Shown piece after piece: positions 1-64,000 of a stretch of DNA of 64,000 nt; positions within the stretch are counted from its first letter, which is position 1, and each line of letters opens with the position of its first letter. Made by a program: the position numbers and the translations under genes. The notes under the pieces are model-generated. The model was not told the DNA's origin. It searched no databases and worked only from the letters and a program-made list of their open reading frames with translations. Source of the stretch: Saitoella complicata NRRL Y-17804 (lineage: Eukaryota; Ascomycota; Saitoellomycetes; Saitoellales; Saitoellaceae); assembly GCF_001661265.1 (NCBI RefSeq), contig NW_017567024.1, positions 62,001 through 126,000 on the forward strand, in the 5' to 3' direction.

Positions 1-27
1 AGGGATATTCAGGTTGGGGAGGTGATT

Positions 28-1797
28 ATGACGGAGACTGCTACCGCTGTGTTTCCGAGGACTGGGAGTTGTTCGTTGTGTTTGAGTTCGAAGACTGCGT
101 CAGCTACGGCCAATTGGGTTGATTGTGAGGACTGTAAGAAGGTTGGGTGGTGTTCGACTGATTGTCAGGGTATGGAGCACCCGATCCATGAGATTGAGTG
201 TAAGGCGTTGCAGGAGTTTGATGCTGCGGTCGAGGCGGCGAATGAGGCCGTTAAGACCGAGCAGGAGTTACAACGGAAGAACAACTCTGTCAACCTTGGG
301 AGTAGCGAGAAAATCGACTCTGACGTTGCTCGTCTCGCGATCAAGACCCTTGCGCGTAAGGCGGCGGAGGAGGGTGGTGCGGAGGTATGCGAGTACGGTA
401 CCAAGACGGATGTGTTTGAGGCTTTGTTCTCGAGGAGAGAGAATATGGAGACCGCGGACGCGAAAGGATGGGGCAAGTTCTGGTCAATCATGATGAACCT
501 CGTTCCGTCACCGAAGGATGGGCCACCATACACCGTGCAGTACCTCACCGAGCTCGCGTCCCGTATCGTCGCGAACTTGCACTCACTGCCCTCGCCCCAG
601 TCTGCATTGGGCGTCTTCCCGCTCACGCTCCTCTACGCACCCCACTCCTGTGCACCCAACGCGCACTTGATTGTTTTGCCTGAGAACACCCCTCAACGCG
701 CCATCTCCATCCAAGCCCTCCGCCCCATCAAAACCGGTGAGGAAATCACCGTCACCTTTATCGACCAACTCCTCCAACCCCGTGACAACCGCCGCGGAGC
801 AATCCTCATGCGTCGCCGCTACTGGTGCCGCTGTAAACGCTGCGCGACCGATATAGAGAAATCCTCCGATCGGTTCTTGACCGCGGTTAGGTGTGCGGAG
901 TGTAAGGGTGGTGTGTACATCATCCCGCCGCGCACCATTCATTCGATCTTTGAGGATGTGAAGGCGATGCAGGCTGGGAAGGATATTAGGGCTGAGAGGT
1001 CTTATGCTTGTTCGGATTGTGAGAGTCAGTTGACGCATGCGGATTGGGCCAAGTTTATTACGGAGGCGGATAAGGCTTTGAATCTTGCGCAGGAAGGATT
1101 GAGACGTGGTGGAGCTGGTGGGTTCGTGCAGAGTAAGACGAGGCTTGGTGCGTGGTATGGGAAGTATGTCGTTGGTTCCGGTATGGGGTTGAAGCTCCAC
1201 CCTGGCCATACTCTCGCGTTAACCCACGCCGGACCCACGACGAATGCACAAATCGCAACGGCTGACTACTCCGCCGCCATCGCAACCCAGAAGGCGACGA
1301 TCGAGACCATCACCAACTACGGCATCCTCCAAAAACATAATATCGGCGACATGTACTTCCGCCTCTCCCGTATCCTTGCCGAGGCGCAGAAAATCGAGGA
1401 ACAGCGCAAGGAGAAGAAGCGTGCCACGCTCCTTAAGAAGTGGAAGGCGGAGGAGGTCCAGGCTGTGGAGGATGGAGGAATCGTGGCAGAGTTGTTGATG
1501 TATATCCGGAAGAAGAATGAGGCTGATGCGGAGAGGTTGCAGAGGGCGAGCGACGAAGCTCGCCTTATCGAAGAAGCTGCGAAGCTCCAGCTTGGGGAGG
1601 CGAAGGCGGAGGAGGTGCAGGGTGAGGAGGATGCGAGGATTAAGATTGCCAGGGATGGAGAGGGAAAGACTGGACTGGAGGCTAAGGAGGATGGAGAAGT
1701 TGGTGGAGAGACGGAAAAGTTGAACTTGGGGAATGATGCGGCGATTGAGAACCAGATTAGGGAGGAGGCGAAGGTTGCGATTGCGGAGGCGGAGTAA
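28..1797 (+). CDS. MYND zinc finger plus SET domain protein (SMYD-like)
   Basis: Single-exon reading frame of 589 residues from the ATG at 28. The frame stays open to the window edge, and an acceptor-like TTCAG at about 8-12 means an upstream exon is possible. The N-terminus carries a MYND zinc finger (C-x2-C, then VDCEDCKKVGWCSTDCQ and a final H/C pair, about residues 14-60). The middle has a SET core with the conserved HSCAPNAH step and GEEITVTFID, followed by a cysteine-rich post-SET stretch (YWCRCKRCATD). The last 130 residues are Glu/Lys/Ala-rich and probably coiled coil. In the SMYD family the SET domain transfers methyl groups from S-adenosylmethionine to protein lysines; the substrate here is unknown. 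Codon choice alternates between T-rich and C-rich blocks, as in neighbouring genes. Family call is firm; exact start is not. Confidence 0.88.
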   Translation: MTETATAVFPRTGSCSLCLSSKTASATANWVDCEDCKKVGWCSTDCQGMEHPIHEIECKALQEFDAAVEAANEAVKTEQELQRKNNSVNLGSSEKIDSDVARLAIKTLARKAAEEGGAEVCEYGTKTDVFEALFSRRENMETADAKGWGKFWSIMMNLVPSPKDGPPYTVQYLTELASRIVANLHSLPSPQSALGVFPLTLLYAPHSCAPNAHLIVLPENTPQRAISIQALRPIKTGEEITVTFIDQLLQPRDNRRGAILMRRRYWCRCKRCATDIEKSSDRFLTAVRCAECKGGVYIIPPRTIHSIFEDVKAMQAGKDIRAERSYACSDCESQLTHADWAKFITEADKALNLAQEGLRRGGAGGFVQSKTRLGAWYGKYVVGSGMGLKLHPGHTLALTHAGPTTNAQIATADYSAAIATQKATIETITNYGILQKHNIGDMYFRLSRILAEAQKIEEQRKEKKRATLLKKWKAEEVQAVEDGGIVAELLMYIRKKNEADAERLQRASDEARLIEEAAKLQLGEAKAEEVQGEEDARIKIARDGEGKTGLEAKEDGEVGGETEKLNLGNDAAIENQIREEAKVAIAEAE

Positions 1798-2120
1798 GTG
1801 GCATGTCATGAGTAGGATACCCGGAGGGATTGTGGAGGAGGATATGAGTATATCTAAGATATCATGTGCATATCCATGGTCATATCTCACGCTGTTTCAT
1901 CATCTTCGACGAAAATTGGATAACCCCATGATCCTCCGATTTGAATCCCCCATTGGTTCATAATTCGACTTAAGCTTTTCTCTCTGTTCGTAACACCCGC
2001 AGGCATGATGCGCGTGCGCATGTCAGTGAGCCGCGTATCAACACCGCACTCCAACTCAATCTCGATTGCCATTGAACAAGGAACCTTGCCGGTCCTAGAC
2101 GGCGCATAAATCTCTTCGGC
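1798..2120. other. intergenic spacer
   Basis: Spacer between the MYND-SET stop and the first codon of the exportin gene, both on the plus strand. I see no open frame of note. It should hold the terminator of the left gene and the promoter of the exportin gene; no clear TATA box is visible. Confidence 0.6.
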
Positions 2121-5100
2121 ATGGATCCATCGGGTATGTTCTCATCAATCTTCGCTCTGTTTACGTTGCTTATGGTGTTGCTTTGTTATAGCCCTCCCGC
2201 AAATCGTCAACGCTTTGGCACAGATCCACAACCCATTGACACCAAACGATGTCCGAAAACAGCTTCAAACCGATTTAGAAAACCTTAAGGAGAACTACGA
2301 GTTCGCTCCCATCTACGGATTCGAGTTAGCGAAGGTGACGGAGGCTGAGGGCGTGGATGTCGGGATGGTACGGCATTTTGGGTTGAGTATGTTGGAGGGG
2401 TGTGTACGATATGCGTGGACGAATTATTCGGATGAACAGAAGTTGGAGTTGAAGGGGTGTGTTGTGCAACTTGTTGTTCAGGAGGTATGGGACCAGGGTG
2501 ATATGGTTTGTTCTCAGCGTACTGACGCGATGGTTCTATACAGGCACAACGAAACTCACCGTCGTATATTCCAGAAAAACTGTCGGTATTACTTACGGAA
2601 ATTGCGAAGCGGGCATGGTTCAGTCCCTTCTTCCCCGAATACTCAGCAACTCTTCTCGGTCTTTGGCGCGAATCACCCAAAACCCGACTGATCGCCCTGT
2701 CATCACTCACCTCACTCATGGAAGACACCTTTATCCTGGATGACCCCGTATGCGCATTGCGTCACCAAACCCTGACGGCGGGAATGCTCAGCGTTCTCAT
2801 GTCCGACGCCGTACGAAAGAACCTAGGTACAGCCCCCGTACCAGGCGCAGAATTCGATGAGAGAGAAGCGGGTGATCCAGGCTGGTTCGCCCGTTGGGCA
2901 GAATGTATGACGGAATGTTCCATCGCAGCCGACCAAGGCGGCGAAGGCGCCCAAATAGCCATCAAACTCGGCGCAGCAGTCCTGAAAGCTTTCAAGATCT
3001 GCGTTGGGCTGACGCCAACGGAATGTTTTATCGAGGCGCAGTTGTTGCAGAGGTTGTGTAGTGCGTTGATGTGTACGTCGGTACAAATCGCTACATTGGC
3101 TGCGGATTGTCTTTACCTGCTGTTTTCGCGTCAAGCGGCACCAACGGACCCATTCATGCCTCAGATCGCAACGATGTTTCAGAGTGAGAGTTTGGCCGGT
3201 TTAGAGATGGTTTATGACCGCGTCTGTGCAGGGCTGGACCCGGAAGCATTGGATGAGGATTACTACATTTATCTCAAGAAGCTGGTTGAGGCGATCGTGG
3301 CGCTTGGTGTGTATAACCTGCTGGACGAGGTGCGTGCTGCTGAGTTGCCGAGTGACGAGAGTCTGGAGAAGTATTTTGGGTTGGTGATGAAGACGAGTAG
3401 GCATGAGTCGCTGCTCGTGTCAAGTTTGAGTCAGGGGTTCTGGGAGTTCTCGTTGAGGAATAAGAGGTTGAATGAGAAAGAGGCTTTGGCGAAGATTGTG
3501 CCGCATCTGCTTGAGCTCGCTGGGGAGAGGCTGATCAAGTACGAAGAATTCAAGGGAGAGACGGAGATTGCTGCGTTCAAGAACTCCTTGACATACTTGG
3601 AAACGGATATCGACTCTATCCCAGAGATGCATATGTTCACCGGAAACTACCGACGTTTCCTCTTCGATATCGCTCGCTTGTGTGTCTGCAGACGTCCGGT
3701 TGAAGCGGTTGCTTATACCAACCAACGCCTGAATATGTTCCTTAACATGCCGCCTGATCCGGCACATCGTGATTCGATGGGTTTCTGTACGAAGAAGAAT
3801 TATACGTATTTGCTGTGTGATGCGACATTTGTTCTTATCGAGGCAACGATTCGTGGTGTGAAGAGGTGGGAGACGCTGCATCCTGGTGAGGAGTATGCGG
3901 CGGTGAAGCAGCAGTGTTTATCGACGATGCAGGAATGGTGTGAGCGGACTGTGGGGTTGGATATTAACGACCCGTTGATGCTCGGAAAGCAGGTGCAAGT
4001 AATCGTCAGTTTTGCGGGTGCGGTGTTGGAGGGCAATCAAGCTCTCATGTTTAAGGTTCTGGAAAAGGTGCTTACGGGTTGGGCGTATGTCATCCCCGAC
4101 GCGGACAAGACCGTGTTGGGTACTTTGCAGGAGGTCAGGGGAAAGTGTGGACAGGAAATGTTGAAGCTTGGCGCGATGTTGCCGAATCAGTTGTGGCCTA
4201 TCTATGATCAGTTGGAGAAGACGGTTAATGAGATGTCAAGCGATATCGCGCGGTTGAGCAGGACTGATCTTCCTATCCCGAGGGCGCTGTTGTTGATTAT
4301 TGCGCAGAGGTCAAATATCTCACAAGATGTCAAGAAGACGAAGTTTGAGGACATTGTCTCGCCGGTGTGTAATGCCTGGACGGAGGCGGATATCACGAAC
4401 AAGTTGTCTAGTTTGGAGGGGTTCATGGAAATGATGGGGTTGGATAAAATGATGCTGTATTTCAGGAAGCGTGGGATTGCGCCAGGAGCGAGTTTGAGCA
4501 ATATCGAACTCGATGTGGAGGGTGAGGCGCTGCAGAAGGAGTTGAAGGAGTTGAGGCGATGGGTTTGGCCTTTGCGCGGATTCCGCAAGTTTATTGAGTG
4601 CACGGTCGACTCGCACAGCAAGGAGCACCCTCAGCACCAGTTCACCCTTGACTTATGGGCGGCGAAGATTGGTCAAATCGTACCGAATATTCTTATGTTG
4701 TTGCGACAGGTTCATGCCTACTATACCCCAGCCAACTACGCGTCTCTGCCAGCGGAGTTGCAGTACATTGTGCAGCAGAGTGTGATTGAGAGATACTGGC
4801 TGCACGGTGTTAGCTCTACCACGAAGGATGAGTTCATTGCTGGCAGCAAGGCGACGGGAACAATCAAGGAGTTGGTCGAGTCCGCTGGTGATTGGATTCG
4901 ACAGACTCGTGAGTATTGTTACATCCTCCTCGGCGTCCTGTCGAACCTCGACACCAGGTTCTACAGTCTGCCGGGTCTGTCACAGACGATTATGCAATCG
5001 TTGTTCACGAACGTGGATGGGCTCAGTTTGCATGCCTGGACGCATCTGCTCAACATCGGTGTTCGTCCCTTGGTCGTCAACTGCCCCGAATCGTTCCGGG

Positions 5101-6050
5101 ACGACTTCTTACAGGCGGTGCTTCCTCCGTTATTAAACGAATTGGATGCAAAACTTGTTCGTGAATGGGCAAGATTAACCCAGCGAGGTCTGCTGACTGC
5201 GAAAGCGGATGAAGGTCAGGATGGTTCTGCAGATGGCGAAGGGCTTTCCAGCGAGATGATGGAGGAGTCTCTGATGAGGCACTTGTCCTTCGCGGCTATA
5301 AGGCTGTCGGCGGACATCATCCAGCCCGTCAGTGAGCGTACGGTACAGGCACATCTTGCCCAAAGCGGCCACTCAGCAAACGCCAAGACTGAGTTCTTGC
5401 ACCTGCAATCGCTCAAGCGGTATGTTCTGGGCTCACCGGCGATTGTTGAACCCTTGCTGGTGCTCTGCACACACTTCCTTACCACCCATGATACCCGCTG
5501 CTGCAGCAAGTCCATCGCACTGTTACGCGAGATCATCCCCGAGCTTGTTCAGCCTCGTGGACAGACAGGTGAGATCAATGCTGTGCAGAACTACATCTGT
5601 ACCGAGATTTTCCGAGCAGGTGTTCTCGCCCTTCACGACGAGTACTTTATCGAGCAACAAAAGGAGATTACGACTCTTCTCACACTCATCTACATCCAAG
5701 GAATCTCAGTTGTGGGTTCTTCAGCTCCCCGTGAAATTATCAAGGCAGCGATCCCTACCTTCGATCACCAGGACTTCGAGAGGAGGCTCGGACAGGCCAA
5801 GACGAGCAAACATCAACGTGGAATTATGTGGGCCCTTTTGGAGAGTATCAAGGGTGTTGCCAAGGGAGAGCAGGGAAAGAAGGCCGTCAGTGCGCAGCAG
5901 GAGAACAAGGAGTTGATCCAGCGCTTGCTGAAGGCTGGTAAGGAGAGACAAAATGAGACCGAGAACCACCTCGATGGACTTTCTACCATGATGGACGAGG
6001 GAAACCATGATGGACCTCCTCCACCTGCTCAGCTGGAGATCACTATGTAG
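2121..6050 (+). CDS. MSN5: Exportin-5 / Msn5-type karyopherin
   Basis: Three exons: 2121-2133, 2192-2484 and 2544-6050, giving 1270 residues. The 13-nt first exon encodes MDPS plus one base; introns of 58 and 59 nt have GTATGT and GTATGG donors. Splicing joins frames that otherwise break, giving an importin-beta-like N-terminus with the typical EIAKRAW step, then a leucine-rich helical-repeat protein to the end. Length is close to animal exportin-5 (about 1200 residues). Family members bind RanGTP with cargo in the nucleus and carry it through the pore: phosphoproteins in yeast, pre-miRNA and other RNAs in animals. The stretch near residue 790 (FRKFIECTVDSHSKEHP) and the C-terminal DHQDFERRLGQAKTSKHQRG also fit. 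I infer exportin-5/Msn5 rather than Crm1 or exportin-t from overall pattern. Confidence 0.87.
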
Positions 6051-6303
6051 GTGGACATCCAAGGCTTCTCAAGTTGAAGGTGGTTTTGCTTAGCTAGTAC
6101 ACGGATATATGCTTGGATATCGGAAGGAGTTTGCTTCTCAGCTCGAAACATCAAAAACACTTATTAGATTCCTTCACTCTCCAATTGTGGTGCAAAGTCT
6201 GAAGCCCAGTCCACGTACTCTTTCAATTGATCTCAAAAATCCAATGACATGTCAATCGTACATTCTGGCCGTCCGACTCGGCAATTGAATTATCATTCCT
6301 TCC

Positions 6304-6686
6304 TCACACCTCATAATCGTTAACAGACTTGTCTGATTTTGATCTCTTTGGGCCAGCCGGCTTCTTCGAAACGAATCGAGGTGCTGAGAATCCCTTCGCT
6401 TCACTGTGCTCCATAGCAGTAACAAATGCTCTGTGAACCGGGTTAGAAACCGCAAAGAAAAACATGAATTCCGGGCACCCGCTCACTTCTGCGTCTTGTC
6501 AAGGTATTCTTCCCGGGAAACTTCGGGAACACCGATTTTTGCTCCAGAGCTTGAGATATTGACGTTGCGCTTCTTCATCTCCTCGTTGGCAGTCTTGAGG
6601 GCGTCCTGGAGCTGCTTCAACGTCAAGTAGCCGACACCGGCGAAGACCAAAACGAAGATCAAGACGAAGAATGGTGCAAGGATCAT
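6304..6686 (-). CDS. Small signal-anchored membrane protein, unknown function
   Basis: Two exons on the minus strand, 6487-6686 and 6304-6430, joined over a 56-nt intron (GTGAGC donor, CACAG acceptor) to give 108 residues. I chose the ATG at 6686 because it starts directly at a hydrophobic segment (MILAPFFVLIFVLVFAGVGY); a longer in-frame reading back to 6791 has no such character and looks like leader. Residues 1-22 form one transmembrane or signal-anchor helix. Then comes a charged helix (LKQLQDALKTANEEMKKRN) and a basic tail rich in Lys and Ser. The design suggests a protein anchored in an organelle or ER membrane with its C-terminus on the other side. I do not recognise the family. It lies downstream of the kinesin gene on the same strand but is a separate unit. 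Confidence 0.65.
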
Positions 6687-6945
6687 GTTGAAGGCTGTAG
6701 GGACGGAGTTGGTGGTGAGGTTTCGCCGAGCTCTCTCAGGGTCCTCTCCGTGTTTATCGCCAAGGCACAACAAGGTCCGCTCTCCATGCATACGTCAGGA
6801 TCCGTTGCCTGTCCGGGGGAAGTGAGCGTTTACCGGGCAATAAATATGAAGAGATCAATCTAAAACTTTCATTGTCTTCTTCTCGTACATGCAATTAGCT
6901 GTAACTCTTGGGTATCCTATGCAAAACGCCATGATCCGCACTCCC

Positions 6946-9900
6946 CTAAATCCTCGCAATCCAATCCTCGTATTCTGCTCTATTAACCGCCTGTAACATC
7001 ACCGCATTCCATTGGGTATATATTGCAAACGTGTTTTCAACGCCGGGATCCGTCGCAGCTGCTGGAGCGTGATCAACTCTGGCTTCATTGAGGTTGATAA
7101 TGAATCCGCATTCCTCCTCCTCGCCAGACGTCGTGTACTGAAATAAATAAGGTCGGCGCAACACCCACCAGCGCTTATTCCATTGCTGAGTTTGACTATC
7201 AAGTACGGATAGCCACCCAGTCTTGATAACAGAGCTGGTCCTCATGATCGGCTGAACCGCACATATGAGTTTCCGCGGTGCTACTTCAGCCAAAGAAGCT
7301 AAAGCTTGGGAAGAAGATCCAGATGGAACAGTACCCTGTGCGCGTCGCATCCACAGCGCCACGTAATTGAATAGAACTTCCTCACTTTGCTCTGTCGTCC
7401 TGACTGGGACGTCTTGTACATGTATCATGGCTGCAACCGCAACTTCGGCGGCTCTCTTCTGCATCGCAACAGCCTTCGCCCAGTCCTCAATCAAAGATCT
7501 TCCTCTGGACAACCATCCATCAAGGTTCTCCTCACCTCGTACATATTTCTCTGCAGTATTCATCCTCCACACGTCGCGTGCAGTCTTAGCACCTTCGGGA
7601 GACATCGTCAGCGCGAAGTGCTCATATGCTGAAAGGCAGACTTTCTGTGACGGATACATGATTCGGGTGAGAAATCCTGGAGCAGTGTTGGCGTCGCGTT
7701 CGACAATCTTCAATGAGATGTCGACCGAACATGTGATCGGCTCGGCAACTTTAGCCAATTGTACTGTAGTGTTCAGCGTGAGCAGAACTCTATCGCTTGA
7801 CGCAGTCACTTGCTCAAGCATAGCGACATCATGACCACCAATGTCCCAGGACGCCAAGCCAACAGTAGCGGTAGGGTCATCCGTCGCTTGCACCCCCGAG
7901 ACTTTCAGCAAGCGGAGACCAACCCTGGAGTCGGCTTCATTTTCATGATTCGGCTTCGACGCCAGCAGCCTTGGATGGCCAATGGACATGGCGAGCACCG
8001 ATGACCACACCTCTTGATCCCCTGAACCATGACTCAACCGGATCTGGATGCGCCGTTGCACACCAAGATGGAGCATGAAGCATCCCGGATCCAAGTCATT
8101 CTCGCAAATAACATGAACAGGCCCATACTCCCCCGTGGCCATCCGTTCAAGGATCTGGATGGCAGCAGTCACGTCGTGCCGCTCCTCCGTCATGAAGTCC
8201 CCTTCAGGACGACGACCGTGCTCAGTACCGGCGAGCGTCGTCAACTCACGCATTTGGTCCCAACTCAGGAGACGTTCGATGTGGTTCTCAGTGATGCGAC
8301 CGAAGAGATGAAGGCGGATGTCTCCACCTTTGTCAACTGTAGAACCTTCGAGGTCTCCACAAGTGAAGTCCTCCTCAAACCGGACAGCTTCGTCTCCAAA
8401 CTTTCTCACTGGCTTGGTATGTTGCGAGAACGGCCATGAGCATTGAAGATGGAGTTCGGACGCCTCACGTTCTGACAGGCCATGAAGGGTGTCGATGCGT
8501 AGGTAGTGAACATTCAATCTTGGGTTAGCCGTAATGCCTTCAGAATCAAGATCAAGAACATCAAGCGACGCCCGAACCTTCAATACAGCAACGACATTAG
8601 ACGTGTATGGTGAATACACATCCAGGGTAAGCGCCTGCTCAGCCAAACTCGTTAAAACCGCAAGTGGCAGAACAGCGGTGCCTACATGCGTGTATGTAGG
8701 CTTCTGCTCATCGAGGAAGCCGTCCACACGAAAGTGCTGTCGAAACTCCGGTCTATCCAGGTTGCCCGTGAGAGCCTGCATTTTCCGCACGCGGCTCTCG
8801 AGTTTTCCGAGCGACCACAAGTAAACAGCGTTAGCCTGCAAATCAGCAACCCGTACTGCAACACATGGCTTCTCTGCCGATTGTAGGTCATCGTCCTCGT
8901 CATCATCAGTGAGACCGAGGATCGAGGCTTCACGTCCCTCGTATGGAGACACCGGCACAACTACATCATCCAGCACCGTCAACTGGAATGACACATCCAG
9001 TCCAAGTTCCTTGGCCACCACCTGAGCTTCCTTAAGCAGTACAGCATACCTCAACACGACTTCACTCAGCTTCAGATCCCGTCGTGTCTTCCATTTCTGC
9101 ACAACCCATTTCGCCAAAGCCAACTCGCGCTCCGTCATCCCATTATTCTCCAATCTTTCGTTCGCCTCCATCGCCATCCTTCGCAGCTTTTCCTCCATGT
9201 CGTTTTGTACCGTCGGCACTGTGATGTTGGTATCCAAACTCATCGCGTCCATCATTGTACCCAGCGAAGAGTGCGTGTCGCGTTTATAGGACACGGAGCC
9301 GCTCGACCAGACATCATCGTCTGGTAAGGCGCCTCTACTGCGCGGCCTTACACGGCGCAGCGTGCGGATACGTTGAAGGTCATCGAACATCTGATCAAGT
9401 TGGTCGTCGTCCAATTCTTCCATCGTCAGATCACTTCCAAGGATGGACAAGTTCGCTTCTCGTCGGGCAAAAAGCCAGTCATTCTCCCCCGGTGCAGCCA
9501 CGGTTGCGGGCGCATCAAACGGACTCTCAGATTGAGTTTCAAAGACATCACTATCTCTACCTGGTGACAAAGGTGTTCCTACGCGCAATGGGCTCTGTCC
9601 AGCAGACACTGACATTCCGCTCAGATGCCTGATTCTCCTCTCCGCTCTGGCTTCCTCCGGGTTGTTGAACCTGAAGACATGGAAGTCGCCCAGGATCACT
9701 CGATATCCACTTTTTAGCCTCTTCGGCTCCTCGATGCGGAGGCCGTTGACCATTACCACGGCGTCTGGGGAAGGGTAGATAGTGACTTTGCCATCAATGT
9801 TCTCGAAGTGACAGTGGTGTGCCAAGATCTTTGTCCCGCTCAACCGGATCTCTGCATGATCATCCGCATCCACGTTGCCCACTCTCGTGATCCCAGGCCG

Positions 9901-11510
9901 CACTTGGTAAACCAAGCACTCAGCCAACAGTGGGTCATCACTCAAGTTCACCAGATGCGGATTTTTCTTCGGTGTATGCAGCCCAACCCCGCCTTTTTCA
10001 ATCGAGATCCCCAGATCCTCCAAAGCTCTCTCCCGCTCCGCCTGGATTTGCTGCGTCTTCTCCAACTTCTCTTCCCATGTCTCCTGCAAGCTTTTCATCA
10101 ACTTCTCACTTGCATGTAGTTGCTCAGCGATCTCTGCCTTCGAAACCTGCCTTACCGTGCCATCCGCAGTCCTGATACTGACAAACTGCTCTTCCAGAGG
10201 AACGTCAGTCTCATCAGTGCTAGGACCAGAAGGATGTGAAGACATGTTAGATTTCAGCTGCGCGAGCTCCTCTTTCAACTCCCTAATCATTTTCGCGTTC
10301 GGATCTTCGTTCACCACCGCATGATTCTTGATCCTCTTGGCCGAGTCCGCATACCGCAATGTACTCAACGTCTCGTCATAATTGCATGCAGCAGGACTGA
10401 TAGCAGCGATCATTGCTGTCATCGAATTCCCTCCTAATGAATCTTTCAGTAGCCATGTCAATACCGAATCACGGTACGGAATCACACTTGTGGAAGTTCC
10501 CTTGCTCACGGACTTATCCCTCTCTGCCAATGCCGAGATGACGCGACCAAGTGTCGACAGAGATCGGTTGATTTCCGCTCCCTCTTTCAGCCGTACTCCA
10601 GTAGCTTCGGTACTTTTGACCCTTTCACTTCCCGCCAGATCCACCAAACTGATCCGACTCACTTTCTCGCCCACGCCATCCCCAACCTTCTCTGTTTGTG
10701 TTAAACTGATGCAGAATACAGCGTGGGAACGACTAGAAGTCTCGTTCATTTGCGTCGCGGCAACAGTCCTGGCTTTGTTCCCGGCATCCATGAGTGAGGA
10801 AACGGAAGCATATGAAGTAACAGCAAGTTTCGAGAGGTCTTCGACGTATGGACCTAGTGTGGGATGCTCCCTGACCTTCAGATGCGTCTTTGCCTTCGGA
10901 TTGGGATTGAGAAGGTCGCGTACGCGTTCTGTACGGGTATTGTTAGTCCGTTCTCGGGATAGAGACAACATGCCTACCATTATAGATTTCCAGATACGAC
11001 ACCTCAATCCTACACTCCGTTCCCTCCTTCCCTTCCAGCTGCTTCACCCTCTCAAACATCTCCTGACACATCCTCGGCACAATACCTTCTTCGCCTTCGT
11101 AGCCCATCATTGAGTAGCTCTTTCCTGAACCAGTTTGACCGTAGGCGAAGATACAGGTGTTGTATCCCTCGAACGCGTGATTCAGCAGTTCACGGCCGAG
11201 TGAGTCGTAGATATGGGCTTGAGAAGCATATTCAGGGTCTGTGGAGGAAACGAAAGAATTGTAGGCTGCATCGAAGGTGAATGTACGTGACTGATATGAT
11301 GCCGACTTGGACGTCGATGGTGGGGTGAGTATCGTCTGGTTGTTGGAAATAGATACGATAGATTTCTCATTCCGAGCGAGTTCTGTGGGCGGTGAGTTAG
11401 CACGTAACGGAAGGCTATGCACACTACCCACCCCTAGCATTGAACGGCCTAACACGCACAGCAACCTTGATGTTTCCAGCACCGGGGCCAGCATTGGACA
11501 CAGGCCCCAT
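6946..11510 (-). CDS. Kinesin-3 motor (Unc104/KIF1 type) with FHA and C-terminal PH domains
   Basis: Three minus-strand exons, 11432-11510, 10978-11382 and 6946-10928, separated by two 49-nt introns; the product is 1488 residues. The motor domain starts at once (KVAVRVRPFNAREL). It shows the P-loop GQTGSGKS at residues 108-115, switch I NETSSRSH and switch II LVDLAGSER. After the neck and coiled coil there is an FHA domain (near residues 490-590, with GTKILAHHCHFEN), a long middle region, and a C-terminal PH domain opening with KTGWLSVLDSQTQQWNKRWW and running to the stop. This order is diagnostic of Unc104/KIF1, which carries endosomes and vesicles to microtubule plus ends and holds membranes by the PH domain. 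The length matches fungal members. All key motor residues are present and the gene looks whole. Confidence 0.95.
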
Positions 11511-12056
11511 GGTACACAAATGAGTGTTCAAAGAGGTGCGTACTAGAAATCTATTGAGCCATGAACCGGCCGGGTTTATCAAAGGTCGTCGCGTCTTTTG
11601 GCGGAGTACTTGGAGGTCAGGTTCGGTGCGGTGTACGGCGGCGGTGCTGCATGAGGCTTTGTTCGGAAGGTGAAGCCGGCCCAAACCTTATCGAGCAACT
11701 TTTTTTGCATAAAACAGTAACATGTCTATCAGTTGTGACTGGTTTGGTTTAGGGAGAAGACCGGGTACGACAGATCAGAGTAGATGAGCGCGAACATGAC
11801 AAGCGCGATGTCCCGGCTCTGGCATGATATTGGGCACCGTCTGAAATTGATAAATGTATCTTTTGGTGATGAAGGTAATCATACCCTCCTTGCTGGTATC
11901 TCATAGCAACAGCATGACGCGCAACATGCTGCAACGTCACTCCCTTCATCCTTCACTATTCCTGCAGGCCTCCGTTCTTACAGATGTTCCTAAAATCCGC
12001 ACCCTTTCCCATCATTACTTTCTCAAACATCGACATCAACATCACGAGACAACGTC
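11511..12056. other. Kinesin promoter region
   Basis: Region between the kinesin start and the SmD1 stop, both genes on the minus strand. Short frames exist on both strands but none has protein-like composition or matching splice sites. It presumably holds the kinesin promoter and SmD1 terminator. Confidence 0.5.
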
Positions 12057-12533
12057 TTAGAATCCACGCGGTCCTCCTCGTCCTCTTCCGCGTCCTCCAC
12101 CTCTGGCACCCCGTGCACCACCACGTCCTCTTCCCCTAACAGCAACAACCTCCTTCTTCCTCGCCTTCGCCTTCGGAGCATCATCAATCAACAGCGTATC
12201 CAGCGGTAGCGAATCCGGCAAAATGTAGTATCTGATGTTGTTTCCTCTGATACTCAGGGTATCAATGCTCACTGGATCGCGCTGCGACACAGTCATGCGA
12301 ACGTTTTTTAAGTGAGTGTTCATGGAGGCGTCGACGCCGGTGATTGTGCCCGATACGGTGGTTCCTATTGAGAGTGTTAGAGAATGGATCGATGGTCGGA
12401 GGAGATGTATGCGTACCATTCTTCAACTCAATGGTCACGGTCTCGGTATTCAGTTTCTGCAGAAATCTGTACAGGGGTGGTCAGCATGAGAATTCAGACT
12501 GGACACATGCCCAGTTTACCTAACGAGCTTCAT
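12057..12533 (-). CDS. SMD1: Small nuclear ribonucleoprotein SmD1
   Basis: Three minus-strand exons, 12520-12533, 12417-12466 and 12057-12364, with introns of 53 and 52 nt, giving 123 residues. The 14-nt first exon encodes MKLV plus two bases. The spliced protein opens with [20 protein letters not shown] and follows SmD1 closely: Sm1 motif with [17 protein letters not shown] and Sm2 motif with [20 protein letters not shown]. The C-terminal 30 residues are Arg-Gly repeats, the usual site of symmetric arginine dimethylation. SmD1 is one of seven proteins forming the ring on U1, U2, U4 and U5 snRNAs. Length equals that of other eukaryotes (about 119). The identification is secure. Confidence 0.97.
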
Positions 12534-13086
12534 CTTGATTCTATAACCCTTACACCACTTGTCGTACACAATCACCGTTACGTCGCGTCGGTCCCTCCTG
12601 CAGCACCGCCGCCGCGCACACCAGCCTCGCTCCCAGGGCACCCCCCCCCCCCCCCGTCCCTTACTGTATAAATTCAAGCACGGACCCGCGTCCTTCCTAA
12701 CCACCACGCAATCCGTTACGAAACAGCATAGTTACGCCCAAGACAAACTCACCAGTGTTTAGGAGCGTTGGTCGGATCGCGAAGAATGGTTCTCCTTTGG
12801 AACACTCGGACTTTTCTCATCGCTGCACTTGTGTCTTTCTCTTCCTTGAGAGGAGGAATAGGTGTCGCGAAGGTGCGATGAGTGACATGCCTTCAAGGTA
12901 TATGGAAAGGAACTAAGGTTGAGAGAGAGGCCGAAGAGGGCGCAGGCAATAGATATTTTCTCTGTCTATACCTCGAGATATAACAAGAACAAGAAACTCT
13001 CCAAAACCAAAGAACTCCAAGGAAACGCTAAATATCACATATCATACCTTTTACCAATACATCCACTCATCAACGCCGATTACCAC
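12534..13086. other. SmD1 promoter region with a homopolymer tract
   Basis: Gap between SmD1 (start at its left edge) and the CCCH gene (stop at its right edge). It holds a run of 15 C at 12641-12655 but no frame I believe. The promoter of SmD1 must lie here. Confidence 0.5.
12641..12655. repeat. Homopolymer run of 15 C
   Basis: An uninterrupted C run on the plus strand, so G on the SmD1 coding strand, about 110 nt upstream of the SmD1 start. Such tracts slip readily and may also exclude nucleosomes; its true length is uncertain in assemblies. Confidence 0.9.
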
Positions 13087-14779
13087 CTACTCATCCATAT
13101 CAAACTGCACCTCACTCGCCTCTCCCTCATCTTCCTCCTCCAAATCATCCTCACCCTCAAGCTCGTCCTCCGTCTCCCCCTCACTCTTGACCCTCTCTCT
13201 AGAACCCGTGCCCTGCCCACTCACACTCGTCCGTAACGCACTAGGATGATGCGGTTCCCGACTCAAACTCTGCGCCAACACACTCCTCAGCGGACTTCCA
13301 ATCACCCCCGCAGCAGGAACCGCCCGACTCGGTGAACTCGACAGATTCGAGCTGGTGTCCGTTACATTTCCTGTCGAGTGATGACGCTGGAAAAGTGCAC
13401 CAAACCTCGAGCTCCCAGGACTCGTACCGAAACTGCCTGTGCTCCCCGGTGAAGTTCCCAACCCTGATCCATGACCCGGCGCCAACGAAGCGTGTGACCC
13501 AGGCGGACTAAATGCCACTCGCGGTCTCTCCTCATCGTTCCGACTCATCCTCCTCTCCCTCTCTTGGGGCGTCAATAGCTCCTGCAAACTACTTGGTACG
13601 AAATCCTCCTCGAAGGTGAAGTGTCCCTCATCCTCATCTTCCTCCACAACTCCATTCTCCTGTTCACTTTCCTGTGCCGTGGACAGTGGGAGCCAGTCGT
13701 CGCCTTGCAAGCCGTTGAGTCGGAAGAAGGATGTTCGTCGTGCGGGAAAAGAGGAGGAGATGGGAAGGTGCGGGCGTTTGGGAGCGGGAGCGAGGACATC
13801 CGGACCCTGTGGAACGGGGAGGAGAGCCGCTGATCGAGGACTTTGTGGCAATGCCGACTCATCTGCACTCTCCAAACTCATGATCAGGTTCTTACCTCCA
13901 CTCGGCGTCCCAGCTGGACTTGATCCATAATCCGCCGTATTGCCTGCCCCAGGGGTGCCGATCGGTACGTCGAATCCGAACTTCGAAGGCACGGACGCAG
14001 CAATCGGCCCATGTCGTGCAAAGTATGACATCCCATTCGAATCCAACGATGGAGGAAGCGGCGCATCCAACGGTCCAAGCGTGCGCGTCGAAGACGATAA
14101 CTTCAAATCATTAAACGAAGACGCAAGCCCATCAAAACTCCCAGTCGCATTGACACTCGGTCTTCGTGCTCCATACGAAGACGAATAGGTGGCCTGCGTG
14201 GTATCGACATACTCCTGATACTGATTCTGCATAGGTAGCGGCAATGCCTGTGGATGCGGATGATGCATAATCTGATCTCCATACATCTGTAACCCAACTT
14301 GTAACGCACTCCCTCCACCCCCACCAACCCTTCCCTCAACCGGCATTCGTCCCCCGATATCGACCGGACCCCGGTATAGTCGTGCTGCGTTATTCACCCG
14401 TCGTCCGTCTGGCATGATATGTGCCAACGCGCATTTCGCACCAAACTTGCAGTTGCCTTTTTGGAAGTACTTGCAGGGTGCGCGTTCGGTGCCGAGTGTA
14501 GCTAGGTTGTGGGAGAACTGGCAACGGTCGCCGGCTTGGCATTTGCCGAGCATGTAGAACTTGCAGGGTACGTGTTGGAGGTCTGTATCATTGTCAGCAA
14601 CCTGTAATCATGAAGCAAATGGAGTGTGACTCACTCTTGTTGGCTGGAGGACTGCGAGAACCCTCAAATGCCGACTCTGCTTTGTCTTTAGGCGGCTGAC
14701 CATCCCGACGGCGCTCATTCGACTGAGCGTCTATTTGGTTGAGCTGTGCCATGGGCATATACGCCGACAGCGTTGACAT
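13087..14779 (-). CDS. Tandem CCCH zinc finger protein, Lee1-like
   Basis: Two minus-strand exons, 14635-14779 and 13087-14582, with a 52-nt intron, giving 546 residues. The start at 14779 has an AAAACA context; longer in-frame readings upstream look like leader. Splicing creates NLQHVPC, which leads straight into two fingers of spacing C-x7-C-x5-C-x3-H at residues 55-73 and 85-103, followed by MPDGRRVN, a hallmark of Lee1-type fungal proteins. The remaining 440 residues are low-complexity Ser/Pro/Gly with several possible phosphosites and an acidic C-terminal tail. CCCH pairs of this kind usually bind RNA; Lee1 itself is poorly characterised. The acidic tail (about 50 residues, mainly Glu and Asp) could contact basic partners. 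Function is inferred only at family level. Confidence 0.85.
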
Positions 14780-14976
14780 TGTTTTATCTGACTGTATGCT
14801 GAGTGTATGCTGTCCTTGTCCCGGGTGTATGCTGGATGACTGGTGGTGCACGTTCCCGCTCGGTCCGTTGACTCGGGCGCGTGGCGGGGTCGTGCGTGAC
14901 TGGGGTGGCGCAATCGAGTACCGGTACGTCGTACAAACAAGGAAACAAATGTGCCTTAATTGACATACACGAAATA

Positions 14977-15806
14977 TTATACCAGAATCCTCAACGGATC
15001 TTCATCGAAGGGGACGTCATCCTCCTCGATTCCAAGCCTTTCAAATAACTCCTTTGCTTCTGTCATCCCGGATCCTTCCTCGATCATCCCCCACAAGTTC
15101 TTGAACCACTTCCTCCTTTTTTGCCATTCTTTGCGCATGTTGTGGTAGTCTGTGTCAATCTGCTTGCGTTCCGCGGGCGTGATTGGGTTCGCGCCGGTGC
15201 GGAGGGGGGCGAGACGTGTACTGAGCGTCTGAATCTCGGTTTGTAGGTTGGCGAGAAGTGGAGCGAGAGTGTTCGTCGGCGGCGTGGCCGTGACCTGGTT
15301 GAACTCTGTCAAAGTCTTCAGCACTCACCCTACTCTGTGCTATCTCCCTGCACATTTACCATTCTGCAACGCCCTATTCCCATCCTTAACTCCCTGCACC
15401 CTCTCCTTCAACTGCTCAATCTTGCCGTCCATCTCCGCCAACACCTCTGCGCTGGGAACATTCCCCGTATCCTGCTTCACGACAAACACGCTCTGCTTGC
15501 CGTAGGTCTTCATGAGGAGGTCGCCGCGGTCGGCCAGGACTTGAAGAATTTTCTGTGTGTTCGGTTTAGAGATTGCGTTGTGGAGGTTCATTGAGACGTC
15601 GGCTGTGTATGAACTATCAGTATTGTGTGCATTTATCCCGGAGCAAGTAGGGGAAGGAAGAGAGGACGAGGCGAGGAATACGCACTAGCACTGTATGGCC
15701 GGTTTGTCTTTCTCAAATAATCCAGAACCAACTTCTCGGCGTCTTCAGGCTTGGCTTGGACAGGCTTCTTCGCTTTCGCATCCTTGGCGGGCTTATCTTT
15801 CGCCAT
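14977..15806 (-). CDS. HOP2: Homologous-pairing protein 2 (Hop2 / TBPIP)
   Basis: Three minus-strand exons, 15686-15806, 15360-15602 and 14977-15305, with introns of 83 and 54 nt, giving 230 residues, close to the usual 217-230. The start at 15806 opens a lysine-rich leader, then a winged helix (about residues 20-85) with the family pattern NRPYSATDVSMNLHNAISK and YGKQSVFVVKQD. Next is a long leucine-zipper-like coiled coil, and then the C-terminal helical part (ERKQIDTDYHNMRKEWQKRR). Hop2 pairs with Mnd1 and helps Dmc1 and Rad51 strand exchange in meiosis. The C-terminal helices bind the partner and DNA. Presence of HOP2 implies a Dmc1-type meiotic pathway, which several fungal groups have lost. 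Confidence 0.93.
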
Positions 15807-16440
15807 TTCGTTGAGTGTGTGCGCTGTAAATGCTGAAGACGCGTATGTACATGGTGGTTGGGGAGGGAGTCTTTCAGGATGTGGACGTGAGGAGGGGCCC
15901 GGGAGCAGGGCGACCAGCGTTAGAGAAAACCAGGAAGTCTACGCAGTGCTAGAAGAAACAGCCTGATAACTGGACATGGATGTTCAGGCTTGAAGGGAGG
16001 CAGTTTGCAAGAATCCATTCGACAGACCCAATATATGTCTACATTCATATGTCTCCGCTGGGACTGAGATTTCTGGCCCTGCTCGATATCGAGCACTGCG
16101 TCTGACGCCATGAGCTTGATCAATTGGGCTCCCGCTTCGTACGCGTACAGTACATTCAGCACACCCACACGTGAACATTTGTTCGCCAAGACCCTTATCG
16201 TACACTGCCAATTAATGTCAGTCAGGAACTTGGTGAACCTAAAAATACTACCTTGCATCTTCCAGTCTACGCTGGTATCGTCCTGCGCGGTGACGCCGAT
16301 GCTGAATTGCAAGTCGGGCCGAAACCTCAGGCCGCGGATACCGACATCTACGAGAAAAACAATTCGAGAACAGCTCCAGGTTACCCCGTGTACCGTCAAT
16401 GAGAAACGAGTGAGATTGTAATCATTGATCTTTTGTTTGA
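15807..16440. other. Divergent promoter region with a possible antisense spliced frame
   Basis: Gap between HOP2 (minus) and the EH-like gene (plus), so a shared promoter region. On the minus strand a frame open from about 16459 down to a 47-nt candidate intron (16205-16251, GTAGTA donor, GACTGACATTAATTGGCAG end) continues to a TGA at 15984-15986. I could not find a convincing first exon, so no gene is called. Confidence 0.35.
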
Positions 16441-18159
16441 ATGCGTGTCGAGATGTCAAATCCCTCCGTCAACGGCGAGAAGCTTGGAGCGGAGGAACGG
16501 AGAGCGTACAAGTTTTGGTGGACGGTCCTTCATCCCGCGCAAGGAAGAATCAGTTTTCAGAATGTGATGAAGTTTCTCAAAGGGTTTGGGCTGGGTATTG
16601 GGGATGTCACGGAGATCCTTGCCCTGTTCCCAGACTCCTCGGATGGACTACTGAAAGAGGAGTTCTTTGCGATGGTTCGCGTGGTTGGAAGATATCTTCT
16701 ATATGGAGATATTGACCTTGAGATGGTGGAAAGACAAGTTCCAGTGCCGGAGAACTTGTTGTACCCAGTGACTGCAGAAACCCCAGACGAGCAAGCAAAA
16801 GAGCGCAGCAGTTCGGACAGATCAAGTATCAGCAACGAGCAAAGCGTCCCGCAAGCCCCAGGATCTGCTACCTCAACTACAGCGAATGATCAAGCCGGCA
16901 ACCCATTCCGCCGCACCTTGCACGCAGAACCCGTTCCCTCGCATCCCATCGACCTCCACTCCATGTTTAAATCACCGAATCCGATGGCATCGCAGCCGGC
17001 CACAGCCGAGTCCACACCTGCGCCATCGATCTTCGACGGAAGAGGACAACAGAATAGGGAAACACCAGATAGCTCGAGGAATAATTCACTGAGGGAGCAG
17101 GAGAGAAGTGCTGTGCACGCACCTCCCCCTCCACCGCCTAGTCGAGGAGGTAATAGTATAACAAAAGAAGACAAGAAAGAGAAGGAGAAAGCTAACGCTC
17201 CACCTCCACCTCCACCTCCTCTTTCGCAATCAACAAGTACGAAGAAGGTCACTCCTGAAGCTCCACGGCCACCCGCGGCACGCCGTGTGTCTGCATCCCT
17301 GAACGACCCTTTCTCTGCGCCCGAGCCACCACCGCCAAGGAAACCGCCTACACCTTCCATTTCACCGTTGAAGACTGCGGCACCGGGTCCTAGCACATCG
17401 ACACCTACTCCACCGCGTCCTCCGCCAGCAAGGAGAACATCGATGAATCTCGAGGGAGCAGGAATAGGTTCAGCAACACCGCCACGTCCACCTCCCGTAA
17501 GGAAGGTATCGATGGATAAGCACGCACCCATCATCCCATCACCGGCACTAGGAAGCCCAATCTCGAAATCGCCGGCTAGTACGCGTAGGCCATCTGCAGA
17601 CGAAGAGCATACGGGTAACGTACCGCAGCCACCACCTCCGAGATTGAGACCAAGAACGAGCTCGAGTAGCTCCGTGAATGGAGTCCGAAAGGAGGAGGAA
17701 ATTAGTACTGCGACCCCACCGCCGGTGCCGGCTACTCGTCACGGCCGCGTTCTATCTATTAATCGCGCACGGTCATCGATGGAGGTACCCGTTGTGGCTG
17801 AGGACGAAGAAGAAAGCACGGAAGATGACATGAGTCGGCGTTCATCTCTTAACGTTGCTGGATCGGAGATGGGACGTGTGGGGTTTTTTGGACATAGAAA
17901 GACGAACAGTGCATCCGTGTCTGAGACCTCGTTACCAGGGGGTTTACACCGTCGGGCAAGTTCGAGTGGGGCTGGTCAAGCACCACCACCGCCGCCCACA
18001 TCAAGACTCAAGACTGTCACGGCCCCAGAACCAGACGCGCATGGTGCGGAGCAAAAACAACAACAGGCGCCGTTACCGACGAACCATGGGGACGATCTGA
18101 ATGCGCGGCTGGAGGAGTTAAGGAGGGAGGTTGAGGCGCTGAAGGGAAGGTATTCGTAG
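16441..18159 (+). CDS. Proline-rich protein with N-terminal EH-like domain
   Basis: Single exon, 572 residues from the ATG at 16441; an ATG at 16453 is an equal candidate. Residues 15-105 resemble an EH domain: helix-loop-helix pairs with GRISFQNVMKFLKGFGL and LLKEEFFAMVRVVG, ending in the usual VPVPENLLYP. The calcium-loop acidic positions are weak. Residues 120-500 are disordered and proline-rich, with polyproline runs and a PPRPP(P)A/VRR/K type motif seen three times. The last 35 residues form a short coiled coil (ARLEELRREVEALKGRY). EH domains bind NPF peptides in endocytosis and polyproline runs bind SH3 or profilin. I infer a scaffold at sites of endocytosis or actin patches. No close named family member is recognised. 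Confidence 0.75.
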   Translation: MRVEMSNPSVNGEKLGAEERRAYKFWWTVLHPAQGRISFQNVMKFLKGFGLGIGDVTEILALFPDSSDGLLKEEFFAMVRVVGRYLLYGDIDLEMVERQVPVPENLLYPVTAETPDEQAKERSSSDRSSISNEQSVPQAPGSATSTTANDQAGNPFRRTLHAEPVPSHPIDLHSMFKSPNPMASQPATAESTPAPSIFDGRGQQNRETPDSSRNNSLREQERSAVHAPPPPPPSRGGNSITKEDKKEKEKANAPPPPPPPLSQSTSTKKVTPEAPRPPAARRVSASLNDPFSAPEPPPPRKPPTPSISPLKTAAPGPSTSTPTPPRPPPARRTSMNLEGAGIGSATPPRPPPVRKVSMDKHAPIIPSPALGSPISKSPASTRRPSADEEHTGNVPQPPPPRLRPRTSSSSSVNGVRKEEEISTATPPPVPATRHGRVLSINRARSSMEVPVVAEDEEESTEDDMSRRSSLNVAGSEMGRVGFFGHRKTNSASVSETSLPGGLHRRASSSGAGQAPPPPPTSRLKTVTAPEPDAHGAEQKQQQAPLPTNHGDDLNARLEELRREVEALKGRYS

Positions 18160-18284
18160 GATATTGGAAGGACGGAAGGGTATGGTCTACTGGTGCATTG
18201 TATCGTTATGTAATCTAATGGATCCTGGTGCTGCCAAATAGCTGGGCGAGGTCTTTTTATGCTGTGCGTCCGGTAGCTCTAGAT

Positions 18285-18589
18285 CTAAGGCGTGGGAACC
18301 CCCGCAGCCTCGTTCACAGTCAGAGTAAAGAACCGTCCGAACGGAACAAAAAACCTCCAGAGAGGTAGGAACAACCAAGCAATAATGTCCAACCTTGTCA
18401 ACAACATTGCCAATTCCGCTATCTTCCTCTTGGAGTCTACCAGCAAGCGTATCGACACATTTTCCAGGTTATCCTGGTCGATTACAGAAAGCTGGGTTCC
18501 ACTTTCCTGACCTAAGTGACAGATTGAAACACCTTGTCCGGCAGTAATGTCAACCTAATGGCTTCAGCAGACACTTTCGACTGTCTCAT
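18285..18589 (-). CDS. Possible small membrane protein, two exons
   Basis: Candidate minus-strand gene with exons 18533-18589 and 18285-18473 and a 59-nt intron, 81 residues. Exon one reads MRQSKVSAEAIRLTLLPDK and joins in phase to DNLENVSIRLLVDSKRKIAE. A hydrophobic segment with aromatic residues follows (LDIIAWLFLPLWRFFVPFG). The donor GTGTTT is weak and the acceptor is CGACCAG. The spliced product has a plausible layout: an amphipathic N-terminus, then one or two membrane helices. I do not recognise the family. The alternative is chance, since a short plus-strand frame also spans 18292-18510. It lies in the 600-nt gap between two plus-strand genes. Confidence 0.38.
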
Positions 18590-18761
18590 GGATAACCAAC
18601 ATTGAGATGATTGGTTTTATAGAATGATAGATGGTGTAGCACCTACGTTCCTATTCCGTCGCGTCGGACTGTCAATCGGCCGAGGCGCCGAGCTCGCCCC
18701 GCACCAAACTTTAAATCGGTGCAATTACCCCGAGCACCAGACCATTACGCCTTAATCCAAA

Positions 18762-19889
18762 ATGCCAAAAGTCGAGGAGTCGACTTCGAGTCCGATACCG
18801 CTGCTGGACGGTCACGTCCACCTCTATCCACAATCACACGTTGACGCGGGCGTCTTTCCGTGGCAAAATCATGAATCGGCGAAGATCAATGTTCAGCACT
18901 CGTTCACCGAGTACGCAGCGGATGCCTCAACACGTACTTCCGAATCTAAGAGTGACCCGGAGGTGAAGTATGACCACCGCGGTTTGATCTTCGTTGAAGT
19001 CGGACGGCAAAACGGAGAGCAGAGCGGCTATGATCAAGGCGTGTCGGAGTTCGCATACTTGTGCGAAGCCCTACGCAACGCGGAGTCAGGTAAAGCAGGT
19101 GAAGGTTACGAACCTTCTGATGCCAAACTCCTCCGAGGTATCATGGCACTGGCGCCCGCTCCACATGGCTCATCCGCAATGGAGGAACACACGATTAAGC
19201 TTGAAAGCGTCCCGCATTTTGATCCGGCCTACCTGAAAGGCTTCCGTTACAACCTCCAGGACGAACCAGCCGGCGCAGCGTTATCAAAAGGCTTCATTGA
19301 CGCCATGAAATGGATGGGCAGCAAAGGTCTCCGATTCGAGATCAACGTCAACACCCACGGCGCAGGAATCTGGCAGCTACAGGAAGCACGCGAAATGATC
19401 ATCCGTGCCCACGAAGGCGTCGAGGACGCGAAGAAGACGAGGTTCATCATTGATCACATGGCGAAGCCGGATCTTACGATTTGGCCTTCGGAGGAGATCG
19501 AGACCCATTCGCATTTCTTGGCGTGGCAGGGGGAGATGATGCGATTGGCCGAGAACCCATATGTCTACATAAAGCTCTCGGCACTCCTCACCGAGACGTC
19601 CGCTGAAATCCATACACTGGGAGGTCGTGAGGGCGCGAAGAGGTGTGTAGAGCCATGGGTGAGGTCCGCAATCAACTTGTTTGGGGTGAACAGGGTGGTG
19701 TTTGGGAGTGATTGGCCTGTGGTTAAGTTGGCGCCGGAGGAGATGAGGGGGTGGATGGAGGGAGAGGATACGGAGTGGAGTGCTTGGGTGAAGCTAGTAC
19801 TTGAAGTGTTGCGGGACATCGGGTTGAGTCAGGAGGACATCGAGTGTGTCTTGTGCAGGAACGGGATGGACTTCTACAGGCTGTCGTAG
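18762..19889 (+). CDS. Amidohydrolase-2 family metal-dependent lactonase
   Basis: Single exon, 375 residues, start at 18762. It belongs to the TIM-barrel amidohydrolases related to 2-pyrone-4,6-dicarboxylate lactonase and to L-rhamnono/L-fucono-lactonases. Visible metal-site motifs are GHVHLYP at residues 17-23 (the H-x-H pair), IIDHMAKPD near 229-237 and GSDWPV near 316-321, where the aspartate is the usual general base. A conserved FRYNLQDEP and FEINVNTHG fit the barrel strands. Expected role: cytosolic hydrolysis of a sugar-acid lactone. Its neighbours, a decayed FucP-type sugar permease and a Zn2Cys6 regulator, support a sugar catabolic role, although the exact substrate cannot be read from sequence. 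All catalytic residues appear intact. Confidence 0.85.
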   Translation: MPKVEESTSSPIPLLDGHVHLYPQSHVDAGVFPWQNHESAKINVQHSFTEYAADASTRTSESKSDPEVKYDHRGLIFVEVGRQNGEQSGYDQGVSEFAYLCEALRNAESGKAGEGYEPSDAKLLRGIMALAPAPHGSSAMEEHTIKLESVPHFDPAYLKGFRYNLQDEPAGAALSKGFIDAMKWMGSKGLRFEINVNTHGAGIWQLQEAREMIIRAHEGVEDAKKTRFIIDHMAKPDLTIWPSEEIETHSHFLAWQGEMMRLAENPYVYIKLSALLTETSAEIHTLGGREGAKRCVEPWVRSAINLFGVNRVVFGSDWPVVKLAPEEMRGWMEGEDTEWSAWVKLVLEVLRDIGLSQEDIECVLCRNGMDFYRLS

Positions 19890-19997
19890 CTAACGCATGA
19901 TGATCTTGCTACTCATACAAGTCCTTCCGTACTCGCAATATCGTACACTGCAACCTGATAGCTTACTCTCACCTCCTACCAACATCCTCGATCATCA

Positions 19998-21482
19998 TCA
20001 CGGCGCCCTTCCGATCATCGCGCTCGAGCGTGATCTGTCTCTCCGACTCAAACCTCGCCTCCCTCTTCTCCACATCGAGCCAAGTCTCCCGGTGCATATC
20101 AACCCCTCCCGATTGAAAAAGTTCACGTATATCGGGAAAAACCAGGCTGCGACGTACCCTCTCATAGGCGCAAACATCGCCCGATGAAAACTCCCCGTAT
20201 GCGTCGCTTCAGCGCCAGCCATTGGTGGGAACACAGCTCCTCCCGAGATCGCCGCGACGAGGAATGATCATCCCAACTTTGTGTGTCTTCCGAGACTGCA
20301 GAGGGCTAGTGTGAAAATCGCCGCGAACCAGGCGGATTCGAAGCAGAGCACGAGGATGAGCATTGCGACCGAAGTCGTACCGCGTGTCGTCGCTGCGGCG
20401 AGGGCGAAGACGAAACAGAGGGCCAGGTAGATTATGGGGATGTGGCGGGGTTTGTCACGGCTGGGTTTGTCAAGAGGCCAGACGCGAGGAAGCGGTTAAG
20501 GGCGCACATTCCTTGTCCGACGGCGAGGAGGTTGGAGGACGTTGCGGAGTCCCTCCCTGACTCTCGACAGAATTTGATGAAGTAGTTAGCGACGGCGACT
20601 TGTGCCCCGACGTAGCATAATTGACTCCAGACATCCAGGAACAGTTTGGCTTGCTTGCGAAGGGGCCCGGGGTCGAAGTCCATTTGTACTTCTTGCGCTG
20701 CCATGTCAGCGTCTGTTACCTCCGGCATAGAAACGGCCCAGAAGAGGATGATGAGTAGGGCAACGAAGCAGGCTACGCCAAGGTAGACCCATTGGACATT
20801 CTTCAGACCTTGAGCGGTGTCAACGGTGGAAGCGAAGTAGACGCGGGAAGCAAGGAGGGGAGCCACGAATGAGCCGACACCCTGGATGGACTGGGCAAGG
20901 TTGAGACGAACTTCAGAATACCGAGGTGGACCGCAGATGGAGAGGAAGCTTGACTGTAATCAGTTCGGCGTTGTGAAGAATGAGATATGGAATGGACTCA
21001 CCTGTCTGCGCCTGTCTCCAAAGTCGAAAGCCCGGCTCCCACGTTGAACATACTCCCGCAAAACCCACCAAATGACCTCTTTGCACCCCTCGGCCAGAAC
21101 ATCGAGCAAGCCACAGCTAAGACCGCAGATCCCGTCATGAATGTTACGCGGAACCCGTATCGCCTCAGGATCCTGCCTGTGATCGTCAATATAAATAGGC
21201 AGAGGAAGTACGGGCCGAAGTAAGCGGCGGAGAGGCCGGAGGCCTGGGTTGTTGTGATGTGGAGCTCGGTTTGGAAGTGAGAATTGAGAACGTCGAGTAG
21301 ACCGTATGCGAAGCCCCCTCTGGCCGGTTTAGCACGGCTCATGTGAAGGAATGGAGGGCAAACGTACACACGCAGAAGAGGATGGTAACGAGACCACATG
21401 GAGCGAGTGATTGTGTGAGGGTCTAGTGACCGCCTTGAGTCAAACTGTCATTAACACCAAGCTTGCGATTCCAGATGCCCAT
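19998..21482 (-). pseudogene. Decayed MFS sugar permease, FucP (L-fucose permease) type
   Basis: Minus-strand remains of a 12-helix fucose/glucose/galactose permease. Recognisable parts, in order, are WGFAYGLLDVLNSHFQTEL (after splicing), RSFGGFCGSMFNVGAGLSTL, CGPPRYSEVRLNLAQSIQG, VQWVYLGVACFV, CYVGAQVAVANYF, SSNLLAVGQG, CSLGRHTK, SFLVAAISGGAVFPPMAGAE and RGYVAAWFFPIYVNFF. Two introns are still readable (21318-21367 and 20949-21001). Three lesions break it: a TAG at 21423-21425 just after the probable first codons (ATG at 21482), a frameshift near 20450-20470 after RFLASGLLTNP, and a TGA at 20268-20270 inside the otherwise conserved GRHTK...SFLVA stretch. Sequence between lesions is well kept, so loss looks recent, unless these are assembly errors. 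It converges on the lactonase gene and faces away from the Zn2Cys6 gene. Confidence 0.8.
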
Positions 21483-21985
21483 GTTTCCCTCCCTTGATCT
21501 TGCAGCGACTCGAAGAGTATGGAGGTTCTTAAAATGGACCTCAACTTCGGAGTAAATAGGCCGAACTCAAACAGAGACGACCGTTCATTTTATGGGTGTT
21601 GTACGCAGCTACGTCGGTCTCTCTTTCCCGACGTATGTGTTCCCATGCAAACCCCACTCTGATCCGGACTGTCGATGTCCCGAGGTCCGGCTGAAGGCTC
21701 GAAAGGCTGGGCCTCTCGGTGTTGCGTGAGCCAACACCACCACGCTCCCCTCACACAACAGATGCCGCACACGAGCTGTAAAGATCAAAGCACAAATGGT
21801 CTGATATCGCATCTCCCCGCCAAACTCATCTTGTTTGCTTGAGCATGTGACGAATTGCGAGTGCGGGGTGGGGCGCACATTTTCTGGACCCTGTCCGGAA
21901 CAAAAACACCGAGAACCGACAAAACACCGACGGACAGTAATCGAGCCTTAGTCCGACCAGCAATTACAATATCGGTGTACCAGTA
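21483..21985. other. Divergent promoter region of permease pseudogene and Zn2Cys6 gene
   Basis: About 500 nt between two divergently oriented genes. No coding frame is supported. Zn2Cys6 regulators often bind here in such pairs; several CGG triplets occur (for example near 21681 and 21717) but no clear inverted pair stands out. Confidence 0.45.
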
Positions 21986-24388
21986 ATGTCCACTTTGCAG
22001 ACGAACAGCGATCTTAACGCGAATGGCAAACGCCCTCACCCACCGACGACGTCCTCACCCGATGATCCGCACCGCAATTTGACCGCTTGCGACAGCTGCA
22101 AGGCCCGGAAAGTGAAGTGTGATCGAGCGCAGCCTTCTTGTGAGTGGTGTAGGAAGGTTGGCGTGAGTTGTGTTTATCAGCAGAAGCGGAAGCCCGGGGT
22201 ACGTCCGGGTTATGGGAAGGAGTTGGAGGAGAGGGTTGAGATGTTGGAAAGACTGCTTGCACGACAAAACCAACCGCTACAGCCGAGTCCAGTTCAACAT
22301 TATGAGGCTCTTCCAGTGACGCCCACGCAGGGTTCTACTATACATGTACCTATCCCGGTTCCGACATTACAGGTTCCTCCGTCGCAGCCCATGATGGCAC
22401 CTCCATCACGACAGACTCCTGCGATTCACTCCTCCGGCTCATCCTTCAACTCTGACTTTCCAGCGGATTCGGTGGTTTATCACCTCCTCACCGTCTACTG
22501 CGACCTCGTACATCCCAATTGCCCGATCCTGCGCTGTAAGATCACGGTCGACACATTCTTCCATACCTCACCCGACGGAACAGTCGCTGCGCGAACAAGC
22601 ATCTCAGAACGCAAGCTAGCTTTATTATACGCCATCTGTGTCGCAGCTGGGAGACTTTGCTTACCCAGTCCCTTCGAAGATTTACAGCGTTTCCGGGCAC
22701 AGGCGAAAAGCCGAATCCTCTTACGCGTTCTAGCTCACCCCGGACTCCTATCCCTCCAAGCCCTAACCATCCTAGCCTTCGACGAAGTTGGTACCTCAAA
22801 TGGCCCCTCCGCCCTCGGCCTGGTGGCACTTCTCGGCCGTATGGTCAACCACCTCCGTCTCGCAACCGAAACCACCGTCCCGGATGCTGAGCCTTCAGAT
22901 GGTGCAGTACACACTTGCGGCGCAAACGTCCTTAGCGAAACGAATGACTCAATCGAGGAAGAAGGGAGACGGAGGATTTATTGGATGGCGTATATTTTGG
23001 ATGTGAGGACTGCGATGGCGACGGCGTTGGATTGCGTGTTGGCGGACGAGGAGGTGGGTGGGAATGGGAGAAGGCTCCCGTGTAGGGAGGAGGTGTGGCA
23101 GAACGCCAAGAGTGGGGAGCTGCACATTCACGACGGCGATCATACTGGTAGATCATCGGAGGATCTGAGTGCAGCTGCTGCTTTATCATACCTCGGAGCT
23201 GAATTACCCTGTCCATTTCCTTCCCAACCATTGGCGAGAGACAGCAGTGAACGAACGCCCTTCAGTTATCAAATCGAAATCTTGAGGGTCATTGGATGCA
23301 TTCACCGGTTCCTACGACGCGCTGTTGATATCAGATTGGAACGCGACGTAGAGAATTGGATGCGAGAGTACAAGAACCTTGAGGCGAGGCTGAACGCCTG
23401 GATGGCTGGCCTCCCAATCAAGTATGGTAGCCTCGGTTTCGGCGGAGGTGCCTCAGTCGACCCGGGATGGGTCCTCCTCCACGCCTGGTACAACACCGCC
23501 GTTATCCGACTCCACTCAACCGCCGCATACCCAGCGGCCACATCGATCCTCTTCTCCTCAAGTGCGTGGGCTGTACGGAAATGTTTGGCTGCAGTCGAAA
23601 ACGTGTCGTCACTGTGCAGCCTGGTTGCACAGCATGATTTGTACAAGGTGCTGGGGCATTCGTTTACGTTTGTGGTTTGGGTTGCGACGAGGGTGTTGCT
23701 TGTACATCACGCGTCTTTGACGGGAAGCCTGCGAACTCCTGCTACGTCGCCGGTCGCGACTACTTCGACTGGCAGAACAACAGCAGCAAGGAACACCACG
23801 GACGGACATCTGGGCACTTCGTCTCGTCATCGCCCGGTTTTGCCTGATGTACGACATTTTCTCACCGCCCTCAGCGCCATGGCAAAATACTGGGAAACAG
23901 CCTCCCGCTATGAGTTTATCATCGGCCGTGTCATTCAAGAACTCAACGAAGCGTGCACCGGCCGGTCCCCGACCAACACGAGTACCTCCTCCGAAAGTGG
24001 ACGGCTCTCGTCGGTGCAGATTCTCGCGGATATGAGACGAAATGCGTATGATGCCGATTTACTCATTTCACGGCAATCTCAGACGGAGAGGATGCCGATG
24101 ATTAGGTCGGTGATGGGGTATCGGAGTAAGAGTGAGATTGCTACGCCGGCTGCTGGGGGTGGGAGTGGAGACCAGGAACAAGGGATGGTGGGTGGTTTGG
24201 ATGATTTTGCGGGGGTGTTTGGGCAAGGCGGGCTAGGTGATGGCTTGGACATGTTTGATTGGTTCGATTTTCCGAAGGTATTGGTGGAGGCGAGTACCGG
24301 TGATGTTATGAATGGCATGCTGGCTGGGAATGAAGGATATGGGCACGGTGGTGGAGTAACGTTCGCTACGGGGGTAGGGCAAAGGTAA
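21986..24388 (+). CDS. Zn(II)2Cys6 transcription factor with fungal-specific middle domain
   Basis: Single exon, 800 residues, start at 21986. Residues 35-62 hold the binuclear zinc cluster with spacing C-x2-C-x6-C-x5-C-x2-C-x6-C (CDSCKARKVKCDRAQPSCEWC), then a basic linker and a short coiled coil (ELEERVEMLERLLARQ) for dimerisation. Residues 155-480 match the fungal_trans regulatory domain, with LLALLYAICVAAGRLC-like helices and GRRRIYWMAYILDVRTAMA. The C-terminus is Gly/Ser-rich with acidic and aromatic residues (LDMFDWFDFPKVL) that could be an activation region. Such proteins bind CGG triplets and control catabolic genes. Its position beside the lactonase and the decayed sugar permease suggests a pathway-specific activator; that link is inference. 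Confidence 0.92.
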   Translation: MSTLQTNSDLNANGKRPHPPTTSSPDDPHRNLTACDSCKARKVKCDRAQPSCEWCRKVGVSCVYQQKRKPGVRPGYGKELEERVEMLERLLARQNQPLQPSPVQHYEALPVTPTQGSTIHVPIPVPTLQVPPSQPMMAPPSRQTPAIHSSGSSFNSDFPADSVVYHLLTVYCDLVHPNCPILRCKITVDTFFHTSPDGTVAARTSISERKLALLYAICVAAGRLCLPSPFEDLQRFRAQAKSRILLRVLAHPGLLSLQALTILAFDEVGTSNGPSALGLVALLGRMVNHLRLATETTVPDAEPSDGAVHTCGANVLSETNDSIEEEGRRRIYWMAYILDVRTAMATALDCVLADEEVGGNGRRLPCREEVWQNAKSGELHIHDGDHTGRSSEDLSAAAALSYLGAELPCPFPSQPLARDSSERTPFSYQIEILRVIGCIHRFLRRAVDIRLERDVENWMREYKNLEARLNAWMAGLPIKYGSLGFGGGASVDPGWVLLHAWYNTAVIRLHSTAAYPAATSILFSSSAWAVRKCLAAVENVSSLCSLVAQHDLYKVLGHSFTFVVWVATRVLLVHHASLTGSLRTPATSPVATTSTGRTTAARNTTDGHLGTSSRHRPVLPDVRHFLTALSAMAKYWETASRYEFIIGRVIQELNEACTGRSPTNTSTSSESGRLSSVQILADMRRNAYDADLLISRQSQTERMPMIRSVMGYRSKSEIATPAAGGGSGDQEQGMVGGLDDFAGVFGQGGLGDGLDMFDWFDFPKVLVEASTGDVMNGMLAGNEGYGHGGGVTFATGVGQR

Positions 24389-25170
24389 TGAAGGGGGAGT
24401 TCTTGGGTAGATTATACTCTATATCCTAGTGTTTGCGTCTTGAATGTTTGCGAGGGAAAAGAAGGCAATGGGTATTTGGCGTTTCGTTCATATAGTTGAA
24501 AAGTTATCATACAAAATCTACTCAGTTGACAAACCTCCATCCTTACAACAACTCAGACAACCTCTCCCTAACTCCGCCCTCCGCGACACCAAGCTCGCTT
24601 CTCGTACTCCGCATACAAAGCATTCAAGGGATTCTCGTTCCCCTCCAACTCAAACTTCTTCTCGTGGTAATGTTCCCCCGAGTAAGACGTTCGACGGCGG
24701 TGCGGGACCGTGCATGCATCGGGCCAATGTTCCCCCGAGATGCATCTGCATGGTACAAGCCGGGCGTCAAAAGTTACGCAAAACGGGAATGGAACATATA
24801 GCTACGAGCACGCTGGCCGAGGCATTAACAATACAGAGTGTGATTGTAAAATAAGTTGAACAGATGTGCAGACTGGTGTTAAGGTGTGAAGTCCTTCCTG
24901 TTCAAGTACTGAGTTGAACGCCTTCGAAGACACAAATCCAATGTCGCTTGGAGGTATAGCGACGCAAAATCCCACGGGTGCAAGATTACCTCCACGGAAG
25001 ACCATACATCAAGAATGATCTCTAGCCGGGAATTCTAACAAGCTTATGTCAGGGTAAGCATGACTTCCTGCTGTTCTGAACCGACCGCGTTGACATTTGC
25101 CGCAACAAAACTGCTCCTTTATACGAAAATCACCAATCCTCTATGACCACCCCATCGCAGTCCAGCTGCA
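24389..25170. other. Intergenic region with a coding-like fragment
   Basis: Gap of 780 nt between the convergent Zn2Cys6 gene and the MoaE fusion. On the minus strand about 24568-24800 there is a short open stretch that reads like a protein C-terminus (HYHEKKFELEGNENPLNA then LYAEYEKRAW), ending at a TAG at 24568-24570. The 13-nt unit TCGGGGGAACATT occurs twice within it (minus strand, near 24668 and 24728). No start or clear splice partner was found; it may be a gene relic. Confidence 0.3.
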
Positions 25171-26327
25171 CTACCTCTCCGGCCCAGGTCTCGCACCCTC
25201 AAAATTCTCCTTCCACTTCGCCCCCTCCCCGACAACCCCATACTCCTCCCTCTTCCAAACCTCCGCCCTCTTCTTGACCTCCTCAAGCACCCACTCCCCA
25301 GCCTCAAATGACTCTTTTCTATGCCCACAACTAACCGCAATCAAGATACTCTCCTCGCCCACCCCTACCGTTCCCAGTCTATGCGTCACCGCCACCCCCT
25401 CCAAATTCCAGCGTTGGAGAGCGGTGGTGGCGATGTGAGTGAGGGATGTGAGGGCGAGGGGGGTGTAGGATTCGTAGGAGAGGTGCGTGACGGGTTTGTT
25501 CTCGAAGTTGTCGCGGGTTGTACCGGAGAAGAGGACGATTGCGCCGGCTTTGGGGGAGCGGACACGGTCGATTTGGGTTTTGACGTCGAGGGTGTCGTAG
25601 GTCAAACTCACGAAAAGTCGCTCATCACCCGTCTCGGCTATCCAAGTCCTCTGCTCCCCCCCCTTTGGTTCCTCCTTCTCCGACTGAGGCTGTGCTTGAG
25701 CAGGGGTAGGTAGAGGTGGGAGGTTCGAACTTCTTCTGTCGAGGTAGGGACGCTGCAAATCATTCAACAACATCTCCTCCTCCGCACCAGGGTTAAGCGT
25801 CAACACAAACTCCTCTGCCTCATTCCGATCCTGAAAACTCTTATAACGTGCACCCGGGTATCCGGTGACTTGGGCAGAGCAGGTGGGCCAGTCGTAGTAG
25901 ACCCCGGGCCGGCGGCCCACAGCGACGGCGTAGTAGGCTTTGGGTGCGTAGGCTTTTGCTGAGGCATCTTTCTCTGCGTCTGCGTCTGCGTTCGTTACTA
26001 CGATTTGTGTCACGGGTGGAGCTGCGGGTGCTGGCGTGGGTGGGAGATCAGAATTACGGCGATCTAACCACGGGCGCTGGAAATCGCCGACGGTGAGGTT
26101 GTGTTCTGCGCCAGGGTTGACGGTTAGCACGAATTCCTCTGCTTCACTGCGGTCCGTGAAAGCTCTGTAGCGGGCACCGGGGTAGCCGGAGACTTGGGCG
26201 TCGCAAGCGTCCCTGTTCGTCATATGTCAGCCGTTGATCAGGACGAGCATTGTGAGGTTATGACAAACCAATCGTGGTAGAGACCGGGCTTGCGGCCAAT
26301 TGCGACGGCGTAGTATTGAATGGGCAT
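25171..26327 (-). CDS. Molybdopterin synthase large subunit (MoaE/MOCS2B) fused to two viroplasmin/RNase H1-type N-terminal modules
   Basis: Two minus-strand exons, 26269-26327 and 25171-26212, with a 56-nt intron (GTTTGT donor), 366 residues. Residues 5-50 and 113-157 are two copies of the caulimovirus-VI/RNase H1 N-terminal fold: YYAVAIGRKPGLYHDW and YYAVAVGRRPGVYYDW, each followed by AQV(S/T)GYPGARY, a phenylalanine, and EAEEFVLT. Each copy is followed by a matching linker (NPGAE, then RP-W/Y-LDRR and LPP). From about residue 218 a complete MoaE domain follows, keeping FSGTTRDN, THRLGTVGVGEESI, CGHRKESFEA and the two lysines in EVKKRAEVWKREE that correspond to the catalytic site. MoaE with MoaD puts sulfur into precursor Z to make molybdopterin. 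In RNase H1 the N-terminal module binds RNA/DNA hybrids or dsRNA. The fusion is continuous within one exon apart from the first 20 residues. Confidence 0.9.
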
Positions 26328-26732
26328 CCTGGGTATTGGTATAAGGATCAAGGAGGGTTGGTTGACTGCGAGGTTTTACGTTCGGGGAATCCTTTGTAGC
26401 GTCGATACGTGGGCACGCAGGGCACTTGTCTTGGAAACGTTCCGCGGCGTCGGGAGAATCGACGGGAATACGATTGCGTCAATTGGGAGGTGATACATCG
26501 TTGATTTGCTCAATTATACCATAACTTTTGCCCTTTCTATTGGGCAGGTATGCCTCCCTCTCCTGTGAACTCGAGGTATTCGCGTCGATCCGGATCCATT
26601 ATCCGGATATCGATGGGGTGGACTGACCCCCCTCCATGACCATCGTTATCGTACGACCTCCGTCATTGCTGTTATCGTACACTCTTCCCTGACTCGTGAT
26701 GCGTATATCTCGCTGTACCGTAATCCCTTCCA
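26328..26732. other. Promoter region of the MoaE fusion gene
   Basis: Spacer between the MoaE fusion start and the HEM4 stop, both on the minus strand. I see no coding frame or repeat. A short duplicated motif TTATCGTAC (near 26646 and 26670) is the only feature noticed. Confidence 0.5.
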
Positions 26733-27608
26733 TCACAGCTGTGCATGCTCCTGCTCCCACGTCAAAATCCCCTCCACCAAAGACTCAGCGGTCGGCTTCT
26801 TCGCAACGACCTCTGGCTGCATCTTCCACTCCTTGACCAGATACTCCTCCGTCGTAGGTCCAATCGTCGCAATCCGGGGTCTGCGCCGCCCAGCTTCTTG
26901 CTCCTTCTGTAACTCCTTCAATGCAACTTCTGCGCCTGCTGGGGAGAAGAAGATGATCCATGCGACTGAGCCGGTGTCATTGTCGCGGCTTTCTGCTTCT
27001 GCGACAGCAGAGGCAAAGAGAGAGGGGAATGTTGACATGGTTCGGGTGACGTAGACGAGTTGTTCCACGACCGGCGCAGAGGGTTGCCCGCTTTGTAGCT
27101 TCCTGATGATGATATCCCGTCGTTGATCACCAACAAGGAAGAGTAAGGGACGGTGTTCGGATTTGGAGCGGATGGAGAGGATGTAGTCAGCCAATACTGA
27201 TCCATTTCCGGATTCCGATCCAAGGATGGAGGTGAAGCGGAGGTTTGCGATAGCTTTGTGGGTTGCGGGGCCAACGGTAAAAACGGACATTGATAGTAGG
27301 TTTGTTTTTTGTTCCTCTGTATGCTCAATGTCAGTCATTGTTGCATGATGTTCCGGATCGCACGTACCATTCAGCTTCTCCAGAACCCGACCTACCGCCT
27401 CCACAGCTCTTTGACTGGTAAGGATCAGGCCGCTGTATGTTTGATGCGGTCTCCCACTCAGTGTCTTCTCCAATTCCTCCTTATTCACTTCTGCATGCTC
27501 CAACACCGGCACAAAGATTGGTGGTAGTCCTGCCTGGTTGAATGCGGCATCATAGGGATCACTCGGCGTCGATCTCGTCTTTAACAACAAACAAGTCTTC
27601 GTAGCCAT
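26733..27608 (-). CDS. HEM4: Uroporphyrinogen-III synthase
   Basis: Two minus-strand exons, 27368-27608 and 26733-27316, 274 residues, start at 27608. The protein has the two-lobed HemD layout: an N-terminal lobe with CLLLKTRS, FVPVLEHAEV and YSGLILTSQRAVEAV, and a second lobe with FTVGPATHKAI, LFLVGDQRRDIIIRKL, VAWIIFFSPAGAEVAL and RIATIGPTTEEYL. It cyclises hydroxymethylbilane and inverts ring D in haem synthesis, in the cytosol. Length fits fungal members (about 275). The 51-nt intron (27317-27367) has a GTACGT donor and CATACAG acceptor, is a multiple of three and has no stop, so a retained form would add 17 residues. It shares a 151-nt divergent promoter with SEC24. Confidence 0.92.
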   Translation of the reverse strand: MATKTCLLLKTRSTPSDPYDAAFNQAGLPPIFVPVLEHAEVNKEELEKTLSGRPHQTYSGLILTSQRAVEAVGRVLEKLNGTCDPEHHATMTDIEHTEEQKTNLLSMSVFTVGPATHKAIANLRFTSILGSESGNGSVLADYILSIRSKSEHRPLLFLVGDQRRDIIIRKLQSGQPSAPVVEQLVYVTRTMSTFPSLFASAVAEAESRDNDTGSVAWIIFFSPAGAEVALKELQKEQEAGRRRPRIATIGPTTEEYLVKEWKMQPEVVAKKPTAESLVEGILTWEQEHAQL

Positions 27609-27759
27609 GCTGAATTGACTTTCCTCGTATGCCAATTGCAAGTCGGGTAATTTCGTTGGTTGCGGTGTAGCGTAGACTTTTGGAGTTTCGGCGCTCGAAC
27701 CCGCTACGTCAACGCAAAACACCAGGACAGCAACGAAGGTAGGCGAACGTCAATTGAAG
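27609..27759. promoter_or_regulatory. Short bidirectional promoter between HEM4 and SEC24
   Basis: Only 151 nt separate the start codons of the two divergent genes, so their promoters must overlap. No TATA box is evident, as expected for housekeeping promoters. Confidence 0.6.
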
Positions 27760-30700
27760 ATGGCGAGTCAGGCATACCCTCAGCAGTACCAGCAGGGGTA
27801 CGGCCAACCTTATGGACAGCCTCAGCAGTATGCTCAGCCTGCTCCTGGTATGGGTACGTGAATACCTACGAAGAACACGAGATCACAGGATGCTAAATAC
27901 GATGGGTACAGCGGCGCCTCCCCAGAATCCGGCAGAGTGGGCACAGATGCAACAACAACAGCAACAACAGTATGTCCAGCAGCCCGGTACTCCCGGCGTT
28001 GACGGTATATCACAGCAGATGAACCAGATGACGATGGGTGTTCCCCCAACAGCTGCACCGCGCGCGAAACGTCCGGCACACGCGTATCATACTGATCTCC
28101 TCGAGACTACGCCGTCGAACCCGGTTCCTCTTCCTCCACAGCAGGCTTACTATGCCGGCGGACAGCAACAGCCCGAGGTCGCTGCGGCGGCACCAGGACA
28201 ACAACCTCAGGGGCAGTTTCCTGCGCCGGCGAGTGAGATGTTTGTACCAGCCGTGCCCGAGAGTAGAGCGCAGTATGATGGTGTTCAAAGACCTGGTGCA
28301 GCAGGTAAGGCGAGAATCGACTTCGACTCCCTCCCCTCCCTCCCCGACGAACAAGCCGAAGACCAAGCAAAATTCCTCGCACAACCCTATGGAACCCTCG
28401 AGCGCTCTGCACCACCCCTTGCAAGCACAGACTTTGCCGCTGTGGATCAAGGGAATGCGAACCCGAAGTTTGCGCGGTTGACGATGACGAATATTCCTGC
28501 GACGGATGCGTTGTTGGAGGGTACGCATTTACCGTTTGGGATGGTTATTCAGCCCATGGCGGCGTTGAGGCATGATGAGGAGTCCGTGCCGGTGTTGCAG
28601 CCTGCCGGGGGTCCGCCACGGTGTCGGAGGTGTAAGGCTTATATCAACGCTTTCTGTTCGTTCGTTGAGGGTGGATCAAAGTGGGTGTGTAACATGTGTT
28701 CGTTCCCGAACGACGTCGCGTCGGAGTACTTTGCGCCCGTCGACTTCACGGGACGGAGAATGGATATTGATCAGAGGCCGGAGCTGTGTAAGGGGAGTGT
28801 GGAGTTCGTTGTGGGCAAGGAGTATTACAGTCGGGAGCCGGGGCCGTTGCACTACATTTTCGCCATTGATGTTTCGGAGTCGGCGGTGAAGAAGGGGATC
28901 CCGGAGTTGGCTGCTGATGCGTTGCGAAGAACTCTCTATGGTGGACCTGAGGTAGAGGGAACGAGGTTACCGGCCGGTGCGAAGGTTTCGATCATTACGT
29001 TTGACAGGACGCTGCATTTTTACAATTTGAGTCCGGGGTTGGAGCAGGCGCAGATGATGGTTATGTCGGAGGTGGAGGATGTGTTCGTGCCGTTGGCTGA
29101 GGGGATGTTTGTGGATCCTGTGGAGTCGCGGACGGTGATTGAGTCGCTTCTGAACGTGATCTCGAACATGTTTAACAGCATCAAGATTCCTGAGCCGGCG
29201 TTCGCGTCCGTTATCCAGGCTTCGCTTGCGGCGCTCGAGAAGTTGGGTGGTAAGCTCTCTGTGTTTCTCTCCACGTTGCCTACGTGGGGCCCGGGTCGTT
29301 TGAGGTTGCGCGAGGAGACGAAGTGGTACAACACGGATAAGGAGAAGTTGATGTTCGCGCCGCAGGATCAGCTCTACACCCAGCTTGGGCAGAAGTGTGT
29401 GGAGACTGGTGTCGGTGTTGATGTGTGGCTCTTCGGAAGTGGGTACATGGACGTTGCTACCCTCGGTACTCTTTCGTCCATGACTGGTGGTGATACCTAC
29501 TTTTACCCCAACTGGGTCGCCGAACGCGATGGACCCAAGTTCTCCAGCGAGGTCGAGCATAGCATCATCCGTGAAACTGGCTACCAAGCTCTCATGCGTG
29601 TACGCTGCTCAAACGGCATCCGCGTCACCCACCACCACGGGAACTTCTTCCAGCGGAACCCCTCTGATCTCGAGTTCGGTACCGTGGACGCAGATAAGGC
29701 TATTGCGGTTATGTTCAAGCATGATGGCAAATTGGAGGATGGACGCGATGCGTACTTCCAGAGTGCGTTGTTATATACCACCGCGACGGGTGAAAGAAGG
29801 GTTAGGGTGCATAATGTGTGTGCCCAGATCACCTCCAAAGCCAGTGATATCATTCGCATGGCGGACGCGGACGCGTGTGTTGCCGTCATGGCTAAGGAAG
29901 CTGCTGCGGCGACCTACGAGAAGACATTGGAGAACGTCCGTGCAGCACTTACGAAGAAGTGTATCAAGATCCTCGCTGCGTACCGAAAGAATGTGTCGGG
30001 GTCTGCACCACCTGCACAGCTGGTCTTGCCGGAGACATTTAAGTTGTTGCCGGTGCAGACATTAGGAATTTTGAAGTTGAGGGCGTTCAGGGGTGGGATG
30101 GTTAGCAGTGATATGAGGGTCTATGGGTTGAGGTTGGTGAGGGCAATGGGTGTCAAGGACTTTGGGGCGTTTATCTATCCGAGATTGTACGGGTTGCATA
30201 GTATGACTGACGAGGTAGGCGCAATCGAAGCGATGTGGATACAAGTTGACTGACTGTGTTTGTGCTTACAGGATTGCTTCCCGGATGAGAATGGCGTGCT
30301 CAAGGTACCACAACCCGTACGACCATCGTACTCGAAGCTCGACGAGGGAGGTGTATATCTGGCTGAGAACGGACAGAACATGTTCTTGTGGTTCCACAGC
30401 CGGGTATCACCAAACTTCCTCCGGGATCTGTACGGCGAGAGTGTATCATCACTCAAGGAGTTGAACCCAACTACAAACGAGATCCCCGAGCTCGAGAGCA
30501 GGCTGAACGTCCAGGTCCGCAACTTAATCCGCTACATCCAGTCGAGACATAGCAGCAAGAGCCTCAGCCCCCTGATGTCCCGCCAAGGCTTGGATGGATC
30601 AGAACACGAGTTCGCTAGCTGGTTGGTCGAGGACAGAAATTGTGAGAATATGAACTACGTGGATTACTTGTGCCACGTACACAAGCATATCCAGTTGGAG

Positions 30701-30763
30701 CTGAGTGGAGCGAAGAACGAGGACAGCAGCCCGATCATTGGGTTTTGGAGGGCGACGCATTAG
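27760..30763 (+). CDS. SEC24: COPII coat cargo adaptor Sec24
   Basis: Three exons, 27760-27853, 27912-30214 and 30272-30763, with introns of 58 and 57 nt, giving 962 residues. The Gln/Pro-rich disordered N-terminus (about 200 residues) is typical. It is followed by a zinc finger (CRRCKAYINAFC and KWVCNMC), the trunk domain beginning near LHYIFAIDVSESAVKKG, the beta-sandwich, the helical part (LTKKCIKILAAYRKNVSG) and a gelsolin-like C-terminus (VYLAENGQNMFLWFHSRVS). Sec24 binds Sec23 on the ER membrane and selects cargo for COPII vesicles. Sites for cargo signals are not examined individually. Length matches Sec24 of yeast (926) and moulds. The second intron splits the sequence between DE and DCF and restores frame exactly. 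Confidence 0.97.
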
Positions 30764-31004
30764 GAGGGGATACGGGGGATGGAGTGATGTTTCTTGGAGT
30801 AGAAAACATAGCTGAGAATCAAAACGACCGGTTTGGTACATATTTCCTTGTGCGAAGAATAAACTCAAGCCTTGGGGTGGGGCCCCTGCGCGATACACCT
30901 CCCACGCCAGTGCACGTACACGTATCGTCGTTACAGCCATACCCGAGCCACGGCAACCCAAAGCGACCGAGCGATCCAGACGATCTGATACCCCCTGATC
31001 AAGA

Positions 31005-34000
31005 ATGTTGATCCGTTGGGCGAAGGCATTGGCCATTGCTGCTGTCTTCGGGCATGCACTGGCTGCTTCTCCGCCGATTAACGTTGAGCTCAAGGCATAT
31101 TTCGGCTCCTCGGATCTGTTGCTAGAAATTCTGTATGTCTGGAGGTCAAAGAACCAAAATACTTCTTGCTAACAACGTACAGGGAAAATGTTGCTCTTCA
31201 CAATACATCAGCCTACGCACATCTCCTCGATGCTATCATCGCTTCACCCGTTCAGCTGTCAACGCCAGCCGAAATCTACGACTATGCATTTGCATTGATA
31301 CGAGAAGGAGGGTTGCTGGATGATAACCAAATCACGAATGTGGAATTCAACTTGGCGTTAAGGTCCGCCAGTCCTCGTGTCGAAGCTGCACGAGAGGTCT
31401 GCCGAGGAAAGAAGGGCATTTGGAGTGAAGGTGACGACGTTGTCGTGACTGTCGCAGGGAAGAAGTCAAACCACGACCTTGCGTCCGATTACTACGCCTA
31501 CCATTCTGGTCATATCGCGTCATTGATCCTCGATGAGTCAGATAGCGCTTCTCAACTGGAGCCTACTGACAGGACTCTGGGCCAGGCTGTGGACGGGAAG
31601 CAAACTGCGGTGATTCACGCGTCTAGCATATTGAGTGACACGTTCCGGAAGTGGTATGAAGTTCTACGAAAGCTCAACAAGGAAGGAGCTGCGAATATTG
31701 CGTTGAGATACTGTCCTGGGCCGGCTTCAGCGGGGGAGAGTGTGGATTTGAGCGGTTGGGGTGTCGAGCTCGCGCTCAAGAAGACGGATTATATTGTTAT
31801 TGACGATAGGAGTGTCGCATCTGCGGACGAACCATCAACCTCGGAGGAAGAAACGTTCGAGACATCTGACATTACGCCTATTCCTTCCTCCGCCATTCCA
31901 AACCTCGCTCTGTTGGCTACGCACGAGATCACGCATGCTGATGATCCACTTAGCCGTCTCGTCGAGCTTTCGCAGAACTTCCCGATGCTCGCCCCCGCGC
32001 TGGCTCAGAAGAAGGTGACAGGTCTTCAGCACACCGTGCGCGAGGTCAAGCGTCTGGGACAAGAGCTCCGGCTGCCGGCAGGTCACTCCCAATTCTGGAT
32101 AAACGGGAAGAGCGTTCCGGAGACGGAGGTTTGGGGACACAAGTTGATTGAGATGATGCGAGAGGAGGGTAACGTGATGAAGTCTCTTATGAAGTTAGGG
32201 TTGTCACCCGCACAGGCCCGAGAGATATTGGCGCACCCGAAGTTCGTGGAAGCTGCGGAGGAAGCGGCGCCAATCCGTTTCGATTTCCGGGTTGAAGCTG
32301 ATGAGAACGACAATTCTCCCATCATCTGGTTGAATGACCTCGAAGACCGTACGCATGAGTACTACGGGCGATGGACAAGATCAGTACAGACACTTCTCCG
32401 CCCTCTACGACCCGGTCAGATCCACCCCATCGCCAAGAACATCCATACCGCGATTCTCCCCGTCGACCTTGAAAACCCTGCTGACCTCGCCATCCTGGGT
32501 CGCGAGATCGGGACGTACATTCAGCGCGGTCTGCCTGTAAGATGGGGTATTCTGCCGTACAACCACGGGCCTATCACCAAGGTATGGAAGTACCTTCGCG
32601 AGGAGGTCAGTGATGCTGCAGCATGGGCGTGGGTTAGGACAATTGTGTTGGAGGGCGTCAAGGCCGACGCGTCACTGTATAAGCAGATCGTACAGGGCAA
32701 ACCGGATGCTAAGAAGTTTGACGATATCGTCAAAGGCTGTGTGTCCAGCTTTGCGTCAGCTGAGTGGATGGAGAAGCTTGGCATCAATCATGATATCGAT
32801 TCCACGTCCGCAAACATTGTTATCGCCAACGGTCGCGTAGTTCCTCGTGATGAGGCTTGGCCGGGAAGGATGTATGGGTATATCCAGGAGGATGTTGCTA
32901 GGCTTATGGAAGCCATTGCTGAAGGTTGGATCAATGACGAGACTGATGTTGTGGACTATCTCCTCCAGGGATCTTTCAAGACGCGGAATACACGTATCTT
33001 CCCGGCTGATGAGAGTGGAGTTGTCAACGTCAACCAGCTCGAGCTCGAGGAGAGGTTATCCGTGGCAGGGGTCAGCCCGAGCAGCTTGCCTACTATCCGC
33101 GCTTCGGAGTATGATGGGCCGGTCTGTAGTCACACCGTGATATATGTCATCGCGGACTTCTTGTCCGGGCAGGGATGGGCCCACGCGCTTGAAGCACAAA
33201 AATTCATTCGGACTGTGTCGGAGGAATCTGAAGGCAGCCGGGCTCTCGTACGTCTCGTTCACAATCCTTACCCCACCAACCCGCATGGCTCGGCTTCAGC
33301 GGATTGGTTGTCCGCTCTACAGAGTTTAGGAGTGGAACTCGAAAGCACTGATACTACCGCCAGCGATTGGAAGCTTACATCTGGCTTCGTCAACAAGCTC
33401 GGGCTGAAGAGGGGTCAGGCGGCTGTAGTAATCAACGGACGGGTAAGTTCCGGCTAAGCGTCGTCGCCGAGCAGCCGACTAATTTCTCGATATAGGTAAT
33501 CTACGGTGATGAAACTGAGATCTTGCACTTGGTCGCCGATGAAGACGGCAATTGGGTGAAGCAGCCATGGTTTAGCGAAGAGGACTTCGACACCCTGTAC
33601 AGTGTCGAGTTGTCAAAACGTATCGAGCCCACAAGAGATGTTGTGGACGAGATGGGACTGTCCCACGAGATCGTTCCTGCAATTTCCTCCATCATTGCTA
33701 AGACATCTGCACCGAAATCCGCATCCGCCATGTTCGGACCTCAGACACCCGATATCCGCGGCCGCTCGTACGTCAACGTCAATGGCACCCTCACGACCTT
33801 CGACACCGGTAATATGGAAACAGCGATGTATGAGATTGTCGCAGTTATGGATCCCCTGAGCCAGACGGCGCAGAAGTGGTCGGCAATTTTGAAGGTGAAT
33901 TTATCCTCCAGAATCGCTACATGGCGATTACTGACAGATTGATGTTACAGGTTTTGTCCGAGATGAAGGGCGTATACGTCAAAGTCATCCTAAACCCGAA

Positions 34001-35665
34001 CACCAAATTGACCGAGTTGCCGATTAAAAGATTCTATCGACATGTTTTGGAGGCCAGATTGAATTTCGATGGAAATGGGTACCATGGTAATTGGAAGCTC
34101 TTTAACACATGAAGCTGACAATCGCGGTACAGGAACATCGTCACACCATCTGCGGACTTCTCCGACATCCCGACTGATCCACTCTTGACGTTAGGCATGG
34201 ACGTCCTTCCCGCGTGGCATGTCACCCCCAAGATTTCGGAACACGACCTCGACAATATCCGGCTTGCATCACTTTCCTCATCTCAGACTGCACGAGGTGT
34301 AGAAGCGGTTTACGAGCTCAGGTACATCCTCATCGATGGACATGCACGGGACGTAACGACCAACACCCCTCCTCGCGGTATGCAGCTCGTGCTTGGGAAA
34401 GAGGGAGACCTTGGTGTAGAGTGGGAGCAGGATACGATGGTCATGGCTAACTTGGGGTACTTCCAGTTCAAGGCTAGACCTGGCGTGTGGAGGTTAGGAG
34501 TAAAAGAGGGACGGAGTCAGGAGGTTTTTGACATCGAGAGTGTCGGTGGTGAAGACGGGCATGATAAAGTTGTGATGGCGAGTTTGGAGGGGAGGACGCT
34601 GTTTCCGAGGGTCAAGAGGAAGGCTGGGATGGAGAAGGAGGATGTCCTTGCGGAGCCTGAGAAATCTCTCACGCAGCAGCTGACCAACATCGTGAAAGGA
34701 TGGTTTGATCGTGGTGGGAATAAGGTGAGCAAGAAGAAGCAGGCAACGATCAACGTGTTTAGTGTCGCGAGTGGACGCTTATACGAGCGCTTCCTGGGGA
34801 TCATGATTCGAAGTGTGTTGGACCATACGGAGGAAACGGTGAAGTTCTGGTTCATCGAGAACTTTCTGTCGCCGTCATTTAAGGTTCACATTGGGCGCAA
34901 TCGATGCTCTTTACAGCTGCTAACCCGTGCGCACAGGATTTTTTACCGCACCTCGCTGAAGAGTTCGGGTTCGAGTATGAATTGGTGACGTACAAGTGGC
35001 CACACTGGCTCCGAGGTCAATCCGAAAAACAGCGCGAGATCTGGGGTTACAAAATCCTCTTCCTCGACGTTCTCTTTCCCCTCGACCTTGACAAAATCAT
35101 CTTCGTCGACGCCGACCAAGTGGTCCGCGCAGACCTCAAAGAACTGATCGACATCGATCTCCAAGGCGCACCATACGGCATGGTCCCCATGGGCGACTCC
35201 CGCGCCGAAATGGAAGGATTTAGGTTCTGGAAACAGGGATGGTGGAAATCACATCTGAGGGGGAAACCATACCACATCTCCGCACTCTACGTTGTCGACC
35301 TCAACCGCTTCCGTACCCTCGCCGCCGGTGACCGCCTCCGTCAGCAATACCAAACCCTCTCCGCAGACCCCAACTCCCTCTCCAACCTCGACCAAGATCT
35401 CCCGAATAACATGCAGCACCAAATCCCGATTTACTCGTTGGGGGAGGAATGGTTGTGGTGTGAGACGTGGTGTAGTGATGAAACGCTGAGACGGGCGAAA
35501 ACGATTGATTTGTGTAATAATCCCTTGACGAAGGAGCCCAAGTTGGAGAGGGCGAGGAGGGTTGTTGGGGAGTGGGTCGAGTTGGATGAGAGGGTTGCGG
35601 AGGTTGCAAGGAAGGTCAGAGAGGGGGGATTGAATGTGGAGAAGGAGGGGCACGATGAGTTGTGA
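31005..35665 (+). CDS. UDP-glucose:glycoprotein glucosyltransferase (UGGT)
   Basis: Six exons: 31005-31132, 31183-33442, 33496-33894, 33951-34078, 34133-34883 and 34937-35665, introns 50-56 nt, total 1464 residues. Residues 1-21 form a signal peptide ([18 protein letters not shown]). The large middle part holds the thioredoxin-like and beta-sandwich domains that sense misfolding. The C-terminal 270 residues are a family-24 glucosyltransferase, starting at [19 protein letters not shown], with [25 protein letters not shown], the metal-binding DAD in [12 protein letters not shown] and [11 protein letters not shown]. The protein ends in HDEL, so it is kept in the ER lumen, where it reglucosylates misfolded N-glycoproteins for calnexin. 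The fifth intron has a GTTCAC donor, which is unusual, but its GCTAAC branch site and exact frame support it. Gene appears complete. Confidence 0.96.
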
Positions 35666-36834
35666 GTGTCATGCTGGACGTGGAGAGTGGAGTGTGGAGT
35701 ATGAGAGGGAGAAGGGGAAGTCGGCGGAATGAGACAGGGTCCAGCCATCCCGATGTCCGTTAAGGTCCGTGCGCGGTTTCTGGTTCTTCGCGCTTCGACG
35801 TGGAGACAGCCACGCAAATACCCGGCGGCGCGCAAGAACTGGGAAATGGTCGTTGAGGGCTTTTTATCCGGCGCCTTGGCTGGCTCTGTATTTGATCTGA
35901 TTTACTGCGTTTGTTTCGAAACGGTGTGTGGTGTGGTGTACGAGCCACGCCGCACACTTCCGGGCACGAGGGAACCCTTAATCCTTTTCCGTACCACGCA
36001 CCGCGTATCCCGCCACCTCAGGACTCACCACTGGGGCCACACTTCGATAAGGCTCGCGCTCGCGAAAAGCTGGGCGATGAGCCAGGTTAAGGTTATGCGT
36101 GTGTTGTTGTGTGTGTTGTGTGGATATGAATTTGGCTGTGGATCCGGGCTACGGGGGATCGGGTGATGGATGGGCTTGCCTGTTTCTTTTTTCTTGGGAG
36201 GGTGGCGATTTGTCCGCGAACGCTTTGGGCACGGCCATGAGATGATCTGATTATGTACATAGAATCTAGATTGCTTACACAACGGTAAGCGAATACAGGT
36301 ATATGCAAGCTGTTCAACCTACGAAAAATGAATTACGATCGTTACCGTGCACGTACGCGTAGGGCTGTTTACCGTACCGGTTTGAGGCCAAAGCCCAAGC
36401 GGGAGTGGCCCATGGGAGGCGGGGTGGCGTGAGCGAAGTCCAGTGGCCTCGAGAGACATGAAGTGTACGGAAAGGCATACCGAGATGGGGTGTTGGTCTG
36501 TTTCTTCGACGACATAACAGCAGAGCGTGGCGTGTCTAGAACGGCAGAGATGCGCTGTCACTTGCGGATGGCCTTGGAATGACAGATGATCTACACTCCT
36601 CCATAACCAAGGGAACGACTGGAGAGAAGGCTGGCTGGTGAAGCATAACGGTTATGCAGTTTTGGTGTTGCACTATAGCCGAATGCGGAGGCCGCGTTAA
36701 CCTGCGACGAGCGCGGTTGGCCGGTAGAGGCAAGGAGGGCCCTGCGCGTCCATCGTAATCGAAACACCAGCATATATAACCCGTGCCGTCCCCTTCGTCT
36801 TGCCCTTCTCCTCCATCACTTCTCATTGCAAACC
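35666..36834. other. Long upstream region of the UDP-glucose dehydrogenase gene
   Basis: About 1.17 kb between UGGT and UGDH. Several frames of 60-145 codons occur on both strands but lack protein-like composition or supporting splice sites. GT-rich and CA-rich patches lie near 36097-36122. It probably holds the UGGT terminator and a long UGDH promoter. Confidence 0.45.
36773..36779 (+). promoter_or_regulatory. TATA box of the UDP-glucose dehydrogenase gene
   Basis: TATATAA sits 62 nt before the UGDH start codon, followed by a pyrimidine-rich leader (CTTCTCCTCCATCACTTC). This is the layout of strongly expressed fungal genes. Confidence 0.6.
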
Positions 36835-38268
36835 ATGGTCGAGCAAGTCCACGTCAAGAAAATCTGCTGTATTGGAGCTGGGTATGTCGGTGGCCCAACC
36901 ATGACCGTCATCGCCGAGAAATGTCCGCATATCACCGTGACCATCGTCGACGTTAACCCCCACCGCATCGCAGCCTGGAACTCGGATGACCTCCCCATCT
37001 ACGAGCCCGGGTTGGAAGATATCGTCAAAGCCCACCGCGGCACAAACCTCTTCTTCTCGACCGATATCGATAAAGCCATCATCGAAGCCGACATGATTTT
37101 CGTCTCGGTTAACACGCCTACCAAGACGCAGGGTTTGGGAAAGGGGTTTGCTGCGGATTTGAAGTATGTCGAGGCTTGTACCAGGCGTATTGCGGCTGTC
37201 GCGCAATCCCACAAAATCGTGGTCGAGAAATCGACTGTGCCGTGTCGTACCGCTTCCTCCATGCGCTACATCCTCGAAGCGAACGCGAGGCCTGGGTTGC
37301 GGTTCGACATTCTTTCCAGTCCGGAGTTCTTGGCGGAGGGGAGTGCGATTCGGGATTTACATGATCCTGATCGTGTGTTGATTGGAAATTTGGATACGCC
37401 CGAAGGACATGCGGCTGCGCAGGCCTTGGTGGAGGTTTATGCCAATTGGGTTGATAGGAGTAAAGTCGTCACGACGGGGTTGTGGTCGTCTGAACTCTCC
37501 AAGCTCGCGGCGAACGCGTTTTTGGCGCAGAGGATTTCGTCGATTAATGCCATGTCGGCAATTTGTGAGGCAACGGGTGCGGATGTCGACGAGGTCGCTC
37601 ATGCAGTCGGTTTAGACACCCGTATCGGCTCCAAATTCCTCAAAGCCTCCATCGGGTTCGGCGGCTCCTGTTTCCAGAAAGACCTGAGTAACTTGGTCTA
37701 CCTCTGCCACTCCCTCCACCTCCCCGAAGTCGCGACATACTGGAAATCAGTCCTCGACATGAACGATTTCCAGAAACGGAGGTTCGCGCAGCGTGTTGTC
37801 GCGTCTATGTTTTCGACGCTTACGGATAAGAAGATTACGCTGTTTGGGTTTGCGTTTAAGAATAATACGGGGGATACGAGGGAGAGTCCGGCGATTACTG
37901 TTGCGAAGTATTTTAGGGAGGAGAGGGCGAATATCACGATCTATGACCCCAAGGTTCCTGATCGCCAGGTTTGGCTTGATCTTACTGAGCCGGGTGTGGT
38001 CGACGATGAGATTGAACTCCGCAAGACTGTCAGTATCAAACACGACGCGTACGAAGCTGCGGAGGGCGCGGATGCGATTGTGATTTGTACTGATTGGGAG
38101 GAGTTCAAGAATTTGGATTATGAGCGGATCTATAAGGGGATGGGAAAACCTGCTTTCGTGTTTGATGGACGGTTGATTTTGGATGAGAAGGCGTTAAAGA
38201 AGATTGGGTTTAGGGTTGAGACGATTGGGAGAAGTGGGGATAATGTTGGGCAGGAGTACCGTTTCTAA
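36835..38268 (+). CDS. UDP-glucose 6-dehydrogenase
   Basis: Single exon, 477 residues from the ATG at 36835 (AACC context). The N-terminal Rossmann motif is [11 protein letters not shown] (residues 12-22, GxGxxG). Next come [11 protein letters not shown], the substrate loop [26 protein letters not shown] and [11 protein letters not shown]. The catalytic cysteine lies in [11 protein letters not shown], and the C-terminal NAD/UDP domain has [15 protein letters not shown] and CTDWEEF. The enzyme oxidises UDP-glucose to UDP-glucuronate with two NAD+ in the cytosol, feeding UDP-xylose or glucuronic-acid polysaccharides. Length is near the animal enzyme (494), longer than bacterial forms. All active-site residues visible are conserved. 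It is absent from baker's yeast but common in other fungi. Its neighbour UGGT uses the same sugar nucleotide, though no shared regulation is visible. Confidence 0.97.
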
Positions 38269-38869
38269 ATTGGTAGAAGGTTGGTGATAGAGGTTCAGCC
38301 TTGATGGCGGACTGGGATATATGGACGATGTAGCTATGAGGAAAGAAAGTTTAAGGAATATTATCATCATTAGGATCATGCACGTTCATGTCGTATACCA
38401 CATTAGCGTCTCCCAGCGTCATACACACAAACACCCATTAGACAACCTACCCTGAATCATTCCTCGCCCCTCCATACCTTCAAACTGTTACGCGATGAGC
38501 GTCGTACCTCCCTGCCGACTGATCCGGTTGCCAAGAGTGACCTTGAAACGTGCGGCTGAGTTCGACACGCTCTTAACCGTCGAGGTGCAGGAGCAAGATC
38601 CTTGTCCCTCCCCTCGAAATGTATGGATTGCAATCGGATTTCAAGTGGAGATGCTTTCGAGGACGAGGAATTTATCCACCTCGTTACTTACCCTTTTCGA
38701 GCGGGTTGAGGGAGGGGGAGGAGTGGGAAGGGGTACGTCGACGCTCGGGCCCCGCGACAACATAATATGTATCCAGAGCAACAGCCGGGGGGAGGGTGGT
38801 TGTTCGTCACAATTGCGTCACCTCACGGGTTTCTGGTTGGGATTGAAGTCCGTTGGGGAGCCCCTTCGG
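38269..38869. other. Intergenic region between UGDH and a TATA-headed candidate gene
   Basis: No frame here has protein-like composition. A G-rich stretch (GGAGGGGGAGGAGTGGG, near 38709) and a GGGGGGAGGG patch (near 38789) lie upstream of the TATA box at 38870, where they may act as promoter elements. Confidence 0.4.
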
Positions 38870-38877
38870 TATAAAAG
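38870..38877 (+). promoter_or_regulatory. Strong TATA box with CA-rich leader
   Basis: TATAAAAG is followed by a G run and then a leader rich in C and A (ACTACACACACAAGCACTAC) that ends in CAAACG before an ATG at 38929. Together these look like the promoter and 5' leader of a highly expressed fungal gene. Confidence 0.5.
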
Positions 38878-38928
38878 GGGGGGTGTTTCCTCGTTCAACT
38901 ACACACACAAGCACTACAAAGTCAAACG

Positions 38929-39365
38929 ATGAATATGATGATGGAATATAGTATGACTACGACTACGACTTGGTCTTCAATTGGATGAGTCCTCAAATAT
39001 CGCCGACCTCAGACGTATACCGTCAATCATCTACCTCGAGTCCTCACTCAGTACGACCATCCTCCTACGGTCGTCATCCATCGCCGGTCCTTCGTCCTCA
39101 ATGGACTTTCGGCTCTTCTCTCCTGACTGTTAGGTTTGACTACGTTTTGGACAATCTTAAGCGATTGCTTCTTGTTGTTGTTGGTCTTTGTTACCAAATT
39201 GCCATACTCTGTGTCGTCCGTTTCTTAGCGGGCGGGGTATGGCATGCACCCGCTTCTTCACTACCTCATATGGTTACCGGTCCGTTTGCTGTCGTCCAGT
39301 GCGGATCTGGTTTTTGTGTCTCACCTATGACATCTCTTCTCTCATTCGGGGATGATGACTCTTAA
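38929..39365 (+). CDS. Possible gene behind a strong TATA box, unknown product
   Basis: The ATG at 38929 alone gives only 19 codons. If a 62-nt intron at 38951-39012 (GTATGA donor, GACCTCAG acceptor) is removed, exons 38929-38950 and 39013-39365 join in frame to 124 residues. The product starts MNMMMEYNVYRQSSTSS, has a Ser/Pro-rich basic part (RPSSYGRHPSPVLRPQW) and then a hydrophobic segment (LLLVVVGLCYQIAILCVV). I do not recognise it. The evidence is the promoter layout rather than the protein, and a non-coding transcript is equally possible. Confidence 0.3.
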
Positions 39366-40091
39366 GGTATATGAGCATGCAGCCGGATTGGGGATTTTTT
39401 TGGCTGACTTGTGGTCACAGTCTAAAGCCAACCTTTTTCTTCATCTTTCATATTTTCTATTTTTCTTTTCATTGGGAATGAAGATGAGATTGTGTACGTC
39501 CAGTCAGAGCACCATCCACAAACCGGCTCGGAACAGCACGGGTCCTATGCGTGTAATACGTGCTGGGTTCTTTGATAGCGGTGAGAAGTGGATGGTGGTG
39601 TCTGTGGGAGGGTAGCCAGGGCAGGAGGGTGATGTCAATTGACGATTTTGCTCTCATCCTGTATTCACTCGTCCCATTCACATATCGTTTGACGACCCAT
39701 TCCATTGCTTTAAATCCAGCAATTCCCACGGCTGCTCCCCGCGAGCCAGCATGCGTTAACGTTCCGTCAGTTACAGAGGATGGAAGGAGTATGTTTAAAT
39801 CGATATCGTACGCGTATGATAAGGACCGACCCACAAATCGATAGTGGAGCAGCTGTGATACGGACATCTGTCCGCATACCTCAGAGGTTGCGGTGAGCCG
39901 CTGCTCACAAAATTATCATTACAGAGTCATGCCCAGTGTATGCACAAGGCGAATCATGTACCCATGTCATAGCTCCAGTGCAATCGGAAAAGTGGTAGTC
40001 GTGCTTGATATCCTAGGTAGGGAGTCCAACGAAGGCTGTCGCCGAGTTTCATGCAAGCTATCATTATCATCCACATGCAAATGCACAACAC
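39366..40091. other. Intergenic region before the ASCC2-like gene
   Basis: A minus-strand frame at 39469-39867 includes a moderately protein-like stretch (GSRGAAVGIAGFKAMEWVV), but its flanks look random and no splice pattern rescues it. No feature is called. The 3' end of the ASCC2-like gene lies at the right edge. Confidence 0.35.
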
Positions 40092-41990
40092 TCACGACGG
40101 CGGCGGCCCACCCTTCGCCATCTTTTTCTGCCTATCTTGATCTCTCCGCTTAGTCTGGTTCTGCTCCTTCCTAGCCACGTTAACCGGCCTTCCACCCTCA
40201 CCACCACCCTGCGCACCTCCCCTGCCAGACCCGCCACCTCCACCTCGTCCCCGGCCTCTACCCCCGCCACCGCCATTGCCTCCCCGTCCTCTCCCACGTC
40301 CACGTCCACCACCATTGAAAGTCGCCCCCCCTTCATCCTCAGATGTAGGCTTCGGCTGTCGGTACGAAGTAGACGGTAAAGTGGCCTGATTTCCCCTAAA
40401 CTCATACCTCCCTTCCAGTGCCTTTCTTCGCCTCGGATCCCGTTCCAACATACTCTTCCACCCTTCAATTTGCTCATCGCTCAACCCCGTCCTACCTCTC
40501 AACTCTGCCCGAGCCTTACTCTTTCGAGTTGCGTTATCACGCTCGAAGAGGGATGGGTTAGTGCCGTATTCGAGGAAGAGGAGTTCGTCGATGTTGGGGC
40601 CGGTGGGACCGGAGACGTCTGCGTTGGTGTCCTCGCGGACGAATGCGTCGTCGTCGACGACGTTTGGGTCGTTGATGCCGTCGTAGGTGTCGTCGCGTTC
40701 GTCGTCGTCCATGTCGATAGCGGCGACGCGGGCTAGAATGCCGGCTTTGTCGATGCCGGATTTATCGTTTAGCATTTGGTCTGCTGTTCCGCGGTCTTGT
40801 TTTCCGAGGTGGAGCTTCTCGCGTTTGATCTCCTGGTCGTCAAAGATGTTTCTTCGCTCGTAGGTTGCTGCTGGCGCGGATGATGGTGGTGGTGGTGCGG
40901 GTTGCTTGGTGTCTGCGGCGAGGTAGGACTTCGCATGTCTATCCATGTCCTTCAAGTCCGGTGCGATGTTATCCTCCAGTAATCGGCCGATGACCTCCTC
41001 CGAATTCCACTCATAGCGACCCATACATGCTTCCACAAAGCCCTCACCCAGGTCTGGCAGCAGGTCGCGGACCTCTGCGATCTTGGTTAATTTCTCCGCG
41101 GCGAGCTCAGCTGCTTGGCCAGTATCCCGTGCCATGCCTTTACCTTTACCACCTGGTGCAGGATGAGCGGGCCGTAGTGACTCGAGTTTCATGACCAACA
41201 TGTCGATTCTGGCATCTTCACCCCCGACCATTGGTTTCAGTTTTCTCAGCAATCCCGTCTTCTCCGCCAGTTCGGCTAGTAACTTCGAGTCGTTCTTGTC
41301 CATCAATGCGAACATAGCCTCAAAATAGGCTTCCTTGCTCTGTCCGTCCTCGGGCAATGCTCGTGCAGAGATCTGATACACCACTCGCAAGATCTCCGTC
41401 TTCAGGCCCGTGGAAGCCGAGGCATACACCTCGTCACACCTATCCACAATCTCCCTTGCGCTCAACAAGAACACTCTCGCCAGAGTCTCCGGCGCCAACC
41501 CAACAAACACACTCAACCCCTGCAACAACTTCTCCGCCTCCCCATCCCCCTTCCCAACCTTCTCCAACAACCCATCCCGAAACGCCGGAAGCCCCTTCGC
41601 AACCCTCTCATTCCTACTCAACTTTTGCAAAACCTCCCTCACACCCTCCCTACTCTTCCTCCCATATGTCCTCGTATAGGGAATAAGGACCGATTCGACA
41701 TCAACCCACCGATCTTGAACCCTCTCCATCGTCAACACCCGATGCAACACCAAAAAGACCTTCCGATCCAGCTCATCCCCACCCGAGAACTTGAGGTACG
41801 TCCCGACGAACTCCAACAACCCACTCCCCTCATCACTCACAACGGTCACGAAATCGCCCGAGGGAAGCGAAAGGATAAATGCCAGGAGCGTGGACCATGT
41901 CGAGAGTGCTGCAGACCATGTTGAGGGGGGAAGTTGCATGATGATGTCCTGTGGTGGGTACGGCGCGATAATCAACTTGGCATTTGACAT
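40092..41990 (-). CDS. CUE-domain protein, ASCC2 / Cue3 type
   Basis: Single exon, 632 residues from the ATG at 41990 (MSNAKLIIAPYPP). The N-terminal 280 residues are helical and match the ASCC3-binding region of ASCC2. Residues about 330-375 hold a CUE domain with LLPDLGEGFVEACMGRY, NSEEVIGRLLED and the ASCC2-like follow-on NIAPDLKDMDR. The C-terminal quarter is Asp-rich, then basic and Gly/Arg-rich ([18 protein letters not shown]). ASCC2/Cue3 binds K63-linked ubiquitin on stalled, collided ribosomes through its CUE domain and helps the Slh1/ASCC3 helicase split them; in animals it also guides alkylation repair. The Gly/Arg tail probably contacts RNA. Identification rests on the CUE position and the adjoining motif, and I consider it strong. 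Confidence 0.88.
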   Translation of the reverse strand: MSNAKLIIAPYPPQDIIMQLPPSTWSAALSTWSTLLAFILSLPSGDFVTVVSDEGSGLLEFVGTYLKFSGGDELDRKVFLVLHRVLTMERVQDRWVDVESVLIPYTRTYGRKSREGVREVLQKLSRNERVAKGLPAFRDGLLEKVGKGDGEAEKLLQGLSVFVGLAPETLARVFLLSAREIVDRCDEVYASASTGLKTEILRVVYQISARALPEDGQSKEAYFEAMFALMDKNDSKLLAELAEKTGLLRKLKPMVGGEDARIDMLVMKLESLRPAHPAPGGKGKGMARDTGQAAELAAEKLTKIAEVRDLLPDLGEGFVEACMGRYEWNSEEVIGRLLEDNIAPDLKDMDRHAKSYLAADTKQPAPPPPSSAPAATYERRNIFDDQEIKREKLHLGKQDRGTADQMLNDKSGIDKAGILARVAAIDMDDDERDDTYDGINDPNVVDDDAFVREDTNADVSGPTGPNIDELLFLEYGTNPSLFERDNATRKSKARAELRGRTGLSDEQIEGWKSMLERDPRRRKALEGRYEFRGNQATLPSTSYRQPKPTSEDEGGATFNGGGRGRGRGRGGNGGGGGRGRGRGGGGGSGRGGAQGGGEGGRPVNVARKEQNQTKRRDQDRQKKMAKGGPPPS

Positions 41991-42423
41991 AACTCCTCGT
42001 TCTCTCGTGTCAATCAATGGCAAGCGTAGTCAGTCCTGATTGCTTGCTTGTCGTCGTTTGTCGAGGATTTTGGGAAGCTCTCGAGCCACCGCACGCTGAA
42101 GTCATCGACCGAGCAGCTGCTGCACATCTCGAATTTAATCCAAATCATCATTGGCATTTATTGCAGCAAGAGACAAAAAATACCATTAAACAAGAGCTCA
42201 CAAAAATCACAATCGAGCAATCATAACCTAAACCGCAAAATGGCCCCAAGCTTAAAGACTGTCATCTACGATCAGGCCGATAGCAGTAGCTATTCCCATC
42301 CCGTTGCCATTCCATACAATCACAATCACAAACACACACACACACAAGACAACTTTGCAAAACGTGAAAGAACGCCCGCCCATACTTCGTACCAAATCAA
42401 TCTACACCTTTCATCCTCCTCGC
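41991..42423. other. ASCC2-like promoter and C2H2 gene 3' region
   Basis: Gap between two minus-strand genes. A plus-strand ATG at 42241 opens a low-complexity frame that runs into the antisense of the C2H2 gene; I treat it as chance. CA repeats occur near 42329-42346. Confidence 0.45.
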
Positions 42424-43997
42424 CTAAGCAGTCTCCTCAACAGCAACCGCCGCAGCCGCAGCCTCACCAACATTCTCTCCAACCTCACCCTCCTCCTGCC
42501 CAACAGGCTCAGCATGCGCAACAACAACCTGCTCCACCACCGGCTCCTCCTGCTCCACAGGGGCAGGCACATGCTGCGGCAACCCAATCGCAGCAGCAGC
42601 AGCCGCAGCAGCAATAGCAGCCGCGACAGCAGCATCCTCACCACTCGCGTCCTTATCTTTTTCGTTTACCCTCGCCGCGTCCGCAGCCTCCATCAATGCC
42701 TCAAGACCTTGCATCCCACCTGCCGCAGCAGCAGCAGCAGCAGCAGCAGCAGCTGACCCGACGGGTGGTTCGTCCGTTGTCTCCGCATCACCGCCGCCGG
42801 CGACAACCGGTGAGGCAGCAGTCTCGTCCTTCTTGACTTCTTCCCCAGCGACGGCGGCGGCGGCGCCGGCGGGAGTAGTGGCGTCATCACCCTTCTTTTC
42901 CACGCCGCCGCCCTCAGCAGCGGCAGCAGTCATCTCCGGCGTCGTCGCCATGACATACGGATAGCCAGGCGGCAGCGCATACCCTTGCCCCCCACCCATC
43001 CCAAGCGGCAACCCCATCCCACCCGCCGCCGCAGCAGCCGCAGCTCTCCACTGTCCCGGCGAGCCCGGGACGCCGTATCCGACGGGGACGGCCATAGGTT
43101 TCCCGCCGACTGGATAGGGCGAGTGTGCGTACTGGATGTATTGAGTGGGCGACACGGGGAGGGGTTGCCCGTCTGGGCCGATGGGGGATGTGGCGTAGGG
43201 GTGTTGGAGGAGGACGGGGGCTTGGTTTTTGGATTTTGGTTTTGTCCACTTGCCACCAGCCGCCGCTTGTGCTTGTGCTTGTGCTTGTGCCGCAAAATTG
43301 GGATCGAGCGGGATTGCGCCCGGTGGGAGTTGTCCGTTCATCTGCATCGGAACTGGGACCAGGCCGCCGGGGAGAGTCATCCCGGGTGGTAAGAACGCGG
43401 GGTGGAGGACGGATGTCGTGGCGGTGGAGGAGTAGGGGTCTGCGAGGGTGTGTTGGGTCATGAGTTCGTTTGCGTGGACGGTTTGGGCGTGTTGGCGGAG
43501 GTTGTCGAGGCGGGAGAAGGTGCGGCCGCAGTGGCATTTGAAAGGGCGTTCACCGGTGTGCTTACTACAAAACATAATATGTTAGTAATTGGGGGTGGGC
43601 GCGGAGGACGGGGGTGGACGAACCGAATGTGACGCAACAAGTGCTCAGAACGCGTAAAAACCATCCGACAGTCGCCAAACCCAGTACACTGAAAGATCTT
43701 TTGCGGTTTCGACTTCTTCTGGGTCGGGATCACGGTCGGTTGCTGGACTTGGACTTGAGCGGGTAGATACTGAGCACCAGGCGACGCGCCAACGGGCAAA
43801 GCCTGAGCGTGCGCAGCAGCGTATTGAACGGCGTTGAACGGCTGCGCGACAGGCTGAGGCGTTGCAGGAGCAGTAGCAGGCGACGCAACCGCAACGGCGA
43901 CCGCGACGGGCTGTGGTTGCTGTCCGGTCGTGACGGTCGCGGCGGGGGCGGCGGGGGCGGGGGCGGGGGACTCTGTCGCGTTCGTCGGTGCGGACAT
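42424..43997 (-). CDS. C2H2 transcription factor with alanine-rich tail
   Basis: Two minus-strand exons, 43624-43997 and 42424-43564, with a 59-nt intron that has a perfect TACTAAC branch site and TTTTGTAG acceptor; 504 residues. I chose the ATG at 43997; one 22 codons upstream is possible. The intron lies inside the DNA-binding region. The joined fingers read [20 protein letters not shown] then [20 protein letters not shown] then [14 protein letters not shown] (about residues 105-160), a pair typical of fungal stress and nutrient regulators. The N-terminus is Ala/Pro/Gln-rich; the C-terminal 330 residues are low-complexity, with Ala runs coded by GCN repeats, and Gln, Gly and Glu patches. 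Function beyond sequence-specific DNA binding cannot be read. Confidence 0.88.
42725..42752. repeat. GCA/GCT trinucleotide repeat coding a poly-Ala run
   Basis: A run of about nine GCA units inside the C2H2 regulator; on the coding strand it gives a continuous alanine tract. A similar but interrupted patch lies at 42594-42625. Such runs vary in length between strains. Confidence 0.85.
43265..43290. repeat. Hexanucleotide repeat coding Ala-Gln
   Basis: About four copies of GCTTGT on the plus strand, coding AQAQAQAQA on the minus strand within the C2H2 regulator. Confidence 0.8.
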
Positions 43998-44181
43998 TGC
44001 TGTGAAGAGGGTCGGTGTCGATCGCAGTCGCGTCTCTCTCTCCTGGGATATTTCGAGGGACAAGGCAGGTCAAAGGGCAAGCTCAGGACAGGCACGGAAC
44101 TTTATACGAGCTCGGATCACAAGGGGGCGAAAATTGCAGGGGGCGGCGTCTGTGGTTCCTGACTTCTAGATTAGTGCCCTG

Positions 44182-45075
44182 TCACCCCACCAGACTTCCA
44201 GAAGCCCACTCGTAAACCCCAAACGTAACCCCGTTAACAATAAACGCCCTCACCATGGTAACACCCATCCCCCGGAAAAAGACAGTGGCTCCTTCTTGCT
44301 TCAATGCCGCCTTGGCAATCTGCCACGCCGATACTCTCTCTGCTGGCCGCTCTCGTAGCAGCGGTGTTCGTGACGAGGATGAAGAACGTGTAGCGTAAGA
44401 GACTGTTTGTACGCGCGTCTTTACAACATCCAACGGCAATATCGAAGCCCAACTCAAACACCCCGCCAACCCCCCCGCCACCAAAACCCTACTAACTTCA
44501 TCATCCCCCGTTCCCTCCAGCAGCACTACTTTGAGCCCTTCGTAACCCCAAAAGTAGAATCCGTAGCCTATGGCGTCGCGGAGCGAGGTTATACAGACGC
44601 CTCGGTATAAACCGCGGAGACCTTCCGTTCGCCAGATTGTGCGGGCGATCAAGAGGGAGTTGTTGGAGTGGACTTGGGTACGGCATTTTATTAGTTCGGT
44701 GGGTGTTGTGATGAGACAACACGCCAACCCGGCTACCGCGCCGGCAGAGTAAACAGCAAGCTGCCTCTCGATTCCAAACTCGGTTCCTGCTGATGCTCCT
44801 GGTGGAGGGGAGAGGATCTCGAGTGTTTTGCCGTAGCTGACGAATAAGAGGGCGTTTAGTGCGCCCAAGCCGACCAGTGGGGCCAGTACGCCCCGGAAGT
44901 ACGAGCTGGTCGTGGTAAATGCTGGTGGTGGTTCCGCGTTCGTTGGCGGACGGGCGTGTTGAGAGATGGTGGATGCTTGGAGACGTACTTTGATGATGTC
45001 GAGGGGCGAGCCGATGAGTAGCCCTGCGATTCCGGAGAGGTAGCCCGCGATGAAATCGTTGACTGAGGAGGCCAT
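44182..45075 (-). CDS. Mitochondrial carrier family (SLC25) transporter
   Basis: Single exon, 297 residues, start at 45075. It has the three-fold carrier repeat with signatures SPLDIIKVRLQ (about residue 23), TPTELIKCRTQ (about 126) and LPLDVVKTRVQ (about 218). Each half-module ends with the matching aromatic-glycine pattern, such as GLRGLYRGVCITSLRDAIGYG and FFRGMGVTMVRAFIVNGVTF. Six membrane helices are expected in the inner mitochondrial membrane. The TELIK motif in the second repeat resembles carnitine/acylcarnitine and basic amino-acid carriers (SLC25A20/A29/A45 group), but substrate contact residues are not decisive. Length is standard. It shares a 368-nt divergent promoter region with the CHL1 helicase gene. 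Confidence 0.9.
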   Translation of the reverse strand: MASSVNDFIAGYLSGIAGLLIGSPLDIIKVRLQASTISQHARPPTNAEPPPAFTTTSSYFRGVLAPLVGLGALNALLFVSYGKTLEILSPPPGASAGTEFGIERQLAVYSAGAVAGLACCLITTPTELIKCRTQVHSNNSLLIARTIWRTEGLRGLYRGVCITSLRDAIGYGFYFWGYEGLKVVLLEGTGDDEVSRVLVAGGLAGCLSWASILPLDVVKTRVQTVSYATRSSSSSRTPLLRERPAERVSAWQIAKAALKQEGATVFFRGMGVTMVRAFIVNGVTFGVYEWASGSLVG

Positions 45076-45443
45076 ACAAAGAATCAGAGCTGAGTGCGGG
45101 TTGGAATGTAAAGCGAAGGGTGAGTGCGAAGGTATGAGCGAAACGAGGGTGGGTGTCCGGAGATACGGAAGCGAAAGGGAGTGAGGACCTGTTGTCTGTG
45201 TTAACGTGAACTCTCCGTAGGAAGACAGGCATCCTCAAAATGCCTTGAATGGAACTCCGCAGACCGTGATGGTCGATTGACCAATGCAATTGGTTTGGTG
45301 GTGATCCGAGTGTGGGGTCGAGCAGGACCATGCAGAACCCTTGCACAAGCCAAACCTTATTTTCAACAAACCCAATGAATCCCCCTAATCATCGTATCCA
45401 CCATACGTTCGTCATTCTCTTCTTCACCAGTACAGCACCAACC
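45076..45443. other. Divergent promoter region, carrier and CHL1
   Basis: The region between two divergent starts. An in-frame upstream ATG for the helicase exists at 45375; I favour 45444 because of the better ACC context. No other gene is seen. Confidence 0.5.
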
Positions 45444-48288
45444 ATGCCCGACCACCTACCCCCCACCGACTTCCACCACCCCTACACCCCTTACCAAATC
45501 CAAACGGACTTCATGCGCGCCCTCTACACCACCATCGACGACAAATGTATCGGAATCTTCGAAAGTCCGACGGGAACGGGGAAGAGTTTGAGTTTGATAT
45601 GTGGGGCGTTGACGTGGTTGAGGGAAAAGAAGAGGAGGGAGGTTGTCGAGGGTGAAGTAGAAGCAGCGGACGAGGATGGGGAAGCGAAGGACGAACCGGA
45701 TTGGGTGATGGAACATGAGAGGAAGGAGAGGATTAGGGTTGCTGCGCAGAGGACTGCTGATCTCGACGCACGACTTTTACGGATACGAGCACGAGAGAGA
45801 CGGGCGGAGAAGGAAGCACAGTCGACACTACTGAACGCACGCTCATCGCATAACATCAAGCGGATACGACCAACGGCCAAGAAGCTCAAGGAGCGGGAAG
45901 AAGAGGAAGATGAATACGTCGTCGATGATTATCAGAGCGAACAAGACGAAGGTCCGGGGAAGAGAGCAACAGTGAAAGAAGGCGAACCGTTCTCTAAAGA
46001 AGTCATGGACCTCCTCCGCAAAATGGGACACCCAGCCGCCAAGGCAGACGAAGCCGACGACGACGACGACGAAGAAATGCCCGAAGAAACAAAGGTGCGG
46101 AAGTATTGCCGAATTCCTCACAATGATTGCTGGGCTAATTACTTTCGTACAGATCTTCTACGCATCAAGAACACACTCCCAACTAACCCAATTCATCAAC
46201 GAACTCCGCCGCGTCAAGTTTCCCCCAATAACTCTCGACACCTCGCTAACACCCTCCTCCTCCACTTCTCCAGCCGTCGAGGAAGGCCTTATCAAACACC
46301 TCCCCCTCGCCTCCCGCCAACACCTCTGCATCAACCCCCCCGTCCGCTCCCTCCGCTCAACCCCCCTAATAACCGCCGCCTGCCTCGACCTCCAAAAACC
46401 CACAACACCCCCCACGAAACGGTGTCCGTACCTCCCTTCCCCCGCCCATCCCGAGCTCCTCCGCCCCGCACGCGAATTCAGAGATGAAGTCCTTGCCGAG
46501 ATAAGAGATATCGAAGATTTGGGCCGGATGGGACGGGAGATGGGTGTTTGTGGGTATTACGCTAGTCGAGGCGCGATTAGGGCTGCGGAGGTCGTGACAC
46601 TTCCCTACCCACTCCTTCTCAACAAAAATGCGAGAGAGAGTTTGGGGGTTGACGTAAAAGGCCATGTGGTTGTTGTTGATGAGGCGCATAATGTGTTGGA
46701 TGCGATTAGTGGGGTTTATGCTGCTGAGATTGGGGAGAGGGCGTTGAGGCGGGCACGGAGGGGGTTGGAGGTTTATGTGGGGAGGTTTTCGGGGCGGTTG
46801 AAGGGTGGGAATAAGGTTTATATCAAACAAACTCTACGACTCATCGCGGGGCTGGAAGCCTTTCTGGAGGGGAAGAAAGTGAAGGGTGGGGTGGTTGAGG
46901 AGGGCGAAGTTAGTGCGGCGGAGTTGTTGGGAGGAAGGGGTGGAGCGGATATGGTCAACGTTTATAAATTGGAGAAGTATTTCAAGGTGAGTCAGTTGGC
47001 AAGGAAGGTTGATTCGTATGTGGAGAAGTTGGAGAGGGATGAGGCGAAGAAGAAGATGAAGGAGAACGGCGCAGGTGGCAAAGTTGGAGAGGTGAAGAGT
47101 GGAGGAGGAGGGGGGATGCCGGTTTTGATGCAGTTACAGGCGTTTTTGATGGTGTTGACGAATCCGTCGAGTGAAGGTCGGATATTCTACGGTCCCACAA
47201 CCTCATCTACCTCTTCAGCAACCGGGGAAGACAAGAAAGCGGAAGAGGAGCAGCAGGAGGTCGACATGGGGTTGAGATATATGCTCCTCGACCCCGCCCA
47301 CCATTTCCGCTCCATCGTAACCTCAGCCCGCGCCGTGATCCTCGCCGGCGGAACAATGGAACCAATGTCCGACTACGTTCAACACCTCTTCCCCTACCTC
47401 CCCCCCACCCGAATCCGAACATTCTCCTGCGGCCACGTTATCCCGCCTGAAAATTTGTTGGGGTATGCAGTGAGCCGTGGGCCGAGTGGAGGGGTGTTGG
47501 AGTTTACGTGGGAGAAGAGGGGGAGAAGGGAGGTTGTTGAGGAGTTGGGGCGGGCGGTTGTTAATTTGTGTGGGGTTGTGCCGGATGGGGTTGTTGTTTT
47601 CTTTGCAAGTTATGGGTATTTAGAGAGTGTTGTAGGGATGTGGAAGGTGCTTGGGAAGGGTGCGGGTGGGGTGGGGATGAGTCTTTGGGAGAGGTTGGGG
47701 CAGAAGAAGAAGGTAAGAACTCCGAATTTAGGGGTGACGTAAGAGTACTCACTGACATTGACGTTCTTACAGATTTTCCGGGAGTCAAAGGAGGGCAGTA
47801 ATGTCGAAGACACACTACGAGACTACGCACAAGCAATCGACGCAGCAAACTCGACCGGCGCAATCCTCCTCTCAGTCGTGGGTGGGAAGATGTCTGAAGG
47901 TATCAACTTCTCCGACAAACTCGGCCGCGCGGTAATCATGGTCGGCCTCCCCTTCCCAAACCCCTCCTCCCCGGAATGGAAAGCAAAACGCGAACACGTC
48001 GAACACCTCGTCATCTCCGCCGGTGGTACCCCATCCGAAGCAAAAGCAGCCAGTCAAGAGTTCTACGAAAACGCGTGTATGCGAGCCGTGAATCAGGGTA
48101 TTGGACGTGCGATTCGGCATCGGGGGGATTATGCGAGTATCGTGTTGTTGGATAGACGGTATGGGACGGAAAGGATTAGGGGGAAGTTGCCGGGGTGGAT
48201 TAGAGAGAAGGTTGTTGTTGAGGAGAAGGGGTTTGGGGAGGTTGTGAGGGCTGTTGGAGGGTTCTTTAGACAGAAGAGGGGTCAATGA
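45444..48288 (+). CDS. CHL1: Chl1/DDX11-type iron-sulfur DNA helicase
   Basis: Three exons, 45444-46094, 46153-47712 and 47773-48288, introns 58 and 60 nt, 908 residues. Motifs in order are: Q-motif [12 protein letters not shown], Walker [12 protein letters not shown], motif Ia [13 protein letters not shown], four iron-sulfur cysteines (HLCINP, AACLDL, RCPYLP, GVCGYY), DEAH box [10 protein letters not shown], motif [12 protein letters not shown], and the C-terminal [19 protein letters not shown] and [22 protein letters not shown] long acidic insert between motifs I and Ia is characteristic of Chl1/DDX11. The protein is a 5'-3' helicase that acts with the replication fork in sister-chromatid cohesion and G-quadruplex resolution. 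All catalytic and cluster residues are present. The last intron falls after QKKK and restores frame into IFRESKEG. Confidence 0.95.
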
Positions 48289-48609
48289 AGGGCCAACGCG
48301 GAAATATTGCCAGGTGAGCACGGCAGAGGTATAAATCGAGGCGTTACATTTCCATTACTTTAGCTACGAGGGTTGTCAGATTTAAGATAAACGTCCATTC
48401 AAACGTCATTTCAGCGAACTCGCTACATTGTAAATCCGCGTAGAAGAACCACACATCGCCAAAATACCACCATCACTTGGCCATGGGGTGCACCGGCGTG
48501 CGGCTTGCGCGACATCATCATGTAGCTCTCATATACGACCCAAAACACCATAATCATCAACAAAGTCCCTGGACAATAGGGCTCCAACATCAAACAGCCG
48601 TTCCGATAG
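48289..48609. other. Intergenic region, may hold the first exon of the TLDc gene
   Basis: The frame of the next gene is open back to 48610, where a TAG at 48607-48609 could be either a stop or an intron acceptor. A first exon with the true start may lie here, but I found no convincing donor. A minus-strand frame at 48423-48665 is rejected. Confidence 0.4.
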
Positions 48610-49926
48610 AAATCATTCAACACGGCTTCACCAACGTTAATCGACCTCTCCGGCCCCCTCGACAACCTCCCAGATCCACTCCCCCCTTCAGTGGATCAAC
48701 CCGGCTCTGAACGACCCGTCAAGCATCGGCGATCGTCCAGTACCGTACTCGTGAGGAAGGGATCGTTATTACTGGAACAGCTGAAGGGCCAGACTACGAC
48801 GACGAGTGGTAGTGCGTTAGAGTGGGAACCGGAGTACGGGAAGCACACGGCGGATACGACCGATCTCGTAGAGGGAGGAGGACGAGGAGAAGGAAGTGTT
48901 CCGAGGACCATGGCGATGGACATTCCGTGGAGAAGAACCGAAGATATGACGACTGCGAATATGGAGGAATCGAGTTCGGAGAGGTTGAAGACTCGGTTTC
49001 GGACGTTTGCTGGTAGAGGAAACGCGATGGGGAGTGGTACCAGTTCGGGAGAGCCATCGACGCCGGTAAGGGGGAATGGGAAGGATAGGGAGAGGGAGGA
49101 GCAGAAACTCGAAACCGCGGTCACGGAACCGCCGGTGTTCACGCCAGCCAGTACTGGCGCTAAGATCATGGGCCACATCCGTTCGCTGTCCCGGTCGTTT
49201 TCACTACCTACGCCGGACTTGTTCGCCAATCTCTCTGCCTCACCACCAAAATTTACCCAAGGACCACCATCTCCAACCCCTCCGCAGCCCTCCCGCACCT
49301 ACAACCGCGCGCTCATTCCATCCTTTCCCACCCACACCTACGAAGATCCCCCCCTCTCCCCCCTCCACCTCCCCCCGCACTCAACCCTCGACCTCACAAC
49401 CGCCGAATCCATCCGCGAACGCCTCCCACCCCGCCTACAAATCGCAGACGACTGGAATCTCCTATACAGCTTAGAGCGGGACGGCGCCAGCTTAGGTACC
49501 TTATACAGGAATTGTGAGGCGGGTGAGCATTCGAGAGCTGGGTGGGTCTTCGTAGTTCGAGCCGGAGGCACCGAGGAAGGGCTTTTCGGAGCTTTCGTCG
49601 ACGCGACACCGCGTATCGGACCGACATACACAGCCTCTGGCGAATCCTTCCTCTACCGCTCCAACCCCTCCACCTTCGAAGCCTGGCCATCGACAAACGC
49701 AAACTCATACCACGCACTCTTCGCACCATCCTATATTGCTTTCGGAGGCGGTGAGGGCCGTAATGGGTTATGGCTGGGATGGGAGGGGTTGGAGACGGGT
49801 CGAAGCGAGTGGTGTCCGAGTTTTGGGAATGAGGTGCTTGGAGGGAAGGTAGTAGGAGAGGGAGAGGGTGGGAGGAGGGAGGGGAGGTTTGAGGTTTTGG
49901 AGGTAGAGGTTTGGAGGGTCAAGTGA
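48610..49926 (+). CDS. TLDc-domain protein (Oxr1-like), 5' end unresolved
   Basis: The frame from 48610 to the stop at 49926 reads like protein throughout (early part SFNTASPTLIDLSGPLDN, then KHRRSSSTVLVRKGS). There is no ATG until 48910, so either translation begins at 48910 or an upstream exon joins near 48610. The N-terminal half is Ser/Thr/Pro-rich and disordered, with RSLSRSFSLPTPDLF as a probable phospho-region. The C-terminal 170 residues form a TLDc domain: ESIRERLPPRLQIADDWNLL, YSLERDGASLGTLYRNC, GLFGAFVDATPRIGPTYTAS, GESFLYR, and FEVLEVEVWRV at the end. TLDc proteins protect against oxidative stress and, in fungi and animals, bind and regulate the V-ATPase. Domain call is firm; start is not. 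Confidence 0.78.
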   Translation, partial: KSFNTASPTLIDLSGPLDNLPDPLPPSVDQPGSERPVKHRRSSSTVLVRKGSLLLEQLKGQTTTTSGSALEWEPEYGKHTADTTDLVEGGGRGEGSVPRTMAMDIPWRRTEDMTTANMEESSSERLKTRFRTFAGRGNAMGSGTSSGEPSTPVRGNGKDREREEQKLETAVTEPPVFTPASTGAKIMGHIRSLSRSFSLPTPDLFANLSASPPKFTQGPPSPTPPQPSRTYNRALIPSFPTHTYEDPPLSPLHLPPHSTLDLTTAESIRERLPPRLQIADDWNLLYSLERDGASLGTLYRNCEAGEHSRAGWVFVVRAGGTEEGLFGAFVDATPRIGPTYTASGESFLYRSNPSTFEAWPSTNANSYHALFAPSYIAFGGGEGRNGLWLGWEGLETGRSEWCPSFGNEVLGGKVVGEGEGGRREGRFEVLEVEVWRVK

Positions 49927-50335
49927 AACCAAATTCATCGGTACAGAATGGCTGCAGGCTCTAGGGCTAGGCGTTTCGGGTTATCATTCATTAGCAGGAG
50001 TATAGGAACAGTGCTCTTTCTTCAACACATTCCGTGCCTACATCCTACGTCGCCGGTCATCTGTACGCCAACCAAGGAGTACGGCGAGCACCTGCGGACG
50101 TCGTTCCCGAGCTTACCGACAGACCTAGACTTATGTTATTTTACTTTTCAAGTAATTTTGGAGCACGGCCCGTCAATCATTCAGATCAGTCAAGTTGAGG
50201 GCGGCGAAGGTGATATGTAGTAAACATCAATGCTAATCTTCTAACGAATAGCCACAACTGACACCTCCCCTCTCTCAAAATTAGGTAAAACCAGGGTATC
50301 TATAAACTCCCTTCTCCATTCTCCATCCATCCTTT
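49927..50335. other. Convergent intergenic region
   Basis: The gap between the TLDc gene and the PHO84 stop, which converge. It should hold two terminators. No frame of interest. Confidence 0.5.
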
Positions 50336-52163
50336 TTAAACAGCATTGAACCCCTTAACATCACGTGCAGAAGACCCCTCCGCCTCAACCATCTCAACGG
50401 ACCCATCATCCCTCTTAATGGGTCCTCCCATCCTCGCTCCCGGAATCGTAGGGAAATACTCCTCAATAACCTCCTCGAGCGTCTTCCTCTTCGTCTCAGG
50501 CACGAGGAGAGTAAGCGGGATCCCGAGGAACATGAACAGGGCGAAAATCTGCATGACGTGGTTGAGCCACTTGTTCGTTCCACCACGGTTACGGAGGGGG
50601 CCGATGAGTACTTGTGCGAGGATTGCGCCCATTTTGCCGGATGCGGCGGAGATGCCGTGGGCGGTTGAGCGGTAACGGGTCGGAAAGAGTTCGCCGGGGA
50701 CGATGAACGTAGTGGAGTTGGGGCCAAAGTTGAAGAAGAATTGGGCGAGGACGTAGAGTGCGAAGAGCGCGTTCGAGGAGAGCTTGTGGTATGCGAAACC
50801 GATGACGATGAAGATGACGGTCAACAACACGAAACCCATCATTTGGACGGGTTTACGGCCAACGGTGTCGATGGTGGCGGCGGAGACCCAGTATCCCGGG
50901 ATGGCACCAGCGCAGGTGATGATGACGTTACCGAGCGCGACGTTGTACAAGTTCTTGTAGACGTTGGATTCGGAAGCGTATCCGATGGCCTGGAGAATGA
51001 TGGAGTTGTTGAGACCGAGACCGTAGTAAGCAACGTCGAGGGTGAACCAACATCCGGCAGTACCGAGCAAGTACTTTCCGTATCTCCAGGTACCGAAGAT
51101 GGCCCAGAAGTCGCGGAAGGAAGCCTTGGGGGGGAGGTCACCGGTGGCGGCGAGCTGCTCGCGGGCAGCAGCGTTCTCAGCCTGCTCGGCCAAATCGTTG
51201 GTTCCGGGAAGCTTGGCCTTGTTCTGGAGGAAGGCCTTGGCATCATTGACACCGGACGCGGTGTTCTGCTCGATCTCGAGAGTGTAACGGGGGGACTCGG
51301 GGATGGTAAGACGGTAGTAGAGAGCGATGGCTCCGGGAATAGCACCGAAACCGATGATGACACGCCACATCTTGTCAATAGCAAGCTTGCAGTTGGCATC
51401 ACACTGGTTGGCAGCCTGCGCCGTCTCCAAAGATCCCTTCCAGGCCTGCACACAAACCAACGCAACGACCGCAGCAGCCAACTGTCCAAAACCCTGCATG
51501 GCAAAAACAGCATTCATCATGAATCCACGCCACTTGGTCGTCGCGAATTCGGAGGTGATGACGGAAGAAAGGGGGTAGTCACCACCGATTCCGACACCCA
51601 TGATGGTACGCCAGAAGATCATGAGACCGACGATGTGGACGGCGGGGGAGTGAGCGGAGAGCGCTTGACCGAGTGTTGCGACGAGGATGACGATGAGTTC
51701 GAGACCGTACATCTTCTTACGACCGACGACGTCGGCGAGGTAACCGAAGCCGAGCTGGCCGATGACTGTACCACCGGAGGTAGCGGCCTTGATGGCGGTG
51801 TCGGCGCTGGTGGGGATCTTACCGGAATCCCAGAAGACGTATCCCAACATGACCTAATCCCATCATTAGCATACTTGTCGGGGATATATGCGGGATGTAT
51901 GCGCTCAAAACGGAGCATACACCCGAGCACGAAGCAGAAGCACATACCGAAGCAATGTTAATAGCGAAAATATCATAGGAATCAGTAAAGAATCCAATAC
52001 CGGCAACAAGCACGGCCCTCACATGCCACCACCCAAACTTGGCCTGATCGACCTCAGCAAGAGCGAGACGACGACGCTCGTTGTAGTCGGTAATATGGGC
52101 ATAATTGTCGACGTAAGAACGGAACGCGCCGTTATCCTCAGCAGCCTTGATTCCAGTTGCCAT
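50336..52163 (-). CDS. PHO84: High-affinity inorganic phosphate:H+ symporter, Pho84 type
   Basis: Two minus-strand exons, 51948-52163 and 50336-51853, with a 94-nt intron, the longest in the window; 577 residues. The cytosolic N-terminus (about 45 residues) leads to FFTDSYDIFAINIAS in helix 1. Family motifs are GQLGFGYLADVVGRKKMYG (MFS loop 2-3), GVGIGGDYPLSSVITSEFA, PESPRYTLEIE, the CWFTLDVAYYGLGLNNS stretch of helix 7, and FFFNFGPNSTTFIVPGELFP with TRYRSTAHGISAASGK. Twelve helices and a central loop of about 75 residues fit. It imports phosphate with protons at the plasma membrane and, in yeast, also signals phosphate. In fungi this gene is induced on phosphate starvation by a Pho4-like factor; matching sites occur upstream. 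Confidence 0.96.
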
Positions 52164-52343
52164 TCTTGGTGGTCGGTTGATTTGGAAGGGAGGTGGAGGC
52201 TTGGGTGTGTGATCTTCGAGCGAGACGAGAGACAGGGAGGCAGTGCTGGCCCCCTTTATACAGCGAGGCTCAGCGCGGTGCTTCGTCTTCTTTTTTTTGG
52301 GCGGGTCGAGGCGGCCGTGGGGGGATGCAGGGTGTGCGCGTCG

Positions 52344-52349
52344 AACGTG
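52344..52349 (-). promoter_or_regulatory. Candidate Pho4-type site (CACGTT)
   Basis: CACGTT on the minus strand, about 180 nt upstream of the PHO84 start. In yeast CACGTT and CACGTG are the Pho4 sites in the PHO84 promoter. A six-base word occurs often by chance. Confidence 0.35.
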
Positions 52350-52945
52350 GACTGTAAATCGCGCATGCTAACTGGATGCAGTAAAGCGAGGAGAGAAAAA
52401 GACTCAAGCGAAGGGCGCAAATGAAACGAGCTGCGGGTTTGAGGCGAGCCAGTGAGTGCGAGGGAACAATTGGTCAATCGCACGCAAAGATACACGGGTG
52501 TATGCTAGATGAGGTGTTTGATGCCCGTGCTTCGTTAGTCGTCTCCTGCCTCTGCTATTCTCACCCTTTCGCTCTCGTCGAGAGACGGAGAGCTCGAGCG
52601 TCGGACGCTAGAACACCGCGGCATCTGCCTTGTGGGGGAGAGAGTCCGGGCCCGAGAGTAGCGCACGTACACGTCACCGCGATCGCGGATCTCCTTATCG
52701 CGGCCTGACATCCAAAAAACGCAATCCTGCTTACGAATTCCATCCTCTTGTCCACACTTTCCGCGGCGCGGGCCGTAACCTGAAGCTTCAATTGAACGCA
52801 GGTCATCACATTTTGACACCCATGACCTTAGGCTTCCCGTTGTCACTTTGGAGACTTCGTACACTGCAGCTGCTGGTATGCATGCGCATGCACGCTGAGG
52901 CATTTTCGTGGTAGACGCGCGAGCTCGAGAGAGACAGATTCGGCT

Positions 52946-52951
52946 CACGTG
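52946..52951. promoter_or_regulatory. Candidate E-box (CACGTG)
   Basis: Palindromic CACGTG about 780 nt upstream of the PHO84 start, the high-affinity Pho4 word. Distance and single copy keep the confidence low. Confidence 0.3.
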
Positions 52952-54981
52952 CATCCAGTACGGCTCGGCAATTGCAATGACCGTGGGTGAGGAAAGAGTA
53001 GGTATCATTAGGGTGCCGAGACTGCAGGATGGAAGGTGAGTGTTTTGGCGACCGCAGCTGGGTCATTGGTCAAGCAGAGGAGGTCGAAACGGATGGCTGT
53101 AGCAGATTGAGAGTTAGACCGACTTACGCGAGCGCAATTGAGCACGTTCGTGAATACTAAGGGCAAGATGGAGAGGGACCGAAACGGCTCACATGAGCCA
53201 ATTTCCCTCCGAGGTGCGGGTTTCTGTCGTCCTCAATTCAACTGTGGCTGACCGTACGCATAGTCATCGATTCACCCGGCTGCGCAGCGCTGTAGCCATC
53301 GTACGCTCCATCATCGTACTGTGTATGCCTGTAGTCGGTACTGCGATGATTGGAAACCTACGACCGAGTACGCGGTGCGCTGTAGAGTTACGTACCCACT
53401 GATCAGGGTCTACATGTATCTTCTAACCCACGCGTTCACCTTAAGAATCTGGCTCCATCACGATGAGCAGCCCATGTCCTACCGTAGGATCGAGCGTACG
53501 AGAGCTGTGATCATGGTGCTCGCGTACCTACGTAGGGTCGCGTAGGATTTTTGAGACGTGTAGTTGGAGGATCGAGATCTGACGGTAAGATTTCTTGGGG
53601 GATTGACTACAGCTGCCGGCAGTTGCCTCGCTCCTCCCTTCTCCCTACGACCGAACCCTTCGTACGAGAGATAAGCGTAGCTTTACCCGTTTCCCCCTCT
53701 TCCCTTCCGAGATGTACGACGAGCCATTTCACTTCTCCACTCCTCTCCAGTCCAGCTACAGTTGGGCGTTGCAGGTGTGGTGTTAGGTGTTTTGTGCGGG
53801 TGAGGGATTTTAATGTTGGCGCCAATTGTGCTCATGTGGGTCGGCATTTATTCCCGAGACGCGTACGCGCGGCCGCGGGGTGGGAGTCGGCCGCGGGGGA
53901 GGTAGGAGGAGCTCGAAGTGGAAGACGGGAGTAGGCAGGGAGGTTCCGATTGGGAGAGGGAAAGAAGGATGGTTATGGGTTTGCAATTGGGACTGCGTAA
54001 CGATCGAAGTCATAAGAGCCGTGAGTCCAACCATCGCACGCCCTAGGGCTCGTACAACCCTAACCCCTACACACGGATCCACGGATAATTAAGCGCCTGT
54101 CAGACTTAAGCGACAGGTAGAAGCTTTGGGCTAGGAGATGAAACAGGGATCGAGGCATTTTCCAGGTGGGTTCTTCAGGGGACATCTTGGCTTCAGATGC
54201 CCGTGTGAGAGGATGGGTTCCGGGAGGGGAGAGGTAGTCGAAAGGGTGCACGTGCGTGACATACTATACTTTGGATGGCCTTCGATACGGAGTCGTGGTA
54301 ATCGATGACGTGGCTTCACAACCGATCGTACGGCTGCGATCAGTCCTCATCCGCCTTTCGATAAGTACACCGCCGTTGTGAATATCGTCCAGCTTGAAAG
54401 TTACACCATACGATTCGTATTTAGTAGATACTCACCTTATATCATCCTGTTCGAACACCGTTCGCATCACGTTTGGCCCAATCTTGTCTTGCAATTCGTT
54501 GTCGACGTTCTGCTTTGCGGTCCACTGCGCATCGAGAGACACTCTTTCGTCGTTTCAGTTGCGGCAGCAGGAAGAGCACAAGTAGCTTCTCTCCCCTTCA
54601 ACCAAAATAGATAATGTTAAGCCATGTCATTGAGTACTGATCTCAAAGTTTGGGTGCTTTGAGGATTGATGCCAGGCCCACCGTTGTGGAAAAAAGTTGC
54701 GGGCAGATGGCAAAGCGCTGGTGCGATCGCGACTTCGAAATACGTTTCCAGCAGGCGATCAACTGCGCCTGGGCTCGGATAGTGGCACACGTATCAGTCA
54801 CACTTACGTTAAGTCACACTTAACGCACGGCACATTTGTCCTCCAACCGGTCCGGTTTTCACGGCACCGGGTCGCACCCACTGCACGTGTACCTATTACA
54901 GATCAACTAAACCGCCGTAAACCTGACATCGCACTCAGCGTACGATCATTCCTTTTTCTGAGTAACTGCAGGGTAACCGCA

Positions 54982-56729
54982 ATGGCATCGCAAGATCACC
55001 GCGCAGCTGCTTCAACTGTAAGCGCTTCCGTCACCCGTGGGAACCTTGACAGCGCTGACGTGAAAGCTGGTTTCAGCAGGATGACAGCACCGTTGGATTC
55101 ATGAACGACATGAATTTGGCCATGGAGCAGGTTGTGAAAGACTCCAAGGAGACTAAGATTCCGTCGATGAACAATGGGCTTGTATATTATGGCAGCTCTG
55201 ATGAGGAAAGTAAAACCGACGATGAAGTTGAAGCCGTCAAAGAGACTACCGCCACGAAGGTTACAGTGATTAGTCAAATGAAAGGCAAAGACGGGAAAGT
55301 CGTGGAGGGCATCCGTGAGAACGTTGTCGTGGAGGAAGTCGAGGAGATTGTTGAAGATGAGAAGGAGGAGGATGAGCTCATTGTTGGTTCTGAGAAAGCC
55401 ATTACTCATGTCGTGACGCCGCCTCCCACACTTCCCTCGCCGCCGATCAGCCCGATTGCGACACGTTGTACAGCCTTGAGGCCGGGCAAGCTACCGGCGC
55501 CCACCCACCTGCCACTTATTCCTAGCAAGCCCAGTTCCGAGGAGAGGAAAAACGTTATTTTGGAGAATAACGACTTGTCGCGTAACCAGAAGTGTGCTGC
55601 TTTGAATGCATTTATAGTAGCGAGGGAGAGGGAAAGGAAGGAGAGGGCGGCGGCGAGTACGTTGTGCGCCGAGTCGCTGTCCGGGTCGGCTGAAATCAGC
55701 GGTGGGGTTGGTGGTCGCGAAAAGCGGGTTAAAAGCGTGGAAGAGGAGCTCAACGAGATCAACAAGACTGCGAAGAATGACGAGGAGAGGAGGGAGAGAA
55801 TCAGAGAGTTAGCGAGCAAGAACGCGTCACCTGTCCAGAATAGGGGACGTAAAACGTCAAAGTCGATGTCGTCAGCGCCTAACTCTATCCCGGAAAGTTG
55901 GGTGGTCTACATCACTCCATCCCAGGCTTTAATTATCAGCGAGAGGAAGATTGAAAATGCAGCGAGACACCAGGAGATCAAAAGGCTACCTGAAGCTCGC
56001 TTTACGGAGGATGAGAGAGCAAGGATGGCCAAGCTATTGAAAAAGAATATTGAGAACGCGAAGAGGAGGAGGATGGAGGCGGATGCACCTTCTGGGTTTC
56101 AGAGTGAGATGGGCGAGGTTTGTTCGGTAAAGGCTTACAGGAGTCACTATCGTACTAATCGATGATATAGGCAGAAGTGAAGAAGGAGACCGACGTTCAT
56201 CTGATGCGTAAGGTTCCGTTGCCCGGGGAAGACACGGTAAGGCCGTTGGCCTTATTATCTGTCCAGCATCTGCACATATGCTGACACGAGTTTCGTACAG
56301 CGCCTCTTCAACAGGCAAGAGCCGTCTGCAGAGGCCGAGTCCGAGCATATCTTGCCTCCTCGCATCACCCAGCAGGAGATCATCATCGACAGCAGCGACG
56401 ATGAGAAACCGGCCACGGCAACGCAAGAAAGGCCGGATGACACAAAGAAGAGGGTTAGGGTTGTACCGGCGAATAAGAAGCCTCAGCCCGAGAGTACTGT
56501 ACCGCTGCCGAACAAAAAGCGCCGCAACCAGAATACTACTACTCTTCCAAACCGCGAGGGCAGTCCGTCGTTCAGTGAGGGTGACACACTCAGGATTGGC
56601 AATGCAATCCGGGACAATACACCCTGGGTCCATGTAGGGAGGCACACTGGATTTAACGGAGAAAAACTCAAGAAATGGTGGTGGGACAAAGCCTGTCCGA
56701 CGTTGGCTAACGCTGCAAAGCGCGGGTAA
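54982..56729 (+). CDS. Orphan nuclear-type protein, four exons
   Basis: Exons 54982-55017, 55077-56117, 56171-56236 and 56301-56729, with introns of 59, 53 and 64 nt, give 523 residues in a single frame. The second intron could instead start at 56127 (GTAAAG), which would add three residues. Residues 30-110 are acidic with EVEEIVEDEKEEDELI. The middle is basic and Lys/Arg-rich with predicted helices (ERKNVILENNDLSRNQKCAA; VEEELNEINKTAKNDEERRE). IIIDSSDDEK is a typical casein-kinase-2 or SUMO-interaction-like motif. NKKRRNQ and KNIENAKRRRME look like nuclear signals. The C-terminal 50 residues are more ordered: GDTLRIGNAIRDNTPWVHVG and GEKLKKWWWDKACP. I do not recognise the family. It lies beside the CCH-finger gene on the same strand. 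Confidence 0.72.
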
Positions 56730-57195
56730 GCGGATTTCAGGATGAGAAAGGAATGGTTGTTGTGCGATGCTATATTGTTATGTTCAAGTGATGTATCATA
56801 TTTGGGCTGTCACTGACAACGAATGTATTTCTCAGAGGTGTCGGTACTATAGCGTGGCAGAGAACAGTAGCTGGTCAATAGTATTTTCGTTGACAGCTGT
56901 CTCGACGCTCCTCGTCCCCAAGCATGCGTACACGTACTGTACTGTCCTAAATACCGCTTATCCCTACGCTTGACTAACCCAAGCACCGGCCATGGGGAAT
57001 ACCGAAACGGAAATAGCGTTATCTTCGTTACACGCAGCAGAACCTGATCCGCACCATACGCTCATGGCAATCGACGTTGCCTGCTGATCAGGCTCTGACA
57101 TCCAAAAGAAATCCATAATACTTCAGCTCGTTCCGACTTGTCCGACACGGTCTGATTAATTCGCCACCTCTACAAGTTTCGGGTTAACCTTCACG
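56730..57195. other. Promoter region of the CCH-finger gene
   Basis: Gap of 466 nt between two plus-strand orphan genes. It is somewhat AT-richer than the genes and has no frame of interest. GATCAGGCTCTGACATCCA near 57087 recalls the CGGCCTGACATCCA near 52702, a short shared word of uncertain meaning. Confidence 0.45.
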
Positions 57196-59556
57196 ATGCC
57201 GAAGACGACGAAGGTTGTGGTCAAGTTCCATTGCCCGTTTTGCGACGATGTTTTTAAACGCGATGATAAGCTACGCAAACACCTGAAGAAGGACGAGAGA
57301 AGCAAGCTGAGGACGAGTGCGGATGCTGCACTGTACAGGAGAGCCTACGAAGGCAAGTGGAGGCCAGAGGAGGCGCCGGCACCATCGAGGACCGTGACAG
57401 TCCCTGTTGAAGTTCCTCGGGAGTCCGAGAGTAATGATGCTGTGCGGACTTCGAAATCGTCGCAGAGTTTGAAGCGGGTTGCAGAAGAAGGCGACCGAGG
57501 TGTTGAAATGGCACGGAAGAGCACGAAGCACCAGTCTGCGAGTACACCACAAGCTCAGCGGCCACCAATAACTCGACATCTCAGAACGAACCATGGTAAT
57601 CATGGGATTCCTCCCGTGACTCCCCGCCCTGCACCACCTCGAGCCTTCATATCGCGAACAATTCCCTCAGGCTCGACGCTTACAGCTACAGCTGCACGGA
57701 CACCCCCCTCACCCTCCTCACCCCCCTCACCCCCCTCACCCCCCTCCTCGCCTTCACCACCGTCACCACCGTCACCACCTTCACCGGCTTCACCGGCTTC
57801 CAAACAGCACATTGCCGCTCCGGTTGAACAGAACGACGGTTTGCAGTGTATCTACTGCTATCGGAACTATCAGTCAGCAGAAGGGCTGCTGAAGCACCTG
57901 GTTAACGGTGAATTGCAGGGCGTGCCAAACAGAAACTTACGGAAGCCTGGCCTTCTATTCAGGTTTTCGGAAGAGATCGTACGAATTCTCTCCATATCCG
58001 AACCACCTTCTGTCATTGGCTCTAACTATACGTGTGCGTTTTGCCTATCGTCCTTTCCGAGTAAGTCTGGCCTTCAGTCACACATCCGGGCTGTCGAAGT
58101 CGAGAGAGTTGCGACCGCAAAGAGACATCTTGTCCAGTGTCTCTACTGTCACACATCTTTTCCTCACGAAGAGTCGTTGAAATCACATCTGTATGAGGTG
58201 GAATTACCTCGGATAACTACTGCGGCGGAGCTCGTTCGTTTCGTTGAAGTGGTTAGAAGGTTTCGGCCGCAGTACCGTTTTCAGGAGATTTTCTCGTTTG
58301 TGAAGCTTGTTGAGGTTGTTTGTCCATTGCAACACAGTGGGTGTAGGCGGTGTTTTGCGAGTGAAGTGGAGTTGAGGGAACATCTGCTCCGGCAGACATT
58401 GCCTCTGGCGACGAGCTCGAAGAAGGAAGCGACCGCGGAGGCGCCGCGGCAACGTAACTCGCTGTTACAGAGGGACGAGCCGGGCGCTTCGCCATCAAGG
58501 GGGTCCAGAATGTCAACAGGGACTAAGGAGGATGTGTCTGCGATGTGCACAGACGGTTCGGGAAAGCGGTATCAGGATGCATGTATCTCTAGCGCAAGCA
58601 AAGAGAGCGGTGTCGACATGAAGAATAATAGGTCAGGGTTCAGTGTGAATGGAACGGATTGCCCCGAGCAGAGGCTGAACTACTCTGAATTGGAGTCCGA
58701 GCTGTCTGGGACTGCGTATGATGCACATGAGGTTGCAGCGACGTCTGAACCTTGTCTTGCTGTATATATAGACTCGAAAGTCGTGAGTTCAATGGAATTC
58801 GATGCGTCCTTTGATGAGGGCAGCGGAAGTACGAACGATCTTCCGGACTCCTGGAGTCTGGATTCTGCAAGTCATCGCGAATCGGACGTATTAACACCCG
58901 ACGAGGAGTCCGAGGAGCATACTCCGGTCTCGCCTGACACCGAACCGACTTGCGCAGGCGAAAATGCTCGTGAGCAGGACCAACACGATGACCCCATAGC
59001 AGCTCCGGTTGCGGACTCTGCTTTGCCCTTACCGAATGCATCCCTACTCACCGTTCAGACGTCGCCTTCTGCTAGGGACCCTGATATGGCCTATCTTGTC
59101 TGTCCCTTTTGTTCTTATCGTTACGAACGACGCTTCCGAAAACTACTAAACGCGCACCTGGACGACATGCGACTAGGCAGCTGCAAATCAAGAATTACCA
59201 CCGAAGAGGATAAGCAGCGCTGGCTCGCCGCTCAAGGTCCTCTTCGACTTGCTTTCTCTGATGAGGACAATGCTAGGTTGACGCTTGCTGCCGCGGAAGC
59301 GAAAACAGAGGCTATGCTCGTGAAGGCGCAGGCGAAGTTGGAGGCTGCGAGGCAGTCTAGGGTGTCCAGTGGGATTGCGGCGATGCTTGCGAGGGTGCGG
59401 ATTGAGAGTGAGAACACGCCTCCGAGGGTGCCTGGGGTCTTCACAACGTCAGGTGCCGGACAGCTCTGGCGCCCGGTGAAGATCGAACAGGCGTCGCAAC
59501 CGGTTGTCAAGATCGAGGAGTCACGAGATGTTCCTTACATCAAGCTGGAGGACTGA
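57196..59556 (+). CDS. Orphan protein with repeated single-histidine (CCH) finger-like modules
   Basis: Single exon, 786 residues, start at 57196. Four modules share exact spacing C-x2-C-x12-H: CPFCDDVFKRDDKLRKH (residues 13-29), CIYCYRNYQSAEGLLKH (near 218), CAFCLSSFPSKSGLQSH (near 280) and CLYCHTSFPHEESLKSH (near 315). Two looser ones follow (CRRCFASEVELREH near 381; CPFCSYRYERRFRKL near 636). In each the hydrophobic core of a C2H2 finger is kept, but no second histidine follows at the normal 3-5 residue distance. Instead a short acidic-hydrophobic stretch such as VEVERV or VELPRI follows. Residues 165-205 are Pro/Ser tandem repeats. The C-terminus has Ala-rich helices and ends with two VKIE/IKLE-type sumoylation-like sites. 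Probably nuclear; function unknown. Confidence 0.8.
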   Translation: MPKTTKVVVKFHCPFCDDVFKRDDKLRKHLKKDERSKLRTSADAALYRRAYEGKWRPEEAPAPSRTVTVPVEVPRESESNDAVRTSKSSQSLKRVAEEGDRGVEMARKSTKHQSASTPQAQRPPITRHLRTNHGNHGIPPVTPRPAPPRAFISRTIPSGSTLTATAARTPPSPSSPPSPPSPPSSPSPPSPPSPPSPASPASKQHIAAPVEQNDGLQCIYCYRNYQSAEGLLKHLVNGELQGVPNRNLRKPGLLFRFSEEIVRILSISEPPSVIGSNYTCAFCLSSFPSKSGLQSHIRAVEVERVATAKRHLVQCLYCHTSFPHEESLKSHLYEVELPRITTAAELVRFVEVVRRFRPQYRFQEIFSFVKLVEVVCPLQHSGCRRCFASEVELREHLLRQTLPLATSSKKEATAEAPRQRNSLLQRDEPGASPSRGSRMSTGTKEDVSAMCTDGSGKRYQDACISSASKESGVDMKNNRSGFSVNGTDCPEQRLNYSELESELSGTAYDAHEVAATSEPCLAVYIDSKVVSSMEFDASFDEGSGSTNDLPDSWSLDSASHRESDVLTPDEESEEHTPVSPDTEPTCAGENAREQDQHDDPIAAPVADSALPLPNASLLTVQTSPSARDPDMAYLVCPFCSYRYERRFRKLLNAHLDDMRLGSCKSRITTEEDKQRWLAAQGPLRLAFSDEDNARLTLAAAEAKTEAMLVKAQAKLEAARQSRVSSGIAAMLARVRIESENTPPRVPGVFTTSGAGQLWRPVKIEQASQPVVKIEESRDVPYIKLED
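57700..57798 (+). repeat. Tandem CACCCCCCT / TCACCACCG repeat coding Pro-Ser
   Basis: Imperfect units of 6-9 nt encode PPSPPSPPS-type sequence in the CCH-finger gene. The run is prone to length change and may be compressed in assembly. Confidence 0.8.
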
Positions 59557-59620
59557 TCTTGTTCAGCGGGGCGGAAGTGAATCAATTATACTGCATTTCG
59601 GCGTTTATCACGGTATCATA

Positions 59621-59635
59621 TAGCATAGCATAGCA
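59621..59635. repeat. TAGCA pentanucleotide repeat
   Basis: Three perfect TAGCA units, with partial copies either side, in the spacer between two convergent genes. Likely a neutral microsatellite. Confidence 0.75.
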
Positions 59636-59713
59636 TATTCTAGCATCAAACACATCCATTGCCCGGAAATCATGGGTATCATATTGCCTCTGCTCAGTCG
59701 TCCAGTCCAACGC

Positions 59714-61971
59714 TCACGGGTTCGCCGCCTCCACATCCTTCTTCCTCTTCATCTCCGCCCAATACCTCAACATCGCCTCCTGCCCCGCAATATCCCCTGC
59801 CCCTCCCTGCTTCCCCACAGGCCTCCTCGGCTTCGGCGGCGGGCCTTCTTCTTCCTCCGTAATCCCCAACGACGCCAACGATGGCCGTCCACCCCCCTCA
59901 ACATCAACACTCCTCCTCGCAATATCCAACGACCGGCGAGCAGAGACTTCCATACTCCTTCGACGCCGTTCCGCGAGTTCGGTCGATGGGCGCGCGGGTT
60001 TGGGTGGTGGTGTCTCCGTGTCTATATTCACGGAGATGAACGAATCCTGTGGTACCACAGCGGGTCGCTGAAGATATTGGGGACGTGCGGGGCGGGGTGG
60101 GGGGCGTTCGTCTGCGCGTCCTCGGCCGTGGTCGAGGGGATCGTCGAGCTGCTGGGAAGGTGTACGGACATCGACTTCGCCATCTACACCCCCAACCCAC
60201 CTCTCCACCTTTCCCTCAGCCTCCCCTCCCAAACTCGTATCATGCGCCTTCGGTCTCCCAGCACGTCCACCAATCAAGACTTTATCCGGCCTGATAGAGA
60301 TAGTATCATACACCGTGCGCGCAGAATACAGCGTATCCGTAACATGCCTCGCAGCCTGTGCAGCTTCGGGTCCCTTGAGGTGTCGCGTGACGTCCACGAC
60401 GTTCGTGTTGAGGGTCTGGTGAAGGGTATCAATTGAGTCACCCCAGGCTCCGGTGATTTTCTTGAGGGATTTGAGGGCTTCGGCGCCGAAGCCTTTGGAG
60501 CCGCGGGAGGTGGTGGAGGAGGTTGATTGGGCGGAGCGGGAGCGTTCGATGGGACTTTGGTTGGAGGGGGTGGGGATGTCGAGGGAGTAGGGGGGGCTTA
60601 GGATGCGGGTGGGCGTGTCGGCGCTTGGGCGGGCTGGCCTAGGCGGTGGTCGCTCATCGTCATTCCCAGTATCTAAATCGATCAACACCGGCCCCTTCAG
60701 AGACGGTACCGGCGATGCAGACATCGTCCTAGGCGGACTCGCCATTCGCCCCTCCCACCCCAACCCCTGCGGCGTCGCCGCCGCACTTCCTCCCCGCCCT
60801 TCACCCGCATCCGCTCTCCTCCCCTCCTCCCTCTCTTCCGGATCCCGATACTCATCCCGCACGAAATTAAACCCCTTCAGCAACCCACTCCTCACCTTAT
60901 TCATCCCCTTCACACTCCCATCAACAGCTCTCTCCCCCCCTCTACTCACCTTCTCAAGCGTCTCCAGCGTATCAGGATTAACCCTCGCATACCGTTCCTC
61001 CGTCACCGCATCCGTATGATTCTGGATAAATGAGCCGGCTTTGTTGACGGCTGTTGCTAGGTGTCCGAAGCCAGCGGATATTGTTTCGGCGAGGCCGGTT
61101 GAGGCTGTTGAGAGGAGGGCGGAGGGAAGGGCCCAGTCATCGGTGTCGAGGTCGGATTCGGTGAGGTTTAGGCGGGTGAGGAAGGCGGTGGAGAGGTCGC
61201 GGGAGGGGGAGAAGGCGGTGTCTTGGGGCGGCTTGTAGAGGCGGAGGGTTGCGAGGGATTGGAGGATTGAGGTGAAGGCTTGGAGAGAATCGCGATCGAT
61301 TTGGGAATGGCTATGGTAGATGGTTAGTGAGGACCTCTCGTGCGATAGGAGATGGCTCGTACCTTGGTACTACGACATTCAACATGTCCTTCCTCCGATT
61401 TCCGTTATCCGCCTCTTCCTGCTCCTGATCGTTTCCCAACACAAAGCTAAACGTTTGTCCACGCTCTGAACGTGAAAGGATGCATCGCTGCGACGGTTGG
61501 AGGACGAGTTGCAGAAGGACCTGCGATTCCGGTTCTTCGTCTTCGTCTAGGGTGAACGTCGGAGGAGGGGTGGTGATTCGTAAGTGGAATTCTGGCTGTA
61601 TCATTGTTAGGCATTTGTTGGAACAAATCCTGGGAACACCATTACCTGTGTAAGAATGGCTGAGTCGCTTGCGCTGGACTTCTTCGCTGGTTCGTCCGTC
61701 GGTGCTGAAAGCTGTGCACGGTCAGCAGACGATAAAACAGGAGCGGCAGCGATTAGTGACAAACCTTCTCATCACTGATCTCACTGTCTTTCTGTACGAT
61801 CTCCTCCTCCGTAGCACCCACATCTGTCGCATCCTTCCGAGCTCGAGGATCATGTTCTTCAACGATCCGGACGATCTCGCAACGCACACCACGATGATCA
61901 CCAGCTTTAGAGAGGACGTTTACTTTCTCGAGACATGCCAACAGCTCCAAATTACTTGTAGACTCGACCAT
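59714..61971 (-). CDS. Senescence-domain (spartin-like) protein with SH3-ligand repeats
   Basis: Four minus-strand exons, 61765-61971, 61646-61711, 61363-61595 and 59714-61310, with introns of 53, 50 and 52 nt, 700 residues. The start is MVESTSNLELLACLEKVNVL. The N-terminal region has FHLRITTPPP and QVLLQLVLQPSQRCILSR, a beta-rich part as in spartin-type proteins. The middle matches the senescence domain: GLAETISAGFGHLATAVNKA, VNPDTLETLEKVSRGG, then LKSLKKITGAWGDSIDTLHQ and EAAQAARHVTDTLYSARTVY. A long disordered insert splits this domain. The proline motif PPP(R/K)P(A/R)RP occurs four times, a classical SH3 ligand. Spartin-like proteins act on lipid droplets, endosomes and selective autophagy. 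I infer a membrane-associated adaptor. The senescence match is from pattern and moderately sure. Confidence 0.75.
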
Positions 61972-62255
61972 TGCGAGTTGAAGAATCTGGTGGTTGGGTT
62001 CTCGGTGCTCCTCTGGACGTTGCGTCCGCGGCTGCGCGTCGGGCGGGCATGGGGGGCGTGCAGGGTCCACCGACAGCTCGGTTCGACTGCTCAAATATAT
62101 GACAAGACAAATGGTCGAGCAGGCATTCGACGGATTCTAACATTATCAGTTGTGCATAGCACACGAGTTGATATCCAGCTCAAAACACACACAAAACTCC
62201 CAAACCCAACCACACATCCATTAGTTATCACTGACTCCTCAAATTACCGATCCTA
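61972..62255. other. Promoter region of the spartin-like gene
   Basis: Short spacer between two minus-strand genes. An overlapping out-of-frame ATG at 62053 opens a 32-codon frame that would act as an upstream ORF overlapping the true start; it may be chance. Confidence 0.45.
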
Positions 62256-64000
62256 TTACTCAGCAACCAACATACCCGCGATACTCGCCGAACTCAATGT
62301 CGCCAAGATACCACAGATCAAAGCACTCACCGCCAACTTCGAGAAGTTCGCAGTCTTGGAGGGAGCCAATTGTCCCAACACACCGATCTGGTTACCCAAA
62401 CTTCCGAGGTTACCGAAACCGCAGAGAGCGTAGGTGGTAATAATCACGGCACGGGGAGAGAGGTTGGCGTACTCGGCCTCTGTGGAGAAAGAGTTGTAAG
62501 CGACAAACTCGTTCTGAATGATCTTGATACCGATAAGTTTGGCGACGGGGTAGAGCTCGTCGCGAGGGACGCCGAGGAGGAAAGCGATGGGGTAGAGACA
62601 GTATCCGAGAAGCCACTCCAGCTGAAGTTGCGGCACGCCAAAGTATTTGCCGATCCAGAAGAGTACACCATCGATGAGTGCAATGAGTGCGATGATACAA
62701 AGGAGGTTCGACATGATCATCCCGGCGATCTTAAGACCGAGCCAAGCGCCGTTCGAGAAAGCGTGAAGAGCGTTCGCTGATTTGTGTTCCTCGTCGTCGG
62801 GGATCACGACGCGGGATTCGGTGACGGAGAGTTCGGTTTCTGGGTATCGGATTTTGGAGATCGCGATCGAGGCGGGGATGGACATGACGCAGGATGCGAC
62901 GAGAGATTGGGGGGATTTAACCATACCCGCGTACGCGACGAGGACCGAGCCGGAGATGGTTGCGAAACCGGAACACATGATTTGGTGGATTTCGGAGTCG
63001 GTGAGGTGTGCGACAAAAGGGCGGATGAGGATTGCGTTTTCACCTTGTCCGATGAATGGGGCGGCTGAGGCCGCGACGGCTTCGGCGCCGGAGATGCGGA
63101 GGGACCAGTAGAAGAATTTGGCGAGTTTGATGATGGCCCATTGCATGATGCCCCAATGGAACAAGAGTTGGACGAACGCGACGAAGAAGACGATGGCGGG
63201 GAGGACGGTGAAGAAGAAGTAGGGGAGCGCGGCGATCTCTTTGGTGACCAAAAATGCGACACCATCCTGGGAAAACCCGAGGAGTTCGCGGGCGAGCTCG
63301 GAGATGAAGTTGAAGATATCGTAACCGGCGGTACTGCGCAAGACGAAGAGAGCGGTGATGAACTGCATGAGTTCGCCCATGAGGACGGTTCTCCATTTGA
63401 TGGCCTTGCGGTTCTTGGAGAAGACCCAGACGCTGAAGAGGAAAAGGAAGAGACCGAAGATGGAGAGAATCCGGTTTTCGCGGTTGTTGGTCGCGGAGGT
63501 GGGGGATGCCATTGCGCCGATGAGGAATACGGCGAAGACGGTGAAGCCCGACAATGGAATCTGATAGCGCTCGGGGACCAGGGCGAGGGCCCGGGTGGCA
63601 CAAACATCCCAGATTTTGTACACCGGACGGGTGACGAGGGAGACGGGGACGTGGAAGGTGATCATACGAATAGTGACGAACAGCCAGAAGATAAATTGGA
63701 CGACCCAACCGTATCGACCTCTGTGCGTAGCCAAACCGCCGATGAACCATGCGGTGGTAACGAGGAGGATGGTGAGGTGAATGAGCGCCATCCAGAGGGG
63801 ACGATGTTGACGCCAAATGCGCTTGATATGGTAGAAGACGTAGTCGGGACCGGCGGTCAGAGTAGGCTTCTGCTCGTCGGAGAGTTGAGAATTGGTGTTG
63901 CTGGGAGAGATCTCCTCGGCGGAGGCAACGACGGGGTCAATCGGTGCCTTCTCGTCGCGAATGGGGTAGCCAGCATCGGGACCGACAGGAGCGGCGGCCT
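62256..64000 (-). CDS. Concentrative nucleoside transporter (CNT/SLC28), partial
   Basis: Minus-strand frame, stop at 62256, open to the right edge without an ATG in the N-terminal region, so the start lies outside the window; 581 residues are visible. The acidic, Pro-rich leader (VGPDAGYPIRDEKAPIDPV) precedes the membrane part, which has about 12 hydrophobic helices. Nuc_N, gate and Nuc_C regions are seen in order: LLGFSQDGVAFLV, LPAIVFFVAFVQLLFHWGIM, the signature GQGENAILIRPFVAHLTDSE with HQIMCSGFATISGSVLVAYA, and QNEFVAYNSF, LSPRAVIITTYALCGFGNLG near the end. The FVAYNSF-like and CGFAN-like motifs contact nucleoside and sodium or proton in the family. It imports nucleosides with a cation at the plasma membrane. 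The coding part inside the window is intact. Confidence 0.93.
   Translation of the reverse strand, partial: AAAPVGPDAGYPIRDEKAPIDPVVASAEEISPSNTNSQLSDEQKPTLTAGPDYVFYHIKRIWRQHRPLWMALIHLTILLVTTAWFIGGLATHRGRYGWVVQFIFWLFVTIRMITFHVPVSLVTRPVYKIWDVCATRALALVPERYQIPLSGFTVFAVFLIGAMASPTSATNNRENRILSIFGLFLFLFSVWVFSKNRKAIKWRTVLMGELMQFITALFVLRSTAGYDIFNFISELARELLGFSQDGVAFLVTKEIAALPYFFFTVLPAIVFFVAFVQLLFHWGIMQWAIIKLAKFFYWSLRISGAEAVAASAAPFIGQGENAILIRPFVAHLTDSEIHQIMCSGFATISGSVLVAYAGMVKSPQSLVASCVMSIPASIAISKIRYPETELSVTESRVVIPDDEEHKSANALHAFSNGAWLGLKIAGMIMSNLLCIIALIALIDGVLFWIGKYFGVPQLQLEWLLGYCLYPIAFLLGVPRDELYPVAKLIGIKIIQNEFVAYNSFSTEAEYANLSPRAVIITTYALCGFGNLGSLGNQIGVLGQLAPSKTANFSKLAVSALICGILATLSSASIAGMLVAE

Follow-up and report, generated by a model that had tools for sequence, protein, structure and literature searches.

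Molybdopterin (MPT) synthase is a cytosolic 2+2 heterotetramer in which thiocarboxylated MOCS2A serves as the sulfur donor (PMC5372717, in extracts). The large subunit, called MoaE, MOCS2B or, in fungi, CnxH, is known to take on fusion partners. In Mycobacterium, MoaX carries MoaE with a partner at its N-terminal end, as does the fungal protein described here; the partner in MoaX is MoaD and, according to extracts of PMC4326299, it must be cut off for activity. Drosophila Mocs2B (dMoaE) likewise has a second domain on MoaE. This domain gives dMoaE a place outside molybdenum-cofactor (Moco) synthesis, in the ATAC complex (extracts of PMC9228816). It differs from the fungal case in being an MBIP domain, at the C-terminal end, in an animal.

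The hybrid-binding domain of RNase H1 has been described in another setting. RHINO, three human hybrid-binding domains in tandem, works as a hybrid sensor; when W43 is changed to A, or K59 and K60 both to A, focal binding is lost and just a diffuse nuclear signal is left (PMC10639055, in the passages available). The domain can bind protein too, being the part of RNase H1 to which human P32 attaches, as part of PMC3750045 reports.

Here we describe a gene of Saitoella complicata in which these two families are joined. It lies in the window, by which we mean the whole 64,000-nucleotide stretch of DNA that was analysed. The enzyme and the module are each already known; what is new is the pairing of the PF01693 module with MoaE. 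A first-pass annotation, made from the sequence alone, had called this architecture undescribed, and we too met no such fusion in the titles or abstract openings listed by the literature searches. Four points below go beyond that annotation: the strand of the gene, its standing as the genome's single MoaE match, a repeat longer than the module, and the close conservation of the repeats between two species. The fusion is important because it offers a clean natural test of whether nucleic acid can place or regulate a cofactor-building enzyme. MoaE is an enzyme domain of long standing with a housekeeping role, and the sole copy found here, in a fungus with nitrate reductase and other Moco enzymes, carries two modules of a type that goes with duplex RNA. 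The Saitoella protein joins the Drosophila ATAC case as a MoaE with a second life, and it puts the RNase H1 module to use outside nucleases.

The gene and its MoaE domain

Read from 26327 to 25171 on the minus strand, the open frames make up one gene with one 56-nt intron and a product of 366 aa. The first-pass annotation had proposed one frame, interrupted only by this intron, with two modules followed by a full MoaE domain; the gene model and the Pfam matches bear it out. The coding region (25171..26327; this and all features of the gene given below are on the minus strand) begins with an ATG at 26327 and ends with a stop at 25173-25171, and a protein of S. coloradoensis (P0001) has the same architecture. 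Exon 1 is 59 nt long (26269..26327) and exon 2, with the stop, covers 25171..26212. Between them lies the intron (26213..26268), which runs from GT to AG within the first module and contains a branch-like CTGAC sequence. Two AGs fall within 90 nt of the donor, and the one at 26213 alone keeps the frame. We infer the splice 26269/26212 from the gene's own sequence and from the S. coloradoensis homologue. A frame or assembly artefact is ruled out by the same architecture in the S. coloradoensis record and by open reading through both linkers.

The intron also holds an ATG in frame with exon 2 (26223-26221, minus strand). Only with the intron retained could translation begin at this ATG, to give a shorter product whose module 1 would be truncated. 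Upstream of the fusion gene and sharing its strand is a gene for uroporphyrinogen-III synthase (HEM4; 26736-27749 of the window, minus). On the other side a Zn2Cys6 fungal transcription factor, an 815-aa open frame at window positions 21941-24385 (plus), is convergent with the fusion gene.

The MoaE domain, that of the MPT synthase large subunit, makes up residues 218-366 (25174..25620). PF02391 matches residues 224-335 over positions 2-114 of its 114-position profile, with an E-value of 2.9e-37 and 127.8 bits against a cut-off of 23.4. Is the active site intact? The positions of E. coli MoaE that we take to be catalytic or substrate-binding, R39, H103, R104, K119 and K126, correspond to R253, H317, R318, K333 and K340 of the fusion protein. 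Each of the five is the same residue throughout the 28 MoaE rows of our alignment (A1), P0001 among them; A1 also includes seven PF01693 proteins, whose other parts are mostly set against MoaE columns. The first-pass reading of a complete active site is upheld at these five positions. A degenerate MoaE, as in vertebrate MBIP, was considered and is ruled out by the same five residues. The predicted structure of P0001 superposes on human MPT synthase (5mpo_C) with an rmsd of 1.3 Å over 126 columns and a TM-score, by target, of 0.90.

A profile search of the genome (14,122,262 bases in 34 contigs) returned the fusion gene as its single PF02391 match. No second, ordinary MoaE was found in the 14.12 Mb (one candidate, one match) by this search, which went through six frames exon by exon and which a gene split into very short exons could escape. 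The rest of the pathway is close to hand. A separate MoaD-like gene, whose product ends in VIPPVSGG, lies at C5:402 kb, MoaA at C5:403.4 kb and MoaC at C5:404 kb. They form a Moco cluster of about 2.6 kb (G000:C5:401998-404562), in which the MoaD-like gene is read on the minus strand and the other two on the plus strand; the MoaE fusion gene is on a different contig, C33, whose positions 62001-126000 make up the window. The MoCF domain has four matches in the genome and ThiF has 13, counted together. One gene (L007) is a nitrate reductase by domain order, with Mo, dimer, cytochrome b5, FAD and NAD domains, the last slightly below its cut-off in the stretch read, and two more genes (L008 and L009) carry Oxidored_molyb/Mo-co_dimer domains. 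Both a MoaD partner and Moco enzymes are present, then, in the genome that has the MoaE fusion.

In these respects the protein resembles MoaE, MOCS2B and fungal CnxH: it has a full MoaE domain, the fold and the five active-site residues, and it stands as one copy in a Moco-using genome with a separate MoaD ending in GG. Since the sole MoaE match stands in a genome that also has MoaD, MoaA, MoaC and nitrate reductase, the fusion protein very probably serves Saitoella as the functional large subunit of its MPT synthase. It differs from other MoaE proteins in what precedes the domain. Among the matches listed, PF01693 is missing from the precomputed domains of those proteins, whereas here 217 residues lie N-terminal to MoaE and contain two PF01693 modules.

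Two repeated units of the hybrid-binding type

Two stretches of the fusion protein match PF01693 (140 bits against a cut-off of 21; E 2.7e-41). The core of module 1, split by the intron, covers residues 4-48 (26128..26318) and that of module 2 residues 112-156 (25804..25938). Across the genome PF01693 gives four stretches, all above the cut-off. Three are in the fusion gene, module 1 being divided by the intron, and the remaining one is Saitoella's own RNase H1 gene (C6:49198-49944). Pfam finds no RNase H catalytic domain in the fusion protein. Nor is it a caulimovirus protein VI, in which such a module also occurs: its gene lies on a fungal contig and has an intron and a MoaE domain, PF01693 being the sole other domain found.

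The repeated unit extends beyond the Pfam module. It is 82 aa long and occurs at residues 2-83 (26023..26324) and 110-191 (25699..25944), with 55 of 82 residues identical between the copies; their alignment scores 324, against a highest score of 58 in 500 shuffles. In each unit a core of some 45 residues is followed by a short helix and then by a tail of the form QRP(W/Y)LDRR(N/S)S(D/N)LPP, which is the QRPWLDRRNSDLPPTPAPA tail in unit 1 and the QRPYLDRRSSNLPPLPTPA tail in unit 2. Linker 1 (residues 84-109; 25945..26022), of low model confidence and divergent between species, separates the units, and linker 2 (residues 192-217; 25621..25698) leads into MoaE. The idea that the tail is a known motif gained no support. 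A regular expression for QRPxLDRR matched P0001 alone among the 320 proteins collected, and a tail query against the genome, at E-values up to 10, matched the fusion gene's two copies alone.

Do the modules have the fold that their Pfam assignment implies? Structure prediction of the N-terminal half, in the P0001 model, recovered the hybrid-binding fold, in agreement with the RNase H1-type modules named in the first-pass annotation. The model superposes on the human hybrid-binding domain with bound RNA/DNA (3bsu_A) to within 0.4 Å over 45 columns; the match is short, with a Foldseek E-value of 1.3e-3, and is not assigned to either one of the two modules. With a pTM of 0.49, the model informs on single domains and not on how the domains are placed relative to one another. 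The tails are mostly below a pLDDT of 50 and the linkers are of low confidence. A separate model of unit 2 alone, of lower confidence (mean pLDDT 71), has the same elements. Matches of the modules in the PDB to family-45 endoglucanases, at E-values of 0.026 or worse, we took as chance.

The residues are those of a hybrid-binding domain in part. W43 of the human domain is kept in both modules (W20 and W128), as it is in 161 of 168 other domains, and the aromatic at position 58 is kept in both. K59 becomes R36 in module 1 and K144 in module 2, so that a basic residue stands at this position in each. K60 is replaced by A37 and S145. This position is K in 24 of the 168 other domains and G or S in 127. 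The net charge is -2 in one core and 0 in the other, where 159 family domains average +2.2; charges as low as these occur in 10% and 20% of the 159, respectively, and for comparison Saitoella's own RNase H1 has +2 in its domain and the human domain has +4. These counts of positions and charges come from domains retrieved with the fusion protein as query and do not sample the family neutrally. Compared with the hybrid-binding domain of RNase H1, then, the Saitoella modules share the fold, the tryptophan, the aromatic at 58 and the basic residue at 59; they differ in being joined to MoaE rather than RNase H, in having A or S in place of K60, in being less basic and in having a conserved extension of 36-37 residues with the QRPxLDRR tail. 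Binding of a duplex, RNA/DNA hybrid or double-stranded RNA, is plausible from the family, the fold and the kept tryptophan, and we rate it slightly likelier than its absence.

How old are the units? The S. coloradoensis protein, at 364 aa, has 94% identity to the 366-aa protein. We compared the two species region by region, with regions bounded by the repeat and Pfam matches (here and there one residue off the borders given above). Identity reaches 160 of 162 positions in the units (residues 4-84 and 111-191): 43/44 and 45/45 in the cores, 37/37 and 35/36 in the remainders. The tails, residues 65-83 and 173-191, are unchanged at all 38 positions. MoaE (218-366) is identical at 140 of 149 positions. 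For the linkers (85-110 and 192-217) the figure is 41 of 52, two gap columns being scored as changes. By Fisher's test units differ from linkers with p 3.8e-6, units from MoaE with p 0.03 and MoaE from linkers with p 0.005. In this comparison of two species, conservation of the units is no lower than that of the enzyme domain.

When unit 1 is set against unit 2, dN is 0.29 and dS is saturated, from 1.7 (LWL85) to 2.5 (NG86); the same codon is used at 25 of the 55 residues common to both. Because dS is saturated while 55 of 82 residues are still shared, the duplication is old and both copies have been retained. An origin of the modules as copies from Saitoella's own RNase H1 is not supported. 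Aligned with that protein, the cores of the units have 22 of 47 and 26 of 46 residues in common with it. In a midpoint-rooted tree of domains with at least 38 residues, the four Saitoella modules cluster together (support 0.81), next join three PF01585 proteins (0.56) and then P0071, an RNase H protein (0.92). They do not group with their own RNase H1, in a tree of domains too short to decide the matter.

What the modules may do

Why would a cofactor-building enzyme keep two such modules? The account towards which we lean is that of an MPT synthase large subunit with a long-standing N-terminal extension that would bind duplexes and so keep the enzyme at RNA. The extension consists of two 82-aa units on flexible linkers, each an RNase-H1-type hybrid-binding fold followed by a QRPxLDRR...PP tail. 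MoaE would pair with the separately encoded MoaD, with its GG end, and convert cPMP to MPT. If the enzyme is a 2+2 heterotetramer like the human synthase, it would have four modules in all, two per MoaE chain. Together these would bind A-form duplex with avidity, whether structured or double-stranded RNA or an RNA/DNA hybrid. Their task would be to position the enzyme on RNA, or to store it there, and not to share in catalysis.

A bolder claim is that Saitoella's only MPT synthase is RNA-bound, the four duplex-binding modules of the heterotetramer tethering cofactor synthesis to particular structured RNAs. This we regard as doubtful. Candidate sites would be the mRNAs for nitrate reductase, the ribosomes on which it is made, or the vicinity of the tRNA-thiolation machinery, which has the same sulfur donor. 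If the claim were true, Moco would be made where or when it is needed. Links of the enzyme to R-loops, ribosomes or the sensing of nucleic acid or sulfur are speculation.

Might the modules have exchanged nucleic acid for protein? In a working MPT synthase they could have lost their original binding and now make protein-protein contacts with a Moco-pathway or scaffold partner, the QRPxLDRR...PP tails being the recognised peptides. We consider this possible but less likely than duplex binding. The low net charge of the cores and the replacement of K60 fit such a change; yet both modules retain the key tryptophan and an aromatic at position 58, and K60 is missing from most other domains examined too, where G or S usually takes its place (127/168). 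The tails speak for recognition by a protein, in that they are mostly of pLDDT below 50 and yet unchanged between species at every residue, and in that the tail query matched nothing else in the genome. There are precedents in both families: extracts of PMC3750045 indicate that a hybrid-binding domain can bind protein, and in those of PMC9228816 the domain fused to Drosophila MoaE is required for entry into ATAC.

Much less probable is a gene with two products, full-length protein and a short MoaE made by initiation at Met167 or by proteolysis, with the modules acting apart from the enzyme. Met167 (25771..25773) is the sole in-frame methionine after Met1 and is kept in both Saitoella species; a start there would remove both module cores and leave MoaE. 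Mycobacterium MoaX offers a parallel, since it requires cleavage into MoaD and MoaE for activity. The parallel is imperfect: in MoaX the cut falls behind the Gly-Gly of the MoaD part, and catalysis depends on both of these glycines (PMC4326299, extracts for both points), whereas an N-terminal extension of MoaE would have no evident need for cutting.

The slimmest case is that for a passenger, an N-terminal fusion of accidental origin that is neutral or close to it, harmless and without a role: the restriction of the fusion to one genus among the matches listed and the drifting, low-confidence linkers would suit it, but it is unlikely given that the units are identical at 160 of 162 positions between species against 41 of 52 in the linkers, and that 55 of 82 residues have been kept between units despite saturated dS.

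Occurrence of the architecture

The first-pass annotation had suggested that the same domain order be sought elsewhere, and no pairing of PF01693 with MoaE was seen outside Saitoella among the matches listed. In the search with the full protein, P0001 alone had both domains among the matches listed (the best 120 of 147), and in the N-terminal search P0001 was again the only one, in 100 of 100 matches. A search with the MoaE domain (best 120 of 469) used length limits that leave out any full-length fusion. Among the matches listed, no protein was named as coming from Taphrina, Protomyces or Neolecta. The architecture is conserved in both Saitoella species compared and is so far a feature of the genus.

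Each half has been joined to other things elsewhere. In other fungi PF01693 occurs in tandem without RNase H, in P0065 (Apiospora) and P0123 (Whalleya), so the module is mobile. These two and P0095, from the same two genera, have PF01693 and no RNase H in their precomputed Pfam lists, and have long C-terminal regions without a listed domain. MoaE, for its part, is fused to guanylate kinase in metagenome proteins (P0002, P0207, P0208, P0209 and P0211) that are 59-63% identical to the MoaE-domain query over 89-93% of its length. The first four are the best-scoring matches of that search, and P0211 comes sixth, after the unfused P0210. Like the Saitoella protein they are joined in one frame; unlike it, they have their partner, PF00625, at the C-terminal end and are without PF01693. 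Saitoella's only PF00625 match is a separate gene, at C12:223400.
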